Under the pieces are notes generated by a model, which was not told the origin of the DNA, made no database searches, and saw nothing but the letters and a program-made list of their open reading frames with translations. This document shows positions 1 to 64,000 of a stretch of 64,000 nt of DNA, piece after piece. Position numbers and translations under genes: made by a program. Positions within the stretch are counted from its first letter, which is position 1, and each line of letters begins with the position of its first letter. The stretch is from NCBI GenBank assembly GCA_937625935.1, contig OW569366.1, positions 372,001 through 436,000 of the forward strand, given 5' to 3'. This stretch comes from Tetramitus jugosus. Its lineage: Eukaryota > Heterolobosea > Eutetramitea > Acrasida > Vahlkampfiidae.

Positions 1-1344
1 CATTTCTGTCTTGTACATCAATGGATCTGATAGCCTTGATAGATACCGCAGTCCATAACTGTTTGCTTTGCTACTGAATGCATCATTCAGCAGTATCAGC
101 GTAATGAATACGAAGAGAATCGCTGAGATGAGCGTCGATAGAATCCAGGACGTGTTTGAAGACCACGAGTAGCTAAAGATCACAGAGATCACTGCTATGG
201 GAACAAGTATCAATATCGGAGTACAAATGGCGATGGCTACAGCAGTCTTTGAGGACAAGTATCTCAACATCACAATCGTCTTCCTCAATGATTCGTTTGG
301 TTGGACATAGTGATCATAAATAGCTTGATAGTACCGTCTGGCGGCAATGAATCTAAGTACCTGTACAATGTATATGACACACATGCATATAAATGGCAAC
401 GGCCATGCAATAGAGTACAATAGCAAGTTATACTGACTCACATCCAACATGTTAGACAGAGCGTAGAGATTCTTCGATGTTTGCTTATAGTTTCTCGACA
501 ACATGGTCAGAGAAAATACTCTCTGAAACAATAGGGCTACTGATCCAAGCATCAATCCAACATATCTCGGTTTTATGCGTCTCTTTCTTCTCATTACAGT
601 TAGCATGAACGTATGTACTAAACAGAGCAATGAGGAGATGCTAACGACCACGATCGGAAACACCTTGATTTTTCTGTTGTACTTCCAGTAGGCCACCGTA
701 GCTTCAGTGACATTTGGAGCACTGTTCAAGCATCTCAGTGGCATTGACTCTTGCGAGAGATCAATCGATAGAATCGATACATTTGTTGGCATTTCCAGTG
801 TTTGTTCTTTGGCCCCTGCTCTAATTTCTTCGAATGAGTGACTCAACACGATCAATTTGACAATTGATACCTTGTGGTCCCATTCCTGATGATGCCTCAA
901 GTTACTCAATCGAAACATTCGATACTTGGAGAGAGGAGACCAAGTGTCCAATCTGCCACTTTTTGCCACACTCACATTCAGATTCAAATTCCGAACCAAC
1001 GGCAACAGCTCATCATCTCCCATGTCAGCAGCATTCAATGACGGAGTCACTTCAGCTTCGAACAATTCTTCTCTCATCTCAAGCTTATAGTGACTCCTAA
1101 ACACATGAAAGAGGCTACTTGTTGTCGATGAGTTCTGCGACGAGAGATGAACACTGATCCAACCGTCTGGAAAAGGCTTTTTTACAATAAATATGAAGGA
1201 GTTCGGATTAATATCGCTCCAGTGAAATTCCATTCGATTATTCATCAAATGAACACACTTTGGAGACACGTAGCTCATAACAATCAACAACAACAGGAAA
1301 ACATGCACCACAACAAATGAGGTCCTCCATGACAGATGTGGCAT
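1..1344 (-). CDS. Multi-pass membrane protein, C-terminus cut by window edge
   Basis: The frame from the ATG at 1344 is open for 448 codons to the window edge, so the C-terminus is missing. Residues about 8-24 are a hydrophobic signal or anchor. A polar region of about 200 residues follows, probably lumenal or extracellular, with Asn-x-Ser/Thr sites. From about residue 230 there are at least five hydrophobic segments separated by short basic loops (for example TVMRRKRRIKPR). A large outer domain followed by a membrane bundle is like some seven-helix receptors, but I recognise no family motif and give no function. It lies 140 bp downstream of the stop of the giant gene on the same strand, so its promoter must sit in that gap. 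Confidence 0.75.
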   Translation of the reverse strand, partial: MPHLSWRTSFVVVHVFLLLLIVMSYVSPKCVHLMNNRMEFHWSDINPNSFIFIVKKPFPDGWISVHLSSQNSSTTSSLFHVFRSHYKLEMREELFEAEVTPSLNAADMGDDELLPLVRNLNLNVSVAKSGRLDTWSPLSKYRMFRLSNLRHHQEWDHKVSIVKLIVLSHSFEEIRAGAKEQTLEMPTNVSILSIDLSQESMPLRCLNSAPNVTEATVAYWKYNRKIKVFPIVVVSISSLLCLVHTFMLTVMRRKRRIKPRYVGLMLGSVALLFQRVFSLTMLSRNYKQTSKNLYALSNMLDVSQYNLLLYSIAWPLPFICMCVIYIVQVLRFIAARRYYQAIYDHYVQPNESLRKTIVMLRYLSSKTAVAIAICTPILILVPIAVISVIFSYSWSSNTSWILSTLISAILFVFITLILLNDAFSSKANSYGLRYLSRLSDPLMYKTEM

Positions 1345-1484
1345 GTTTTCTGTTGCAATTTTTGTTCGGGATTTTACGGGAGAACGAAGACGGACAAATA
1401 AAAAATGGCGATATTATTTCAGTTATTGCCTCGAATCGTTGTGAATGAAAGTTTACGATTTTTTACTGTCCTCGATGAATTGAC

Positions 1485-4400
1485 TTAGTGTTCATAAGCG
1501 TAGGAGAAGAGTCCCTTGTCCTTCTTTTGCTTCATTTGGATGAACTCTGGCTGCATGAGGAACGCAGACTTGTTCATACCAAACACCTTTTCAAACTCAG
1601 CATCAGACAAGTATTGCTCTCTCTTGTCACCCTTGACATCAGATGGAAGCTCGCTTGATTTCTTGTCCTTGAGTTCTGCGTACGTGTAGGTCTTCAGATT
1701 TTGTTGTTCAATCTGTGGGCCAGAAGCAGTCTTGGACTTTCCGGCAGTGTCAGTCAATGAGTCGAGCTTGGCTCTGAGCACAGGTGACACCATCTTTGAT
1801 TTCATTGCTTCGAACTTCTTGTCATCTTCATCTGCTTGAGATGGTTTCTTGCCCCATTTCTTGTCTCCTTCAGATGACTTTTGCCATGTTGGGATATACA
1901 TTGAGTCGAACTTTGGACCTTGAGTGGCGTAGGATGGCTTTGGTTGATCACCTCTTCTTTCAGCGGCCTTCAAGTAACTGCCAAAGTTCAATTCCCATGG
2001 ATTGACTCTGTTGTGAGCAAGACCCCATCTGGTCTGTTCAGTGAATCTGTGACCAACAAATTGAGCGTATGGAACTTCGAATTTCCATCCTCTTAGATTG
2101 TTGATGGCAATGACAGCTTCTCTCTTCTTTTCTCTGACTTCACTGGCAGATGCATTTGGATTTCTTCTTAACCAGTCAAGTAAATCTTCAGCGTAATCCT
2201 TTGCAGTTTGTCTGTCCTTTTCAGACATGGCTCTTCGCACATCCTTGTTATGTTCCAGAACCTTGAGAACCTTTTCGGCGTAATCCTTCAAGTCCTTGTG
2301 TGCATCTTGGTTATCCAGCATTTCGTCAATAAATCTCTTGAGTTCGTCACGCTTTCTGGCAACTGCTTCCTTGGTAGCATTTGGATTATCTTTCAACCAT
2401 TGTGCAATCTCGTCCAACTTCTTGTTAACAAGATTTTTCTGAGCGTCTGACAATGAAGCAAATCTATCATCATTCTTCAACATTTGTCTGTAGTCTGTCA
2501 ATTCTTTTTCAAGTTCCTTCATTAATCTACCACCAGAGAGAATTGGCAATGCAACCTTCTCGAGTTCCTTCTTCTTTGCCTCGATTTGTGCCTTGGATGC
2601 CTTCTTATTCTTTTCTAGCCAATCGACAGTATCTTTGCAAGCATTAATAATCTTTTCCTTGTCTTGCTTGGAGAGATTATCTCCCATCTCCTCAGTTTCT
2701 TGACTCAAGCTGTTTGCTAGACTCTTCAAGTCTCCGTGACTTTCAGCTCGCTCAACCAATGGTTGAATGACAGCTTCACCTTCCTGCTTCACTCTCTTGA
2801 TTTCAGCTACGGATGCGTTTGGATTTGCCTTCACCCAGTTTTCAAGCTCAGTACACTTATTATTGATGATTCTCTTCTCTTCATTGTCGAGAATAGACAT
2901 TCTATCATCCTTCAGCAGCTTGTTCTTTGTTTCTTGAGCGTAGTCAATAAGTTCCTTCTTTTGGTATCCTCTGGTGATTGTAGGGCTAATCTTTTCTTCG
3001 AGTTCCTTTCTCTTTCCAACAGTCTCCAGAAGTGGAGCATGCTTATTCTTTGATACCCAATCCAACGTCTTGTTGGCTGCGTCTCTAACTTCTCGCTTTT
3101 CAGCTTCAGAGAGATGATTGCCCAGAGTATCAATATCTTGCAGTGCCTCCTTAGCATAGTCTTCAAGCTTGTTCAGCTCATCAACTCTGTTAATGATAGG
3201 ATCTAATGCCTTGCGAATTTCCGCTTCCTTGTTGTGAAGTTCAGCCAAAGTAGCATCAGGGTTGTTCTTCTTCCATTTTGCAGCTTCTTCGAGCACTGTT
3301 CTGATTCGGTCGGCTTCTTCTCTCTTAAGCTTGGAATTGAAACGAGGGTCATTGTCGAGCTTATTCTTCACATCGTTCATGTAGTCTTCCATTTGTTTCT
3401 TCTTCTCAGCTCTATCCAAGATTGGTTTCAACTCCTTTTCGAGTTCACGCTTCTTCTGAAGAATTTCTGATTTCGAGGCAGTCTTTTCGTTTGCCTTCAA
3501 CCAGTCCATAACTTGCTTGGCTGTATCGACAACCTTTCTGGCTTCTTCCTGTGACAATTCATTCTTGAGTCTGGTGGCATCATCGATACACTTGGTGGAG
3601 TAATCCTTGAGGTCATTGGCGGCCTCTGCTCTTGATACAGCAGGGTTGACAGCTCTGTCATGAGCAGCTCTCTGCTTCTTGATATCCGAAACGGAGGAAT
3701 TTGGATTATTAGCAACCCAATTTTCAGTGTCAGCGCAATGTTTGGTCACATCGGATTGTTCCTTGTCAGTGAGAGCTGAGAGTTTGGAGTCTTGATCGAC
3801 TCGTCTCTTCAAATTGGCTGCATCATCTTCAAGCGCATTCAATTCGTCGATACGATCCATCATTGGTTTCAAAACACGATCCAACTGAGCTTTGTTGTGG
3901 TCAATTTGGGCCTTGTTTGCACTGTGCTTGTTCTTATCCAACCAAGCAAGGGACTCTTTGGCGGCATCACGAATCTTCTTCGTCTCAGCCTCACCCAGTC
4001 TTGATGTCAAACGACCATCTTCCTCTAATCTCTTCAGTGCATTCTCAGCAGTTTGCTTGAGAACTTGGCTGCTCTCAGCCTTATTCAACAGTGGTTCAAC
4101 AATATTCTTATAACTGGCATCCTTTTGGTTCAATTCCTTTGCTGAGGCGTTTGGATTCTTGGCCAAATAGTTGAGCATATCATCAGCGGCAGCAGTCAAG
4201 CGCTTCTTTTCGTCCTCTGTGAGTGCGAAGAGTGATGGATCATTTTGAACTCTATTCTTGATGTCCTTTGCATGATTTTCGAGCGATATTCTGTGGTCAG
4301 TCTTCTTAACTGTTGGCTCCACAATATTTTGCAGCTCTGCTCTCTTCTCATCGATCTCGCTGCTGCTCAAATTTGGATTGGCCTTTAGGTAGTTCAAAAC

Positions 4401-7400
4401 ATTTTCAGCACTTGCTGCAACTTGATCTCTCTCCTTTTGGCTTGAATGCTTGTTGAACATGTCATCAGAGTTCACTCTGTTCAAAAGATTTTGAGCTTCA
4501 GTGGTTAGGTTGTGTCTATTCTCAGCCTTCTTAACCAAAGGTTCAATAACATTCTCAGCATCCTTTCTCTTGGCCAATATTTCACCAGAGGTAGCATTTG
4601 GATTTTCATGCAACCACTTATTGACAGCTGCCAGTTTGTTGACAATCTGTTGCTTCTCTGCATCAGACAAGTTGGTCAACTTTTCATCTTCGTTCAATCT
4701 TCTGTTCATTTCATCGCAGTAGTCCTCCAAAGAATTCTTCTCTTCGACTCTCTTGATGATAGGTGTTGTCAAGGATTCGAAATGCTTCTTCTTCTTTTCA
4801 ATTTCATCAATAGATGCATTTGGATTCTTGTTCAGCCAATCTAAGCAATCGTCGCAAGCCTTTGCTAACTGTGATCTCTCAGCAGCTGACAGACCAGATT
4901 TCAATCTATAATCATCAGACAATCTGGATTGCAAATCAGCAACACTTTGTGCAAGAGCATGATGGTTCTCTGCTTTTGTTACAAGTGGGTCAATATTATC
5001 TTCGGCTTTGTGTTGTTCTTGAGTCATTTGTCCGATGGTGGCATTTGGATTCTTCGCCAAGAAACCTAGAGCATCATCCGCCTTCTTGTGAATGGCATCA
5101 CGCTCTTGCTTGCTGAGAGAAGACAATCGTTCATCAAATCTGACGTCATCTTGTGCATTCTCAGCGTAGACAGCCACATCACTTCTCTTCTCAGCTCTCT
5201 CAACAAGAGGATTGATAATCTTAGCCATTTGTTTTCTCTGCTTGTCCATATCTCCCTTGGAAGCAGCAGGATTCGACTTGGACCAATTGAGCAAATCATC
5301 GCATTGCTTCTTGATCAAGTTTCTTTCTTGGTCAGAAAGAGAGACGAGTCTCTTGTCCTCATCTACTCTTCTCTTCAAGGCAGAAATAGATTCATCAAAG
5401 TCATACTTGGACTCAGCACGGGTCATCAAAGGATCAACAATGTTGTTCAAATCTTGGTGCTTCTTCAAGATATCGGATAGAGAGCTCTTTGGATTCTGTT
5501 CAATCCACTTGAGCGTGTCATCGCATTGTGAAATAATTTGGTTGCGTTCTTGGTCGCTCAAAGAAGCGTACTTTGGATCATTCAACACTCTCTTCTTGAT
5601 GTCGTTCGCATGATCAACGAGGGCATTCTTAGCATCGACACGGTCAATGATTGGTTTCACTTCCTCCAACTTGCGGAGTGCTTGTTGAATTTCTTCAGTT
5701 GTAGCGTCAGGATTCTGCTTCAAGAACTCGATTGCGTTCTCTGCAGCATCACGAATCTTGTTCTTTTCATCATGTGACAAATTGTTAAAGAGTTTGTGAT
5801 CATTGTTCACTCTGTGAAGGTATTCATTGGCTTTGGTTAGCAACTCATCTGCCTTACCAACCTTGTTGAACAATGGTTCAATCACGTCTTGAGCTTCACG
5901 CAAAACGGCAATGGCCTTTGCTGTGTCAACGAGTTCATCTGCCAATCCATCTCTGCTCTTGGCTGCCAATTTTTCTGCAATGGCTCTCTTTTCGGCAATC
6001 TCCTTTTCGAGTTGCTTCTTTTCACTTTCTGACAAATGGACCATCTTTGGATCATTATTATATCTGTTAGTCACGTCGTCAATGTATTCGATCAAATTGT
6101 TGATTGCGTCACCCTTGTTTACAATTGGTACAACTGCAGATTCAAACACATCCTTTGCACGCAGTAATTCCTTTTCTGTCATATCCTTGTTTTGAAGCTT
6201 CTTAACCAGGTCATCACAAGCATCAATGATATTCCTCTTGTCCTTCTCACTTAATGAATGAGCAAACTCACCATTGTTCAAGCGCTTCTTCAGATCTCTG
6301 ACGTGATCTTCCAAATCACCACGCAAGTCAACTCGTGAGAGAATATCGGAAGTGTTGGCGATCAGTTCATTCTGCTTCTTGGCCATTTCAGAGATCTTGG
6401 CATCTGGGTTCTTGTTCATCCAATTGATAACATCATCACATTGTTGTAAGATGTGAGTTTTATCAGCATCGGAAAGACCGGCCAATCTTCTATCGTTGTA
6501 AACTCTATTTCTCATATTTGAAACAAAGTCTTCGAGTTCAGTCTTCTTCTCAGCACGGGTAATAATTGGATCAATAACATGGCTCATCTTCTCCTTTTCA
6601 GCGAGAATTTCAGCGGCAGAAGCATTTGGATTCTTCTCCAAGAATGACAAGGCATTGTCACAGGCGATTTCAATTTTTCTCTTCTCGTCTTGTGACAAGT
6701 TATTGGCGAGTCTGGCATCTTCGTTGAGTCTTCTGCGCAAATTCATAACTTCATCTCTCAAGTTGGATGCATATTCTGCTTTGTTAACAAGAGGATCCAC
6801 AACACGCTCAGCTCTTCTCTTCTGTTCAGAGATTTCGGCAAAGTTTGCATTTGGGTTACGTTTCAAGAAATCAAGAGCATCTTGGCAAGCGTCTCTAATT
6901 TGTTTCTGCTCTTCCTTGCTGAGAGATGCAAGTCTCGGATCATCTTCGACTCTTCTCTTCATTGAGCGGCAGTATTCTTCAAGTTCGACAATCTTGTCTG
7001 CTCTCTTGACAATATCATCAATATCCTTCTTCATGTCCTTCTCAATCTGATCTACATCAGCATCAGGATCTGCCAATGAATCTTGCACACGCTTATGTAC
7101 ACGCTCCAATTTCTGTCTATCAGATTCGAGAAGAGCAGCCAAGTAGGCACCACCTCTCATACGATCTCTAATGCCATTGATGGCATCACGAAGTTCGTTT
7201 CTTCTCTCAACCTTTCTGAGTGCTGGATCACCAACGGCCTTCAATTGATCTCTCTTTCCCTTAATCTCGTCTAACCAAGATGTAGGATTCTTTACTGACC
7301 AATCAATTGTTTCGTTGGCCTTGTCGACAACATTTTGCTTCTCACGATTTTTGATAGAATTTGCCAATAGAGGATCTTGAAGCATGTGTCTCTTAAAATC

Positions 7401-10400
7401 TCTTGACAACTCTTCTAGATCATCCAAGGCATTGAGACGATCCACAATTGGTTTGACATTTTCGTCGTACTTCATTTGTAGCTTGGCAAGATCATCGAGA
7501 GTGGCATTAGGGTTGTTTCTGAGGAAATCAAGAATTTCGTCACAAGTGTCTTCGATTAACTTTCTTTCCTTGTCACTTAAGTTGGCAAATCTGTCATCGT
7601 TCTTCAAGGCTCTCTTCAAAGCAGAAGCCGTATCTTCCAAAGTCTTGCGGGTTTCAGCTGTATGAACAATAGGATCGATGATATTGTGCACCTTATTGAG
7701 TTGTTCCTTCAATTCATCCAAAGAGGCGTTTGGATTCTTGGCCAACCAATCAGCAGAATCATCCAACGCCTTTTGAATGAGCTTACGATCAGCATCGGAC
7801 ATTGAGAGCAATGCAGGATCCTCTTGCAATCTCTTTCTCATTCCACTAATCAGATCAGTCAACTCCTTCTTCTTGGCCAAACGACCTAGAATTGGTGCGA
7901 CAGCATCTTCGAGTTCACGTCGCTTTTGATCAATTTCAGCAGCAGATGCATTAGGATTCTTATTCAACCAATCAACGTTTTGATCACAGCCGAAAAGAAT
8001 GGTGTTTCTTTCATCATCTGTCAATTGACGCAAGAGCTTATCATCATCGTTCACGAAATCTCTCAACATTTGATCTCTATTATTGAAGCGTTGGAGAGCT
8101 TCAGCAGCATCGCTGGATGGTTTGGATACAACGTCATCTTCCCAGATGAAGTCTTCATCATCAACACCTCGGCGAGTCTTGTGCTTGTAAGCCTCCTCCA
8201 TCTTTTGTTTCATGGCTTCTTGTTCAGCGAGCAACTTCTTCTTCTCTTCTTGCTCTCTCTTAATACGCTCAGCTTCTCTCTGCATTTCTTCTTCTGCCTC
8301 TTGTCTGAGTCTTTCTTGCTCACGCAACTGTCTCTCTTCTTCCTCCTTGCGTTTTGCTTCTTCTTCTGCCTTCTTCTTCTCTTCTTCAATTCTTCTTTGT
8401 TCTTCTTCCTCTCTTCTTCTTTCTTCTTCTCTTTGTTTTCTTTCTTCTTCGAGTCTCTTGGCACGAGCTTCTCTTTCCTTTCTGTCTGCCTCTTCTCTTG
8501 CCTCGTCTTCTTCCTTTTGACGTTGGGCATTGATTGCTCTGTTGTGATTGACAGCTGCAGGGTCTTCTGCCTGGAGTCTGGCCAATCTTCTAGCAATGTT
8601 CAGTGGTCCAGCAGCGATCAGAACCTTACCCTTTGGAAGATCATCTTCCTCGCCATGTTCGCCCAAACCGAAACGGTGATCTCTTGGCTTATCATTAACC
8701 TGAACGTTAGGTTCATATTCACCTCTTATCTGTTTGGTTGGCGGAACTTCAGCTTCAGCCTTCTCGAGAGCATCTTGATACTCTTCATCGGAAATAGTTC
8801 TTTCTGCTTCGCTCTTTGGTGGATTCTTACCGCCACTCATTGCATTCAATAGTGGTTTCAAAGCACCCAAGTTCTTCAAGATAGCCTTGTTCTTAGGATC
8901 AACAGATGACATATTCCACAAAGCACCGGCAGCATTAGACTGAATGGCCTGATTTGGATGTGAAAGACATGCGACCAAACCTCTGATACCATCTTTCTCT
9001 CTAATCTCAGTACAAACTTTCTTACTGGCTGAAATGTTCAAGAAACATGCAGTTGTCTTCTCCAAAATGTTCTCGCTATTATGACCCAAGAAATTCTTGA
9101 TCAACAATTCGACGACACCACTCTCAACCGTGTCATCTGCAGTGTCTTTGTCATAACCAAGAACGGCAACAGAGATCACAGCAAACAAGCTCAATTTGGC
9201 CTTCTTTGGATGCTTCAAGCATGGCTTCAAGCTATCAAATCCATTCATGCTTCTAAAGTCTTCTGAAACAGCAGGATTACTTCCGAGAGTCAACAAGGCA
9301 CCACAAACCTTTTCCATCACTTCAGTGTTGCCTTGATTGGCATCCAAAAAGTTCAGAATCTTTTCTACGATTCCCATCTTTTGGAATTCGTCCTTGTTCT
9401 GAGGTGTATGAGACAAGTTCCATACAGCAGCAATTGCAGCAGTTGCAACACCATTGTCAGGGTCTTCATCCTCGTTGAAATAGTCTACCAAATCGGCCAC
9501 TAGGTTCAATCCATCCACATCTTTCACCAACTCTCCTACCTTGCGACTAGCAGACATGACAGACAAGGCCATCAACAAATTAGAGAGTGTTTCTGGTTGA
9601 TGATCGTCCTCTTGCTTCAACAGATTCACGATTTGATCCACTGCACCAGCCATACTCAACGCTTCTCTCACTGGATCACCGCAGGATGACATGTTCCAAA
9701 CAGCACCTGCCGTTCTCACAATCACATCCTCATCACCACTCTCCAAGCATTCAATAATGCGATAGAATTGATCAATTTGCATCAATTGATCCACAATCCC
9801 TGCACTCAACACCAATGCGGCAAACGCACCCATCGTATTCTTTTGCACTTCAATATTTTGAACATGGAAACAATCATACATGATTCGAACACCATCGAAT
9901 CTCTTGTCCGATATTTGATCTCTCGCTTCATCACTATCACTGAGATTCATCACTGCACCGACCAGATTTTCAATGGTTCTCTCAATGTTCTCCTTTCGTG
10001 CTGGAGTGAGCTGAACAACAACCTTGTTCTCCTCTTCTTCACTTGCACCACCAATGCCCAACTGATTCAACAAAATATCCAAATGTCTCAACAGTTTTGG
10101 TACGGCTCCACTCTGCACAATTTGATCTCTACCTTCAGGCTCAATCGCCATATTCAACAATCCTCCTGCAGCAGTCTTTACAATCTCTTCCAACAATTGT
10201 CTCATTTGAGAAGAGAGATTGCTCTTTTCTTGTTCGTCAAATGTGTCCAAACAGTTGACAACGGGAGGGATACATCCCATCTTGTACAATTCAGTTCTTG
10301 CTTCAACATCGGCCGACATGCTAGAAATGCTGTTCAAGGCAGACAATCGCTTGTTCAAGTCACTGGATTGTGACAGGTTTTGGAACAGGTCAGAATTTGC

Positions 10401-10433
10401 ACTAGACATTCTTGTTGTGTTTTCCGAATGCAA
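1485..10433 (-). CDS. Giant ARM / coiled-coil / tandem Hsp70-lid-like / villin headpiece protein
   Basis: A single uninterrupted 2982-codon frame. Residues 1 to about 540 are armadillo repeats (recurring GAVWNMSS, AAVWNLSH, GALWNMSS). About 640-750 is a charged E/R/K coiled coil. About 781-2778 holds some 27 tandem units of 70-80 residues. The unit runs LEDYA, a K/R-R-V-x-D-D stretch, LSDxEK, a Cys-Asp-Asp then W-L stretch, KNPNAS, then KxELExVVxPIVxRAE. This follows the order of the Hsp70 C-terminal lid (NM-x-VEDE, DEDK, C-x-E-I-x-W-L-D-x-N, KELE-x-V-C-NPI). No Hsp70 ATPase or beta substrate-binding domain is present. About 2915-2982 is a villin headpiece ending in the diagnostic KKDKGLF, followed by SYAYEH. 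Inference: a large actin-linked scaffold. The start could also be the Met at residue 9 (10409). The domain reading is mine and unsearched. Confidence 0.9.
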   Translation of the reverse strand: MHSENTTRMSSANSDLFQNLSQSSDLNKRLSALNSISSMSADVEARTELYKMGCIPPVVNCLDTFDEQEKSNLSSQMRQLLEEIVKTAAGGLLNMAIEPEGRDQIVQSGAVPKLLRHLDILLNQLGIGGASEEEENKVVVQLTPARKENIERTIENLVGAVMNLSDSDEARDQISDKRFDGVRIMYDCFHVQNIEVQKNTMGAFAALVLSAGIVDQLMQIDQFYRIIECLESGDEDVIVRTAGAVWNMSSCGDPVREALSMAGAVDQIVNLLKQEDDHQPETLSNLLMALSVMSASRKVGELVKDVDGLNLVADLVDYFNEDEDPDNGVATAAIAAVWNLSHTPQNKDEFQKMGIVEKILNFLDANQGNTEVMEKVCGALLTLGSNPAVSEDFRSMNGFDSLKPCLKHPKKAKLSLFAVISVAVLGYDKDTADDTVESGVVELLIKNFLGHNSENILEKTTACFLNISASKKVCTEIREKDGIRGLVACLSHPNQAIQSNAAGALWNMSSVDPKNKAILKNLGALKPLLNAMSGGKNPPKSEAERTISDEEYQDALEKAEAEVPPTKQIRGEYEPNVQVNDKPRDHRFGLGEHGEEDDLPKGKVLIAAGPLNIARRLARLQAEDPAAVNHNRAINAQRQKEEDEAREEADRKEREARAKRLEEERKQREEERRREEEEQRRIEEEKKKAEEEAKRKEEEERQLREQERLRQEAEEEMQREAERIKREQEEKKKLLAEQEAMKQKMEEAYKHKTRRGVDDEDFIWEDDVVSKPSSDAAEALQRFNNRDQMLRDFVNDDDKLLRQLTDDERNTILFGCDQNVDWLNKNPNASAAEIDQKRRELEDAVAPILGRLAKKKELTDLISGMRKRLQEDPALLSMSDADRKLIQKALDDSADWLAKNPNASLDELKEQLNKVHNIIDPIVHTAETRKTLEDTASALKRALKNDDRFANLSDKERKLIEDTCDEILDFLRNNPNATLDDLAKLQMKYDENVKPIVDRLNALDDLEELSRDFKRHMLQDPLLANSIKNREKQNVVDKANETIDWSVKNPTSWLDEIKGKRDQLKAVGDPALRKVERRNELRDAINGIRDRMRGGAYLAALLESDRQKLERVHKRVQDSLADPDADVDQIEKDMKKDIDDIVKRADKIVELEEYCRSMKRRVEDDPRLASLSKEEQKQIRDACQDALDFLKRNPNANFAEISEQKRRAERVVDPLVNKAEYASNLRDEVMNLRRRLNEDARLANNLSQDEKRKIEIACDNALSFLEKNPNASAAEILAEKEKMSHVIDPIITRAEKKTELEDFVSNMRNRVYNDRRLAGLSDADKTHILQQCDDVINWMNKNPDAKISEMAKKQNELIANTSDILSRVDLRGDLEDHVRDLKKRLNNGEFAHSLSEKDKRNIIDACDDLVKKLQNKDMTEKELLRAKDVFESAVVPIVNKGDAINNLIEYIDDVTNRYNNDPKMVHLSESEKKQLEKEIAEKRAIAEKLAAKSRDGLADELVDTAKAIAVLREAQDVIEPLFNKVGKADELLTKANEYLHRVNNDHKLFNNLSHDEKNKIRDAAENAIEFLKQNPDATTEEIQQALRKLEEVKPIIDRVDAKNALVDHANDIKKRVLNDPKYASLSDQERNQIISQCDDTLKWIEQNPKSSLSDILKKHQDLNNIVDPLMTRAESKYDFDESISALKRRVDEDKRLVSLSDQERNLIKKQCDDLLNWSKSNPAASKGDMDKQRKQMAKIINPLVERAEKRSDVAVYAENAQDDVRFDERLSSLSKQERDAIHKKADDALGFLAKNPNATIGQMTQEQHKAEDNIDPLVTKAENHHALAQSVADLQSRLSDDYRLKSGLSAAERSQLAKACDDCLDWLNKNPNASIDEIEKKKKHFESLTTPIIKRVEEKNSLEDYCDEMNRRLNEDEKLTNLSDAEKQQIVNKLAAVNKWLHENPNATSGEILAKRKDAENVIEPLVKKAENRHNLTTEAQNLLNRVNSDDMFNKHSSQKERDQVAASAENVLNYLKANPNLSSSEIDEKRAELQNIVEPTVKKTDHRISLENHAKDIKNRVQNDPSLFALTEDEKKRLTAAADDMLNYLAKNPNASAKELNQKDASYKNIVEPLLNKAESSQVLKQTAENALKRLEEDGRLTSRLGEAETKKIRDAAKESLAWLDKNKHSANKAQIDHNKAQLDRVLKPMMDRIDELNALEDDAANLKRRVDQDSKLSALTDKEQSDVTKHCADTENWVANNPNSSVSDIKKQRAAHDRAVNPAVSRAEAANDLKDYSTKCIDDATRLKNELSQEEARKVVDTAKQVMDWLKANEKTASKSEILQKKRELEKELKPILDRAEKKKQMEDYMNDVKNKLDNDPRFNSKLKREEADRIRTVLEEAAKWKKNNPDATLAELHNKEAEIRKALDPIINRVDELNKLEDYAKEALQDIDTLGNHLSEAEKREVRDAANKTLDWVSKNKHAPLLETVGKRKELEEKISPTITRGYQKKELIDYAQETKNKLLKDDRMSILDNEEKRIINNKCTELENWVKANPNASVAEIKRVKQEGEAVIQPLVERAESHGDLKSLANSLSQETEEMGDNLSKQDKEKIINACKDTVDWLEKNKKASKAQIEAKKKELEKVALPILSGGRLMKELEKELTDYRQMLKNDDRFASLSDAQKNLVNKKLDEIAQWLKDNPNATKEAVARKRDELKRFIDEMLDNQDAHKDLKDYAEKVLKVLEHNKDVRRAMSEKDRQTAKDYAEDLLDWLRRNPNASASEVREKKREAVIAINNLRGWKFEVPYAQFVGHRFTEQTRWGLAHNRVNPWELNFGSYLKAAERRGDQPKPSYATQGPKFDSMYIPTWQKSSEGDKKWGKKPSQADEDDKKFEAMKSKMVSPVLRAKLDSLTDTAGKSKTASGPQIEQQNLKTYTYAELKDKKSSELPSDVKGDKREQYLSDAEFEKVFGMNKSAFLMQPEFIQMKQKKDKGLFSYAYEH

Positions 10434-10629
10434 AATCTGTTGTTGATCTTTAAAATATACAAATAAAAGTAGTTTTTGTGTTTTGTTTTGTGGATGGATG
10501 TGATGGGAAAATGAGAAAAACGAGAGATTGGCGATTCACCACCAGATCATCACACCGGTTTTTTTGACGTGTGACAAGAAATGACAAGCGATGATGGGAA
10601 TCATTTACAGACATTGAACTAACCAAGGA

Positions 10630-12504
10630 TTAGCATCGCAAGATATGCTGGGCATGTTCAATGGCATCATTGATGTAGGTTTCCAATTTTTGTAGGTCCA
10701 CTCTGCAATCTCTGTCTCTCAATCGTTCAAACATTCTAAAGTTCAATCCTTCACTGCTTGTGAGTTCTGCTGTTAACCTTGTGTCATGATCAAATTCCAT
10801 GTAGTCAGAATCACCCTCGCAGTTGTCCAAGGGTATGTTGTATCTCCAATATCTCAATCCGACGAGCTCAGCAATACCAAAGTACAAGTTGTCGTGGATG
10901 GATTCGTGCTGTAACATGACAGCAGTCGATCCCAAAGGATTCATCCACAATAAGTGTGTAAATGTAGCGCCATACATACTTACGAACACCACACCAGGTC
11001 TTGAAAGTGCATGGATTTGTTCCAATGGAGTCATTGCTCCAAAATCAACGAAGTGAACATATTTCGCATACTTGTACATGCCACGGTTCGAAAAGTATTC
11101 CTCCACATCTTTTTGATTAATGATTTGTCTACCTCTGATAATATTTCCTGAACTTCTTGAAGAAATATAAACTATAGGTTCAACAATGGCAGAGGGAGTA
11201 AGGTATCTTTGCACAAGGGAATCTGTTAACAATGGAGGTATGTTCTGTCTGACAAAGGAGGAAAACAATCGGAAGTATCTCCTCTTTGTTCCAGAATATT
11301 CTGACTTGCTTTCTAGGAACAGAGGTAAATACATTCTGTTTGATACACCTACTACCACTCGCCGGAAACATGACTTTGTTTTACCTTCGGTTAGATCTTT
11401 CAATAGAGTGATGGGACTGTCAGAGAACAAGTTCAGTAAGAATTTTTCTGGGAAGTGATCACTATCGAAATCAGTGTTAGGTTTCAGTAGAGCAATCTGT
11501 ATTCGATTTTTCCTCATCCTCATATTTTCAAAATCGAACAACTCGGGTGCTGAATCCATGATACTGGCAAAGAGAGTTAGTATAGCACCATGAATGCTAT
11601 GATACAAGTTGTACCTCTGATCGGTGCTCATTGCATATCTATCATAGATGAAAGTAGTTCGTTCGATCATTTTCTTACAACCTTTCTCGTCGTAAATGGA
11701 GCTAGTGGGTACAATGTAGTTGGGGCTAAGGCCTCCTCCACCTTTCTCCAGTGCAGAACAATACGGGAGCGTTAAGGGATGCCGTTGAAAGGTAGGAAAT
11801 GTCTTTGAGTGGATTGTATTGGTTGAGAACCTTGGTATTTGTTTGAATTGGAAATGTTCTGGTGCATGAAACATGATAAAATAGTCTTTTCCTCTATGAA
11901 CAACAGTCACATTCTGGATCACGCAGTACCGATTTTCATGATATTGACAGTTTCTTGTCATTATCTTGCTAGAAATGCAATCAACAATAGATGAAGGTTT
12001 CGAACTCTCACTCCAAACATAGTTTGTGCATTGACAAGAATCAGAAGAATATGGTCCATCTGGATCCATGTTTCTATACTGCCATTCGGAACGATTGCAT
12101 ATGCTTAACTTACTTACTGGAATCTGTGTTTTCGGCTGACCAAACTTGTAAGCTAGAGGACAGTTCCTGTGTTTTAACCCAAGTTTACTGTCTATTCCCC
12201 TTGTGATCGGCAGTGATGGACTGACGGCTGTCTCCTCTATTGTCGCTTCTACTTTCACTTGAATTTCGTCTCTTTTAGCTATTGGTTCAGCATTAACAAC
12301 ATCTGGCACTTTCGAAATTTCATTTTCTACACATCTTCCCTTGAAGGAACGAAACCAGAAGAGCGTATTGAGCAACAACAATGACATCAAGAGAACGATG
12401 AATAGTTTTGTTGAAAGCTTTGAGAGTGGCCAACAAGAAGCTACTTGATCTTTTCTACTCTTGCCATTATTCATGCATTGTTGTTGTTGTTGTTTCAGTC
12501 TCAT
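10630..12504 (-). CDS. Type II membrane glycosyltransferase, GT61-like (DUF563)
   Basis: A 624-residue protein with a short cytosolic Q-rich tail, one membrane anchor at about 34-54 and a long lumenal domain: Golgi/ER glycosyltransferase topology. The C-terminal third carries a stretch resembling the GT61 core, where a loop like VFVSMYGATFTHLLWMNPLG (near residue 505) replaces the usual VGxHGAGLTN-x-x-F-x-P-x-G. It is preceded by the typical MTPLEQIHALSRPG helix. The classical His of HGAG is Tyr here (YGAT), which may change catalysis or only reflect divergence. Family members include EOGT, POMGNT2 and plant xylosyltransferases; donor and acceptor cannot be told. Divergently transcribed from RMC1 across about 126 bp. 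Confidence 0.75.
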   Translation of the reverse strand: MRLKQQQQQCMNNGKSRKDQVASCWPLSKLSTKLFIVLLMSLLLLNTLFWFRSFKGRCVENEISKVPDVVNAEPIAKRDEIQVKVEATIEETAVSPSLPITRGIDSKLGLKHRNCPLAYKFGQPKTQIPVSKLSICNRSEWQYRNMDPDGPYSSDSCQCTNYVWSESSKPSSIVDCISSKIMTRNCQYHENRYCVIQNVTVVHRGKDYFIMFHAPEHFQFKQIPRFSTNTIHSKTFPTFQRHPLTLPYCSALEKGGGGLSPNYIVPTSSIYDEKGCKKMIERTTFIYDRYAMSTDQRYNLYHSIHGAILTLFASIMDSAPELFDFENMRMRKNRIQIALLKPNTDFDSDHFPEKFLLNLFSDSPITLLKDLTEGKTKSCFRRVVVGVSNRMYLPLFLESKSEYSGTKRRYFRLFSSFVRQNIPPLLTDSLVQRYLTPSAIVEPIVYISSRSSGNIIRGRQIINQKDVEEYFSNRGMYKYAKYVHFVDFGAMTPLEQIHALSRPGVVFVSMYGATFTHLLWMNPLGSTAVMLQHESIHDNLYFGIAELVGLRYWRYNIPLDNCEGDSDYMEFDHDTRLTAELTSSEGLNFRMFERLRDRDCRVDLQKLETYINDAIEHAQHILRC

Positions 12505-12630
12505 GATTCATCAAATCAAGAAGGGATCCCTAGGCTAGCTTTTGAATTTCTGTTTTCGTAGTGCGGAGTAGACGGAACAAAAACAATATTGCCGCCTTCC
12601 TGATTTTGATGACAACGAACTCTCCAAAGA

Positions 12631-15167
12631 GTGAAAACACAGAAAAACAAAAAAAAAATGCAATCAACAACAACGACATCAACAACAGCAACAGGACCAG
12701 TATTACGAACACCTCCACAGAAATCACCACCAGCGATCCCTTTCTCACCTCCTCCCTTTCTTCACCTCTCAAAACCACTGCAAGATTTTTCACACTTGTC
12801 CCTATTGAACAATAATATTACTCCGACTACTACTACGAGTGACAATGACAATAATAACAATAATGCAGCGATTGCATCAAGCTATTCGTGGGACAATGTG
12901 AGTCAACAATTATTGAAAATTACAGATAATTTGATTCATATCATACCTATTCATCACACACCAATGTCAATGATGACATCAGACGAGGAATTTGATTCCA
13001 TGGTGGACAAGAGTCATCCTCCAGTGCCCGTTGTTGTGTATGTTGTCAATTGTCTTTATAAGCAAATTTTTTTTGCTTGTTTTTTTGTGCTTTAGCTTTA
13101 AACTTTAGCTCTGGAAAACGGAAACACTCATGGTTGTTTTTGTTTTGGTTGGTGTGTGTGTAGTGTGCCACAGTCATTGTGTGATTTCAAGATTGAAAAG
13201 GCAAAATTGTCTCCCAATCGATCCAAACTGGTCATGTATGATCATAATAAGCGAATTGTAAGTGTACTTGTTGGTTCACACACATTTATTGTTCATTCTT
13301 TAGTTTTTCTCATGTTTATATTGTGTGTTTTTTTTACTAGTTATTGTACAATGTCGAAGATCAATTGCTTTTGCCTTCACAAGATCAATCAAGCAATGAA
13401 AATGTGGCTGCTGCCGCCTCTACGACAACAAAGAGAAGTGCTGTGATTGTCACGTGCAAGGATCCAAACGATAGAGTATTGGCAGTGTACTGGATGAATG
13501 ACTCTCACTTGTTGTTGGTGTTGACAACATCGATACAAATCATGTCTGTTCGAACCACGGTGGTCACCAATCCACCTGTATCGTCATCCGCCTCCCCTAC
13601 TACTTCCACCATTCTCCAATCCAAAACGGTGAAAAAAGTGCCATTGAATATTCGATTTCATGTCTATTCACCAGAGCACGGTCTCTTGTTGATTGCACTG
13701 GAGGGGGATGACAGTGGATTGATACCGTTCAAGGTGTTGGATTTGGTGCGATTGAATCGATTTCAAGTCATTCCGTCGGTGCCCATGGAACCATGTGTTC
13801 AGGAGAATGAAGTTCAGTTGGTGACACTGTATGGCAAGTGTTGGTGCGTGCACGTGAGTATATATCGGAGAGAAATGTCCATTTACAAGATGAATCCGGA
13901 CAATAATTTTGTGAAATTGCGCGTTTTTAATGTGTATAATCAGGGTATGCCGCACATTACCGTGGTGGACTCGCTCTTGATATTGAACCACAGTGAAGAC
14001 AAACTCAGTACAGCATATGATATTTTTGCAAAGCAGGATGCTCCTGTTTCGCCTCCCATGTCAATTGGCTTTGGCAACAATGACCCATCTACTACTTTGC
14101 TGTACTCACCGAATTGGCTCATTCTCAATCCAAACTATATTGCTGATTTAGATAACGGCTTAATTTATGAATTGACAATCAGAATTGAGCAGATGCCAGT
14201 GAGTATTCGAAACAAGTCAGATTTGATTAAATTCCTATTCAGAAGAACAAGCTCCAAAATGGTACTTTTGAAAAAGGTGAAAACATTCATAACGGATCAC
14301 AAGGAGACCTTGCGTTCGATATCTTCTATTTTCAAATTAGTGAATCGATATTATTTGAGCGTTTTAATTAAGCGAGATTCCGATCGAATGAAACGTCAAT
14401 CGATACCGCCACCAAACCAAGATTCGCCTTATCGAAGCCGCACACTGTTCAGTTCTGTATCCGACGCATCACTATCTGACGCAGGGAACGTGAGTCCAAC
14501 GAGAGTTTCTCAAACAGATGAGAGCAGCACTGTCTCCTCAATCGGATATCCGATCGTTGAACAAATGGATATGTATATGCATGTGTTCAATCCTTTGGAT
14601 GAGGAATGCACTGGTGAGGGATCGTTCAAAGATGGATCAGTGACGACAACTGAACTTATTGCACTCGTTGTAGAGTATATCAGAAGTTTGCGAGTGTGCG
14701 GCATACCTATCCAGCACTTGCTCCAAAAGTTTTTGATTGACCTTCTGGTTAAGAACGACGATTACCATCTGCTCCACCAATACGTTCAGTACAAGGTCAT
14801 AGATGACACCATTCCTGTTGCCTGGCAGATTTTGCGCATATCTGCTCAATATGAGCCTGCGTACCAAATTGCTCTAGATATGATGAGCAGATTGCAAGCA
14901 TACGAGAATATTTGTGAGATTTTAATCAGCCGGAAGGAAGTGTCTCAAGCCCTGCAACTCATGTATCGACACCGAATCTCAAACATACCTCACAGAGTCA
15001 TACTTGAGATTGTCGTGGCAATGAACGATCCAACTTTGTTCTATAACACCATGGAAATCCTCACAAAATGTAACATTAGAAATCGAGGAACTTCTGTTTT
15101 TACCCAAGAAGACAAATGCGAAGAATTCGTTGACTTGTATAACAAAATGTTTGGCAGAATTCATTGA
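12631..15167 (+). CDS. RMC1: RMC1 (Mic1) homologue, MON1-CCZ1 regulator subunit, 3 exons
   Basis: Exons 12631-13037, 13164-13257 and 13341-15167 give 775 residues. Intron 1 has a GTATGT donor in phase 2, intron 2 GTAAGT in phase 0; phases agree and the total is a whole number of codons. The N-terminus is T/N-rich low complexity, the middle a beta-propeller-like region, and residues about 605-720 match the helical Mic1 domain (YIRSL, LLHQYVQYKVI, an A-x-Q-I-x-LDMMSRL helix). RMC1 is a stable partner of the Mon1-Ccz1 GEF that activates Rab7 in late endosome/lysosome maturation. The start could be the Met at 12658 instead. The first part of exon 1 is low complexity and the least certain. Confidence 0.8.
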
Positions 15168-15462
15168 GAATCATGATCATGCATCCATCATTAAACATGC
15201 ATGTTGTCCATCCTATGATCAGTCATTCAATCTTTTTCTCGTCGGATTTAATCATGTTGAATCCTTTATACCTTGGTGTTTAGATTATTCCTGGGGGATG
15301 AGAATAAATCCGAGCTTACTGTACAGGGCGGGTCAACGGCTTCCCATATCCCGTGAGCGAATCCCAAACAGTTTTTGTTTGCTTTGGATGGGTGCAAAAA
15401 CAGAAGTATACCTTTATAGCTAGCACGGCATCCATTTCCTTACCCTACAACAAAAAACAATC

Positions 15463-16356
15463 ATGAAGAGTCTTGACGCCAATGATCCATCTACTCTGCT
15501 GTTAGCTCGAGCACGATCGTCTTCCGGTGATCAAACTAGTGTAGGAAAGAAGGGCACGCCAGGAAAGGACTCATATCTGGACGATAATGACGAAGAAGAT
15601 GACGAGACGAGCAACCTACTTAGAACAGATGAGATTAACAATTGTAGACAAATATTTAAAAAGTATCAATCTTCACTGAATTTTGGTCGAATATCACTGT
15701 GGGATTTGAGAAAAGCTCTCAGAGAACTGGAGATTCAACCTGCAGAGGACGAATTGTTTAAAATTATAGAGTCGATACAGGAACAGGAGATGAAACCAGT
15801 TTCACCGTCTGCATTTCCTCATGACATACAAGTGAAGAAGCTACCACTGTTCACACTACAAAAGACAGGAACCATCGATTTCGAACAGTTTCTCAGCATT
15901 GTGGTCAGTCAGAAGAAGCAAGACCGACCCATTCACGACAATGAAACATGTAAGTCTTGAGCTTGTTATTTGTTTGGCGAAGTAGAATTTTTTGAACATT
16001 GTTTTCTCACATACGACTAAGTATCTGCATTTGTGGCCATGGGAGGCAACAGTGATCGGACAGGAGCGATACAAACAGAGAAGCTCACTGCTGCTTGTCA
16101 AGAATTCGGATTAACGATAGACATTGACGCTCTCATTAGAGAAGTGGACGATGACGGCAACGGAACAGTGGATTTTGATGAGTTTACCATGATGATGAGC
16201 ACGAGTAAGTTTGGAGAAGAAGATGATGATTATCATTCTCACGATATGGACTATTACGAGAAGAATTTGCGAAGATTGGACGACGCGGGAGGAGCAGACC
16301 AAGTAGTCGATGAAGAACAAGCTCTAAGTCCTGAAGATGAACAAGAATCGAACTAG
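15463..16356 (+). CDS. EF-hand (calmodulin-like) protein, 2 exons
   Basis: Exons 15463-15949 and 16022-16356 give 273 residues; the 72-nt intron is GTAAGT...AAG in phase 1. After an acidic, disordered N-terminus come calmodulin-family EF-hand pairs. The clearest loop is DDDGNGTVDFDE near residue 205, a full calcium-binding 12-mer. Earlier hands (near residues 75 and 135, with GTIDFEQF) are degenerate. The order GG-x-x-DRTG then an FGLTIDIDALI-REVD helix recalls axonemal calmodulin-like proteins such as outer-arm docking or DRC subunits, but centrin or another calmodulin relative is equally possible. The C-terminal tail is acidic. Confidence 0.8.
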
Positions 16357-16648
16357 CTTGTGTGTCAACACCTTGATCACTTCTCCTCTGTACATACGGA
16401 GGAATTTGACTCGTAAATGCTTTGCCACTCCTTCCTTATTTGGAGTAACTATTCCGAGCACAGCTCAAGAAACGGAACTTTTTCTCCGGAAATTATAGTC
16501 CGATAATTAGAACGGAACTTCCTGACAATGTTTCCGCAAATCTTCCAATGGTTGAATACATCCGCACGACTATAAAAGCTTTTCCACCATGATCAAGAAA
16601 TGTAAAACCAACCAACTCTGAAAACAGGAAAAAGCAAATACAACAAAC

Positions 16649-17710
16649 ATGTCAGACCAACAACAACAGCAACCAACAACGAACGCTGGGCCTCAACAGC
16701 CACTACAATTCCACTTTCATTTTTGCTACTTTATTCCCACTACAACAACAACTACAACAACTACAGCTTTTAGCTCTCACTCCAACCATGATCAACAACA
16801 ACAAGAACGATCTCAGTATCAACAACCAGGCAATTACATGACCAATGAAATGTTCAACCAATTCTTGGCTCAAATGTTTCAAGCTCACATGAACACTGGT
16901 AGCAATAACAACCAAAATCAAGTCAAGGCCACTAAAAAGTCCATTTTGAGTCAATTACCAGTGTACTCTTGTGACACAAGTGATAGCTATCAATCCCAGT
17001 TTGGTGACTGCACATGTGAGTGCTCCATTTGTCTCAGTGACAGTGAACAAGATGAAAAATTGATGAAATTGCCCTGTACGCACACATTTCACAAGGATTG
17101 TGTTCTTCCATGGCTCCAAAATCATCATTCATGTCCAGTGTGTCGCTTCGAACTACCTATTGAAGTCGTCCATCACCACAACCAACCTTCCAATAACAAC
17201 AAATGGTTGAATGATAATATGGATGATGAAGAAAATAGAGGAGTCAAACAGAGAATGATGGAACAGTATGGTCCAGAGAGCTTACAATTGATGGAAATTG
17301 GATCAGATATCCAAAGATCGTACTCTGAGTTGCAACAATGGGAAAAAGTGAAGAATCATGCTGAAAATTCAAAGGATGAACCATCATCATCATCGTCTCA
17401 TGTGACATTGAACTCACTTGAAATTCAATTGAATAGGAGTATGGATAAGTTGGATGGATTAATCATACCATCTTGTTCATCCTCATCACAGGGACCTGAA
17501 CACAGTGAACAAAGTGTGGATGAAGATGGAGATGAAAGAATGTCAACCAGTGAAGAGAACAACGATGAATCTTCAACAACCAGCAACATTCCATCTCGCA
17601 AGTATTCATGGGACTGGACAAAGATTAGACAAATGAGAAGACAACTCATTCATCGGATACAGGCATTGCTCACAAGGATCGATCGACTTAGGACAGTTGA
17701 CAGCCTTTGA
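16649..17710 (+). CDS. RING-H2 E3 ubiquitin ligase
   Basis: A 353-residue protein with a Q/T/N-rich N-terminus. A RING-H2 finger lies at about 124-166: CSICL, then PC-T-H-TFHKDC, then W, then CPVCR. All eight zinc ligands are in C3H2C3 order, including the Trp that contacts E2 enzymes. The rest is Ser/Asp/Glu-rich and probably disordered, with a basic, possibly helical C-terminus. RING-H2 proteins of this type transfer ubiquitin from an E2 to a substrate; the substrate cannot be read. No membrane segment or PA domain is seen, so a soluble, RNF126/RNF115-like role is possible. Confidence 0.85.
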   Translation: MSDQQQQQPTTNAGPQQPLQFHFHFCYFIPTTTTTTTTTAFSSHSNHDQQQQERSQYQQPGNYMTNEMFNQFLAQMFQAHMNTGSNNNQNQVKATKKSILSQLPVYSCDTSDSYQSQFGDCTCECSICLSDSEQDEKLMKLPCTHTFHKDCVLPWLQNHHSCPVCRFELPIEVVHHHNQPSNNNKWLNDNMDDEENRGVKQRMMEQYGPESLQLMEIGSDIQRSYSELQQWEKVKNHAENSKDEPSSSSSHVTLNSLEIQLNRSMDKLDGLIIPSCSSSSQGPEHSEQSVDEDGDERMSTSEENNDESSTTSNIPSRKYSWDWTKIRQMRRQLIHRIQALLTRIDRLRTVDSL

Positions 17711-18117
17711 GATTAACAAGAATGGAACAACGAGAATTTGTAAATAAAGTAACTAGGTAACTTATTCTTGAAACAAAATTATCTACAATCTTCTCCTGGG
17801 CTAGACTCTGGCAAGAAAACGGTGCCCATGCACAACACCTAAAGCAAGAGCACCTTTGGATCTGTTCCATGGAGGCAAAAGCCTACATTACTGAGGGTTC
17901 TCGAGTAGTCTCCTATCTCAATACTAACTCAGCCAGATGGTGCTTAACTTCTCTATTCGAAATGGGAAGAGGTGGTTCCACCATTGTATGAACGTAGACA
18001 TCTATCCTGTTTTTTCACATACTTTGGCCGCTTCTGGTGCCACAAGTAGATGCCGGAGCGCGCAAAAGCGGGCAGTAACAGCACTTGTGCAGATTTTAGC
18101 ACCCTAATGGTCCATAG
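17711..18117 (+). other. Spacer, no gene seen
   Basis: About 400 bp between the RING gene and the RCC1-like fragment. Short frames on both strands show no recognisable motif. It is less AT-rich than typical spacers here, so it may hold decayed coding sequence upstream of the RCC1-like fragment, but no RCC1 motif is legible. Confidence 0.4.
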
Positions 18118-18729
18118 ATGACTGAAGGCAGGAAAGGTGTGGGAAAATCTGAAGAGGATGGATCAGCGTACTCTTGGGGTTCAAACTTTTGTGGGTTTGA
18201 CTCTCTTTCACCGGAAGAATCAGTTACTAGCCCCGCTTTGGTATGTGGTATTCCTATATCTGAGAAACTTGTCGATGCAAGATGTGGTCGTAGCTTTACA
18301 GTTTTTCGAACAGAGTCAAACAAGTTTTATGGTTGTGGAGAGAACGGCCATGGAGGTTTGGGACTTCCTCTCATGGACAAACAATTAGTTGTCAGTGAGA
18401 TCCCTCTGCCAATGGGTACAGTGCTCGATTTCAGTTGTGGAGCAAACTATACTGTGTTTACAACAAAGGAGGGAGGCATCTACGCATGTGGTGGAAGAAG
18501 GTGGGGCTTTAGTTCCTATTCCTCGCAAGCTCGAGATGGTGAGCTGATTGAAGTTTGTTTGCCCGAAACTTCTTACGATCCCACTCACAGTGAATTACGT
18601 GTGGCTTGTGCTCAGAACGGCTATCATACCCTTTTGTATAGCGTCACGAAACCTAATTCAACCATGTCTTACAAGTTGTTCACTGCTCAACAAAACGGAA
18701 GACTTTGTGATGTTACTGTTTTTTGGTGA
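18118..18729 (+). pseudogene. RCC1-repeat protein, truncated (possible RCC1-BTB remnant)
   Basis: A 203-codon frame with three or four RCC1 blades: YSWGSNFCG, FYGCGENGHGGLG, IYACGGRRWGF and matching D-x-x-CG-x-x-x-T segments. A full propeller needs seven blades, so this is about half. The last 18 residues (KLFTAQQNGRLCDVTVFW) look like the first strand of a BTB/POZ domain (L-x-D-V-x-F), after which the frame stops. RCC1-BTB fusions are common, so this is probably the broken middle of a longer gene. It could still be expressed as a short protein; pseudogene is an inference. Confidence 0.55.
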
Positions 18730-19162
18730 AGACAATAAACATTGAAAAGTGGATGTGATTGAGAACTGGTGTTAATCAACTCGCAGCAGCTCAAGTCAAC
18801 TCCTCTGAATAAAGTCGGGAGTGTGGGAGTGCGGAATGTCGGCGAAGTGGAGATGAACTCCGTTAAAGCTGAATTTGTCCTGACTCCGGACATTCGTGTG
18901 ACGCTTGGGAAAATTGAGTGCACATATTAAAACGGAAGATTTCCACGTGAGTGTCAAAACTTGAGCCTAACCAACAACAAATACCTTTGTGCTTTTCGCG
19001 TATTTGTGAACCGAACTGACCTTCCAAATGGCGGGGTATGGAGTTGGATTTTGGAGTTCAACTCCTTGGTGGACGGAATTATTGCAATTTAAAGAAGTTA
19101 AAGTCGTGCTTCTACCATTCTTTTTCTCATACCACAAACAAAAACAAAGATATATCTTACAG
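18730..19162. other. Spacer with repeated GGAGT / AACTCC words
   Basis: No gene seen. The stretch is rich in short direct and inverted words built on GGAGT and AACTCC, including the palindrome GGAGTTCAACTCC near 19062-19074. The same palindrome core occurs near 43197 beside another RCC1-like remnant. The last 60 bp should hold the promoter and 5' leader of the protease gene. Confidence 0.4.
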
Positions 19163-20104
19163 ATGTTTAAATTATCTGCACTTCTAATCGCCTTATTCTG
19201 CTTGATTGGCGTTGCTTTCTCTGCTATCTCATTGAATGACCCAGAATTGATTCACACCATCAATTCTCACCCTACTGGTGCTTGGAAAGCCACTTCTTAT
19301 GCCAAATTCGAAGGAAAGACCTTGAGTGATGTTGATCACATGTTTGGTGCCTATTTGACAAATTCTGTCAGACCATCCATGTACGCTGTTGCACAACCAA
19401 CAAACCAACGTTCTTTGAGACAACTCCCAGACAGCTTCAATGCTCGCGACAAGTGGTCAAAGTGTGTTCACCCAATCAGAGACCAAGAATCCTGCAGCAG
19501 CTGCTGGGCATTCTCATCCTCTGAGATGTTGAGCGATCGTTTCTGCATTGCATCCAACGGAACCATCAACACTGTTCTCTCTCCTCAATTCATGGTCAGT
19601 TGTGACAAGTTTGATGCGGGATGCAAAGGTGGAAACATGGACAGTTTGTGGAAATTCTTGACCACAACTGGAACTGTTGAAGATTCCTGTTGGCCATATG
19701 TTTCTGGTGATGGAGATGTTCCAAGTTGCAGAAAAACTTGCGTCAATGGTGAAGCAATGAAGTTCTACAAGGCAAAGTCTGTCAAGAACTTCCATCCAAA
19801 TGATATCGAATCAATGCAACATGAAATCATGACCAATGGACCAATTATGTCAGGATTCATGGTTTACCAAGACTTTGTGCAATACACATCTGGTGTCTAC
19901 CATCACATCTCTGGAGCTTTCATGTCTGGTCATGCCATCAAGATTGTTGGCTGGGGAGTCGATTCTCAATCAAAGTTGCCATACTGGATCGTTGCCAACT
20001 CATGGGGGGTTGATTGGGGAATGAATGGCTTCTTCTGGATCAAGAGAGGTTCCAATGAATGTGAGATTGAGGAGTACATGTACACTGCTAACGCTCAATT
20101 ATAA
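19163..20104 (+). CDS. Cathepsin B-like cysteine protease (peptidase C1A)
   Basis: The frame opens at 19028, but the Met at 19163 starts directly before a classical signal peptide (FKLSALLIALFCLIGVAFS), giving 313 residues. A propeptide with a WKA-x-x-YAKFEG segment typical of cathepsin B precedes the mature enzyme. Catalytic Cys is in ESCSSCWAFS (near 110; the usual motif is GSCGSCWAF), His in SGHAIKIVGWG (near 254) and Asn in VANSWG (near 277). The CEHH occluding loop that gives mammalian cathepsin B its dipeptidyl-carboxypeptidase activity is missing, so endopeptidase activity is expected. It is presumably lysosomal or secreted for feeding. Confidence 0.92.
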   Translation: MFKLSALLIALFCLIGVAFSAISLNDPELIHTINSHPTGAWKATSYAKFEGKTLSDVDHMFGAYLTNSVRPSMYAVAQPTNQRSLRQLPDSFNARDKWSKCVHPIRDQESCSSCWAFSSSEMLSDRFCIASNGTINTVLSPQFMVSCDKFDAGCKGGNMDSLWKFLTTTGTVEDSCWPYVSGDGDVPSCRKTCVNGEAMKFYKAKSVKNFHPNDIESMQHEIMTNGPIMSGFMVYQDFVQYTSGVYHHISGAFMSGHAIKIVGWGVDSQSKLPYWIVANSWGVDWGMNGFFWIKRGSNECEIEEYMYTANAQL

Positions 20105-20148
20105 ACCCATTCACATTAATATACAAAATTGTTATTGAAAAGACTCAA

Positions 20149-20536
20149 TCATTCAAGGTCTAAATGTTCGTAGCTCTGATACGCTTTCTTGATTAGAGCA
20201 TTGTCTATTCCGCTGTTACGCCAATTGAGAGTGCGAATACCCTTCAAATTGAAGAATGAATCCTCTGTGATCAATTTTGGACTGCATCCATTCATGTACA
20301 GCGAGTCAATACCACTTAAATATGGAAATGCTTTTGCCTGCAACAACTCATATCGAGCGTGAATGCCCTTCAAGTGAGGGAAAGCTTTGTCCATGATTTG
20401 ATTGCAACGAATCATAGAGTGTGTGAATGCCAGCGCAGTGATAAAATGCATTATCTGTAATGTGACTACACTCAATCAAATAGAGTGTATGAATGCCAGT
20501 CAAATTAACTGTTTTACGATGATCGTGCATTGCCAA
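20149..20536 (-). pseudogene. LRR-type repeat gene remnant with frameshift
   Basis: Two overlapping frames carry the same repeat: in one GIHTLYLIECSHITDNAF, in the other MIRCNQIMDKAFPHLKGIH, YMNGCSPKLITEDSFFNLKG and IRTLNWRNSGIDNALI. The unit (GIHTL-x-x-x-C, ITDNAF, hydrophobic, KGI) is a leucine-rich-type repeat of about 25 residues seen in large protist families. Continuity needs a frameshift near 20420, and one unit is shortened near 20370. No start or signal lies upstream. I read it as a decayed fragment downstream of the protease gene. Confidence 0.55.
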
Positions 20537-20641
20537 AAATCTTTGTTTATTACGATAAAATGGTCGAATGGAAGGCTTTAGCTCTTTAGGTTGTTCCCTG
20601 GTGTGTATTTACAATGACTTTCGCCGACCCCTCGAATAAGA

Positions 20642-21124
20642 TTAGAACACAGGGCATTGAGAACCAACTGGTCTCAAGTTACCACCTTGACCTGGAGCAC
20701 CTGGGCAGCATTGGAATTGTTGAGATGAATAACAAGCTCCATTGCAAGACAATGGAGCATTAACAGGACAGAGTTGACGAGCTGGAGCTCCGGTGGATGG
20801 TTGATTGTTTACTGCACAAATATGGATGGCAGTATCATAACAAGCCTTGTTGCAGCATCGAAGACCAGCAGGACACAAGCATGCATCACCGACTGACAAA
20901 TCAGTAATGCAGTTATACTGAGTACTGCTGTAGCATTGCTCTTGAGTTGGAGTTGGAACGCCTCTCACTGGCGGAGGAGTCCATCTGCAACACAACGGAG
21001 TGTTTGGTTGAGCAGCGCAGAGTGCAACCTTCTGTTGGCAAGTACCAACACCTGTTCCTTGAACACTCAATGTTCCCAAAAGGCAAATGAAGAGGCAGCA
21101 GGCAAGAATGTTAAAGACTCTCAT
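20642..21124 (-). CDS. Secreted Cys-rich protein, CBM52-like modules
   Basis: The longest frame begins at 21184, but the Met at 21124 starts a good signal peptide (MRVFNILACCLFICLLG), giving 160 residues. The mature part has about 20 Cys, with modules of the form C-x-x-x-CY-x-x-x-x-Y/F-x-C followed by LCP (for example LSCNGACYSSQQFQCC). This pattern resembles the small carbohydrate-binding module CBM52/Carb_bind known from fungal glucanases. It is related in pattern to the protein at 34973-35848. Carbohydrate binding (cyst wall or bacterial surface) is inference. Confidence 0.7.
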   Translation of the reverse strand: MRVFNILACCLFICLLGTLSVQGTGVGTCQQKVALCAAQPNTPLCCRWTPPPVRGVPTPTQEQCYSSTQYNCITDLSVGDACLCPAGLRCCNKACYDTAIHICAVNNQPSTGAPARQLCPVNAPLSCNGACYSSQQFQCCPGAPGQGGNLRPVGSQCPVF

Positions 21125-21644
21125 GTTAGATGATTGATTGTTAGTTTTGTTTGTTTGTTGTTTGAGTTCAGTGGAAAGCAACAACTTCTCATCCTTTTAT
21201 CTGTGCACCTCTGGGTTATATTAGACTCTGGGTTAATTGGCAGTTGATATTTTTCATTTCATCAGGTTGAATTCTTTGATTTTGTGAACAACAGCTGTGG
21301 CAGAAATCTGGTCCACAAGATAGATCTTGCGGCCCAAACCAGAATTGCCCCAAGAGGAAGAAACGATCCCAAGAAGCTCGAAAAAAATGAACAAAAAAGA
21401 ACTGTCGTCTGACAAATTGCAGGAGCATTCAGATCGGGCTGAGGGAGTATTTTCAAACTGATTCCTGACATCCTATCAACTAATTGTGGATGTCATGATC
21501 TACTATTATTTTTGCTCATCCCAGTTGAACTGGACCTTTCATGTTCAAGTTATCTATCGATTGATTGAAAGTGTGAGAATACCAGTTACATGTTGTCATC
21601 CACCTCCTTCATTTTTTCATTCTTTTCATGAGTTAGAACTTTCA
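21125..21644. other. Spacer, no gene seen
   Basis: About 520 bp between the 5' end of the Cys-rich protein gene and the 3' end of the CCT7-like gene. Short frames show no motif. The part next to 21125 contains the 5' leader (TTTGTTTGTTGTTT on the plus strand) of the Cys-rich gene. Confidence 0.4.
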
Positions 21645-23342
21645 TCACCGACCCTGAGCTAAGTTTTCTGCATTTGGCATTTTCACAACATGGTCAATGG
21701 AAAGAATCATGCAAGCTGCTTCCGTGGCCACCTTGATCGCATGTTTCTTAACAACACTGGGCTCATACAATTGTAGTGTTTCCATACTGTCCACTCGTCC
21801 AGTGTCAATATTAATTCCAAATCGATCAATGTTATCCGTGTGTTTCCGTTGATGGTGTATGTGATTCAGGTCAGATATGATATCTGCACTATCAACATTG
21901 CAGTTTCTAGCTAAAGTTACAACAAGATCCTCTAGTGCATCTCCAAAAGATCTCATGCACTCTGCTATTTGACTCTGATGATACAGAATACTTGCTTGTA
22001 CAAAGTCATTTGCAGTTTGTGTCGTAACCTCTTTCTCTAGCTCACTACAATGGTCAATAAGGCGAGTTTTTAGTGCCATTTCAGTCGCACCTCCACCATA
22101 GAGATACGCTGGATATTTCAGCGCGTTGCAGAGACAACAGATTGCATCATGAAGACTTCGATGGGCCTCTTGAATAATTTCCTCGGAAGATGCTCTCAAA
22201 ATAAGTGTGAAGTGCTTCTTTTGAGGAGTGCCAGAGAGAACACAATACTGCTCATCGCCTATTGTCATCTCTTCAAACTGAGCGCAACTGCCATAGACTT
22301 GCTTTGCAGTTGAGTCAGATTCCTTTGGTAGGTCCTCAAGTGTGGATAGTATTGTTGCATTAACACTATTGGCTATCATTGTCATCGTGTGATAATCAAT
22401 ACGGCTAATGTTTGTAATATTCCTCTGAACAAAGTACTGAGTGGCCAAATCACCAATTCCTCGAGAATCTAGAATTAAATTGCATCCCGTATCGCAAATT
22501 TGATCCAATTTTCGTTGCACAATTTGCCACTCTGTATTGACAAATTTGTCATAATTTGTCACTTGATCAATCACGACATGAGCGTACTCCTTTTGATGTT
22601 TGAGTTCAATCTCTTGGTCCAATAACAGTATCTTAGGACTAGAGATTCGTTTTCGTTGTTGTTCATATCCAGCATACGTGAACGTCCTCTCGAACACGAG
22701 GCCATCCACCATGTAAGAATCAGTCAATGATCCACCAGGCACGCTCAATATTGAGATGCTATCCATATCAAACGACTGCCCGCTCTGTAATATCGCATCC
22801 ATTGCACTTATAATCAGTTGAGAAAAGAATTCCTTGTCATACGTAAGAACTTTGCTGTTCAACGGAACTTGAATCACTCGTTTTAAAACGGAGCTATTGG
22901 CGTTCATGGAGTCCACTTCGAATGACCTCTCCAACTTATTCATCTCTTGCAAGACAAAATCACATGCCATTTTATAGCCTCGAATGATAATGTGCGTGTG
23001 GAAGCCTCGATTGACCAACTCGCAAGCTCTTTCACACAAGTGAGCTGTAAAGAGAACAACACCAGTCGTTCCATCACCAATCTCCACATCTTGACTCACA
23101 CTTAAATTCACCAGTAACTGTGCAATAGGCTGCTCTGGTTTCAATAGCTTCAACACCGTAGCTCCATCATTGCTAATGGTAATTTCTCCGCTCTCTGAAT
23201 CGTAGATCAATTTATCGCGCCCTCTTGGACCATAGGTGGATCGAATCTGATCAGCCAACGAAACTGCAACTTTCAAATTGTGTAACACTGCTTGCGTTCC
23301 ACTGATTGATCCAACAGGCAACACGGTATCATAGTTTGACAT
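21645..23342 (-). CDS. CCT7: Chaperonin TCP-1 subunit, CCT-eta-like
   Basis: The frame opens at 23426, but the Met at 23342 (MSNYDTVLPVG) fits the family start, giving 565 residues. ATPase motifs are intact: TYGPRGRDKLI, ISNDGATVLKLL and VEIGDGTTGVVL (near residue 93), plus YGGGATEM. The apical part best matches CCT7 (SPKILLLDQEIELK, then IGDLATQYFVQRNI). Divergence is greater than expected for a housekeeping CCT subunit, including a His-rich insertion near 22855-21850 and the C-terminal ATEAACMILSIDHVVK. It could be the true CCT7 or a fast-evolving paralogue. CCT folds actin and tubulin in an eight-subunit ring. Divergent from the next gene across 110 bp. Confidence 0.8.
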   Translation of the reverse strand: MSNYDTVLPVGSISGTQAVLHNLKVAVSLADQIRSTYGPRGRDKLIYDSESGEITISNDGATVLKLLKPEQPIAQLLVNLSVSQDVEIGDGTTGVVLFTAHLCERACELVNRGFHTHIIIRGYKMACDFVLQEMNKLERSFEVDSMNANSSVLKRVIQVPLNSKVLTYDKEFFSQLIISAMDAILQSGQSFDMDSISILSVPGGSLTDSYMVDGLVFERTFTYAGYEQQRKRISSPKILLLDQEIELKHQKEYAHVVIDQVTNYDKFVNTEWQIVQRKLDQICDTGCNLILDSRGIGDLATQYFVQRNITNISRIDYHTMTMIANSVNATILSTLEDLPKESDSTAKQVYGSCAQFEEMTIGDEQYCVLSGTPQKKHFTLILRASSEEIIQEAHRSLHDAICCLCNALKYPAYLYGGGATEMALKTRLIDHCSELEKEVTTQTANDFVQASILYHQSQIAECMRSFGDALEDLVVTLARNCNVDSADIISDLNHIHHQRKHTDNIDRFGINIDTGRVDSMETLQLYEPSVVKKHAIKVATEAACMILSIDHVVKMPNAENLAQGR

Positions 23343-23452
23343 TTTCTCTTCAAAGCTTTTCTCTCGAATGCAGGTTCGGTGAAATTTTTCATTGTTCCGC
23401 TTCTCCTCCAAAAAACGCTCGAACAAGAAATTTTCATAACGATCAAAATGAT

Positions 23453-26344
23453 ATGATGCAAAACAACCAACGGTCTCCCAGTGCTTGGGGCAACCAACAA
23501 CAACAACAACATGCCGAGCAAAATCAACAAAAGAAACATATGCTCAAGCAATTGCTAACCACCTGCCCATCCATTATTCCCCCTTCTTCCTTTCCTATTT
23601 TTTTGCCGCCAACCGCGAAATTTGAATTTCCCCGCTCTTCTACAGTTCCACTCTTGCCTCCGACAAGATTATCACCATCGTCATCCATACGTCCAGTGCA
23701 CACATATCAACAACCTGTACAGATTGTTGCCTCTCAACCACATCCACCACCATCACTCATTCATCAACATCATCTCCACCATTCATCACAACATCAACCA
23801 TCAAATGCTCTTCCACCATCACAACATCAACAATTTTCATCCACCACACCAGCTTACTATCCACAGCATACACATCAAACAGTAACGCCATTGCCTACCT
23901 ATGCCATCAACCATGCATCTCAACAACCCATTCAACAACAACAAGCTTTGCCACAACACTACACTTACTCTTATTTTTCATCACCTTCTTCCATTGGTCA
24001 ACAACAACAACACGTGAACAATCAGAACAACGTGCAGGCATTGAAACAGTACATTGACCAATTGTTGATGGAGAGGGAAGAGTATCAACGAGAGAAGCAA
24101 AAATTGTTAGCTGATAAAGCAGACAAGTTACAGCGCATTGATGCACTTGCAAAACAAGTTTATTCATTGAGGAAGCAAATTTCAAATGAAATTTGGCAAA
24201 AACAACTTCAATCACCAAACAATAATATCAATATCAATAACAATATCAATAGTAATATGAATCAGAATATTCATGATAATACTCATTCAAACAATAGAAT
24301 AGATAATGGTGATAAAGGGGAAGTCAATGATGGTGATAATGAAGAAGAAGTGATTGAGATTGAAAGTGATTGTGAAGTGAGTGATCAACATGATGAAGGA
24401 AAACATCAAAAACAGCGCAATCAAAGACATGTTCATGGGAAAACACATTACAAAGATCATGTAGAAACAACTCATCATCGCAATCATCGTTCCTCCACAC
24501 ATTCAAACTCCAAAGAAAGGTCATATTCTCGCAGCAGTTCTTCTTCACGCGAATTTGATGATGATCGAACGATGATTTCGACTGGTAGGAGACGAGAATT
24601 GGATACTACACGATTAGTGAATGATTTGATGCGTCAAAATGATGATCCATTTCTCATGATGAAGAAGACAATGCTAGAGTTGGATTCCATACCTGCATTG
24701 TCGTCTCTGTCGTCATTATCGTCGTCTCGCGATGCCTCATCATCAAAGGACAGGGAGACGAAAAAACCAAAATCCAAGAATTATCGTCGGAATCGTCATC
24801 TTTCTTCGGGTGATAGTAGTGATGAGAATGACGATGAGGACGATGATGATTATGTCGATGGCGCGGATCACGATGATGACAACGATTCCATCATACGAAG
24901 TTTGAATATTGGACGACACACTCGTATGCGTCATCGAACATTGATTCATCAATCACTGACGAAGCCAAACCAACGAACGCGCAAAGTTACTCTGACCTCT
25001 CGTTCCTCTGATCGAAAAAAGGCAGCATTGAAACTGCGAACGAATTTTGCAATTAGTTATCGTTTTAGCAAAAAACGAAACAAAAGAATTGGAAGACGAC
25101 CTACCTCGATCAAAAACTATTTATTGGGTCCCTCCAATTTGGTCAATCGTCATCAAAAGCGTGCAGTCAGTCGAATATTTCTTGTTCGTAACATGATTGG
25201 ACGGTGGAATAATTCCACAACAACAACAACAGAAGATCATCACAAGGAAGTGAAACACCACAGAGTGAAAAATGTGTTTCGATTTGCAACTCCAGTAAAA
25301 CATTCAGGGGCCGATCAAAAGATTGATGACACCTCTGATGATGCAGGACTCCCTGTTTCTTCTGTGTCTGACAGTGATAAGGAAGGTGATCATGTTAATG
25401 TCACGTTGCGACACCAAGAACAAGAACACTCTGTGTCTACCCCCAGCCATCCGAGTAACAAATCAAATCCTATTGCACAACATCAGGAAAGTCTTGACAC
25501 TTTACCCCCAGCGAGCCAGAATATAACGAGACGCAAAATCTCATTAACATCTTCATCTGCTCCTGATGAAGCTGTTACGAAGGCCAAACCACCTAGAATT
25601 CAATTGGGTAATCCCAATCGCCGTGTTCAGCCCAGAAATATTCGTTCGACCACTGGTCACTCCTCGCCCAACCAAACAACGAGCAAATCTGGTACTACCA
25701 AACGAAGTCATTCACAACTTAGTTCGTCATCGTCCTCTCCACCTTCATCATCAGCACTTCCATTTTTTGCTGAAGATAGAACATCACGAAAGGTGGCTCG
25801 ACGAATGAGCGACACTTTAATCTCATCCATGGAAAAGGCGATACCTTCTAGAGCATCACCACGCTCATCTCCAAGCAACGCACAGCCACCACTGCTTGTC
25901 GACAGCAAACACAATATCAAGATTATGAACCGAGTAGAAAGTGCAGAGAGTCCATCACCTACGATGAGTCAAATGCTGGGTGTTGATTTTGGAGCTCTAC
26001 CACAACCATCCACGAGCAGCATAGGGTCAAATAATGCTCGAGCAAAAATCCCGGCCAAGAAGGACCGGTTTGCTCATTTGTTTGATGACAGTGATGGTGA
26101 AGGAGAGAGTGATGAGCTGAATTCAAGTTCTCGCAGTGCTAATAAGAAAGATGACAGTCGTACCACAACAGATTCATTGTGGCAATTCCAGCAGCCTTCT
26201 GTTTCTAGTCCTGCTTCCTCGATTCCTCTCTATTCCTCTTTGTCATCCTCTGATACCGTGATGAACCGTTCTCAGGTGCGCACTGACGCCCAATCCAGCC
26301 AGAAATCCATCTATGACATGGCGGATGAGATATTTGGATGTTGA
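23453..26344 (+). CDS. Large disordered Q/N/S-rich, probably nuclear protein
   Basis: The open frame starts at 23306, but that would overlap the CCT7-like N-terminus; the double Met at 23453 is the sensible start and gives 963 residues. Residues 1 to about 190 are Q/H/P-rich. About 197-245 is a coiled coil (LLMEREEYQREKQ and following). Then come N- and D/E-rich stretches, an SR-like segment (SYSRSSSSSRE), an acidic run, a very basic segment near 500-560 (RRNRH, RTRKVTLTSRSSDRKK) and a long S/P/T tail ending YDMADEIFGC. The short conserved-looking tail and KKDRFAHLFDDSDGEGE could be binding motifs. I recognise no family. Confidence 0.7.
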   Translation: MMQNNQRSPSAWGNQQQQQHAEQNQQKKHMLKQLLTTCPSIIPPSSFPIFLPPTAKFEFPRSSTVPLLPPTRLSPSSSIRPVHTYQQPVQIVASQPHPPPSLIHQHHLHHSSQHQPSNALPPSQHQQFSSTTPAYYPQHTHQTVTPLPTYAINHASQQPIQQQQALPQHYTYSYFSSPSSIGQQQQHVNNQNNVQALKQYIDQLLMEREEYQREKQKLLADKADKLQRIDALAKQVYSLRKQISNEIWQKQLQSPNNNININNNINSNMNQNIHDNTHSNNRIDNGDKGEVNDGDNEEEVIEIESDCEVSDQHDEGKHQKQRNQRHVHGKTHYKDHVETTHHRNHRSSTHSNSKERSYSRSSSSSREFDDDRTMISTGRRRELDTTRLVNDLMRQNDDPFLMMKKTMLELDSIPALSSLSSLSSSRDASSSKDRETKKPKSKNYRRNRHLSSGDSSDENDDEDDDDYVDGADHDDDNDSIIRSLNIGRHTRMRHRTLIHQSLTKPNQRTRKVTLTSRSSDRKKAALKLRTNFAISYRFSKKRNKRIGRRPTSIKNYLLGPSNLVNRHQKRAVSRIFLVRNMIGRWNNSTTTTTEDHHKEVKHHRVKNVFRFATPVKHSGADQKIDDTSDDAGLPVSSVSDSDKEGDHVNVTLRHQEQEHSVSTPSHPSNKSNPIAQHQESLDTLPPASQNITRRKISLTSSSAPDEAVTKAKPPRIQLGNPNRRVQPRNIRSTTGHSSPNQTTSKSGTTKRSHSQLSSSSSSPPSSSALPFFAEDRTSRKVARRMSDTLISSMEKAIPSRASPRSSPSNAQPPLLVDSKHNIKIMNRVESAESPSPTMSQMLGVDFGALPQPSTSSIGSNNARAKIPAKKDRFAHLFDDSDGEGESDELNSSSRSANKKDDSRTTTDSLWQFQQPSVSSPASSIPLYSSLSSSDTVMNRSQVRTDAQSSQKSIYDMADEIFGC

Positions 26345-26470
26345 GCAGATTAGAGTTGTAAATGTACGATTTAAAACAGCAGCTATTGCCCCGTGTTCTC
26401 ACTATTAAATCATCTGTTGCAAATCAGAGAATGTTTGTTCTTTATGTCACAGTCAGACAAAATGGTGATC

Positions 26471-26552
26471 GCACTCTGTAGGATTTGAACCTACGCACGG
26501 TTTCCCGTACCTGATTTCTAGTCAGGCTCCTTGACCGCTCGGACAAGAGTGC
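26471..26552 (-). tRNA. tRNA-Ser (anticodon AGA)
   Basis: On the minus strand an 82-nt cloverleaf: acceptor GCACTCT pairs with AGAGTGC, a D arm follows, then anticodon stem CTGAC...with loop carrying AGA, a long type II variable arm (GTACGGG/CCGTGC) and T loop TTCAAAT. The long variable arm and anticodon identify Ser. No intron. A four-T pol III stop follows (AAAA at 26459-26462 on the plus strand). Confidence 0.95.
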
Positions 26553-26812
26553 TTACATTGAGGGAGCAATTTTTCAATTTTGGCGCCAAACTCACACGTT
26601 TTGAGTTCTCCTTGTTGTTGTTTGTTTTGGTTGTTTGTTGCTTGGACAAACCTGTCGCAGGTCAACTTTCAGTTGATCAAGGGTGCCAAAATTCTGTTTT
26701 TAGTTCGCTGCGAACTTCGGAGATCTGAAAATATCAAGCGAACAGAAAATTGGTTGTTGATGTCTGCTGGTTCAGAGTTCATAAGCAACAAACCTGAAAC
26801 GAAACAAAACAT

Positions 26813-28015
26813 ATGAACAAAATTAACAAACAACAGATTCTCACATGGTTGACACGATATCCATATCTGTCTCGTCAAGCCAAGGTCAACTTGCACCAGT
26901 ATCACTACGTCTCAAGTGATGCCTCCTTTATGAGTCAAGTACTGAATCCATTTTGGGAAAAGTGTGCTCAATTGTTGCCCAAGAACATGGCACCCAACAT
27001 GGTTACCTTTCTCGGTTTCATTGGTGTCATTCTATCCTTTGTGATCACAATCATATTGAATCCAAAGTTGGATCGTCCAGTGAGCAGCTGGGTGTACGTC
27101 CTGAGCGCATTTTGCATGTTCTTTTATCAGACAATGGATGCCATCGATGGTAAACATGCGAGAAACATTAAGGCTGGATCCGTTTTGGGTGAGCTTTTTG
27201 ATCACGGTGTCGATGCTGTGGTCACACTGTTGATGGCTATCGTAGCGTGTGGAACGTTCCAATCTGGTGCGACCTACAGCACTGTCATTGTTATTTTTAT
27301 GCTGTATTTTGCTTCCTTTATGATTATATGGGAAGATTATTTGACTGATACTCTGAGATTTGGAAAGTACAATGGACCAACAGAGGGCATTTTGTTTGTT
27401 GTGGGTATTTTGTTGTTGACAGCGCTTGCTGGACCAGGTATTTGGACCTTTTCTGTCATGTACAGTGTTCGAATCAACACCTTGTTTGTCGTTCTGTTTT
27501 GTGTGGGTAGTATCTCTGCGATCGTAGAAGCAGTGAAGATGGTGAAAACAGTGTCTCAAAAGGTGCCTCCAGTCGAGAGATTCAAGGCCATTAATGGCTT
27601 AGTGGGAGCTAGACAATCGGTGCTTCCTTTTGTGGTACAACTCGTGTTTTTCACAATCTATGCATGGTTCGCATCGAACATTGTTTACAATCATCCAATC
27701 AGTTTGGCCATGAGCTATGGATTGTCCAGTGCTTACATTCAAACACGATTAGTGTTCGCCAGAGCTACCAAGGAAAGAACACCAGAATGGTACGTGATTC
27801 AACTACCTCTACCACTGTTGGTATTGAGTGCCATCTATTTCCAGTACGGATCACTGTTCCTACACTATTCCTACCTGTTGTATATCATCGCAGTGTATGC
27901 TCACTTTGTTTACAATGGAATTGTGGAGTTGACCAAGGTTTTGGGTATTGAAGCCTTCTCAATTGTCAAACATCCACCTGTTCCTGAAGGATTCGGAGAG
28001 ATCAAATGGACTTAA
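26813..28015 (+). CDS. CDP-alcohol phosphotransferase (ethanolamine/choline phosphotransferase)
   Basis: A 400-residue membrane protein with about eight to ten hydrophobic segments. The CDP-alcohol phosphatidyltransferase signature DG-x2-AR-x8-G-x3-D-x3-D is complete: DGKHARNIKAGSVLGELFD then HGVDA at about 110-135. The N-terminal YHYVSSDASFMSQVLNPFW and NMAPNMVTFLGF segments match the eukaryotic EPT1/CPT1/CEPT1 group. The enzyme moves phosphoethanolamine or phosphocholine from its CDP form to diacylglycerol in the ER, the last Kennedy pathway step. Which headgroup it prefers cannot be read. Confidence 0.92.
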   Translation: MNKINKQQILTWLTRYPYLSRQAKVNLHQYHYVSSDASFMSQVLNPFWEKCAQLLPKNMAPNMVTFLGFIGVILSFVITIILNPKLDRPVSSWVYVLSAFCMFFYQTMDAIDGKHARNIKAGSVLGELFDHGVDAVVTLLMAIVACGTFQSGATYSTVIVIFMLYFASFMIIWEDYLTDTLRFGKYNGPTEGILFVVGILLLTALAGPGIWTFSVMYSVRINTLFVVLFCVGSISAIVEAVKMVKTVSQKVPPVERFKAINGLVGARQSVLPFVVQLVFFTIYAWFASNIVYNHPISLAMSYGLSSAYIQTRLVFARATKERTPEWYVIQLPLPLLVLSAIYFQYGSLFLHYSYLLYIIAVYAHFVYNGIVELTKVLGIEAFSIVKHPPVPEGFGEIKWT

Positions 28016-28224
28016 TTAAAACTGCTCCTCTATCTGTACAAATGGATGACACAACACACTTTTTCCTCTTTTTAAGTTTCCTTTCAAAGATTCATTGGAA
28101 ATATTTTTTGGCGGAAAACCACGTGTCCTGAATTCTCTTTGATTCCGACATACCTTGTTGTGCCCGACACGAAGACGAAAAAACAATCAACAACAACAAT
28201 CAAAACACACACTATATTTTCATC

Positions 28225-29334
28225 ATGTCAACAACCAAAAACAATCGCTCCTCTCTGTTGCTATTGTTGTTGACCATCACACTTGTTCTCTCAACAGCAA
28301 CAATTGTATACTGCTCCACTGACTACTATAGCATACTAGGTATCGCAAGAAATGCATCACCTGATCAGTTACGAAAAGCTTACAATAAGATGACAATGAA
28401 GTATCATCCTGATCGTAACAGAGGCAACAAGGAAGCAGCAGCCAAGTACACTGAAGTCAATAAGGCATATGAAGTGTTAAAGGACGAGAAACAGAGAGCC
28501 ATTTATGATCGACACGGTGAAGAAGGATTGAAGCGTGGTGCTGGTGGTGGCGGCGGAGGCGGAGGTTTTGGTGATATTTTCTCCGATATTTTTGGCGGCG
28601 GTGGCGGAGGCGGAGGATTTCACTTCAATTTTGGCGGGGAAGAGGCTTTTGGCGGGAACGACGGTTCCTCTACGGAAGAAGAATTTAGAGGTGAGGATTT
28701 GAAGCTTCCTCTCGAAGTAAGCTTGGCTGATCTCTATTCTGGAAAAATGCTTAGCTTTCATCGTGTGAGAACAGCTCACGAGGATGAGTCAACACCTCCC
28801 AAGCCATGTCAATGCAGAAACCGTGTGATACGGATGGAGTACGTCAATGGTGTCATGAGACGTGTGGTTGACAACAATTGTCCAGAGTGCCAAAATCGGT
28901 TCGACGTGACTCAAAAAACATCTGATTTGACCATTGTGATCGATCGGGGAATGAAGGACGGAGAATCGCTTACTTTTTACGGTGAGGGAGATGCGACAAC
29001 GTCGGCCAGAGCAGGAAACTTGGTGTTTGTGATTCGTGCGTTGCCTCATGCGGTCTTTACTAGAAATGACAATGATTTGAAGATGAAGATGGACATTTCT
29101 CTCAAGGAGGCACTTGTTGGTTTCACGAGAGTTGTCAAGAAGCTAGATGGCACTGATTTGGAAGTCAAGATTGACACGATTATTCGCCAGGGAGAGATCA
29201 AGAGGATTGCTGGTGAGGGAATGCCATTGAGAACAGATCCATCCAAGAAGGGTGATCTCTACATTGAGTTCAACCTCTTGTTCCCAACATCTCTGACAAA
29301 CGACCAAAAGGCACAACTCTCACAGATTTTGTAA
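28225..29334 (+). CDS. DNAJB11: ER-lumen J protein, ERdj3/DNAJB11-type
   Basis: A 369-residue protein with signal peptide 1 to about 30 (LLLLLLTITLVLSTATIVYC). The J domain at about 32-95 has intact HPD (YHPDRN). A Gly-rich linker holds GGGFGDIFSDIFGG. The C-terminal beta domains carry the reduced two-pair Cys insert characteristic of DNAJB11 (CQC near 195 and CPEC near 218) instead of four CxxCxGxG zinc motifs. GEGDA and KKGDLYIEF segments also match. It delivers substrates to the ER Hsp70 BiP. No KDEL-type tail is visible, as in animal ERdj3. Confidence 0.93.
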   Translation: MSTTKNNRSSLLLLLLTITLVLSTATIVYCSTDYYSILGIARNASPDQLRKAYNKMTMKYHPDRNRGNKEAAAKYTEVNKAYEVLKDEKQRAIYDRHGEEGLKRGAGGGGGGGGFGDIFSDIFGGGGGGGGFHFNFGGEEAFGGNDGSSTEEEFRGEDLKLPLEVSLADLYSGKMLSFHRVRTAHEDESTPPKPCQCRNRVIRMEYVNGVMRRVVDNNCPECQNRFDVTQKTSDLTIVIDRGMKDGESLTFYGEGDATTSARAGNLVFVIRALPHAVFTRNDNDLKMKMDISLKEALVGFTRVVKKLDGTDLEVKIDTIIRQGEIKRIAGEGMPLRTDPSKKGDLYIEFNLLFPTSLTNDQKAQLSQIL

Positions 29335-29370
29335 CTTTATATAAAAAATTTCCTTTACTACAACATAAAA

Positions 29371-30041
29371 TACAATTGGACTCGAATCCAGCCACGAAAG
29401 CAGCTGCATTTGCCACATCCTCCACTGTTGCAAAATCGCCATTGACAGTGTCCTTGAGCATAATCTTTTGAACCACTTCTTCCTGAGTCAACACAAAACC
29501 AGGACAAATGACATTAGCACTCACATTGTGCTTTGCAGCTTCCTTGGCAACCGTTCTGCGCAATCCCAAGACACCATGCTTTGCACTGACATAAGGTGCC
29601 TTCAATGGAGAGGCAGTCTAACTATCTACGACGCTTGAAATGTGCTGCACACCAGCATTGGTGCAATCAAGCATCTTCCATACTTTTCAATGATACACTC
29701 CATGCCATAATTGACCTGTTTCGGGTCAGTCACATCCATTGGCACAGCGAGATGACCTCTACCCCCAATTTATCGAGTGTGAGACTGGCAGTCGCGAGCC
29801 TTAAATCGCTGCCAATTTCTTGCAAATGCCTGACCTCTCCGATGCCTGATCCTCCACCGGTCACTAAACAAACCTTGCCCTTGGGGTTACCAATCGAAGG
29901 ACTAATTGGTGCTTCTACTGTTTCTGTTGTTTGATTTTGTCTCATTTGTTGTTGTTGGTTGGTCATGTTGGTAAACAAGGGATTCTTCTGATGAGAAATT
30001 GCGCTTCTTATGTATAAGTTACACCAACATCTGCTGGTCAT
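29371..30041 (-). pseudogene. Decayed duplicate of the D-3-hydroxybutyrate dehydrogenase gene
   Basis: Near-identical in blocks to the intact gene at 36413-37342, including the leader (SHQKNPLFTNMTNQQ versus SHQKNHLFANMTNQQ), the nucleotide-binding start (VTGGGSGIGE) and the active-site block (APYVSAKHGVLGL). Several clean deletions break it: inside the Rossmann fold, about 180 nt in the middle, the PLVEKQIP loop and the C-terminal ALTGQSF segment, with frame changes between blocks. Flanking 3' sequence is also shared, so it arose by DNA duplication rather than from mRNA. It cannot make a working enzyme. Confidence 0.92.
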
Positions 30042-30540
30042 TCTGTGAATATCAAAAAGAAAGAGCTACGCATAAAAACGAACATCTCCTGGAAAAAAAA
30101 CGTGCATGAATTATTAGTTTTATAGACCCACGTTTCACTTACTTCGTCGAGAGACATCATGTCGATATCATCAACCATTAACCAAAACATGCTGTACTTA
30201 TCTATTCATTGACTCAAGGTAACTAGTGTGTCTAGATTGAAGATTTCTAAGCAATTCTCTACTTACATGCTTTTGATCTATGGACTTGTATGTTTTTGCA
30301 ACAATGCAACAACCCTTTACTTTTCTTCCCTCTACCATTGACGTTGTTGGCGGAACATCTCAGAGAATATATTGAATGATGTTTCACTTAATCTTTGAGG
30401 GAACACTTATGTTGTTTATTACCAAAAAGGTTGTCAATGGGGTTTGTTTTGCTGCCGCTGATTGTTGTTGCATGATAAAATTCATCTCACTCCCCTACAC
30501 ATTTGAATATCATAACTCACCGATCCAAAAAACATTGTAT
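30042..30540. other. Spacer, no gene seen
   Basis: About 500 bp of AT-rich sequence between the pseudogene and the first repeat-family fragment; no motif on either strand. Confidence 0.4.
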
Positions 30541-30554
30541 TCGCGAACGCAAGG

Positions 30555-30890
30555 TTGGCCAGTGTCAAGTCAGGTGCTCTCTGACTAGGACTACGGGACA
30601 ATCTGATCTCACTTTCAAGAAAATATGTGGAGCAGAACAACGAAGAACAAACACAACCTGGCCGGAATCTTGTTGGCAGTTGTGTCAGCAACGGGGACAT
30701 GTGCTGATCTCTGTAACTCGCTTTCTGGGTTACTGAGATCCAACTCAACAGGATCTTTATCGGTGGTTGTGCTTCTTGCACGACTCACCATGATTACTCG
30801 GACAGCAATCTACTTCTTGGCTGGAACACCTCGGAGGAACTCAATACTAGCTCGAGGATTGCTCTTTTTCCATACAACCATGTGTGCTTG
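30555..30890 (-). repeat. Repeat-family fragment A, rearranged
   Basis: 30640-30885 is a diverged copy of 31844-32085 (C-terminal coding part of the intact copy), in the same orientation; shared words include TTACTGAGATCCAACTCAAC and GTGCTTCTTGCACG. 30555-30598 matches the adjacent part (31791-31847) but in the opposite orientation, so the copy contains an inversion. Frames are broken by deletions. Confidence 0.85.
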
Positions 30891-31118
30891 AACAGTCAGC
30901 ACACGCTTGCTCATTTATTGACTTGTTTTGTGAGTGACGTCCCGTAGGGCGTCATTCATTCTTCTCTTGTTTTCTCCGACGCTGCACCTACAGGTTGAAA
31001 GAATCACTCTGGTGAGCGTTTTTGTTGATTCCCTTCATCAAAGGGGGTAGCCTTGTAGTCACGTCGATGGACGCAGAGTCATCTGTTGTTGTTTTCTTGT
31101 TTTGGGCCTTGTTGCTCA

Positions 31119-31640
31119 TCAGATCACCCAGTGTGATCCTAGCACTCCTCTTCTAGTTGTCATTGAGTTGTGGACTTTGAATCTCCTTTTCGGAGTCTGT
31201 TCTTGTGGCTCCCCTAGCTCAGTAGCAATGCTTTGGGTAACTTCTTGTTCCGGTATTGGAACCGGTTTGTTGCCCACTTGACCCTTTGTCTTTCCCAATT
31301 CCTTGGTGAGTTCTGTGACCTGTCGACGCAGTCCGTCAACCACCATCAGCATCTCCTCGTACATCTTTGTCAACCTCTTGTTGACAGCCTTGAGAGGGTC
31401 CCAGTAGCTTCTTGATGTTGTCCACTGACATGTTCTTCATGCCATGGACGACCACCTTTCTTGTGCAATCGACACTGAGCTTGGGTGCAGCAGTGCTGTT
31501 GCCAGTCCTCCTCTCTTTGTTGAAGAATGTGCTCGAGGATTGCTTTTTTTTAATACAACAAATGGTGCTCACGCACCACGTTGCGGAACTTTTATTTTTC
31601 TTTTGCGTGAGAGCAGGCTTGCCTGCTCTCAATTGTCTAA
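31119..31640 (-). repeat. Repeat-family fragment B, internally deleted
   Basis: Two frames match the N-terminal half of the intact copy. LSVDCTRKVVVHGMKNMSVD corresponds to HNVDCAKKVILHGVKGKTED, and LTKMYEEMLMVVDGLRRQV to LTKMYQELLAVVDDLRHQV. The region between them is deleted and the frame shifts. At DNA level B is closer to fragment C at 45.5 kb (shared TCGACGCAGTCCGTCAACCA) than to the intact copy, so there are at least two subfamilies. Confidence 0.85.
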
Positions 31641-31674
31641 CATGATGTGGTGTTTGCCCAGTGGAGTGGCAGGC

Positions 31675-32880
31675 CTACGCAACAGGATTCATTCTCTTCT
31701 TGGAATGTTGTTTTGATCCCTTCTTCAGGGATTCGTTGCGAGGGCCTCCACTACCATCTGGAGCACCACTGATGAGGTCAGATGGCTCCGTAGTCCTAGC
31801 CAGTTGGTAGGACCTACGGAGAGCACCTGACTTGATACTGGCCAACCTGGCCGGGATCTTGTTGGCAGCAGTGTCACCAACGGTGACACGTGCTGATCGC
31901 TTCTTGTGTTCGTTGAGTTGGGGACTCTGTAACTCACAGTCGGGGTTACTGAGATCCAACTCAACTGGATCTTCTTCGGTGACTGTGCTTCTTGCACGGT
32001 CCACCATGATTGCTCGGGCAGCAATCTCTTTCTTAACTTTCTTGAACACCTCGGAGGTGTTCAATACTAGCTGGAGGATTGCTCTGTTACGAGCATCCTC
32101 ATCAATGGTGTTGTTGGTTGGCTCTTGGGTGACTGCAGTTGGAGTGGCGGGATGGGATTCCGGCATGATCGACTCCCAGTCATCGTTCGTAGAGGGAGTC
32201 GAAGGTTCGAATTCGGAGATTCGCTCCGGCGTCCTTGGAGACGGGGATGCGAGGGGAATCCGATTGACGGAAGCCATGTCTTTTAACACACTGACTTGGT
32301 GGCGCAGGTCGTCCACCACAGCCAGTAGCTCTTGGTACATCTTGGTCAGCCTCTTGCTGACAGCCTTGACCGGATCACGTGGGCGTGGAAGGAAGCGCTT
32401 TGCTTCCACCTCCACTGGCATGGATTGAACGTTCCGAAGCAAAGCTTCGACATACGTTTCGGACTCCATCACAACAAAGGCGGTGTTGTGCTTCTTGAGC
32501 ACGTTCTTGACCTTTGTTGTGCCAAGCATGACCTTGATGTCGTCCTCCGTCTTACCTTTGACACCGTGGAGGATGACCTTCTTGGCACAATCTACGTTGT
32601 GCTTGAGTGCTGCCTTGCAGCCACTCATCTTCTTGTTGCGGTTGAAGGATTCAACAAACGGGTAAATGTTGTCATCAACAACAGTTACCCACGCAACAAA
32701 CCTCTTGGGGCCCTTCTTGATGACTTGGACCCTGGTGAGCAAATCACCAAAATCCAAGCCAATCTTCTTGGCCAAGGCAGCCTTGGGAGAGTCATCACAC
32801 TTTCCAGTGATGATGACCTCCTTGCTGCTTGGCGCAGTTCCTCTTGGCGCTGTGGTCCACACAGCATAGCGTGGATTCTC
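31675..32880 (-). mobile_element. Longest copy of a tRNA-linked repeat family; unrecognised ORF of about 400 codons
   Basis: The only copy with a long frame. From 32862 it codes for 395 residues, but the frame has no ATG there and stays open upstream, and homology with fragment C extends to about 32880 (PRYAVWTT versus SRYALWTT). The element end is therefore probably near 32880 and the protein is 5'-truncated or starts elsewhere. The N-terminal half has two alpha/beta stretches (EVIITGK...; KKVILHGVKGKTEDDIK; NTAFVVMESETYVEALL) that could be RRM-like. A short coiled coil follows (RLTKMYQELLAVVDDLRHQV), then a P/S/T linker and a basic tail. This layout recalls ORF1 proteins of LINE-type retroelements. 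No reverse transcriptase is in the window. It ends 75 bp upstream of tRNA-Val. Confidence 0.6.
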
Positions 32881-32955
32881 ATACTCACGAACAACAGGGG
32901 TGTGTGTTCGTTTTTCTCCAGGTGTTGCTTGTAAGTTGATGGAAAATTCCCAAGA

Positions 32956-33027
32956 GCAGGCGTAGATCAGTGGTTAGATCGTGGCCTTCACACGGCCGAG
33001 GTCGTGGGTTCGATCCCCATCGTCTGT
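32956..33027 (+). tRNA. tRNA-Val (anticodon CAC)
   Basis: A 72-nt cloverleaf: acceptor GCAGGCG pairs with CGTCTGT (two G-U pairs), D stem GATC/GATC, anticodon stem TGGCC/GGCCG with loop TTCACAC, T arm GTGGG-TTCGATC-CCCAT. No intron. A five-T pol III stop follows at 33030-33034. Confidence 0.95.
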
Positions 33028-33034
33028 AATTTTT

Positions 33035-34440
33035 AACTCCATGCTTGGGGATGCGAAGGGTTCATACCTTTTTTCTTGCTCGTTTAATAAAATGAAACTC
33101 TTCCGCACACTGTATATTACACAGAGATGAGATCGGATCAACAGAATACCAACTGCCGAATAATTGAATCAATTGAGAATGGTGTTCATGTTGATGGTAT
33201 TCCTCCAAAACCAATTCTGATCTCTGTCTATTTCTCCGTTAAAAAACGAATTCACTCACAATGCATTCAATGTTGCCAAAAAAATCACTTAAGAAGTTTG
33301 TGACAAGTGTTGCTTATGGAATGGGAGAGAAAGTCAAATGCAGTATTACAAAATGAATAAATGGGCGTTCACTTTACAAATCTGGAGGCAAGAAACCCGG
33401 TCCCATTTAATTATTGACAATGTTATCGCATGGTATTACTAATTTCAATCCTCAAGAGAGAGTAGTGTTGTTGTCATCAAACACTATTGAAGTAAAAAAT
33501 TTGTTCCTCGGATTTCTTTTGCGTCACACAGTCAATAAAAGGCTTCAGTCAACCCAAAAAAAGAAAAACAAAATAACGGAAATACTTGGATCCAAACACA
33601 ATCGTTCTTTTAGAGTTCTCTGGTTCCACTTGTCGATTGTAGTGATTGATGTGAAGGATGATAATACTCGGTCTTGCAAAATTGATTTGTTCTGCAGGTG
33701 AGAATGCGAGTACATTGTGGATGAGAACGTTTGTTTTGTTCAACAATTAACATAGTAAAAAACGCTAATGTATTCTCTCGATAGAGAATGGAAGTTGTTG
33801 TAGTTGCAAAACATTTTTTTAATGTAAGATAAATTTTTTAAAAAACAAGATGAAGTCCAATGAGAGGAATGGAAACTTTAAACAAAGATGAAAAGGTATA
33901 TATTGTTGGCATAGAAATAGTGTTTCTAGTCGAAGAGCTGCAAATTTTAGGTTCCTAAATTTACTCCACATTTTTGTGTGGAGAAATAATCTGCTACGGA
34001 ACACTCTGATTATCGAAAAGATAACAGAAGTCTAAAATTGGGAATAAGCATCAAATCCTTCTCTGTCATGCAAAATATGATATTGAGAGTCTTCGATTCT
34101 CTTGCATTGGAACGATAATGATCGAAAATTTATTTAGAATAGTTCGACATGAACCGATATTTCATCATTGCTAACTACTGTGAGTCATTTACCAAAGCAT
34201 GTAGATAGTGTTGTTCCCAGAGTACAATTTATTTAGCTGAATTGGATACGGAAGAAAGCTAAGTTTAGTTAATGAAATCCATTGTTGTATGAAGTCTGGG
34301 AAGGTAACCTAGGTGGCACAATTTCATTTGATTTTAGTCGAGATGAAACTTCTCAGATTTCCATGGACTTAGATGATATGAGAGAATCCCAGAAATGTAT
34401 CAAGAATTCGCACTTAAACAATATGGAAGCTTTGAAATAG
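33035..34440. other. Gene-poor AT-rich stretch
   Basis: About 1.4 kb with no convincing gene. Short frames on both strands lack motifs and have A/T-run composition. A weak imperfect inverted repeat lies at about 33120-33235. Confidence 0.5.
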
Positions 34441-34441
34441 A

Positions 34442-34886
34442 TTGAAAAACAAGGGTCCAAAACACATTGCTCGGGCGATTGAAAGTCAGGACATTGCGCG
34501 CAACTGGTTAAAAAGCACTTCTTTCCCTAGAGTAACTCTCTTTTGTTGTGCTGTGATTGGAGCAAATATTGAGGTGTTGAATTGGTTGTATGACAACGAA
34601 GTTGTTTCACGAGAGCGCATCCAAACCAAACTACCACACACAGATTTGGTTGTGCATAACCTTGATACACGTGCAAGAATGACAAAATCAAATGTTGTCA
34701 CAAAAACAAATTCCCTGTTGGAGATTTTGCCATAAATTATTCAATCCGGTCTGGAAGCAAGTGTTGGATTGGCTCGAAGAGAGGAAATTGAACGGGTCCG
34801 TTGATGAACCAGATATCGCAACGACACACAACAAAGTGATTAACAAATGGTTGATAGATCATGGCTATATTCCAAAGCAATCTTAA
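34442..34886 (+). pseudogene. Ankyrin-like repeat remnant with frameshift
   Basis: Two overlapping plus frames (34442-34735 and 34692-34886) read like decayed ankyrin-type units: FCCAVIGANIEVLNWLYDNE in the first and WKQVLDWLEERKLNG and VINKWLIDHGYI in the second, the pattern A-x-x-G-x-IEVLNWLYDNG common in protist and giant-virus ankyrin families. Continuity needs a +1 frame change near 34720. There is no ATG at the start and no repeats upstream, so only the end of a gene survives. Confidence 0.5.
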
Positions 34887-34972
34887 TAAAAACTTTGTTC
34901 TGGCATTCATTCATTGCACGATTCATATTAGAAACAATAACCCTTCCCTATTTTTTATTGCAACATGTCGAA

Positions 34973-35848
34973 TTAAGAACATCCTACTCCATTGGAAATG
35001 CCTTGGTTTTGGCCAGCAACACATTGATTTGCACCTTGGACTAAACCACTGCTTGCGGCGGTGGTACCACAACAACTATAAACAGCAGTGCTAAAGCAAG
35101 CACTTTGTCCTGGACAGTAATTTGGAGCAGCGCAATTGCACAAATGATTTCCAGTCAAACACTTGTATGCCGATAGTGCATAACATTGACTGCCACAGAG
35201 AGCTTGACCCGTACCACAAGAGGAAGGTGGTGGAGGAGGGATAGAAGGTGGGGGAGGTGTACTTGTGAGCAGAAGCACTTCACCACCAACACATCCATGG
35301 GTTACCGGATTATAGCATGAAATTCCACACAGTTGAGAACCAGTAGGGCAGACTGTAGTTCCACCCAAGCAGGTGTGAGTAGCAGAACTGAAGCACAATC
35401 CTTGTGTACCACATGTTCCTGTTCCGCACGTTCCACATGTTCCTCCTGTAAGTGGGGTGATCACACCAGCAACACATCGGAAGAGGGTAGGGTTGTAGCA
35501 GGTAGTACCACAAAGACCAAATGAAACTGGACAGAGTTGATTGCTTGGTGAGAAACAACGTTCAGTAGTGGGGTTGTAACAAGTAGAGCCACAGAGACGG
35601 AACGAAACTGAACAAAGCTGATTGCTTGGTGTAAAGCAGCGATGTGTAGTTGGATTGTAGCAAACAGATCCACAAAGACCAAACGAGATTGAGCAGATGT
35701 GATCACCTGGCTGAATACATCGATGAGTCAGTGGGTTGTAGCACAGAGTACCGCAAGCCACTCTTCCTGTTGGACATGTGGTTTGGGTTCGAGCATAAGC
35801 AAACATTGCTACAAGAGCAATGACAAACAAGTAAATTGAGAATTTCAT
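34973..35848 (-). CDS. Secreted tandem-repeat Cys-rich protein, CBM52-like
   Basis: 291 residues: signal peptide 1-19 (FSIYLFVIALVAMFAYA), then about eight modules of LCG-x-x-CYNP-x-T-x-x-C, each followed by LCP or a variant. The pattern resembles the carbohydrate-binding module CBM52/Carb_bind. Three central units (35460-35700) are almost identical 27-residue (81-nt) repeats, marking recent tandem duplication. A Pro-rich spacer (TPPPPSIPPPPPSS) separates the last modules, as in modular wall proteins. No catalytic domain. A wall, cyst or food-binding role is inference. Same pattern as the protein at 20642-21124. Confidence 0.8.
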   Translation of the reverse strand: MKFSIYLFVIALVAMFAYARTQTTCPTGRVACGTLCYNPLTHRCIQPGDHICSISFGLCGSVCYNPTTHRCFTPSNQLCSVSFRLCGSTCYNPTTERCFSPSNQLCPVSFGLCGTTCYNPTLFRCVAGVITPLTGGTCGTCGTGTCGTQGLCFSSATHTCLGGTTVCPTGSQLCGISCYNPVTHGCVGGEVLLLTSTPPPPSIPPPPPSSCGTGQALCGSQCYALSAYKCLTGNHLCNCAAPNYCPGQSACFSTAVYSCCGTTAASSGLVQGANQCVAGQNQGISNGVGCS

Positions 35849-36412
35849 TATTGGTTGGTTTGGTGGTTAAGTGGTTAAGTGCATTTAAGACCAAAATCTG
35901 TGACTTTTATAGTGAGGTTTATGATGGATCGATCTTAACTCTTCGGAGGTCGATCAAAGAAAGTCGGATCAGCATGATACCAATTCAACATATCGGACAA
36001 AAAAGTCCTTTTGTGTTTCGATCGACTACTGAAAAAAGCCAAATTGAATTTCTGAAAATGGTATCAATCTGCACAAATGTCCGAAATTTTGCGGCGAGTT
36101 GGCTATTGGCTACCCGTCAAATTCACTTATTTCATCACACTGCCGATGAGAAAGATAAGTTTGGTCGCTGGGTGTGCGAATCTGAGGTAAAATTCTGATT
36201 CCCTTGCAGCAACGAACCAGTCACGAAGATTGTTGGTGAAAATTATGTCCTTGGTGTTGTGATCCTTGGACATATCCCATTATGTTGTGTGTTAAAAATT
36301 TTATTGACTGTTGTATTATAAGTAGCAATTAACCAACACCGCAAGGCATCTCAAAAATAGGATCGAGATATCCAATTCCTTTACAACACAAAATACAGAT
36401 GAGATTTTACAT
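35849..36412. other. Spacer, no gene seen
   Basis: About 560 bp between the 5' end of the Cys-rich repeat gene (minus) and the 3' end of the dehydrogenase gene (minus). A 120-codon plus frame at 35836-36198 has no motif and overlaps the Cys-rich gene start; rejected. Confidence 0.45.
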
Positions 36413-37342
36413 TTACTCCATGAACCATCCATTGGAAACAATAAAGGATTGACCAGTCAAAGCATTGGACTCGAATCCAGCCACGAAAGCAGCAGCATTT
36501 GCCACATCCTCCACTGTTGCAAACTCGCCATTGACAGTGTCCTTGAGCATAATCTTTTGAACCACTTCTTCCTCAGAAATGTTCAACTCCTTGGCTTGTT
36601 CAGGAATCTGTTTCTCAACCAATGGAGTCAACACAAAACCAGGGCAAATGACATTCGCACTCACATTGTGCTTTGCAGCTTCCTTGGCCACAGTTCTGCA
36701 CAATCCCAAGACACCATGCTTTGCACTGACATAAGGTGCCTTCAATGGAGAAGCAGTCTTGGAGTGAACACTACCAATATAAATGACCTTTCCAGATTTT
36801 TGTTCGTACATGTGCTTCAAAGCAGCCTTGGTGCACAAAAATGGCGCGTCCAAGTGAACGCTCAAAATTTTGCGCCAATTTTCAAACTCCAAATCTACGA
36901 CGCTTGAAATGTGCTGCACACCAGCGTTGCAAACAAGCACATCCAATCTTCCATACTTTTCAATGATGGAGTTCATTCCCAAATTAACTTGATTCTCATC
37001 AGTCACATCCATTGGAACAGCATAATGATCACTACCTTCTAACTTGTCTACTGTTTGAGTGGCAGCCAAGTACCTTAAATCTCCGACAACGACTTTGGCG
37101 CCCATAGCGGCGAATTTCTTGCAAATGCCCTCTCCGATTCCTGATCCTCCGCCAGTCACAAAACAAACCTTGCCCTTGAGGTTACCAATCGAAGGACTAA
37201 TTGGTGCTTCTACTGTTTCTGTTGTTTGATTTTGTCTCATTTGTTGGTTGGTCATGTTGGCAAACAAGTGGTTCTTCTGATGAGAGATTGTGCTTCTTGG
37301 GAGAAGGGTTTTGGTGGCAATGGTTCTTGAGATTCTTTGCAT
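36413..37342 (-). CDS. D-3-hydroxybutyrate dehydrogenase (short-chain dehydrogenase)
   Basis: The frame opens at 37675, but the Met at 37342 begins a basic, Ser/Thr-rich presequence (MQRISRTIATKTLLPRS) of mitochondrial type; 309 residues. NAD-binding VTGGGSGIGEG near 64, NAGVQHIS, and catalytic YVSAKHG near 202. The bacterial-type hydroxybutyrate dehydrogenase fingerprint is present: NAG-x-QH, ICPGFVLTPLVEKQIPEQA, and the end NGWFME. The reaction interconverts D-3-hydroxybutyrate and acetoacetate with NAD. A broken duplicate lies at 29371-30041. Close similarity to bacterial enzymes may reflect old gene transfer, which needs a tree. Confidence 0.88.
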   Translation of the reverse strand: MQRISRTIATKTLLPRSTISHQKNHLFANMTNQQMRQNQTTETVEAPISPSIGNLKGKVCFVTGGGSGIGEGICKKFAAMGAKVVVGDLRYLAATQTVDKLEGSDHYAVPMDVTDENQVNLGMNSIIEKYGRLDVLVCNAGVQHISSVVDLEFENWRKILSVHLDAPFLCTKAALKHMYEQKSGKVIYIGSVHSKTASPLKAPYVSAKHGVLGLCRTVAKEAAKHNVSANVICPGFVLTPLVEKQIPEQAKELNISEEEVVQKIMLKDTVNGEFATVEDVANAAAFVAGFESNALTGQSFIVSNGWFME

Positions 37343-37689
37343 GATTTGATTCAGTTTGGTTTTTGTGATCACTGCTTTTATAGTGTTGTTTTTTTGTGGG
37401 TGGTGAGAACAAGGAAGGGTGAAGATGTTTCGTTGGGTTTGGGAGCTGAATCGGAATTGTGATGCTGCCAGCAACTTGACCGCACGCGCATGCGCTGAAG
37501 CGCTTTTGCGCAGCACATTTATCAGAACAGCCCCAGGTATTGAGAGATGAGAGATATCTGCCGTGTCGGCGTCACACGTGGAGATCCAATATTGTACATG
37601 TCTCGAACAAGGAGAACGATTGAGATATGTGTCCACTTGAGATCTCCTGATCTGGGGAATGCTTGAGATATTCATTTGTTTGCATATTC
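37343..37689. other. Spacer, no gene seen
   Basis: About 350 bp between two minus-strand genes; it must carry the dehydrogenase promoter. The upstream part of the open frame here (37343-37675) has no conserved motif and is treated as non-coding. Confidence 0.45.
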
Positions 37690-39276
37690 TTATCCACTAA
37701 TGTCACATCCAGGGCAATTGTGTACATCGTTGTGAATGTACGAATCGCACTCGATACAAAACACTTTTTGACATTGGAGGCACAGTAGTCGAAGTGTACT
37801 TTCTTTTGGCAGATGCTTCATGCATGAAAAACAGGCCAACTGTTTCTGAGTAGTCAGTTCTCTCAGCTTTGGAATTTGCATGGTTTGTGCCGATTGTTCA
37901 TTCAGTTCAATGAATGGTTTCACGGGGAACAAGTGATGATAGGATCGAGCCAAATGAGGCGAAGAAACCAATGTCAGACCACAGACTTTGCACTCTGTTG
38001 GTAATTCACAATATTTGCTCTTGCATTTTGGACAAATGTAGCCTCCTGATCTCACTTCCTGATGACAAGCACAAACACTGAAATAGCTCTCTGATTTCTT
38101 CTGTGGGAATCCCATACGAATCAGCGAAGCAGTTGTCGATCTTGTTTGCTTGGTGGTCACAGGTGGTGGCGAAGCGAAATCAAACAGGCATTCCTTGAAA
38201 TTCTCAGTGTTGAGAGGCACAGAAATGTTACCATTGGTCTCCTTGGCAATACACTTGAGAATGTGCATCTCTGCGTCCAATGAAACCACAGAGCATCGAA
38301 TATTGTTGTCTTTGAGTTCCTTAATCGTCTGGAATATATCTCCCGGGTCACAAGTGCTCAAACTAGAGTACACAATCAAAATTTCCTTGCTTCCATAGCT
38401 CGGTATCTGACTCAGTGACGCCATTCCTAGTTTAAGTGCATTCTGAAGCGATGCCTCACCTCCCATTTTCTTACTTCTCTGTTTTTCCATTTGTTGCATG
38501 CTCTCCAATGACTTATCACTCGGATCCATGAACAAGAATTGTTCCTTGAGTGCTCTCAACAATTGATTGACTGATCCACTGAGCTCCGAACACTTGTCCG
38601 CAATTGAATTTCTCGTCGCAATCAATCCCATCTGAGACAACGGATTCTGATCAAAGTACTCCTTGACATATTCAGCACAAGTCTCATGAACAATCTCTAG
38701 ACGTGCAGTTCTTGATCCATGCTCCATTGGTTGCATAATACCATTGCTCATATCCACCACAAGGTACAAGTATCGGATAATTCCCTTTCTAATAATAGAA
38801 ACAGGAGCTTGTTGAACAGAGAGATCAACAATGTCAGCCGATGTGGTTGTGCTTGAGATGGCTTCTCCAGTAGGTGTCAATGTAGATGTTGTGACTGTTG
38901 ATTTTTGAGCCAAATAGTGAATCGTGTTCTGCAACAAATAATTCTTATTTTGTGAAATTCGCGCTCTTTTTCTCCGCTCCTCCTGTAGACGCAATTGTTG
39001 AAGTTGAGCCAATTTTTCTTCTTCGCTGGATGCGTCACGGTCGAGTAAATCAATCTTGAATTGTTTTTCCCAAGTGTATCCTCTGCCAGTGGATGACTTG
39101 TGTTTGCTGTAACCGTAAATGTCATCGTCTGCTTGATCATCATCGTGATCGCCTTCATCAATGCGAATAATGTTGTTTTTTTGTTGTTGTTGTGAGGAGG
39201 AGGAGGATGCTTGAGCAGCTTGTTGTTGCTGTTGTTGCTGCTGTTGAGCAATTTTTTGAAGTCGACTGATGAACAT
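37690..39276 (-). CDS. GTF2H2: TFIIH subunit p44 / SSL1
   Basis: 528 residues. A Q-rich start is followed by YTWEKQFK (the conserved Ssl1 Y-x-WE motif). A von Willebrand A-like domain spans about 160-340 (YLYLVVDMSNGIMQPMEHG, EILIVYSSLSTCDPGDI). The Ssl1 zinc region holds CACHQE, YICPKC and CELPTECKVCGLTLVSSPHLARSYHHLFPV, and the C-terminal RING-like module holds CFSC, LCLQC, F-C-x-ECD and HNCPGC. p44 stimulates the XPD helicase in transcription initiation and nucleotide excision repair. It is longer than human p44 (395) because of N-terminal low complexity. Confidence 0.95.
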   Translation of the reverse strand: MFISRLQKIAQQQQQQQQQAAQASSSSSQQQQKNNIIRIDEGDHDDDQADDDIYGYSKHKSSTGRGYTWEKQFKIDLLDRDASSEEEKLAQLQQLRLQEERRKRARISQNKNYLLQNTIHYLAQKSTVTTSTLTPTGEAISSTTTSADIVDLSVQQAPVSIIRKGIIRYLYLVVDMSNGIMQPMEHGSRTARLEIVHETCAEYVKEYFDQNPLSQMGLIATRNSIADKCSELSGSVNQLLRALKEQFLFMDPSDKSLESMQQMEKQRSKKMGGEASLQNALKLGMASLSQIPSYGSKEILIVYSSLSTCDPGDIFQTIKELKDNNIRCSVVSLDAEMHILKCIAKETNGNISVPLNTENFKECLFDFASPPPVTTKQTRSTTASLIRMGFPQKKSESYFSVCACHQEVRSGGYICPKCKSKYCELPTECKVCGLTLVSSPHLARSYHHLFPVKPFIELNEQSAQTMQIPKLRELTTQKQLACFSCMKHLPKESTLRLLCLQCQKVFCIECDSYIHNDVHNCPGCDISG

Positions 39277-39364
39277 TTTGTGTTTGTTTTTTTTCTTGTT
39301 GTGATCAAAGAAAAATTGCGTTCCATTTTTTATGCGAACAATGTTTTATCTTGGGAATGTCCGA

Positions 39365-41116
39365 CTATTCAATAATCTTGTCAATTTTCAATAATGTGCA
39401 TGTCATTTCGGTGGCAAGCCGAAGTATGCTGCTCTTCATCTTGAGGGTTTCAAATACTTCCAGTTGAGTCATATCCATGGATTCGACCTGATACTCAGAG
39501 TTTGTTCCCACACCATAGCTCCGATACTGCTCACCACCTGAGCGGTGCAACTGTAACAAGTCCTGTACATAGCCTACACTATTGGCCGCACCATTATTCT
39601 CAGCCAAAGCAAGAGGGATGCACAACAGACTAGATATCCAAAACTCGAGCACATCAACCAACTGGTACAAGCGATTGCTTTGCAATTCACTGACAACATC
39701 GTTCTTTTGCATTTCTTGTTCTCGCTCCTCGATGTACTGATCAGCCCATTTCCTCATCCGTAGATGCAGTTCGCATTCTGTTGCACCTCCACCAATGAGC
39801 ATATCACTGTTCATCATACAGTCTCTCACACTACACATGGCATCAAATAGTGAGCGTTTTATGTCCTCGGCTACTAACTGATTGATCGCATGGATCAATA
39901 TCGTACAGACTCTCGGATTGGTGCATCCCTCTATGACAATCACAGTACTCGAGCTGTTAGAGCTATTGGGATTCTGTTTTTGGAAGATGTGTTCCGCGCT
40001 TCCTATCATATCCGATGTCAAGTCCGTAATTCGCGAACAGATCGTTGCTCCAACAGCCATCGCTACTCTTTCTAATTCATGGCCAGGCACCCAACGAACA
40101 GCAACCATGTTGTTCTGATAAAGCCATTCATTAACCTCATGATCCATTCCCCACTGACATATCACAGTATTTACAGATAGTTCAGATAATTTGTCAAATA
40201 TTTGTTCAAAATAGGATTGTTCTACTCGCTTCAACTCATCAAACTCTCCTCTATTCGTAATCTGAATCGTATGTTTTGTTTTCAGCCTTGGTGGTTCCAA
40301 CGCACAAGAGAGAACAGCAATACGAGCATTCTTCATTTCATTCGGCATGTTATCATGCGAAAAGCTCTTCTTGAGACTGACACCTCTCACAAGCTCAGCA
40401 CAATGAAAATCTGCTTGAACGTCATTTGACACGTAATCATGTTCCAAGTGCTCCATAGCAATATATCGCAATTGAATATCCAACTTGTTGTCCGATGAAT
40501 GAGATGAAACGAGTTGTACAGCATCCACACACAACGAAGACAAGTATTCCCTATCTCTGCTCACCAATTTTGTGCTCAGACTTGTTTTCGCAGCATTATG
40601 AATCGCACGATTGACTCCTCTTGTTGCATCACCAGTACACAACAACTGATTCAACTCACGGATCGCAAACTCTGATGCAATCTTGTACCCTTCGATCACA
40701 GTCAACGGATGAATTCCTCTCTGCATGAGCTGCACAGCCTTGTAACACATTTCCCCACACAAAACAACCACACTCGTGGTTCCATCACCACAGGCAACAT
40801 CTTGATTCTTGCTCAATTGGACCATGAGATGAAAAATGGGTCTTCGAGGAGGCAAACTAAGTGCACCACCATTTTCACTCTCAATTCTCTCATTCAAAAC
40901 ATTGGATTGATACTGGTTGGCACTCTTCTTTTGAAAAATTTGTTCAAGCATCGTTCGACCATCACATGTGATCAACAGCTCACCACTGGGACGCACAATG
41001 AGCTTATCTCTGCTCACAGGACCTAGAGAAGACTTGATCAATTGGGAGACTTGATAGGCACAGGACAAGTGATGGATCTCATTGTGGAACTGTGCAAATG
41101 GCGACAATGTTGTCAT
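39365..41116 (-). CDS. CCT5: Divergent chaperonin TCP-1 subunit, CCT-epsilon-like
   Basis: The frame opens at 41311, but that overlaps the next gene; the Met at 41116 (MTTLSPFAQFHN) fits, giving 583 residues. The apical and lower parts are clearly CCT5: CALEPPRLKTKHTIQIT, VICQWGMDHEVNEWL, NNMVAVRWVPG and AKRSL-like DIKRSLFDAMC. The nucleotide site is unusual: LGPVSRDK lacks the Gly of LGP-x-G-x-DK, CDGRTML replaces NDGATIL, and about 30 extra residues sit before the intact GDGTTSVVV. GGGATECEL is kept. It may be the organism's true CCT5 or a specialised paralogue with altered ATP use. Confidence 0.8.
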   Translation of the reverse strand: MTTLSPFAQFHNEIHHLSCAYQVSQLIKSSLGPVSRDKLIVRPSGELLITCDGRTMLEQIFQKKSANQYQSNVLNERIESENGGALSLPPRRPIFHLMVQLSKNQDVACGDGTTSVVVLCGEMCYKAVQLMQRGIHPLTVIEGYKIASEFAIRELNQLLCTGDATRGVNRAIHNAAKTSLSTKLVSRDREYLSSLCVDAVQLVSSHSSDNKLDIQLRYIAMEHLEHDYVSNDVQADFHCAELVRGVSLKKSFSHDNMPNEMKNARIAVLSCALEPPRLKTKHTIQITNRGEFDELKRVEQSYFEQIFDKLSELSVNTVICQWGMDHEVNEWLYQNNMVAVRWVPGHELERVAMAVGATICSRITDLTSDMIGSAEHIFQKQNPNSSNSSSTVIVIEGCTNPRVCTILIHAINQLVAEDIKRSLFDAMCSVRDCMMNSDMLIGGGATECELHLRMRKWADQYIEEREQEMQKNDVVSELQSNRLYQLVDVLEFWISSLLCIPLALAENNGAANSVGYVQDLLQLHRSGGEQYRSYGVGTNSEYQVESMDMTQLEVFETLKMKSSILRLATEMTCTLLKIDKIIE

Positions 41117-41205
41117 TGTTTCTTGATGAATGAAAAGCTTTTCTTGTTTTCTTGTTTTCTTTGCATTTTTTATTGAGCAGGACAAGCTGTTATCAGGAAG
41201 GCCAT

Positions 41206-42873
41206 TTAGCATGTCAAGGAGAGGATATAGAGGTGAAATTGAGATTGAATGGAAGAGGCTAGATCCTCTGTACTGATATGAGGGAACAGGGAGTGAACAA
41301 TGGGTGCACACTCACTGTAACGATTTGTGATGAGCAAATGTCGAGATAAAGTGTCATTGCTCTGTGAACATACTCTCTTCAGGAGCTGATCACAACTCAA
41401 GTCACTCATGGAACCTCTTTCGTCAGTTAGTTGTAACCGCGAGTCGCTTCGGTTCGCTAATAAGAGGTACATTGGAGGCATGTACGTTCCTTCAAATGTC
41501 ACATGAAGTTTCTCCAAGGGTTTGGTGTTGCGAAGTTCAGATTGGACTCGAAAGAGTGATGATAGGACTCCAGCTTGATGGAAAAATCCAAAAAACAAGG
41601 CAACGATCAGTGCATAGGCAAATATGGACTTGGTCTTGAACAAGAAGAAGCTCTTATTGGGCGGATCATCTCTCGTCAAGTAATAGTACAGGACGACGAG
41701 TGGTAGAGTGCACGGCAACAAAAACCTTGGTTCCTGATGAGGTGCCAAACTCAGGAATCCCACGCCCATAATCACGGACAATAAGCTTGTCCAGAATAAA
41801 CTTGAGCGATAATAGCGTATCTGATTACACTTTTGAATCAACTTGCATACTACGGCAAGTAACAACGGCCCGTACAACATTGGCAAATTTACCAACGAGT
41901 GCAAATAACGTGGATGCAATGTATGAAGGGACAAATTCTCTGTTTTCATATTGTAGAGTAAATTATTGAGTGGAGTAATAGTCCACTGACCGTAGTAAAC
42001 ACTGTCACACCACACGCACACAAAACTCATCCCACAAAATCCAACTAACCAAAACAATGATCTCCGAATCACTTCCCAAACATACTTGACTCCTCTGCTC
42101 TTTCCGCTCTTATTGTTCTTACTCCACGTCCAACTTTCAACAAACAAGTAATAAGCTACGAATGAAAAAGCAAACATGGGAAAAGTAAAGCGAACAAACA
42201 ATCCCACTGCACATATCACACCCACAACAATCGAATGAATCCACCTTGTTTCTCTCCTTGAATTATCGCAACAATATCCACATAGACAAACCAAAACAAA
42301 CGCTTCGAGCGTATTGGAAAACGTTCTTGTGTGAAACAGCAAAACAGGCCACAAACAAGCATAAATCACCTTGATGCGTTGTCCAGTCGCACTTGCATTC
42401 TTAGCAGTCTCTTTTTCTGATTTTCCTCCTTTTCCTCCTTGTTCCTCATTGTCAATCAACCGAGCTACACAATGATCCACAAACAGAGACACAATAAACA
42501 ACAACAACCGAGGTGCAAACAACAAGGCATAAACTAAGGATTCCTCACTCAACACTCGCCCCACCAACCACTCACGAATCACATAAAAGGGCACTCCACT
42601 GACCAGCATTGGAAACAACACACATCTTTGTTGCTCCTTGAACTCCCACGGTATCATATTACTTTTATGAACAAGTGTTTCATTGGATCGAAAGATGATT
42701 GTCGAGGCAATCGAAGGAGATTGAAAGAATTCATCTGGATGGATATATCCCGTAGTAAAGATGAACACAAATCTCAAAACCAGGAGAGAAAAATAGATCA
42801 AACGTTCATGATATCCACGATTATTTTGTTTTGTCATTCTGTTTTTTTGGTTTGTTGATCTGGGATCTGCCAA
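41206..42873 (-). CDS. PIGZ: GPI mannosyltransferase 4 (PIG-Z/SMP3, GT22)
   Basis: 555 residues, about ten to twelve hydrophobic segments, typical of ER dolichol-phosphate-mannose-dependent enzymes. The first lumenal loop has the GT22 catalytic motif in its PIG-Z form, GYIHPDEFFQSP (near 43), followed by PWEF-x-x-QQRCVLFP, where other GT22 members have T-x-EY-x-x-RS. PHQEPRFLLP is the second family motif. PIG-Z adds the fourth mannose to the GPI anchor core. The start could be the Met at residue 13. The stop lies 89 bp from the next start on the same strand. Confidence 0.88.
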   Translation of the reverse strand: MADPRSTNQKNRMTKQNNRGYHERLIYFSLLVLRFVFIFTTGYIHPDEFFQSPSIASTIIFRSNETLVHKSNMIPWEFKEQQRCVLFPMLVSGVPFYVIREWLVGRVLSEESLVYALLFAPRLLLFIVSLFVDHCVARLIDNEEQGGKGGKSEKETAKNASATGQRIKVIYACLWPVLLFHTRTFSNTLEAFVLVCLCGYCCDNSRRETRWIHSIVVGVICAVGLFVRFTFPMFAFSFVAYYLFVESWTWSKNNKSGKSRGVKYVWEVIRRSLFWLVGFCGMSFVCVWCDSVYYGQWTITPLNNLLYNMKTENLSLHTLHPRYLHSLVNLPMLYGPLLLAVVCKLIQKCNQIRYYRSSLFWTSLLSVIMGVGFLSLAPHQEPRFLLPCTLPLVVLYYYLTRDDPPNKSFFLFKTKSIFAYALIVALFFGFFHQAGVLSSLFRVQSELRNTKPLEKLHVTFEGTYMPPMYLLLANRSDSRLQLTDERGSMSDLSCDQLLKRVCSQSNDTLSRHLLITNRYSECAPIVHSLFPHISTEDLASSIQSQFHLYILSLTC

Positions 42874-42903
42874 GCAAACAACTGTTGTTTTCTATCCCAG
42901 CAG

Positions 42904-43232
42904 ATGAGGTTGGTTTCTTCTCAGAACAACAAAGAAGTCCCAATGAATGTGAAAATCTCGGATGGTGAGAGCCAGGAGCACCTTTCTTCTTTTACGACTA
43001 CGGATGACAAACTATACACTGTCGGGCGATTCAAACAACATGACAACAGAACCTGTGCGAAGATAGGCATATGATGCCATTGCCGTTTTTGGTGTAGTAG
43101 GCGACGAATTCCTTGTCTTTCAGTGCAGCCCAAAGAATGGAGATCAGGTGTATTCTATGGGAACGAACAACCATAATATTAAGTTGGGAGAAATGGGAGT
43201 TAACTCCAATTTTTCCGTTGTTGTAAGAGTGG
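42904..43232 (+). pseudogene. RCC1-like fragment, frameshifted
   Basis: From the ATG at 42904 the frame reads DDKLYTVGRFKQHDNRTC and stops at 43072. One base off, the next frame continues with VGDEFLVFQC then DQVYSMGTNNHNIKLG and stops at 43230-43232. Both pieces are RCC1-blade-like (hydrophobic YSxG-x-N-x-x-x-LG). The frameshift and tiny size indicate decay. Like the remnant at 18118 it lies beside a copy of the palindromic word GAGTTNAACTC. Confidence 0.45.
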
Positions 43233-43400
43233 AGTGACTTCTATCCAACAGATAATTATTGAATGGAAGCTCCTTTTCATTAAGGACCTTCTAATATTAA
43301 TTATGTGCGATATTCCTGACAAGTTATACGATCAACAGTCATTTGAGTTAAGGACATTGTGTTCCAGGTCAATTGTTTTCAATTACTATTTACTATTGGT

Positions 43401-45089
43401 CTATACATATGAATAATGTGGAACGTTTTCTGGATCAAGTATCTTGTACTCAAATACAGGCTCAGTTCTTGCCTTGATGCGTTGTGAGATACGGTTCAAC
43501 TCTTCATAGAAATATTGGATAGGATGACGCACATCTGTCTGAAGAGAGAAGGCAGCATTTCCGAGCTGAATACTTGGTTCTAGCAATTGTTCAAATACTC
43601 CAGCTTGCCTGATTTGAAGTAGAGATGTCTCAAGGTCTGGTAGCCAGTCTACAATATTGTCGACTTCTCCCTTGCTTGTTGGTAGTGGTTGTCTAAAGAG
43701 AAGTGGATGCATTGGTAGTACAGTGGCATAGTTGTAAACAACGAAGGTGTTTGAAGAATGGTGCTGGACAGTGCATAGGAATATGATCTGGGTCACAACC
43801 CTCATCAACTCTTCTCTTGTTCTTATTGTGGATGGGAATCCAGTGACTAAAGAAGACGCCTCTTGAATCCATGCATTCAGTTCTCTATCGTTGATTATAT
43901 CATCGTTGGAGCAGTAGTATGACTTGATGTATAGAAGAACGAATTGGTGGATGGCAGCGAACAAAGACTCTGCGTCTTCCATGTATGTATAGTCTGGAAT
44001 ATTTCCTACTCCTCTTCTTTCCTTATCTATATCTGGGTAGTGTTCTGAGAAGTTGTAATTAGCTTTCAGATACTCTAGATAGTCAGTTCCTCCCTCACCT
44101 CCAAAAGCGAATATTCTATCAAAAACAGTTCCGTTCTGATATAGTAAATTGATAGTGGCAGGTGGAATTCCATATTGGTAATCCAGATGGTGTTGTAGAA
44201 GTGGATATAGTGGATGGACATTGGCAACGTTTCTTTCAAGTGCCAATCTTACTGTTACCATAGATGAATGTGTCCACATGACATGGTCTCCTTGCTGCGC
44301 AAAAACTGCTGCTGCATTCGCCAATAGTTTAGCTAGCAACCAGTCTTTTGGATCATCAGTATACGAGTACACTATATCAGTCTCTGGAACATAGATTGCT
44401 AAAGGCATTAGCAAATCATTTTCGTCAATATTGAACAGAGTTGCTGGAGCTGAAAAGTATCCATGTCTCACAGGAATGAAATTCAAGTAAGTATAGTCTT
44501 CAATGAAGAGTATTCCAGATTCAATCAATTCATTCAGATCTGTACTATTGTCCAGACCTTCAATTCTAGTCACATCAAATGGAATATCATCCAGACTTGT
44601 CACCTGTTGTAATCTGTGTGGAAACACAGTTAATCTTTCTCTTCCAAAGTATTCATCACTTGTGATATTCGCCTGTAAAGCTTTTGGTTTAGGGAATAGA
44701 GTGTATAGCGAAAAGTAGTCATCAAACTCTTCCAGAACAAGTCCAGATTCCAATGTACTTTCAATTCGTTCTCCCAATGCAGCAGCTTCAACTGAGAACC
44801 TTGTAGCAAGAATAACAAATTCTGATTGTTCATTGGATCTTCCGAACGGACCATCAGGAAGTGGAAACCATGAATCAGCATGAGTTTCATTATCATAACC
44901 CCACAATACATGCTTTCTTGCAAGTTCTTGTTGTCTTGTCAAGTGGAATGAACCTCTTGGTGGAGATCTCTGAGGGATCGATAGTATGTTACCATTGGGA
45001 CACACATGACAAAGAACAATAGTAATAGCACTTGATAGTAGTAGTAATGTGAAGAGTAGCTGTGATGGTACTTGGTGATACTGTTTCAT
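43401..45089 (-). CDS. Secreted lipoxygenase ending in Val (Mn-lipoxygenase-like)
   Basis: 562 residues with signal peptide 1 to about 27 (LLFTLLLLSSAITIVLC) and several N-glycosylation sites. The lipoxygenase core is recognisable: W-L-x-AK then H-x4-H (HVMWTH, near 272-277) followed by the conserved LALERNVANVHPLYPLLQHH. The later metal ligands fall in QHHSSN (H-x3-N, near 440). The C-terminal carboxylate ligand is Val 562 (HYSYV) rather than the usual Ile. No PLAT domain. Size, secretion and terminal Val recall fungal manganese lipoxygenases. It should add dioxygen to polyunsaturated fatty acids; metal and product are not readable. Confidence 0.82.
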   Translation of the reverse strand: MKQYHQVPSQLLFTLLLLSSAITIVLCHVCPNGNILSIPQRSPPRGSFHLTRQQELARKHVLWGYDNETHADSWFPLPDGPFGRSNEQSEFVILATRFSVEAAALGERIESTLESGLVLEEFDDYFSLYTLFPKPKALQANITSDEYFGRERLTVFPHRLQQVTSLDDIPFDVTRIEGLDNSTDLNELIESGILFIEDYTYLNFIPVRHGYFSAPATLFNIDENDLLMPLAIYVPETDIVYSYTDDPKDWLLAKLLANAAAVFAQQGDHVMWTHSSMVTVRLALERNVANVHPLYPLLQHHLDYQYGIPPATINLLYQNGTVFDRIFAFGGEGGTDYLEYLKANYNFSEHYPDIDKERRGVGNIPDYTYMEDAESLFAAIHQFVLLYIKSYYCSNDDIINDRELNAWIQEASSLVTGFPSTIRTREELMRVVTQIIFLCTVQHHSSNTFVVYNYATVLPMHPLLFRQPLPTSKGEVDNIVDWLPDLETSLLQIRQAGVFEQLLEPSIQLGNAAFSLQTDVRHPIQYFYEELNRISQRIKARTEPVFEYKILDPENVPHYSYV

Positions 45090-45477
45090 TTTGTTTTTTC
45101 TTCTTTGTTAATTAGATCCAGATTCTTTTTCAACAAATTCATTAATTGATCCGGACTTCGGATCTTGTTCAATCTGGATGGAGGGAAAAGGAGGTGTTAA
45201 AAAATCGATCAGGATCCACTTGATCTCCTCCACCTAGCGCATATTGCTTTGCTGCCGGTCGTTGACACTCATCCCTGGACAAATCTATCTTTATCGGTAT
45301 TCTTCTCTTTGGCCTTTGTGAGTAACTCATGGAGGGATATCCCTAGTTGCTGATAGTTGTTCTGCCATTTTTTTATTGTTTGTTTGATTCCTTTGTTTAG
45401 TTGTTTATAAGTCCCTGGTTTTATTTGAATTTATCCAAAAATACGTATTCGTGTAATCACATTGCTGTGGTGATACT
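45090..45477. other. Spacer, no gene seen
   Basis: About 390 bp upstream of the lipoxygenase start; no motif seen. The first 100 bp should hold the lipoxygenase promoter. Confidence 0.4.
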
Positions 45478-45758
45478 GACCTGTCGACGCAGTCCGTCAA
45501 CCACCGTCAGCAGCTCCTCATCTTGGTCAACCTCTTGTTGACAGCCTTGAGAGGATCATGTGGTCTCTCGACGTATCGAGTGACCGTGGCCTTGATCTTG
45601 TTCTCTCCACTGAGCACTGCTCGCACATAGGTTTCATCACCCATGACCACGAATGCAGTGTCACGCTTCTTGAGCACTGCCAACCTTCTCAGGCCCTATG
45701 TTCTTCACTTGGCGCAGATCCTTTCCGTGTAGTAGTCCACAATGCATAACGGCTTTTT
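45478..45758 (-). repeat. Repeat-family fragment C next to tRNA-Asp
   Basis: Antisense reading gives pieces of the family protein: SRYALWTT near the right end, then HDPLKAVNKRLTKM, in the same order as the copy at 31.7-32.9 kb, with deletions between. Similarity ends near 45758, about 60 bp before tRNA-Asp. Confidence 0.8.
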
Positions 45759-45817
45759 GTGGCTATTCAGTTTTGGGTCAACTGGGCAAAATATATAAAG
45801 CCGGAAGATTAACAACA

Positions 45818-45887
45818 TCGGTCATGGTATAGGGGTAGCATTCCAGACTGTCACTCTGGCGACCCGGGTTCGATTCCCGGTGATCGA
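45818..45887 (+). tRNA. tRNA-Asp (anticodon GTC)
   Basis: A 70-nt cloverleaf: acceptor TCGGTCA pairs with TGATCGA (one G-U), anticodon stem CCAGA/TCTGG with loop CTGTCAC, T arm CCGGG-TTCGATT-CCCGG. No intron. TTTT at 45892-45895 is the pol III stop. Confidence 0.95.
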
Positions 45888-45943
45888 GGTGTTTTGTCTT
45901 TTCTTTTGAATTCTTCCGGTCGAAATTTCACACGAAGAAAAAC

Positions 45944-47051
45944 ATGCAAGCAAAGCTCTCACGAACCACTCTTTGCATGAAGAGAAGCTTGGCAGCAAAC
46001 TTGCTACACAACAAACGCCCACTCCAATTATCCACCATCCAACAACCTCCTCCTCTTGGTTGTTTCCACACTTTCTCTTGTTCAACCACATACTCCAACA
46101 ATAACAACAACAACTATAACAACAACAAGACTGAAAATGCTTCTTCTTCTGCTGAAGAACAATATCATCAAAAACAACCATTTATCATTACGACCAAGGA
46201 AGAACAACGAGCGAATCCCAATGGTATCTTGCATGAAAATTTTCGGTTCATGATACCCATGGAAGAACAATTGTCTGCCATGAAAAGAGGCGAACGAATG
46301 GGACCTCATGACAAGCAGTATGTGTGACACGATTGTCGTTTTTTTTTGTTGTGTCTTGTCTCTTGTCTGTCGGCCAAACACAGCTTGTCTGACCTTTTCA
46401 TGATGATGATCATTTATTCAAACATCACACAAAAATCAAAGTTTTTTGAATTTGACCAATGGTTTACAGATGATTCATGAAGAGAAGGATGATCAACTAC
46501 CCATGCCCATCAATCAAATGCAATTTGTTCGAATGCAAAGTACGCATCTCGAAGCCAATCGTTACGACTCATTCTTGGAAGAATTGGATCACAATTTATT
46601 GATGCATTTGGCACTTGGTTATCGTTGTTTCATTTATGATTATGGTAGTCGAAAGATGGATAGTATGGTAGGGCAGGCGAGAGCACTGTGGCAAGGTGTG
46701 CTGTGGACACGGTTCGCACTCAATCGAATGTGGCTCGATCGGTTGACTGATGAAGACCCTGTTTATTATTTGGATCCGGAGCAGAGGTTTGCGAGAAGCA
46801 CGGATTTTTATCCGGATTTTAGGAGACAAATGGTGCCTTGTCTGAGTACAAACAAGGTGTTGCGTCGACGTGTCAAGTATTATTCAAAGTTTGTGAATGC
46901 GGAGGCAATGCCCCATGGAATTCAATTGTTTGGTGTGTTCAAGTATACGACAAAGGATGGTAATGAGCCTTATTATGTGGAATGTGCCAAGGAGTATCAT
47001 GCTAGAGCGGCCAAGATGCATAGTCAGAAGGAGCCACTTGCAAAGCAATAA
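45944..47051 (+). CDS. Putative mitochondrial protein of unknown function, 2 exons
   Basis: Exons 45944-46317 and 46442-47051 give 327 residues. The intron has donor CAG/GTATGTG and acceptor AAAG, in phase 2; the reading across the join is DKHFLNLTNGLQMIHEE. A weaker alternative (donor GTGTGA at 46322 with CAG at 46469) is also in frame. The N-terminus is Arg/Ser/Leu-rich without acids for 40 residues (KLSRTTLCMKRSLAANLL), typical of mitochondrial import. The mature part is basic and Tyr/Arg/Trp-rich (LWQGVLWTRFALNRMWLDRL). No known domain; a ribosomal or respiratory accessory subunit is only a guess. Confidence 0.7.
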
Positions 47052-47175
47052 ACGACAGCTGATACCAAGAAAATGATGACTGTGTGCGCGTATATTGTAA
47101 TGGGATCATTGATTACTGGAGTAGTGGTGGTGATGAGAGTACTAATTTCATGTATGTACATAAGGAGGTGATAAC

Positions 47176-48033
47176 TTATTCGAAACGCATTGTTTTGAGT
47201 CCATGCGATGACTTTCCAGGAAATTCCAAGCTCGGTAACCAACCATAGTCATGAGAGGTGAGCTTTCGATGATTGTTGTATCTAGTGTGGGGTGAATCTT
47301 TCCGGAACTGTGTTTTTACCATATCTTCCGCATGTCTTACAATATGGCTATCATCTTTCAATGATTTCTCCTTTTCATGCGATTCAATCTCTCTATTCCT
47401 CCTCTCGCGGTTCTTCTCGAGTTCATACTGATAGAGGTCGCTTCTTTCGAATGCTTGATGAGGATTAAGACTGAATGTCTTCCGGATTGATTCATCAATA
47501 TCATGCTGAAGCATTGCCCGGTGGTCCTTTACTTGACTAGGTATTGTTTTGTTGGGTGGAAGATTTTGGTTATAGTACTTCAACATCTTACTATTCGCAT
47601 TATGTCGTGCGGGATCCTGCTTCATGTAATATTTATCTCTCAAACCCCTTCGCTGTGGAGGTTCTGGTACCAGTGTCAACTCTGAAAAGTGTGGATCTCC
47701 GCCGCCGCTCGTGCTTGGCCTTGCTGTTAATGTTTTTCTACCATTCACTCGAGATTCTGCACTAGTGTAAGGTCTTTGCTGTCTCTCGGTTCTTCTCTGC
47801 ATTTCACAATTGATCATTAGTGGACGACTGTCGCTACTAGAACAAGCAAACGAGGTACATACTTGATCATCTGCCTTCTCTGCGATTCTCTTCTTCTCCT
47901 CGGGTACCAGATAGTCAAAGTTTCGAGCCCATTGTCTCGCTCTAGTCTTCTCGTTGTGACAGCTGATTCGCCATATTTCGTCCAACACGGTATTAACTTC
48001 ATTCCTCGCGGCAGATGTTCCTATCTTGCTCAT
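47176..48033 (-). CDS. Uncharacterised, possibly flagellar protein; likely hidden 66-nt intron
   Basis: A 285-codon frame, basic, with charged helical stretches (RSDLYQYELEKNRERRNREI) and an end GWLPSLEFPG. No known domain. Within it 47797-47862 (minus) starts GTATGT, holds a CTAAT branch-like word and ends CAG; it is 66 nt, phase 0 and stop-free, and its translation is Cys/Ser-rich, unlike the flanks. Splicing would join KADDQ to RRTERQQ and give 263 residues. It is divergent from CFAP74 with 226 bp between starts, so the two probably share a promoter, and a flagellar role is inferred from that alone. Confidence 0.65.
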   Translation of the reverse strand: MSKIGTSAARNEVNTVLDEIWRISCHNEKTRARQWARNFDYLVPEEKKRIAEKADDQVCTSFACSSSDSRPLMINCEMQRRTERQQRPYTSAESRVNGRKTLTARPSTSGGGDPHFSELTLVPEPPQRRGLRDKYYMKQDPARHNANSKMLKYYNQNLPPNKTIPSQVKDHRAMLQHDIDESIRKTFSLNPHQAFERSDLYQYELEKNRERRNREIESHEKEKSLKDDSHIVRHAEDMVKTQFRKDSPHTRYNNHRKLTSHDYGWLPSLEFPGKSSHGLKTMRFE

Positions 48034-48259
48034 ATCCTCTCCTATCTGACTCTAACACTCGAAATTCTATTCTAAGGGCCTAAACTACTCGAGTTCTAAT
48101 TCTTTTCTGTTGACGCAAGGATGCAACATTCTCTCTGTAGATTCAGTAACCGCCTTTTTCTGGCGCGAAGATTGCTGTTCACCATGATTCCTTCGAGCAA
48201 AAATTGATGAACGAACGCTCCTGTTATCACAGAGTCAATAATAGATAGAGACACCAAAG

Positions 48260-51200
48260 ATGGATGATACAGACATAGAGCTGAAGAGACTATTGGCCGA
48301 ACAGCGAAGGGACAGAGCTGCGAAAATTGCAAAGAAATTAGAAGAATTAGAAGAAAGAAAGAGAGAAGAGCTGGTTGCAAGAATGAACGAAGATAAAATT
48401 CACTTCGAACAAACGATTCATGCTGCAAAGAAAGCTCGTAAGCAAGCAATAGAATTCTTGAAGCATTCTAGGCGGAAACACGAGAGTAGGAACACTAAGA
48501 AGCGAGAGAAGGAGGAATTTGAAGCCAAGCGAACACAATCGATGAATCAACTGATGCAGAATGTTGAAAAGACAAAATCTGACATTCGAGCAATCAATGA
48601 GAAAAAAGACAAGAAGCGAGAGAAAGAAGAAATTATGTTAAAAGAACAGATGGCTATGATATCAAATCAGGGCGGAAATCCTTACGAAGTTTTGAGAGAG
48701 AAAGAAGAGCGAGAGAAACTGAAGGAGAAGTTAGGTAGAGCTAAGAGGAAACAGGAACTGAAGAGAGAAGAAATATTGAAGCGTTTAGACTTCGAACAAA
48801 CACGAGAACTAAAACAGAGAGACATCGAAAATGAAAAGAAGATAACCCAACGAGAATACAATAAGCAGGTACATTCTCAAATCGTCAAAGAACAAAAATT
48901 ATCTGAATATATTCAATCAAAAACATTGGCCGGAACAACAATCATTGATCCATTGGGAAGAGAACCTCAACTCTTTCCTTCAAAATTGGTGGATCCAGGA
49001 ATCAGAGAACGACGGTTTGCCACAGTGAGTTTGTACAAAACGACAAAACAAGTGACCCAAGCGTCTCCCTTTGATGATTACGCTTTTAGAAAGCTAGATC
49101 TTCGAGATTCGAGTGATGAGGAGGGAGATAACAAAGATTTGGAGAATCAACTAGACTACCCTACGACCCGATCAGCCCCGGAGACTGCCCGAGCGGTCAA
49201 AGAGCTGGAAAAGCTTCAACTTCGGAAATTATCCACGATGGAGAAGAATACACTTCAAAATGCTCGAGAGAAAGCGAGGAACAACATTACGAAAAAACAA
49301 ATCATTGGAGGAAAAGAGTTTAGAGGTCAACCATTTATCGCAGCTCCAGCAATTGTGTCGTTTCCTGACTTTGAACTTGGAAAAACATACACATGCATTG
49401 TAGAACTTACGAATGGTTCCTTCACGTTCAATACTTTTAAACTTCTTCAATTGCATGATGGAATCAAAGATCTCTTTGAACTAACCTATCCATTCCCTGG
49501 TCGAATGTCCGCTGGAACAACTTGCAATATTACTATCAAATTTACTCCAAAAACACTCCAGGGAATAGAAGATGTTATCCCATTTCTAGCAGAAACAGGT
49601 CCGTTCGAAGTGCCCATTATGTGCAGTCCGAAGAGAGTAGAAATAGAAATAGAACCAACTAATAGACGAATTGATTTTGGAGATGTGATCATAGCTGAGG
49701 AACTATCAAAATCTTTAAAGATATACAATCGAGGTTCACTGGACACTCATTTCATACTCAGGGGACCAGCTGTTGAATTTCATAGTATAGTTGGTGACTT
49801 GACACCCGATGAAAGGCTGAGTGGTAATAGAGTACTATCACTCTCTACCATTGAAGGATTAATACTTCAACACTCAAGTGTAACAATTCAAATTAATTAC
49901 GCTCCAACGAAAGCCACAGAGCTCGAAACTGAATTGTTCATTCAATTCGACGACGAGAATGTTGGAGAAATACCACTTCTTGTCACGGGTAGAGGGAAAG
50001 ACGTTTCCATATATGTTAAGAAAGAAACTGTGGATATGAAGTGTTGCTGTCTAAATACACTATATAGAGGATCTATCGAAGTATTCAACAGAGGAACTAA
50101 CGCAATGAGGTGCGAGATTAAAGTTCCAAGATGTATCCGCAATCACATGGAGTTTGTGCCAGCATTGGGTTTCGTTCAAACCTATCAACCGCTCCCATTC
50201 CAGCTCAAATTCAAACCATTAGACTCAATTTATCAAGATTGTCCTCAGTATTTCCATCCTGATACAGGGGAACTAGTAGTACCCATTCAAATTGTTGTCC
50301 CCGACCAAAAAATGAAAGTTATCTTTGATGTCAAAGCAGTTGTGACATCCTCAAAGCTCTTTATCGATCCGAGCATCATCGATTTTGGAGATTGCTCAAT
50401 AGATGAGCGAGTATCAGTCCCTATTACACTACGAAACGAAGGGATACTGCCTCTGAATTTTGGATTCATAAATCTGCCACCAGAAATTGAAGTTGAACCA
50501 GATGATGGATATGGGTGTTTGCTGAGCAATGAAACTCGAGCAATGCGGATTCTCTTTTCTCCCAAAGCTGCCATTGATTACTACTTCAAAGTCTTGTGCA
50601 GAACAGATCGAAATGATACCTATGTAATATCGTGCTCTGCAGTAGGGATTCAGCCTCCTCTGAGGTTCTCAGCCTCCAATCTGAAGTTCGCTTCTGTGGC
50701 AATAGGCGACAGTGTATCAAAGGTAGTTACTCTCAGCAACATCTCTAAACATCCTCAAGCATTCCGGCTAGTATCTCCTGATGATTCCTTTTTCAAATTT
50801 AACCCCATATCAGGCAGTATTAAGTCAGGAGGGTGTTTGGACATCGAGGTCAAACTAGCAGCTCCAAAATGTACAAAAAGAGAAGAACCAACTCCAGTCG
50901 TGGAAGAAATCACGACTCAGATTGCGTCTACGAAACCAACTGGGAAGAATGGAAGAAGACCTGAATCGAGATTGTCAAACAAGTCACCAAAGAACACTAA
51001 GACACCTAAGAAGAATTTTGAGAAAGAAATAATCGAACCGCCTCCAATCGAAGAACCGAAGAAGTTGACTCCAGATGAAGAACGTGATATCGTTTATGAC
51101 AATTGGGAAAAGAGTGAAATCAATGAACCTTGGAGCAGGCACAAAATATGGGATATTCCATGTATGATCCGGGATTACACTCGCAGTTGTATATATCTAC

Positions 51201-52654
51201 AGGTACACGCAACAGTGGTTCTACCATCTCTTCTGCTGGAGTGCAATGGAATGGAAGTCGATCTAATTGATTTTGGTGATACCCCAGTGCGGCACTGCGT
51301 TTCTCGTGTCGTAAGAATTTTTAATAAGAGTGGCAATGATACCCAGTTGTTATTCCGTCATCCTTCTAAAAGCCCAGAATCCAATAACATGAGTGATGAT
51401 GATTGTCCTTTCAGTATTGTTGCTAAATCTCACAGACTCCGACAATCCGAATACTTGGAAATAGAAATTAAGTACAAACCGCTATTTCCTGTGGAGGATA
51501 AGGACTATTCTGTCCAAATTCTCTCCACAGCCACCAACAATGCCACAATTCACTTGAAGGGAAGTGGAAAGATTGCACAATTTGAAATCGATATTCCTCA
51601 GTCAGTATCACCACCATTTCTCGATTTTGAGCACGTACTGCTCTCAACTAGCTCCTCCTCCGAAGAGAAACAATCCACGCAGCGTATCATTTTGCGAAAC
51701 TGTTCTGAAAGTGTCTCTATCCCATTTAATATTTTCATTCCCCCAAAACTTAGTCATCCATTGAACAAGAGCGGAAACTCTCCTTTCTTAGCAATTCCTG
51801 GATCTGGAACTCTTAAACCTGGTGAGTCATCTGAGGTTACTCTGTTGTTTAGACCTGATTACAGTAGTGACTACTTCTTCACAGCAAATTGTGAGATTCA
51901 CTACGCCAGTATGAGCGAGCCCAGAATCATACGGATGAGATCAGCATGCTGGTCACCTGGTGTGTATGTGGTGTTTGATGATAATCCTCGACCAACCCTC
52001 CAAGCAGCTCCACCAGAACCAAAGCGTCTTCCCTCTGCGAAGAAGAGACCAAGTTCCGGTAAAACGACACCATCTCCAATTCCTCTTGAAGTATCCACTC
52101 CAAAACTATTGGCACCTCCTCGAAGACCGACTGTGCGAGAAACACTGGGATTATTCTCTCAGAAAGATCCATTCAAATTTCTTTATGTTCCAAAATCAGC
52201 TCTATTCAAGTCGAACAACATTCGAGACAGATACGAGTACACATTGGACAACACAATCGTCGGCCAGATTCACAAATTCGAATTCTATGTGGCCAATAGC
52301 AAAACAGAAAGCGAGAGGGGCGAGATAGAGTGCGTGATGACGGGACAGTCAACCGGACAAGGATTTAAATTCTTAAACTCTGCTACACCAACCACACTTA
52401 AATTTGCCCTGGAACTAGGAACTAAGAAACCCATAACTATACAATTTGAACCAAAGGAACCACCTGTACTGGAAATGTTACGCAAGAACAACCTGCTAGT
52501 AGATTTGGGACAGAATGACAAGGAATTGGTTGGAACACAGTTTAAGGATCACTTTTTCGCTCGGTGTGACATGAAATGCACCATCAAAGACACATCTTCA
52601 TCCGAAACCAAGACATTCCTCGTTGTTCTGAACTCCCATGTGTTCGTGTCCTAA
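48260..52654 (+). CDS. CFAP74: CFAP74, ciliary central-pair protein
   Basis: 1464 residues. About 1-260 is a highly charged coiled coil. From about 340 the CFAP74 junction GKEFRGQPFIAAPAIVSFPD opens a series of MSP/ASH-like immunoglobulin domains (for example PGRMSAGTTCNITIKFTP, IDFGDVIIAE, IDFGDCSIDERVSVPITLRN, VDLIDFGDTPVRH). A disordered K/P/T insert lies near 870-935. The C-terminal part is again beta-rich. CFAP74 (FAP74) is a component of the C1d projection of the axonemal central pair that regulates beat. The length is close to the human protein. It implies a flagellate stage. Confidence 0.9.
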   Translation: MDDTDIELKRLLAEQRRDRAAKIAKKLEELEERKREELVARMNEDKIHFEQTIHAAKKARKQAIEFLKHSRRKHESRNTKKREKEEFEAKRTQSMNQLMQNVEKTKSDIRAINEKKDKKREKEEIMLKEQMAMISNQGGNPYEVLREKEEREKLKEKLGRAKRKQELKREEILKRLDFEQTRELKQRDIENEKKITQREYNKQVHSQIVKEQKLSEYIQSKTLAGTTIIDPLGREPQLFPSKLVDPGIRERRFATVSLYKTTKQVTQASPFDDYAFRKLDLRDSSDEEGDNKDLENQLDYPTTRSAPETARAVKELEKLQLRKLSTMEKNTLQNAREKARNNITKKQIIGGKEFRGQPFIAAPAIVSFPDFELGKTYTCIVELTNGSFTFNTFKLLQLHDGIKDLFELTYPFPGRMSAGTTCNITIKFTPKTLQGIEDVIPFLAETGPFEVPIMCSPKRVEIEIEPTNRRIDFGDVIIAEELSKSLKIYNRGSLDTHFILRGPAVEFHSIVGDLTPDERLSGNRVLSLSTIEGLILQHSSVTIQINYAPTKATELETELFIQFDDENVGEIPLLVTGRGKDVSIYVKKETVDMKCCCLNTLYRGSIEVFNRGTNAMRCEIKVPRCIRNHMEFVPALGFVQTYQPLPFQLKFKPLDSIYQDCPQYFHPDTGELVVPIQIVVPDQKMKVIFDVKAVVTSSKLFIDPSIIDFGDCSIDERVSVPITLRNEGILPLNFGFINLPPEIEVEPDDGYGCLLSNETRAMRILFSPKAAIDYYFKVLCRTDRNDTYVISCSAVGIQPPLRFSASNLKFASVAIGDSVSKVVTLSNISKHPQAFRLVSPDDSFFKFNPISGSIKSGGCLDIEVKLAAPKCTKREEPTPVVEEITTQIASTKPTGKNGRRPESRLSNKSPKNTKTPKKNFEKEIIEPPPIEEPKKLTPDEERDIVYDNWEKSEINEPWSRHKIWDIPCMIRDYTRSCIYLQVHATVVLPSLLLECNGMEVDLIDFGDTPVRHCVSRVVRIFNKSGNDTQLLFRHPSKSPESNNMSDDDCPFSIVAKSHRLRQSEYLEIEIKYKPLFPVEDKDYSVQILSTATNNATIHLKGSGKIAQFEIDIPQSVSPPFLDFEHVLLSTSSSSEEKQSTQRIILRNCSESVSIPFNIFIPPKLSHPLNKSGNSPFLAIPGSGTLKPGESSEVTLLFRPDYSSDYFFTANCEIHYASMSEPRIIRMRSACWSPGVYVVFDDNPRPTLQAAPPEPKRLPSAKKRPSSGKTTPSPIPLEVSTPKLLAPPRRPTVRETLGLFSQKDPFKFLYVPKSALFKSNNIRDRYEYTLDNTIVGQIHKFEFYVANSKTESERGEIECVMTGQSTGQGFKFLNSATPTTLKFALELGTKKPITIQFEPKEPPVLEMLRKNNLLVDLGQNDKELVGTQFKDHFFARCDMKCTIKDTSSSETKTFLVVLNSHVFVS

Positions 52655-52886
52655 TTATCAGATCACAACCGGTCAGTGAAATTTCACAACAACAACAACA
52701 ATCGAACAACCAACCACTACACTTACGATAATAAATTAAGTATGTGTACACCAATTTTAATAATAATAATAATAACAATGATTGTTCGACTCGAGACAGG
52801 ACAAATAAACTGCAGAGCACAACTTTTGAGAATCGCATTGTGTGCATGTCTGTCTATCCACCACAAAATACAGTCTCTCTGATAAG

Positions 52887-53627
52887 TTACTTTGACAATA
52901 GATTCTCCCTATCAATCACACTCTTATCAAAATCAATCAAAAACACCGTATAGTCTCTATTCTCTGTAAAAACGACACGAACCGTTGCAGGAAACTCTGC
53001 CGCATTCAAACACCCCAAAATCACTCCCGCCGTAAAATAACTACAGTGCAACAATCCATTCAAATTCTTGGGCAGAGAAACAAATCGATTCTCCAATGGA
53101 TCTCTCTCGTACAACATGTATCGACTCTCCATTTTTTGATCCTTTTCCAATGCATCAGCAGGCTTGCCATACAACATTCTCCACACTGTCCCTGAAATGT
53201 ACTGCAAAATATTGGCTCTTCGAATTTCTCTCTTTGAATTCTTGTCTCTGAAAACGCACAAATCAAGACTTCGTTGTCCAATGCGTTGACCCATTTCTGA
53301 TAATTTTTGTTCGAGTTCCGATCCAGTAGTCACTCTGCTCTGACAATACTGTACCATTTCTGAGAAGAGAAATGAAAATGAACTGAGAGAAACTTCTTTT
53401 TTGCCTTTGCTGATGGGTTGATCAAGTATACTACTACTCAACATGCTATATTGTTGTTGTTGAGAAGTAGTCGTGGTGGTGGTGGTGGTTAATGTAGCAA
53501 TGCTTGATGATGGCATGGTAGTGGTGGTGATGGGAGAAGATGGATTGTTGGTGTTGGATGGGTTGGTGGAGAGAGACATGTTGCTCATGCCAGAGTTGAG
53601 TGTGTTGGCACTGGTGACACGATTCAT
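52887..53627 (-). CDS. TRAPPC5: TRAPP complex subunit 5 (TRS31)
   Basis: 246 residues: a T/S/N/Q-rich tail of about 75 residues, then the whole TRAPPC5 fold: VSLSSFSFLFSEMVQYCQSR, GQRIGQRSLDLC, GTVWRMLYGKPADALEK, and FTAGVILGCLNAAEFPATV. TRAPP complexes are GEFs for Rab1/Rab11-type GTPases in ER-Golgi and Golgi traffic. The ATG at 53627 follows an A-rich leader; an internal Met at 53444 would give the animal-like length and cannot be excluded. Confidence 0.93.
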   Translation of the reverse strand: MNRVTSANTLNSGMSNMSLSTNPSNTNNPSSPITTTTMPSSSIATLTTTTTTTTSQQQQYSMLSSSILDQPISKGKKEVSLSSFSFLFSEMVQYCQSRVTTGSELEQKLSEMGQRIGQRSLDLCVFRDKNSKREIRRANILQYISGTVWRMLYGKPADALEKDQKMESRYMLYERDPLENRFVSLPKNLNGLLHCSYFTAGVILGCLNAAEFPATVRVVFTENRDYTVFLIDFDKSVIDRENLLSK

Positions 53628-53639
53628 TTATTTTTGTTG

Positions 53640-54210
53640 ATTGTTTTTGTTGTTGTTGCTGTTTTGGTTGTTCTTGTGGTTTTTGATTTTTTTTGTGTGG
53701 CGCCAAAAAAGTAGCAGAAAAACTACAAGTTGTCCTGCCTGAACACTCGTAAGTTGTTTCCTTTGAAATGGGATTGTAGATGATACTATCATGCATGAAT
53801 GCAATGTACTTGTTGGTTTCACTTTTTGTTAAATTAATATCGTAAAGCTCTCCAAGTTTTATCCTTCGAAGTTGCATTTCCATCTCACTAAAACTGCGTT
53901 CCTCTGTTCCTGAATGTATAAATCTTCTCGTAGCAGCGAGAAGTTGATATGCATAACGAGTGTCTTTCAAAGCGAGCAATAACAAGTTTCTTCCAGTATT
54001 CAGTCTGATGAACATCGAGCTTATCCTTCTTCCTCTTTTTGTTACTTGGTTGTTCGGTGGTGCACCTTGTCCTCTTTCCAGATGTCTCCTCCTTCTCCTT
54101 CTTATGCGGCGTCACCAACCTCTCCGTCCCGTCCACCAACCACAGTTCCCCATCCATTGTCTCTTACGTGCTTCTCTGAAGTTTCGAGCTTCACCAGGAA
54201 CTCATTCATG
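53640..54210 (-). other. Uncertain coding region, frames disagree
   Basis: Just upstream of TRAPPC5 on the same strand. Frame 1 (54157-53888) has a K/R-rich start and stops. Frame 2 (54015 onward) reads well through LLAATRRFIHSGTEERSFSEMEMQLRRIKLGELYD to about 53700, then runs on into the TRAPPC5 leader and N-terminus. A third frame starts MNEFLVKLETSEKH near 54212. A small gene with an intron or a frameshifted remnant would explain this; I could not find a splice join that keeps phase. Confidence 0.3.
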
Positions 54211-54410
54211 GATGGCCAGTTGAGTTGAGTCACAGTTTTCCAAGTCAAGAATGTACTACTCTGTTGTGTCGTGCCATTCCTTGTTCAACAGAGTAGTTCT
54301 GGAGTAAATGTCGCTAATGGTGTGAATTTCTTTTCAACGAGAGAATTTGATAGGCCTAAGGTTTTTGAGGAGCAGGTTCTAAACGCGAACATGTTTCGCT
54401 CAAGGTTTAT

Positions 54411-54665
54411 TTACAGTGCAGTAAGCGCCAAGTGAGTTCTCTGACCTAGACGTCTCGTTTGTTGCCAGTTACGAACTGTGATCCATGTGAGAATAGGAAG
54501 AGTGACGTGAGTGTAAATTCGAAGAGGATTTTGGTCAAGAGTCGATTTGATAAACAACCGTAAGAAGCTCCACCATTGCTTCCACTGACCACTCAAGATG
54601 AGAGATAGGATGGAAGTGGAGAATGGTGGTTCTTCCTCATTGCGTCGTGGTCTTGATTGGCGCAT
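54411..54665 (-). CDS. Possible small basic membrane protein
   Basis: An 84-codon frame starting 78 bp from the Dabb gene in divergent orientation. It is basic and Trp-rich, with an amphipathic or membrane-like stretch (WWSFLRLFIKSTL, THVTLPILTWITV), like small mitochondrial inner-membrane subunits. No family recognised; it may be chance. Confidence 0.35.
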   Translation of the reverse strand: MRQSRPRRNEEEPPFSTSILSLILSGQWKQWWSFLRLFIKSTLDQNPLRIYTHVTLPILTWITVRNWQQTRRLGQRTHLALTAL

Positions 54666-54742
54666 TTTTTCGAAGAGTCACTCGGACAAATTTTTATCGG
54701 CCAATTTTATCTTGGTTCAAGAAAAAACAAAAGTAAAAAAGA

Positions 54743-55051
54743 ATGGCTGGCCGAGTGGAACATGTTGTGTTCTTCATGTTGAAGGATTTGTCTGATCAAG
54801 AACGTCAAGAACTGCAAGATCAGGTCTCTGTGATCAGATCAAGTGTACCAGGTGTGTTGGAGATCTCACTTGGCAAGAACATTACAGAGGGAAGAAACAA
54901 TGGCTACACCTATGGTCTCAGAGCACTCTTTGCCGACAGAGAAACAATCAAGGTGTATGCAGAACATGAAGAGCACGTGAAATTGGTCAAGATGCTCAGA
55001 GCTGCCTCTTTGCCTAATGCAACACCAGTGTGTTTGGATTGGGAATTGTAA
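54743..55051 (+). CDS. Stress-responsive A/B barrel (Dabb) domain protein
   Basis: 102 residues, the normal size of a single Dabb domain: VEHVVFFMLKD at the start, the strand VLEISLGKN, then YTYGLRALFADRETIKVYAEHEEHVKLV with the typical Y-x-x-H-x-x-H pattern. The proteins form dimeric ferredoxin-like barrels; roles in stress and small-molecule cyclisation are known, with no single function. No signal peptide, so cytosolic. Confidence 0.9.
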   Translation: MAGRVEHVVFFMLKDLSDQERQELQDQVSVIRSSVPGVLEISLGKNITEGRNNGYTYGLRALFADRETIKVYAEHEEHVKLVKMLRAASLPNATPVCLDWEL

Positions 55052-55162
55052 GATCATAAGTGAATTTTACTACTAATAAAAACAGGTTCAAAAGAGAATT
55101 TAAGATTTGAAAATCAGCTCCAAGCTGCATCGCGAGTGTCCTAGAAGATTGATGCCACACCT

Positions 55163-57456
55163 CTACTGGCGTGACCTTTGTTGGTCTGCTGTGTTTCTCC
55201 ACAGTGTTTCAGCCTTGTTGTAAATATTGTCTCGCTCGTCTCTCGATATCGAAGACATCATGGGTGAGGATAGCAAGGAGGTGCTTGGTGGAGATTGCAA
55301 TAGACCAAGTGGACTTAGTAATATGTGGTTATGGTCAACTGAAGTCGTGCTCATGTTCAGATGGTTATCGTCATCCGACAATGATCTATTCAGGTTAATG
55401 CTTCTTGGGGTCATCGATGCAACTCTGGAGTTCCTTGGTGGTGTACTGAGAAGATAATCGCAGTCACCAAGACTGCTAATACTCATGTTTAAGCTTGTGT
55501 TCAACTTGTTAGACGCATTGGAGGTGCCACTTGGTCCTATTATGATTCTCTTTCCGGTCGAGCCGCCACCAAAAGTAAAGTTAAAGTTGCTTGATGACTG
55601 GGAGCCAAGCTTCTTTCGATCGAATGGTGTCACAGTTATTGAAATCTTGCTGGCACTCGTAACCATAGGACTGTCGGCAGCAACATTCCTCATTTGAGGA
55701 GGACTCATCAGATCAATGTTTGACGTGGAAGCAAAGTCACCAGAAAAGTCCAATTTCTTGGGCACCTTTTGAGGAGTTCTGATCGGACTCGAGAAAAATT
55801 GAGACGGCGAAAGATTGGGTGAGACGATAGGGGAGCACGAGAGTCTCTTGCTTGGTGTCATTTCCTCTAGGAAATTATCATGTCGAGCTCGTTTTCTGAG
55901 GATAGCTGGTGAGTACTTTGGACTTGCAAATGGGGAGAAGAAGTGCCTCGAGGTTGTTCTTGGAGGACTAAATGCCAGATCCAAGTCACTAATGTTCATG
56001 TCATTGGCATCCAAATGATGTGATCCCAAGTCCATACCATTCAAGTCTGGAGTGTATTGTACAGTATTACCGTGTAGTTGGGAGGTGCTAGGATCTAGAC
56101 TACCTTGTGTCATATCCATCATCTCAGATGATTGAGACGCCTTGGACGAGTCTGTTTGAGAAACTTCCTCCTCTTCCTTCTGCTCCTTCTTTTTTCTCTT
56201 GGTGTACTTTCTCTTTGGCTTTGGTTGTTCTGGGGCTCCGGCCTCCTGGCTTTCTGGGCCTGTTGCTGGTGCGGCCGCATGCTTCTTGCCCTTCGCTTTC
56301 TTTTCTTCTCCATTCTTTTCCTTTAGTATCTTTCTTCTCATTGTAGAATTCCAGTGATTCTTGATGGCATTGTCTGTTCTACCAGGGAGAAGTTTTGCAA
56401 TTTGAGCCCACTTGTTTCCAAACTTGGCATGGGCATCTCTAATGAGTTTATCTTCGATATCAGTCCATGGACCCTTGTTGATATGAGGGTTCAAGTGATT
56501 GTGCCAACGTTCTCTGCACTGCTTTCCGATTCTTCCAGGCAAGTGTTGGGCAATGAGAGACCACTTCTTGGCTCCGTATATCTCAACCAGCTCCATCACC
56601 TTTTGATCTTCCTCTTGGGTCCATGGACCCTTGACGACATCTGGGTTGAGAACTTTTTGCCACCGATGGAGACACTGAACATCTGTCCGGTCAGGGAAAT
56701 GCTCAGCAATCTTCTTCCAGTTCTTTCCTTCATGAAGCATGACAGCAGATTGTAGTTTGCAGTCCTCTTCCTTGGTCCATTTTCCCTTGCTGCCCTTTGA
56801 GTCCTTTGATCCATCGTCCAAATCACTCATGGAATTACTAGCACCGGACAATGCAGGTGAGATAGACATTTGTGAGTCATCCTTGGTTTCGGATTCTTGA
56901 CTATAGGTGAATGGAGCACCTGGTGTGCTCATTCCAGGACTTCCTACGGTAGCACGGAAGGATGGTGAGCCGGCATGAAGGATGTGAGTTTGATTACCTT
57001 GGACAGGAGTGCCAAAAGCAGTGAAAGAGTTTGCAGTGCCAATTCGTGCACTGAAGAGAGAGTTGAATGGGAAAATGGCTTGACCAGCAAGCTCATCTGT
57101 CGTTCCCTTCTTTAGTTCACCATTGTTATTGTTATTGGTGTTGCTTGATGAAGATGAGACAACTACATTGTGTGTGAGTATGATGAACAGGTCGGATGAG
57201 AAAAAAATGGTTGTTGTGACATACGTGATGCAAATGCACTTTGTTGTGCAGGTTCAGCTGTAAAAAAGCTCAGTGTACTGCTCGTGGTTAACAAGGCAGG
57301 ATTGGTAAGGTTTGACTCACTAGAAAAAAAAACAGTAATAAAGGAATGGTTAGCTCAAGCCTTTCTATAGACACAACAACCAAAAAAGGAACCAAAAAAA
57401 ACTGACTGCCCAACTTGCACTGTGTGAACAACATACGATTGTTGATTTGAGTTCAT
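55163..57456 (-). CDS. Three-repeat MYB transcription factor (3R-MYB), 3 exons
   Basis: Exons 57437-57456, 57225-57319 and 55163-57162 give 704 residues; both introns have GTATGT donors and phases agree (2, then 1). Exon 1 codes for only MNSNQQ plus two bases. R1-R2-R3 lie at about 164-320 with all spaced Trp ([41 protein letters not shown]) and [53 protein letters not shown] Lys-rich nuclear signal follows. The C-terminal half is Ser/Pro-rich with many SP/TP sites. The class controls G2/M cell-cycle genes in animals (B-Myb) and plants. Confidence 0.93.
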
Positions 57457-58283
57457 AATTTTTTTGTTATTGGTGTTGTGAGATTGTCAATTATGATGAG
57501 GTAAAGCTTTGTTGTTGTTTGGTTGTTCTAATACAGTGTAGAGCAGCTTAGACAATTTATCATTAGGTGTTTGTTTTGACGGCTTTGAGGAGAGTTCTTG
57601 TAGAGAGGTTGAGAAGAAAAAGGTCAATGTAGTTCCACACGGTCAATTTCTTGATAATGGTACCAAGGGCGTGTGTTTAAGGAAAAGTGAGGTGTTTGCC
57701 GAAAGATGTTTGATGAGTTTTTTTTCAGGCGAAAGTTTTTGCAAAGTGCACAACGGGCCGATTTTCAATTTTGGCGGGAAACATAACAAAAAATTTTGTA
57801 ACGAGAAGCGGAGAAAGGTTCAACCAAGTACGGTAAACTGAGCAAGGGGTTGAGCGAAGAAGACTCGTTGTTTGGTTTGGGCACTTTTTTGTGGTATTTT
57901 ATCAGTGACATTGTTGTGAAAAGACATGCATATTGAGTGAATAAGTGTATCAGAAGACTCTTGGGTGAACGAAGAATGAGGGTGCACCAGTAAGTTGTGC
58001 ACTCTGTTTTTTCATGTAAGATTGATACTTTGATTGATTTTGTTTCTTAGAATGCAAAATTGTTGTGCCAAAACGTGGTAATTAAATTGTGTAACGACAA
58101 TAATATGACAGTTACAAAAAAGCAGAGCATAAGTAGCGGCATACTTACTCACGAAAACGGCGAAACCTTTCAGCATTCGGAATTATACCCGCCAAAAAAC
58201 TTTCCTTCAACAAACGAAATTGAACTCTGATCTTCAAGAAACAAGTCTCCGTCAAAGACAACAACAAACGAACGAACGAAAGA
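57457..58283. other. Divergent promoter region, no gene seen
   Basis: About 830 bp between the divergent MYB and TFIP11 starts, among the longest plain spacers between housekeeping genes here. No supported frame. It contains A/T runs and a Cys/His-free 60-codon minus frame without motif. It may hold a long regulated promoter or 5' leader for the MYB gene. Confidence 0.45.
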
Positions 58284-61088
58284 ATGCAAACAGACTGGTG
58301 GGACGATCTTTATCCAAGTGATGACAACTATGAAGATGAAACACCATATGGTGGCAGTACAACCAAAAGAAGACGCACCAATGATGATTTGAAAGACAAG
58401 AACAAAAATTTGGTGCCGAATCCTGCAGTGTACCGAAAACCAATACGATTTGTTTCGAGTGGGGTTCGAATTATTGGAGATAAAGTATTGAATGCAGAAA
58501 CAAAAGATGAGAAACAGCAGCTACAGCAGCAGCAGCTGAGAAGAAAATCGACCATTGATGAAGAATTACAAATATTGAAAATGTTTGAAATGTCGTCTGA
58601 GGAAACTGATGAGGTTGAATCAAATGACATGGAAATTGAAAATGAAGAGGAAGAACAAGTAGAAGAAGCAAAAGAAGAAGCAGTAGCAGTAGCAGAAGAG
58701 CCAATTGAACAAGCTGAGAAACCCATGTTGTCCAATGCTGATTTTGCTTCAATGTTTTTTGATCAACCTGTTCAACAACAAACAACAGAAGCACCTGTAG
58801 ACAAGAAGAAGCAATATGAACACAAGAAACAACCAGAGAAACTCCCGCAACAACAACAGCAGCAACAGAAGCAGAAGAAGAAGAATTATATTATTACGGA
58901 ATCGAAGCGAAAAGTAGAGGAAAAAGCTGGTACTTTTGCTCAATCTACTGAAACGAAGAAGGAGATTGAAGTGAAGAAGGATAAGCAATTTGGTGCATTT
59001 CTGGATGATATCGTGGGAAACAACGTGGTTAAGATGATGAAGAATATGGGGTATGATTTCTCTGGTGGTTTGGGAAGAGAGGGCGAAGGTATCGTCAATC
59101 CGATCAAGGTCATTCACACTGGTAAGCATCAAGCTGTTATTGTGAGTGATCATCATATTCAGAAAACCAAAACGATGAGCAGAGACGAGGAGGAGCAAGA
59201 TGAAACACAAAAAACGGAGAATGAACCAAAGAAAAAACGATGGAAGAAGGATCTTGTTGCTGAAGCGCGAGGAATTAATCGAAAACAAAAGACGATATAT
59301 CAAACAGCCGAAGAATTGTTGAATAAGCAGCAAAGGCAGGCTCAAAGAGGTGGCATAAAGGCTGTGCCGTATGAGATTATTGACATGACAGGTGCAGAAG
59401 CACGGGTGCTATCAAGTTTGAACGAATTGCGCGTAAATGGTCCAGTTTCTGGCAGTGGTGCAACTTCTAGAGTTTTGCCCGAGCTACAGTACAATATTCG
59501 AGAGTTAGTGGGCATGTCTGAGGCGGCGATTCAAGACTTGGATCGCAAGGTTAGACACGAGAAGGACAAGTTTTCTCAATTGGATCAACAACGAGCAAAA
59601 TTAGAGGAGACGACCAAACGTCAGCAAGAAACAGTGTCCTCCTTTCGTGAGGTGCTCAATATTGTGTCAAAATGTTTTGAGCGGTTGAGTTCAACTGACA
59701 ATCAACTTTCCTTGGACACATTGCACGAAGTGTTTCAAATGATTCAGAATAAGCATCGAGATATTTATTTCAAATATGATATTGGTCAGTGTGCAATTGC
59801 ACTGGCTGGTCCCCTAATCAAGCATCGGTTTGAAAATTGGAATCCATTTGAGAATCCAACACTGAATATATCACTCGTAGAGAAATGGAAGCAATTGCTA
59901 TCGGCACAACCAGATCAAAAAGAAGAGAAGAAAAAGCACAGCTGGAGAAAGGATTTACTTCAGCAAACAAAACCTGAGAAGGAGGATTACTATGAAAAGT
60001 TGGTCGAAGATGTAATATTACCGAAGGTTAGATATGCATTCAAATATTCGTGGGATCCTATTCATCAATGTGATCAAGCTGTAACACTTGTGGAGCAGTT
60101 TATCATACCTCTATTACCTGAGCCAATGATGAAACACATTATTGACCACTTAGTTCTGCCAAAGATTGCTAGCACTGCGGAGAATAACTGGGAGAGTTAC
60201 GATCTACCTTTGATCCATACATGGATTCACCCTTGGCTACCAATATTCCGCCTCGAGTACAAATCGAAAATGGAGCAGTTCGACATTTTCCCAACCATCC
60301 GGCGGAAGATCAACAAATCACTTCAAAACTGGAACCCAGCAGATCCAATGGCTCGCAAGCTATTGGCTCCTTGGAGGTCTGTCTTTGATTCAAAGGAAAT
60401 TACAGGGATACTGACACAGATGATATTACCTCGCTTAACAACAGCTCTTCGAGACAAGTTTGAAGTTGATCCAGCAGATCAAGACTTGACGGCATTCCAA
60501 CAGGTAATGTCCTGGTCTGATGTTCTTCCCAGTCAGTACATGGTTAGTCTGCTTGAGAATGAATTCTTCCCCAAGTGGAACATTGTTCTGTATGAATGGC
60601 TGTGTCAACCAGAGAAAGATTTTCAACAAATACACAGCTGGTATCATGGATGGAAGAGCATGTTCCCACAGAATGTAGCAGACAGCAGAAAAGTTCAAAT
60701 GCAATTCGCTCGGGCAATGGATATGATCAATCAAGCATTCTCTGGCCAAGAAATCATACCATCACACACGTTACCACCACCTTCCACTGTAATTCAGAGC
60801 AAGTCGAAGAACAAGACAAAACAACCACAGAAACAACAACAACCAGTGGCTCAATATTATGAACTGTCATTCAAAGAGCTCATTGAACAATTTGCTGCTC
60901 AAAATGACTATGTATTTATGCCAAAAGAGGGAAAGGCCAATGGAAAGCAGTTGTACAACTTTGCAGGTCTGTCTACGTATATCGACAATGATTGTCTCTA
61001 TTTGAAGGATGCATCGAGTGGAGTTTGGAAGCCTGTGACCCTCGAGGAATACATTCAACGTGTTGAAGAAAAGAAAAAGGCAAAGTAG
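58284..61088 (+). CDS. TFIP11: TFIP11/NTR1 spliceosome disassembly factor
   Basis: 934 residues. An acidic N-terminus starts DWWDDLYPSDDNYEDETPYG. The G-patch lies at about 240-275 (NNVVKMMKNMGYDFSGGLG then EGIVNPIKV). The GCFC-type helical region is at about 450-820, with repeated W-NP motifs (ENWNPFENPTLN, QNWNPADPMARKLLAPW). The end matches TFIP11: ELSFKELIEQFAAQNDYVFM and GVWKPVTLEEYIQ. With its G-patch it activates the helicase Prp43/DHX15 to release the intron lariat. Q-rich insertions lie near 75 and 195. Confidence 0.95.
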   Translation: MQTDWWDDLYPSDDNYEDETPYGGSTTKRRRTNDDLKDKNKNLVPNPAVYRKPIRFVSSGVRIIGDKVLNAETKDEKQQLQQQQLRRKSTIDEELQILKMFEMSSEETDEVESNDMEIENEEEEQVEEAKEEAVAVAEEPIEQAEKPMLSNADFASMFFDQPVQQQTTEAPVDKKKQYEHKKQPEKLPQQQQQQQKQKKKNYIITESKRKVEEKAGTFAQSTETKKEIEVKKDKQFGAFLDDIVGNNVVKMMKNMGYDFSGGLGREGEGIVNPIKVIHTGKHQAVIVSDHHIQKTKTMSRDEEEQDETQKTENEPKKKRWKKDLVAEARGINRKQKTIYQTAEELLNKQQRQAQRGGIKAVPYEIIDMTGAEARVLSSLNELRVNGPVSGSGATSRVLPELQYNIRELVGMSEAAIQDLDRKVRHEKDKFSQLDQQRAKLEETTKRQQETVSSFREVLNIVSKCFERLSSTDNQLSLDTLHEVFQMIQNKHRDIYFKYDIGQCAIALAGPLIKHRFENWNPFENPTLNISLVEKWKQLLSAQPDQKEEKKKHSWRKDLLQQTKPEKEDYYEKLVEDVILPKVRYAFKYSWDPIHQCDQAVTLVEQFIIPLLPEPMMKHIIDHLVLPKIASTAENNWESYDLPLIHTWIHPWLPIFRLEYKSKMEQFDIFPTIRRKINKSLQNWNPADPMARKLLAPWRSVFDSKEITGILTQMILPRLTTALRDKFEVDPADQDLTAFQQVMSWSDVLPSQYMVSLLENEFFPKWNIVLYEWLCQPEKDFQQIHSWYHGWKSMFPQNVADSRKVQMQFARAMDMINQAFSGQEIIPSHTLPPPSTVIQSKSKNKTKQPQKQQQPVAQYYELSFKELIEQFAAQNDYVFMPKEGKANGKQLYNFAGLSTYIDNDCLYLKDASSGVWKPVTLEEYIQRVEEKKKAK

Positions 61089-61101
61089 GTATGCATGAAT
61101 C

Positions 61102-62470
61102 CTATGTGCTTGCGGGAGGTTCTTGTAATTCTGCGTTTCTCAGTGCTTCAATGCATCGATCCAGTGCTGTTTTAAATTCAGCATGGCTTGAGAATGCCTG
61201 CGAAATATAATCTGGATAGTCTTCGGTTTCAAATAGGAATGCTTCAGATTCATATCGAATGGAATGAAGGTCAATCTTGAATTCCTGAGGTACCTTATCC
61301 TCATTCTCAAAAAATTCCTGCACAGTAAGATCAAGCAACGTCTGACATTCAAATGAAAGTTAGTACAGCAAACACAAAAGTTATTGTAAGATATTGTAAA
61401 CTAACCTGTGAACATTTTTGCTCATCATCCGCATGTTCAGTCATGATGGCGTATTTTCTAGTCCAGTCCATTATCGATGAGGCCTCTGGTATCCGATCAT
61501 CACCGACGATTGCATGTCCCATTCCACGAAGATGGCAACGGATTTGGTGAGTCCTGCCTGTAATTGGCTTGCACACCACAATACTCTGGTTTGTCGTTGG
61601 ACAGTAATGCAATCCAACAGCCTGTGTATAGGCATCCACTGGTTCCTTGTCTGTTGTGTCTCTATTGATCACTGATTGCACAATTTGTCCATTGACAATA
61701 GGATCCCAGAGACCTCTTCTCTGACTAATCATCACCAAAGGGTATTGAATGTGATGAACAGCAGGTTGCTGTTCACTATCCAATGAAACAACATTTGGAA
61801 ATCGTCCATTCACTCTGGCCAGATAATACTTTGACACAAGATTCTTGGTTGACATATCATGATACAATCGCACAGCATCCGTGCTCGTACCACATATCAA
61901 AACACCACTCGTACACTTGTCCAATCGATGAACAAAACGAGTCTTCAAATTGTACTCGTCCTGAAGAATAGCACTCAAGCTGTTTCGAATAAACTTACCA
62001 ACCGCATGGATCGGAATTCCATGTGGCTTCTGGATCGCAAAGAAACTAAAGTGAACCAAATCGGCACCTGGTTTCAAATTCGGCAACAACCGAATAGAGT
62101 CAAAGTGCAGCACTGGCTTCTCAACAATCATGTCCCGTGTGCTCAGAACATCCTGTGGACGTATAACGTAGCTCGGATCCACTTTTTGATCATTTATCAA
62201 AATGTGTCCATTGTTCAACATGTCCAAACAGACTTGATCTGGCACTGAGAACTCGAAAGTGTAAGCAGAGAGGATATCCTTGTTTAACCAACGTTCTTTG
62301 GCAAAGGTTTTTCGATTCTTGAGATATGGCTTGATAAAACGGAGGCCCGAGTGAATGACATAGTGTGCTCTGGGTAGCTTATGGTTTGGCAACAAAAGTT
62401 GTGACTTGTTCATAAAGTGGTTCGCGCCCAATTGCATTTTATCAGTTTCGATTTTGTGATTCTCCTTCAT
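61102..62470 (-). CDS. RluA-family pseudouridine synthase (RPUSD2/PUS9-like), 2 exons
   Basis: Exons 61406-62470 and 61102-61341 give 434 residues; the 64-nt intron is CAG/GTTAGT...CAG in phase 0. An S4-like RNA-binding domain is at about 60-110. The catalytic Asp is in FVHRLDKCTSGVLI (near 183), and PITGRTHQIRCHLRGMGHAIVGD follows. The N-terminal YVIHSGLRFIKPYLKNRKTF matches the Rib2/Pus9/RPUSD2 branch, which modifies U32 in tRNAs. No deaminase domain is attached. Start could also be the Met at residue 12. Convergent with TFIP11, 13 bp apart. Confidence 0.9.
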
Positions 62471-62582
62471 TTCGCGAAATTATGTTTGTTTGAAGGTGAA
62501 AATGAAGTTCGCTTCAATGAAAGTTGGCGGAATAATTTATACAATGGGGTTTTGAATGGTTCAGGCGGTTGTGCTTGCGCGG

Positions 62583-63347
62583 TTAGTAAGATTTCATCTT
62601 CTTTCTGTTTTCAAGAAATTCTTCTCTGTTTGTTGTCACTCTGGATGGTAACTTTGCGGGTTTCTTGTACGACAAGTAACCAGGGTTCTTCTCTGCGACA
62701 ATGTCATCTGTTTTGTCACCAGTTTCCCTAAAGATAAACTTTTTGACATAGAACGCACACAGTGCAAATAATAGTACATGCCTCCAAAGAATTCCGTTGG
62801 CCATCTTATACATTGTTTGCAAAACAATCGTTAGACATCAAAAAGATTAAGGTGGTGCTGATCACCTTCCAAAAATACATACCTTTTCTTTAATATTCTT
62901 CATTTGAGAGCGAGGGTTACTATACTCTTCGTATTCAGGATTTTGATTACTTTTGTCAGAACCATCATTGTAATAGTAAGAAGTCTTGCTGGTGTTGTTA
63001 CTGTGGTTATTTTGATATTGTTGACTCCAGAATTGATCACTTCCGTGATACTTTCGATTATATTGAGCATTCCGAAATGCTTCAGATGAGTAGGAACTCG
63101 ATGAAGGAGTTGATGACGAAGAAAACATGGATCGGTCATAGTCATTTCTCTTGGATTCATCAAACAACACAGAGTACGCTTCTGATATCTTCTTAAACTC
63201 TGCTTCTGCAAGTTTCTTGTGATCCGTGTTGACTTCAAAATCTGGATGATGCTTCTTCACGAGATGAAGATAGGAACTTCGAATGGTCTTCCGACAGGCA
63301 GTCCGGGAGACGCCCAGAATTTCATAGTAGGTTTTAGTGGTGTTCAT
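62583..63347 (-). CDS. J-domain protein with C-terminal membrane segment (DNAJC4-like), 2 exons
   Basis: Exons 62883-63347 and 62583-62804 give 228 residues; the 78-nt intron is AAAG/GTATGT...TAAG, phase 0, with a CTAAC branch-like word. The J domain starts at once (TYYEILGVSRTACRKTIRSS) with HPD intact (KHHPDFE). An S/N/Y-rich linker is followed by one membrane segment (HVLLFALCAFYV). The frame is open to 63470, but the Met at 63347 follows a CAAC-rich leader. One J domain plus a late membrane helix resembles DNAJC4; membrane (ER or mitochondrial) unknown. No partner Hsp70 is in the window. Confidence 0.8.
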
Positions 63348-63501
63348 GTGATTGATATTGTGGTATGTTGTAGTTGGTTCAAGTCTATGTTCTGTTTTTT
63401 TCAGATGCTGAAACTGTTTTTGCTGAGCTATTATTCTATTATTGGGCCCTGTTCTGATTGGGTATGTCACACGTCATCACCGGTAAATTGTATCTACAAC
63501 T

Positions 63502-64000
63502 TCATGTTTTATTCGGTCCTTTGAAGTTGACTTTTGGAGAATATCCCAATAATTGGGCAACATAGTTGGCAATTGCCAGTGAGCTTGTGAGACCAGGAGA
63601 TTCGATGCCAATCAAGTTGATGAATCCAGGAAACCCATGACCGCTTTCTTCTTGGATTATAAAGTCCCTGAAGTTTGTATCTCCATCAGGGTTCAGTTTA
63701 GGTCTCATACCAGAGTAATCGGGTTGTAAATCTGCCAATTGAACATTGCGAAGATACTTGCTGACACTCGAATGAAAATTAGTAGCCTTTTTTGTATCCA
63801 CTCTGTAGTCAAACACTTCTTCCCTTCGAAATAGTTCATCACTCTGATTGTTGAGTTCCCAATCTGAGAATGCTGGTTTCTCAAACAAAGAGTCTGGTCC
63901 AAATTTGATCTTATTATTCATGTCGAGTGTTGCATGAACACCTAGTCCGATAAGACCTTTTTCTGGCACTGGGTATATTAATCGGTTTATCGAGCACTTG
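63502..64000 (-). CDS. FAD-dependent oxidoreductase, L-2-hydroxyglutarate dehydrogenase-like (5' part off window)
   Basis: The frame is open to the right edge; only the last 165 residues are seen. They match the C-terminal half of DAO/L2HGDH-type flavoproteins: YPVPEKGLIGLGVHATLDM, KFGPD, LQPDYSGMRPKL, DFIIQEE and INLIGIESPGLTSSLAIA (the FAD-contacting end). The wording is closer to bacterial L2HGDH-like proteins than to the animal enzyme. The reaction would oxidise L-2-hydroxyglutarate to 2-oxoglutarate. No membrane segment in the visible part. Confidence 0.85.
   Translation of the reverse strand, partial: KCSINRLIYPVPEKGLIGLGVHATLDMNNKIKFGPDSLFEKPAFSDWELNNQSDELFRREEVFDYRVDTKKATNFHSSVSKYLRNVQLADLQPDYSGMRPKLNPDGDTNFRDFIIQEESGHGFPGFINLIGIESPGLTSSLAIANYVAQLLGYSPKVNFKGPNKT

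Follow-up and report, generated by a model that had tools for sequence, protein, structure and literature searches.

A single open frame in a 64,000-nucleotide stretch of DNA (hereafter, the window) from Tetramitus jugosus, a relative of the amoeba Naegleria, encodes a protein in which 27 tandem units, homologous to the C-terminal lid bundle of Hsp70, are arrayed between armadillo (ARM) repeats and a villin headpiece. The protein is probably an elongated, actin-linked cytoskeletal linker, in which an exapted, multiplied chaperone lid would form a rod that varies in length. The frame is uninterrupted on the minus strand from 10409 to 1485 (2974 aa counted from ATG); a preliminary description of this DNA had placed it at 1485..10433, a real frame (2982 aa) that the ORF tool begins at a TTG, the first ATG lying at 10409. 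The ARM repeats, lid array and headpiece of that description are all present, but the E/K/R-rich helix that separates the first two had gone unmentioned. The layout, in order, is thus ARM repeats, E/K/R-rich helix, 27 units of about 74 aa, basic tail and headpiece, with the following features:

1485..10409, minus strand: single open frame, ATG at 10409..10407, stop at 1487..1485
8760..10409, minus strand: armadillo-repeat region, residues 1-550 (Pfam Arm, 1.6e-22; PDB matches)
8175..8519, minus strand: E/K/R-rich helix, residues 631-745, by composition a single alpha-helix or coiled coil
2076..8096, minus strand: array of 27 Hsp70-lid units, residues 772-2778 (iterated HMM search)
6324..6992, minus strand: units 6-8, modelled with AlphaFold2 (pLDDT 96.3), 41-aa helices common to neighbouring units
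5853..6104, minus strand: unit 10, divergent, 84 aa with an insertion (HMM)
2523..2738, minus strand: unit 25, the most Hsp70-like (53 bits against the lid HMM)
2076..2300, minus strand: unit 27, which alone has a consistent counterpart across the other lineages (reciprocal best matches and tree)
1710..2075, minus strand: basic tail, residues 2779-2900, pI 9.7, 29-33% identical to three full-length relatives
1488..1709, minus strand: villin headpiece, residues 2901-2974 (Pfam VHP), 47-51% identical to the three relatives

The iterated HMM search yields 27 units, in line with the earlier estimate of about 27; 25 of them are 72-76 aa long, the others being unit 5 (70 aa) and unit 10. When the profile of the 27 units was searched against PDB, the top 16 sequences were all Hsp70 or BiP (E 7e-17 to 4e-10, each at or below 4.4e-10), the Hsp70 family accounted for 21 of the 30 sequences listed, and the first sequence of any other kind appeared at E 0.07. 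The best match is the Hsc70 lid of PDB 4kbq; on the Hsp70 1A chain 7kw7_C the profile covers residues 539-609, and among the 60 of 110 rows listed from a PDB search of the protein, the best stretches in full-length Hsp70 chains start at residue 510 or beyond. In the reverse direction, an HMM of five Hsp70 lids from the same genome (chosen from the frames behind 24 PF00012 matches, leaving out L008, Hsp110, Grp170-like and other frames, and trimmed by eye to unit length) matches 25 of the 27 units at iE<0.01; the remaining pair score 0.02 and 0.032. As a control, the array was shuffled 100 times: the best match in the shuffled sequences reached 10.7 bits, which 24 of the 27 units exceed, and together these sequences gave 9 matches below 0.01. 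Profile-profile comparison of array and Hsp70 lid (hhalign) returned 99.0% and E 5.7e-18, and the core of the units agrees with the lids column by column. The Hsp70-like endings first remarked upon, PTITRGYQ and PILSGG, belong to units 23 and 25. Lid origin, the key claim of the preliminary description, is therefore upheld by PDB profile, reverse profile, profile-profile comparison and predicted fold together; a better match to spectrin, HEAT or another family, which that description had named as evidence against it, did not emerge, no spectrin being listed and the sole HEAT row falling in the ARM region.

Hsp70 is represented in this protein by its lid only, as had been proposed. A Pfam scan of the 2982-aa frame, listing 14 families up to E=10, includes no PF00012, and so neither the N-terminal actin-like ATPase domain nor the beta-sandwich substrate-binding domain; gelsolin repeats and spectrin-repeat profiles are also missing from it, and spectrin is likewise absent from the 25 of 67 families shown for single units. 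The gene is apparently single copy, its own-genome matches (lower-bound counts) comprising 11 in this gene and 5 in Hsp70-family frames, 16 in all, with the weakest of the five at E 0.12. Repeat misassembly was considered and rejected, units 2-27 being only 18-35% identical to unit 1 and DNA repeats detected by TRF being confined to the E/K/R stretch.

The predicted structure of units 6-8 (pTM 0.82) is a series of three-helix bundles that fits solved lid structures with deviations of 1.6-2.3 A. Its 12 best rows in structural comparison are all Hsp70, BiP or Hsp110 chains; lid-only superpositions among them gave, for example, 77 residues at 1.6 A for 5e84 (BiP), 82 at 2.2 A for 3lof, 77 at 1.7 A for 4kbq and 74 of 74 at 1.8 A for 2lmg. 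The fold is not specific by itself, similar folds occurring also outside Hsp70. Helices 51-91 and 126-166 of the model span the unit junctions, each an unbroken stretch of 41 aa that is at once the last helix of one unit and the first of its neighbor. The window protein differs from the Hsp70 lid not only in its 27 copies and its lack of ATPase and beta substrate domains, but also in the predicted fusion of each lid to the one that follows. A continuous helix between successive bundles is a spectrin-like feature, and its prediction here supports the rod-like array originally suggested. Spectrin was also absent among the 50 rows listed when Foldseek's own matches were re-inspected, an absence that carries no weight.

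The same layout, with 22-23 units, occurs in the Naegleria proteins C9374_005652 (P0001) and FDP41_004838 (P0003) and in P0002, three full-length relatives in which the E/K/R helix also aligns with its counterpart. The statement that no protein with this layout had been described holds for the literature searched (the open-licence part of PMC), but the Naegleria orthologues were already in databases, named only "hypothetical" or "HP domain-containing", with the lid unmentioned in the lines of the relatives' records examined. P0006, from an environmental contig, has 7 units, no E/K/R stretch that we could find, and stops before a headpiece. No N. gruberi orthologue appeared in the homolog searches; as scoring was limited to the 7994-8000 candidates with most words in common, a wider eukaryotic occurrence is possible. 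Compared with its three relatives, the window protein is less conserved in the array (29% identity), where units appear to have turned over, than in the ARM region (35-37%) or the headpiece. All 23 units of P0001 and P0002 are collinear; window units, in contrast, find reciprocal best matches for only 6 of 27 in P0001 and 8 of 27 in P0002, and only unit 27 agrees in both, pairing with unit 23 of each. In a tree of units (window unit 10, P0002 unit 13 and all of P0001 and P0003 omitted; 10 of 14 units of P0004 and 8 of 10 of P0005 used), unit 27 groups with unit 23 of P0002 and unit 7 of P0006 in a single clade (support 100/98). Derivation of all window units from one lineage-specific expansion was weakly rejected (p-AU 0.042) on this poorly resolved tree, in which 12 of 75 inner branches are starred and the bootstrap had not settled.

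These observations suggest a pathway in which the C-terminal three-helix bundle of a cytosolic or BiP-type Hsp70 lid lost its connection to the ATPase and peptide-binding domains and was then duplicated many times in tandem; of this, the homology, the number of units and the absence of the other domains are direct results. By extrapolation from three modelled units to 27, adjacent bundles would have one continuous helix in common, which would make the array a spectrin-like rod. At roughly 3-3.5 nm per unit, judged from helix length, it may extend for about 80-95 nm, preceded by a stiff, charged helix. Residues 631-745 are 69% E+R+K, rising to 80% in the densest 60 aa, where 32 i,i+4 pairs are of opposite and 3 of like charge. 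As judged from their domain families, the headpiece would anchor one end on actin filaments, while at the opposite end protein cargo or a membrane adaptor would be bound by the armadillo solenoid. The rod would then serve as spacer and tether, its length set by the number of lid units and free to drift between lineages.

It is conceivable, though unlikely, that a genuine rod serves something other than actin, the headpiece having lost F-actin binding and the ARM region and basic tail anchoring the protein elsewhere, on membrane, microtubules or the flagellar apparatus. The villin chain ends at the terminal Phe of its headpiece, as do three of four other headpiece frames from this genome (L040-L043, taken from six other headpiece matches; the fourth ends in Leu); in the window protein and its relatives a conserved six-residue extension (1488-1505) follows the final Leu-Phe. 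The headpiece carries Phe at the villin Trp position, its basic end is altered in relatives, the tail is basic, and the best PDB row of the ARM region by sequence is the outer-dynein-arm docking subunit ODAD2/ARMC4. Against this, the ARM similarity is generic, designed ARM proteins scoring alike; the region shows tandem repeats (79.2 bits, 4 stretches, above the Pfam cut-off) and also matches Vac8. The headpiece, for its part, is well above its curated cut-off (43.5 bits versus 27; 3e-11), matches villin HP67 at 7.4e-10, retains the KKxKGLF end in the window species and is the best conserved of five regions compared across four proteins, and is thus under selection. L040-L043 also bear a C-terminal VHP, but with gelsolin repeats.

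Somewhat less probable still is a function of the array as a multivalent platform or decoy for partners of Hsp70 lids, held on actin. Passages in PMC9346034 and PMC5123055 report or propose contacts of Hsp70 lids with such partners (co-chaperones, unfolded segments, membranes, ribosomal RNA), and the best match, 4kbq, comes from an entry whose title names a CHIP-TPR complex with the Hsc70 lid-tail. However, the EEVD tail of cytosolic Hsp70s lies outside the repeated unit, and conservation across units falls mostly on core, caps and turns, the remaining positions differing between units. The array-specific residues, Arg/Lys at position 14 and Ala-Glu at 73-74 (relative to the five own-genome lids, in a column table omitting window unit 10, P0002 unit 13, P0001 and P0003), appear from conservation and the helix map of the model to be junction positions rather than common lid surface. 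There is an outside chance that both roles are combined, in a load-bearing rod whose exapted units still act lid-like, as an actin-tethered platform for co-chaperones or unfolded segments that possibly exposes sites as bundles unfold under force; if so, proteostasis and the actin cytoskeleton would be directly coupled in Naegleria and its relatives. Finally, a convergent three-helix bundle merely resembling Hsp70 lids is close to refuted by the two-way sequence profiles and the gap separating Hsp70 lids from everything else, despite similar folds elsewhere, a PF00012 match to just 1 of 27 isolated units (E 0.0021) and scattered weak matches of single units to the helical repeats FIVAR (3 of 27, best 1.3e-4) and DUF1542 (1 of 27, 4.3e-6, the best among the families listed), which the PDB profile search for Hsp70 outweighs. 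DUF6120, whose 44.5 bits over 3 stretches of the whole frame exceed its cut-off, was set aside as a summed helical match, singly touching 2 of 27 units (best 0.0076).

From the perspective of known rods, the favored actin-linked linker invites comparison with spectrin, nesprin and dystrophin, in which three-helix bundles are joined by continuous helices, an actin-binding domain is terminal and repeat number sets length. The window protein resembles these in its bundles, continuous helices and actin-type module at the end, but its unit has 74 aa rather than about 106 in spectrin, no spectrin model is listed for it, and its evolutionary origin is separate. Staphylococcal EbhA (PDB 2dgj), a bacterial surface protein, is similar in arrangement alone (9% identity). 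Spectrin-type rods are usually regarded as a repeat family of their own; here a piece of a highly conserved chaperone seems to have furnished the spectrin-like solution of helix-sharing three-helix bundles with an actin module at one end. The protein would thus exemplify the exaptation of a domain whose donor fold is known, and a family spanning 7 to 27 units offers material for studying the growth and turnover of repeat rods. For Naegleria and its relatives, it supplies a candidate structural protein whose array has been overlooked by current annotation, because the Pfam Hsp70 model recognizes so few of its lid units in isolation.

The giant protein is encoded on the minus strand by an uninterrupted frame of 2974 codons, from an ATG at 10409 to a stop at 1485 of the window, and Pfam places Arm repeats at its N-terminal end and a villin headpiece at its C-terminal end, both above cut-off. 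Between them, an HMM started from 12 anchor-cut seeds and iterated over the protein and its three full-length relatives delimits 27 tandem units (residues 772-2778), bearing out the preliminary description, which had proposed about 27 units flanked by these same terminal domains. Units span 72-76 amino acids in 25 of 27 cases, with almost no linker residues. A basic tail bridges array and headpiece, and the 115 residues separating the ARM repeats from the array are 69% Glu+Arg+Lys; in the densest 60, i,i+4 charge pairs are opposite in 32 instances vs like in 3, a pattern as would be expected of a single alpha-helix.

Sequence comparisons indicate that the resemblance of these units to the Hsp70 lid is one of homology, a chance motif being excluded. 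When the 27-unit profile was compared with all PDB sequences, 21 of the 30 rows up to E=10 were Hsp70-family, a count that takes in 5tky, whose listed name is uninformative and which PMC5123055 identifies as Ssb. The best 16 rows are cytosolic-type Hsp70s and BiP (E 6.7e-17 to 4.4e-10); outside the Hsp70 family the strongest row reaches E 0.071. In the reverse direction, an HMM was trained without any array unit, on five Hsp70 lids from this genome. At iE<0.01 it matches all but two of the 27 units, and these two have 0.02 and 0.032; 100 shuffled arrays yielded nine matches below 0.01, the highest (10.7 bits) being outscored by 24 of the 27 units. Profile-profile comparison of units with lids (99.0%, 5.7e-18, 70 columns) agrees with both searches on the lid origin initially suggested. 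In a column table of units and lids, the core positions coincide one by one at Leu4, Tyr7, Ala8, Leu15, Leu25-Ser26, Asp/Glu29-Lys30, Trp43-Leu44, Asn47-Pro48, Ala50 and Pro68-Ile69. Units scanned singly against Pfam gave scattered matches only, among the matches listed: FIVAR in three of 27, and DUF1542 (4.3e-6) and Hsp70 (0.0021) in one each.

The protein itself falls outside the Hsp70 family, since neither the ATPase domain nor the beta substrate-binding domain was found in it, as first surmised, and the Hsp70 model is absent from the 14 families listed for it (Pfam, E up to 10). By sequence it is not a spectrin; by predicted geometry it would work like a spectrin-type rod. We rate it as a probable helical-repeat cytoskeletal rod whose building block has an unexpected origin. 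Searches of an open-licence subset of PMC, including passages of PMC9346034, PMC5123055, PMC12305717, PMC9928731, PMC8296547 and PMC11696984, yielded no description of such a protein.

In L016, an Hsp110 frame of the same genome, one lid-like unit (residues 543-613) is followed in tandem by a second (about 629-675), which covers profile positions 4-50 only. By the unit HMM they score 27.5 and 21.1 bits, vs 6.8 for the best of 500 shuffles; by the lid HMM they score 22.3 and 9.8 bits, vs 7.6 for the best shuffle. Hsp110 may offer a precedent for tandem lid duplication. Another open frame, L013 (G000:C40, about 320478-321965, minus strand), is a cytosolic Hsp70 paralogue whose ATPase domain (residues 1-384) is 81% identical to L010. 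Its lid follows almost directly, from residue 395 (matching L010 from 507), and it lacks the beta substrate-binding domain.

A protein search recovered three full-length relatives, P0001 (Naegleria lovaniensis), P0002 and P0003 (N. fowleri), in which the layout of the giant protein is conserved; in each of them 22 units are clear and one is marginal. Among the database entries listed they carry the label "hypothetical protein" or "HP domain-containing protein". Judged by these relatives, the genome would be kin to Naegleria. Three metagenome proteins came from two further searches. P0004 has 14 units by the unit HMM vs 13 by the lid HMM. P0006 comprises ARM repeats, seven units and a tail, and stops close to the end of its 3549-base contig, short of any possible headpiece position. 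P0005 consists almost entirely of 10 lid units, with neither ARM repeats nor headpiece seen in the 724-residue part known; the eight units tested form one clade (support 96/98), which from the tree represents a separate expansion. When a 374-residue array fragment was searched against the T. jugosus genome (26.3 Mb, 56 contigs), 11 of the 16 matches listed lay within the giant gene itself and the other five in Hsp70-family frames, the weakest at E 0.12.

Units of P0001 and P0002 are collinear throughout (23/23). Of the 27 giant-protein units, six have a reciprocal best match in P0001 and eight have one in P0002, and the sole pairing common to both joins unit 27 with unit 23, a grouping that takes in the last unit of P0006 (tree support 100/98). 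The architecture is thus common to these proteins, while their inner units were either lost and formed anew or changed so far that counterparts can no longer be recognised. A tree holding the giant-protein units in a single clade was only weakly rejected (p-AU 0.042).

The headpiece retains a KKxKGLF end, with Phe where villin has Trp; the relatives have KRDA[ED]LF instead. Six residues beyond the terminal Phe (window 1488-1505) are conserved in all four full-length proteins. The Phe-for-Trp substitution, the altered end in relatives and this extension counsel caution over actin binding. Six other headpiece matches occur in the genome. In all four frames examined the last residues are LF or LL, without the extension, and gelsolin repeats accompany the headpiece. 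One of these frames, L040 (1280-6832, minus strand), is a large protein with an unusual mixture of WD40, PH, RRM, gelsolin repeats and headpiece; L042 and L043 form a related pair, in which the headpiece is combined with PH domains and gelsolin repeats.

Neighbouring units are predicted to share helices, by which the array would form a rod. Such a rod would serve as a spacer between a headpiece that probably binds actin and an ARM solenoid that probably binds a partner. Turnover among the internal units is easier to reconcile with this spacer role than with a series of distinct binding sites.
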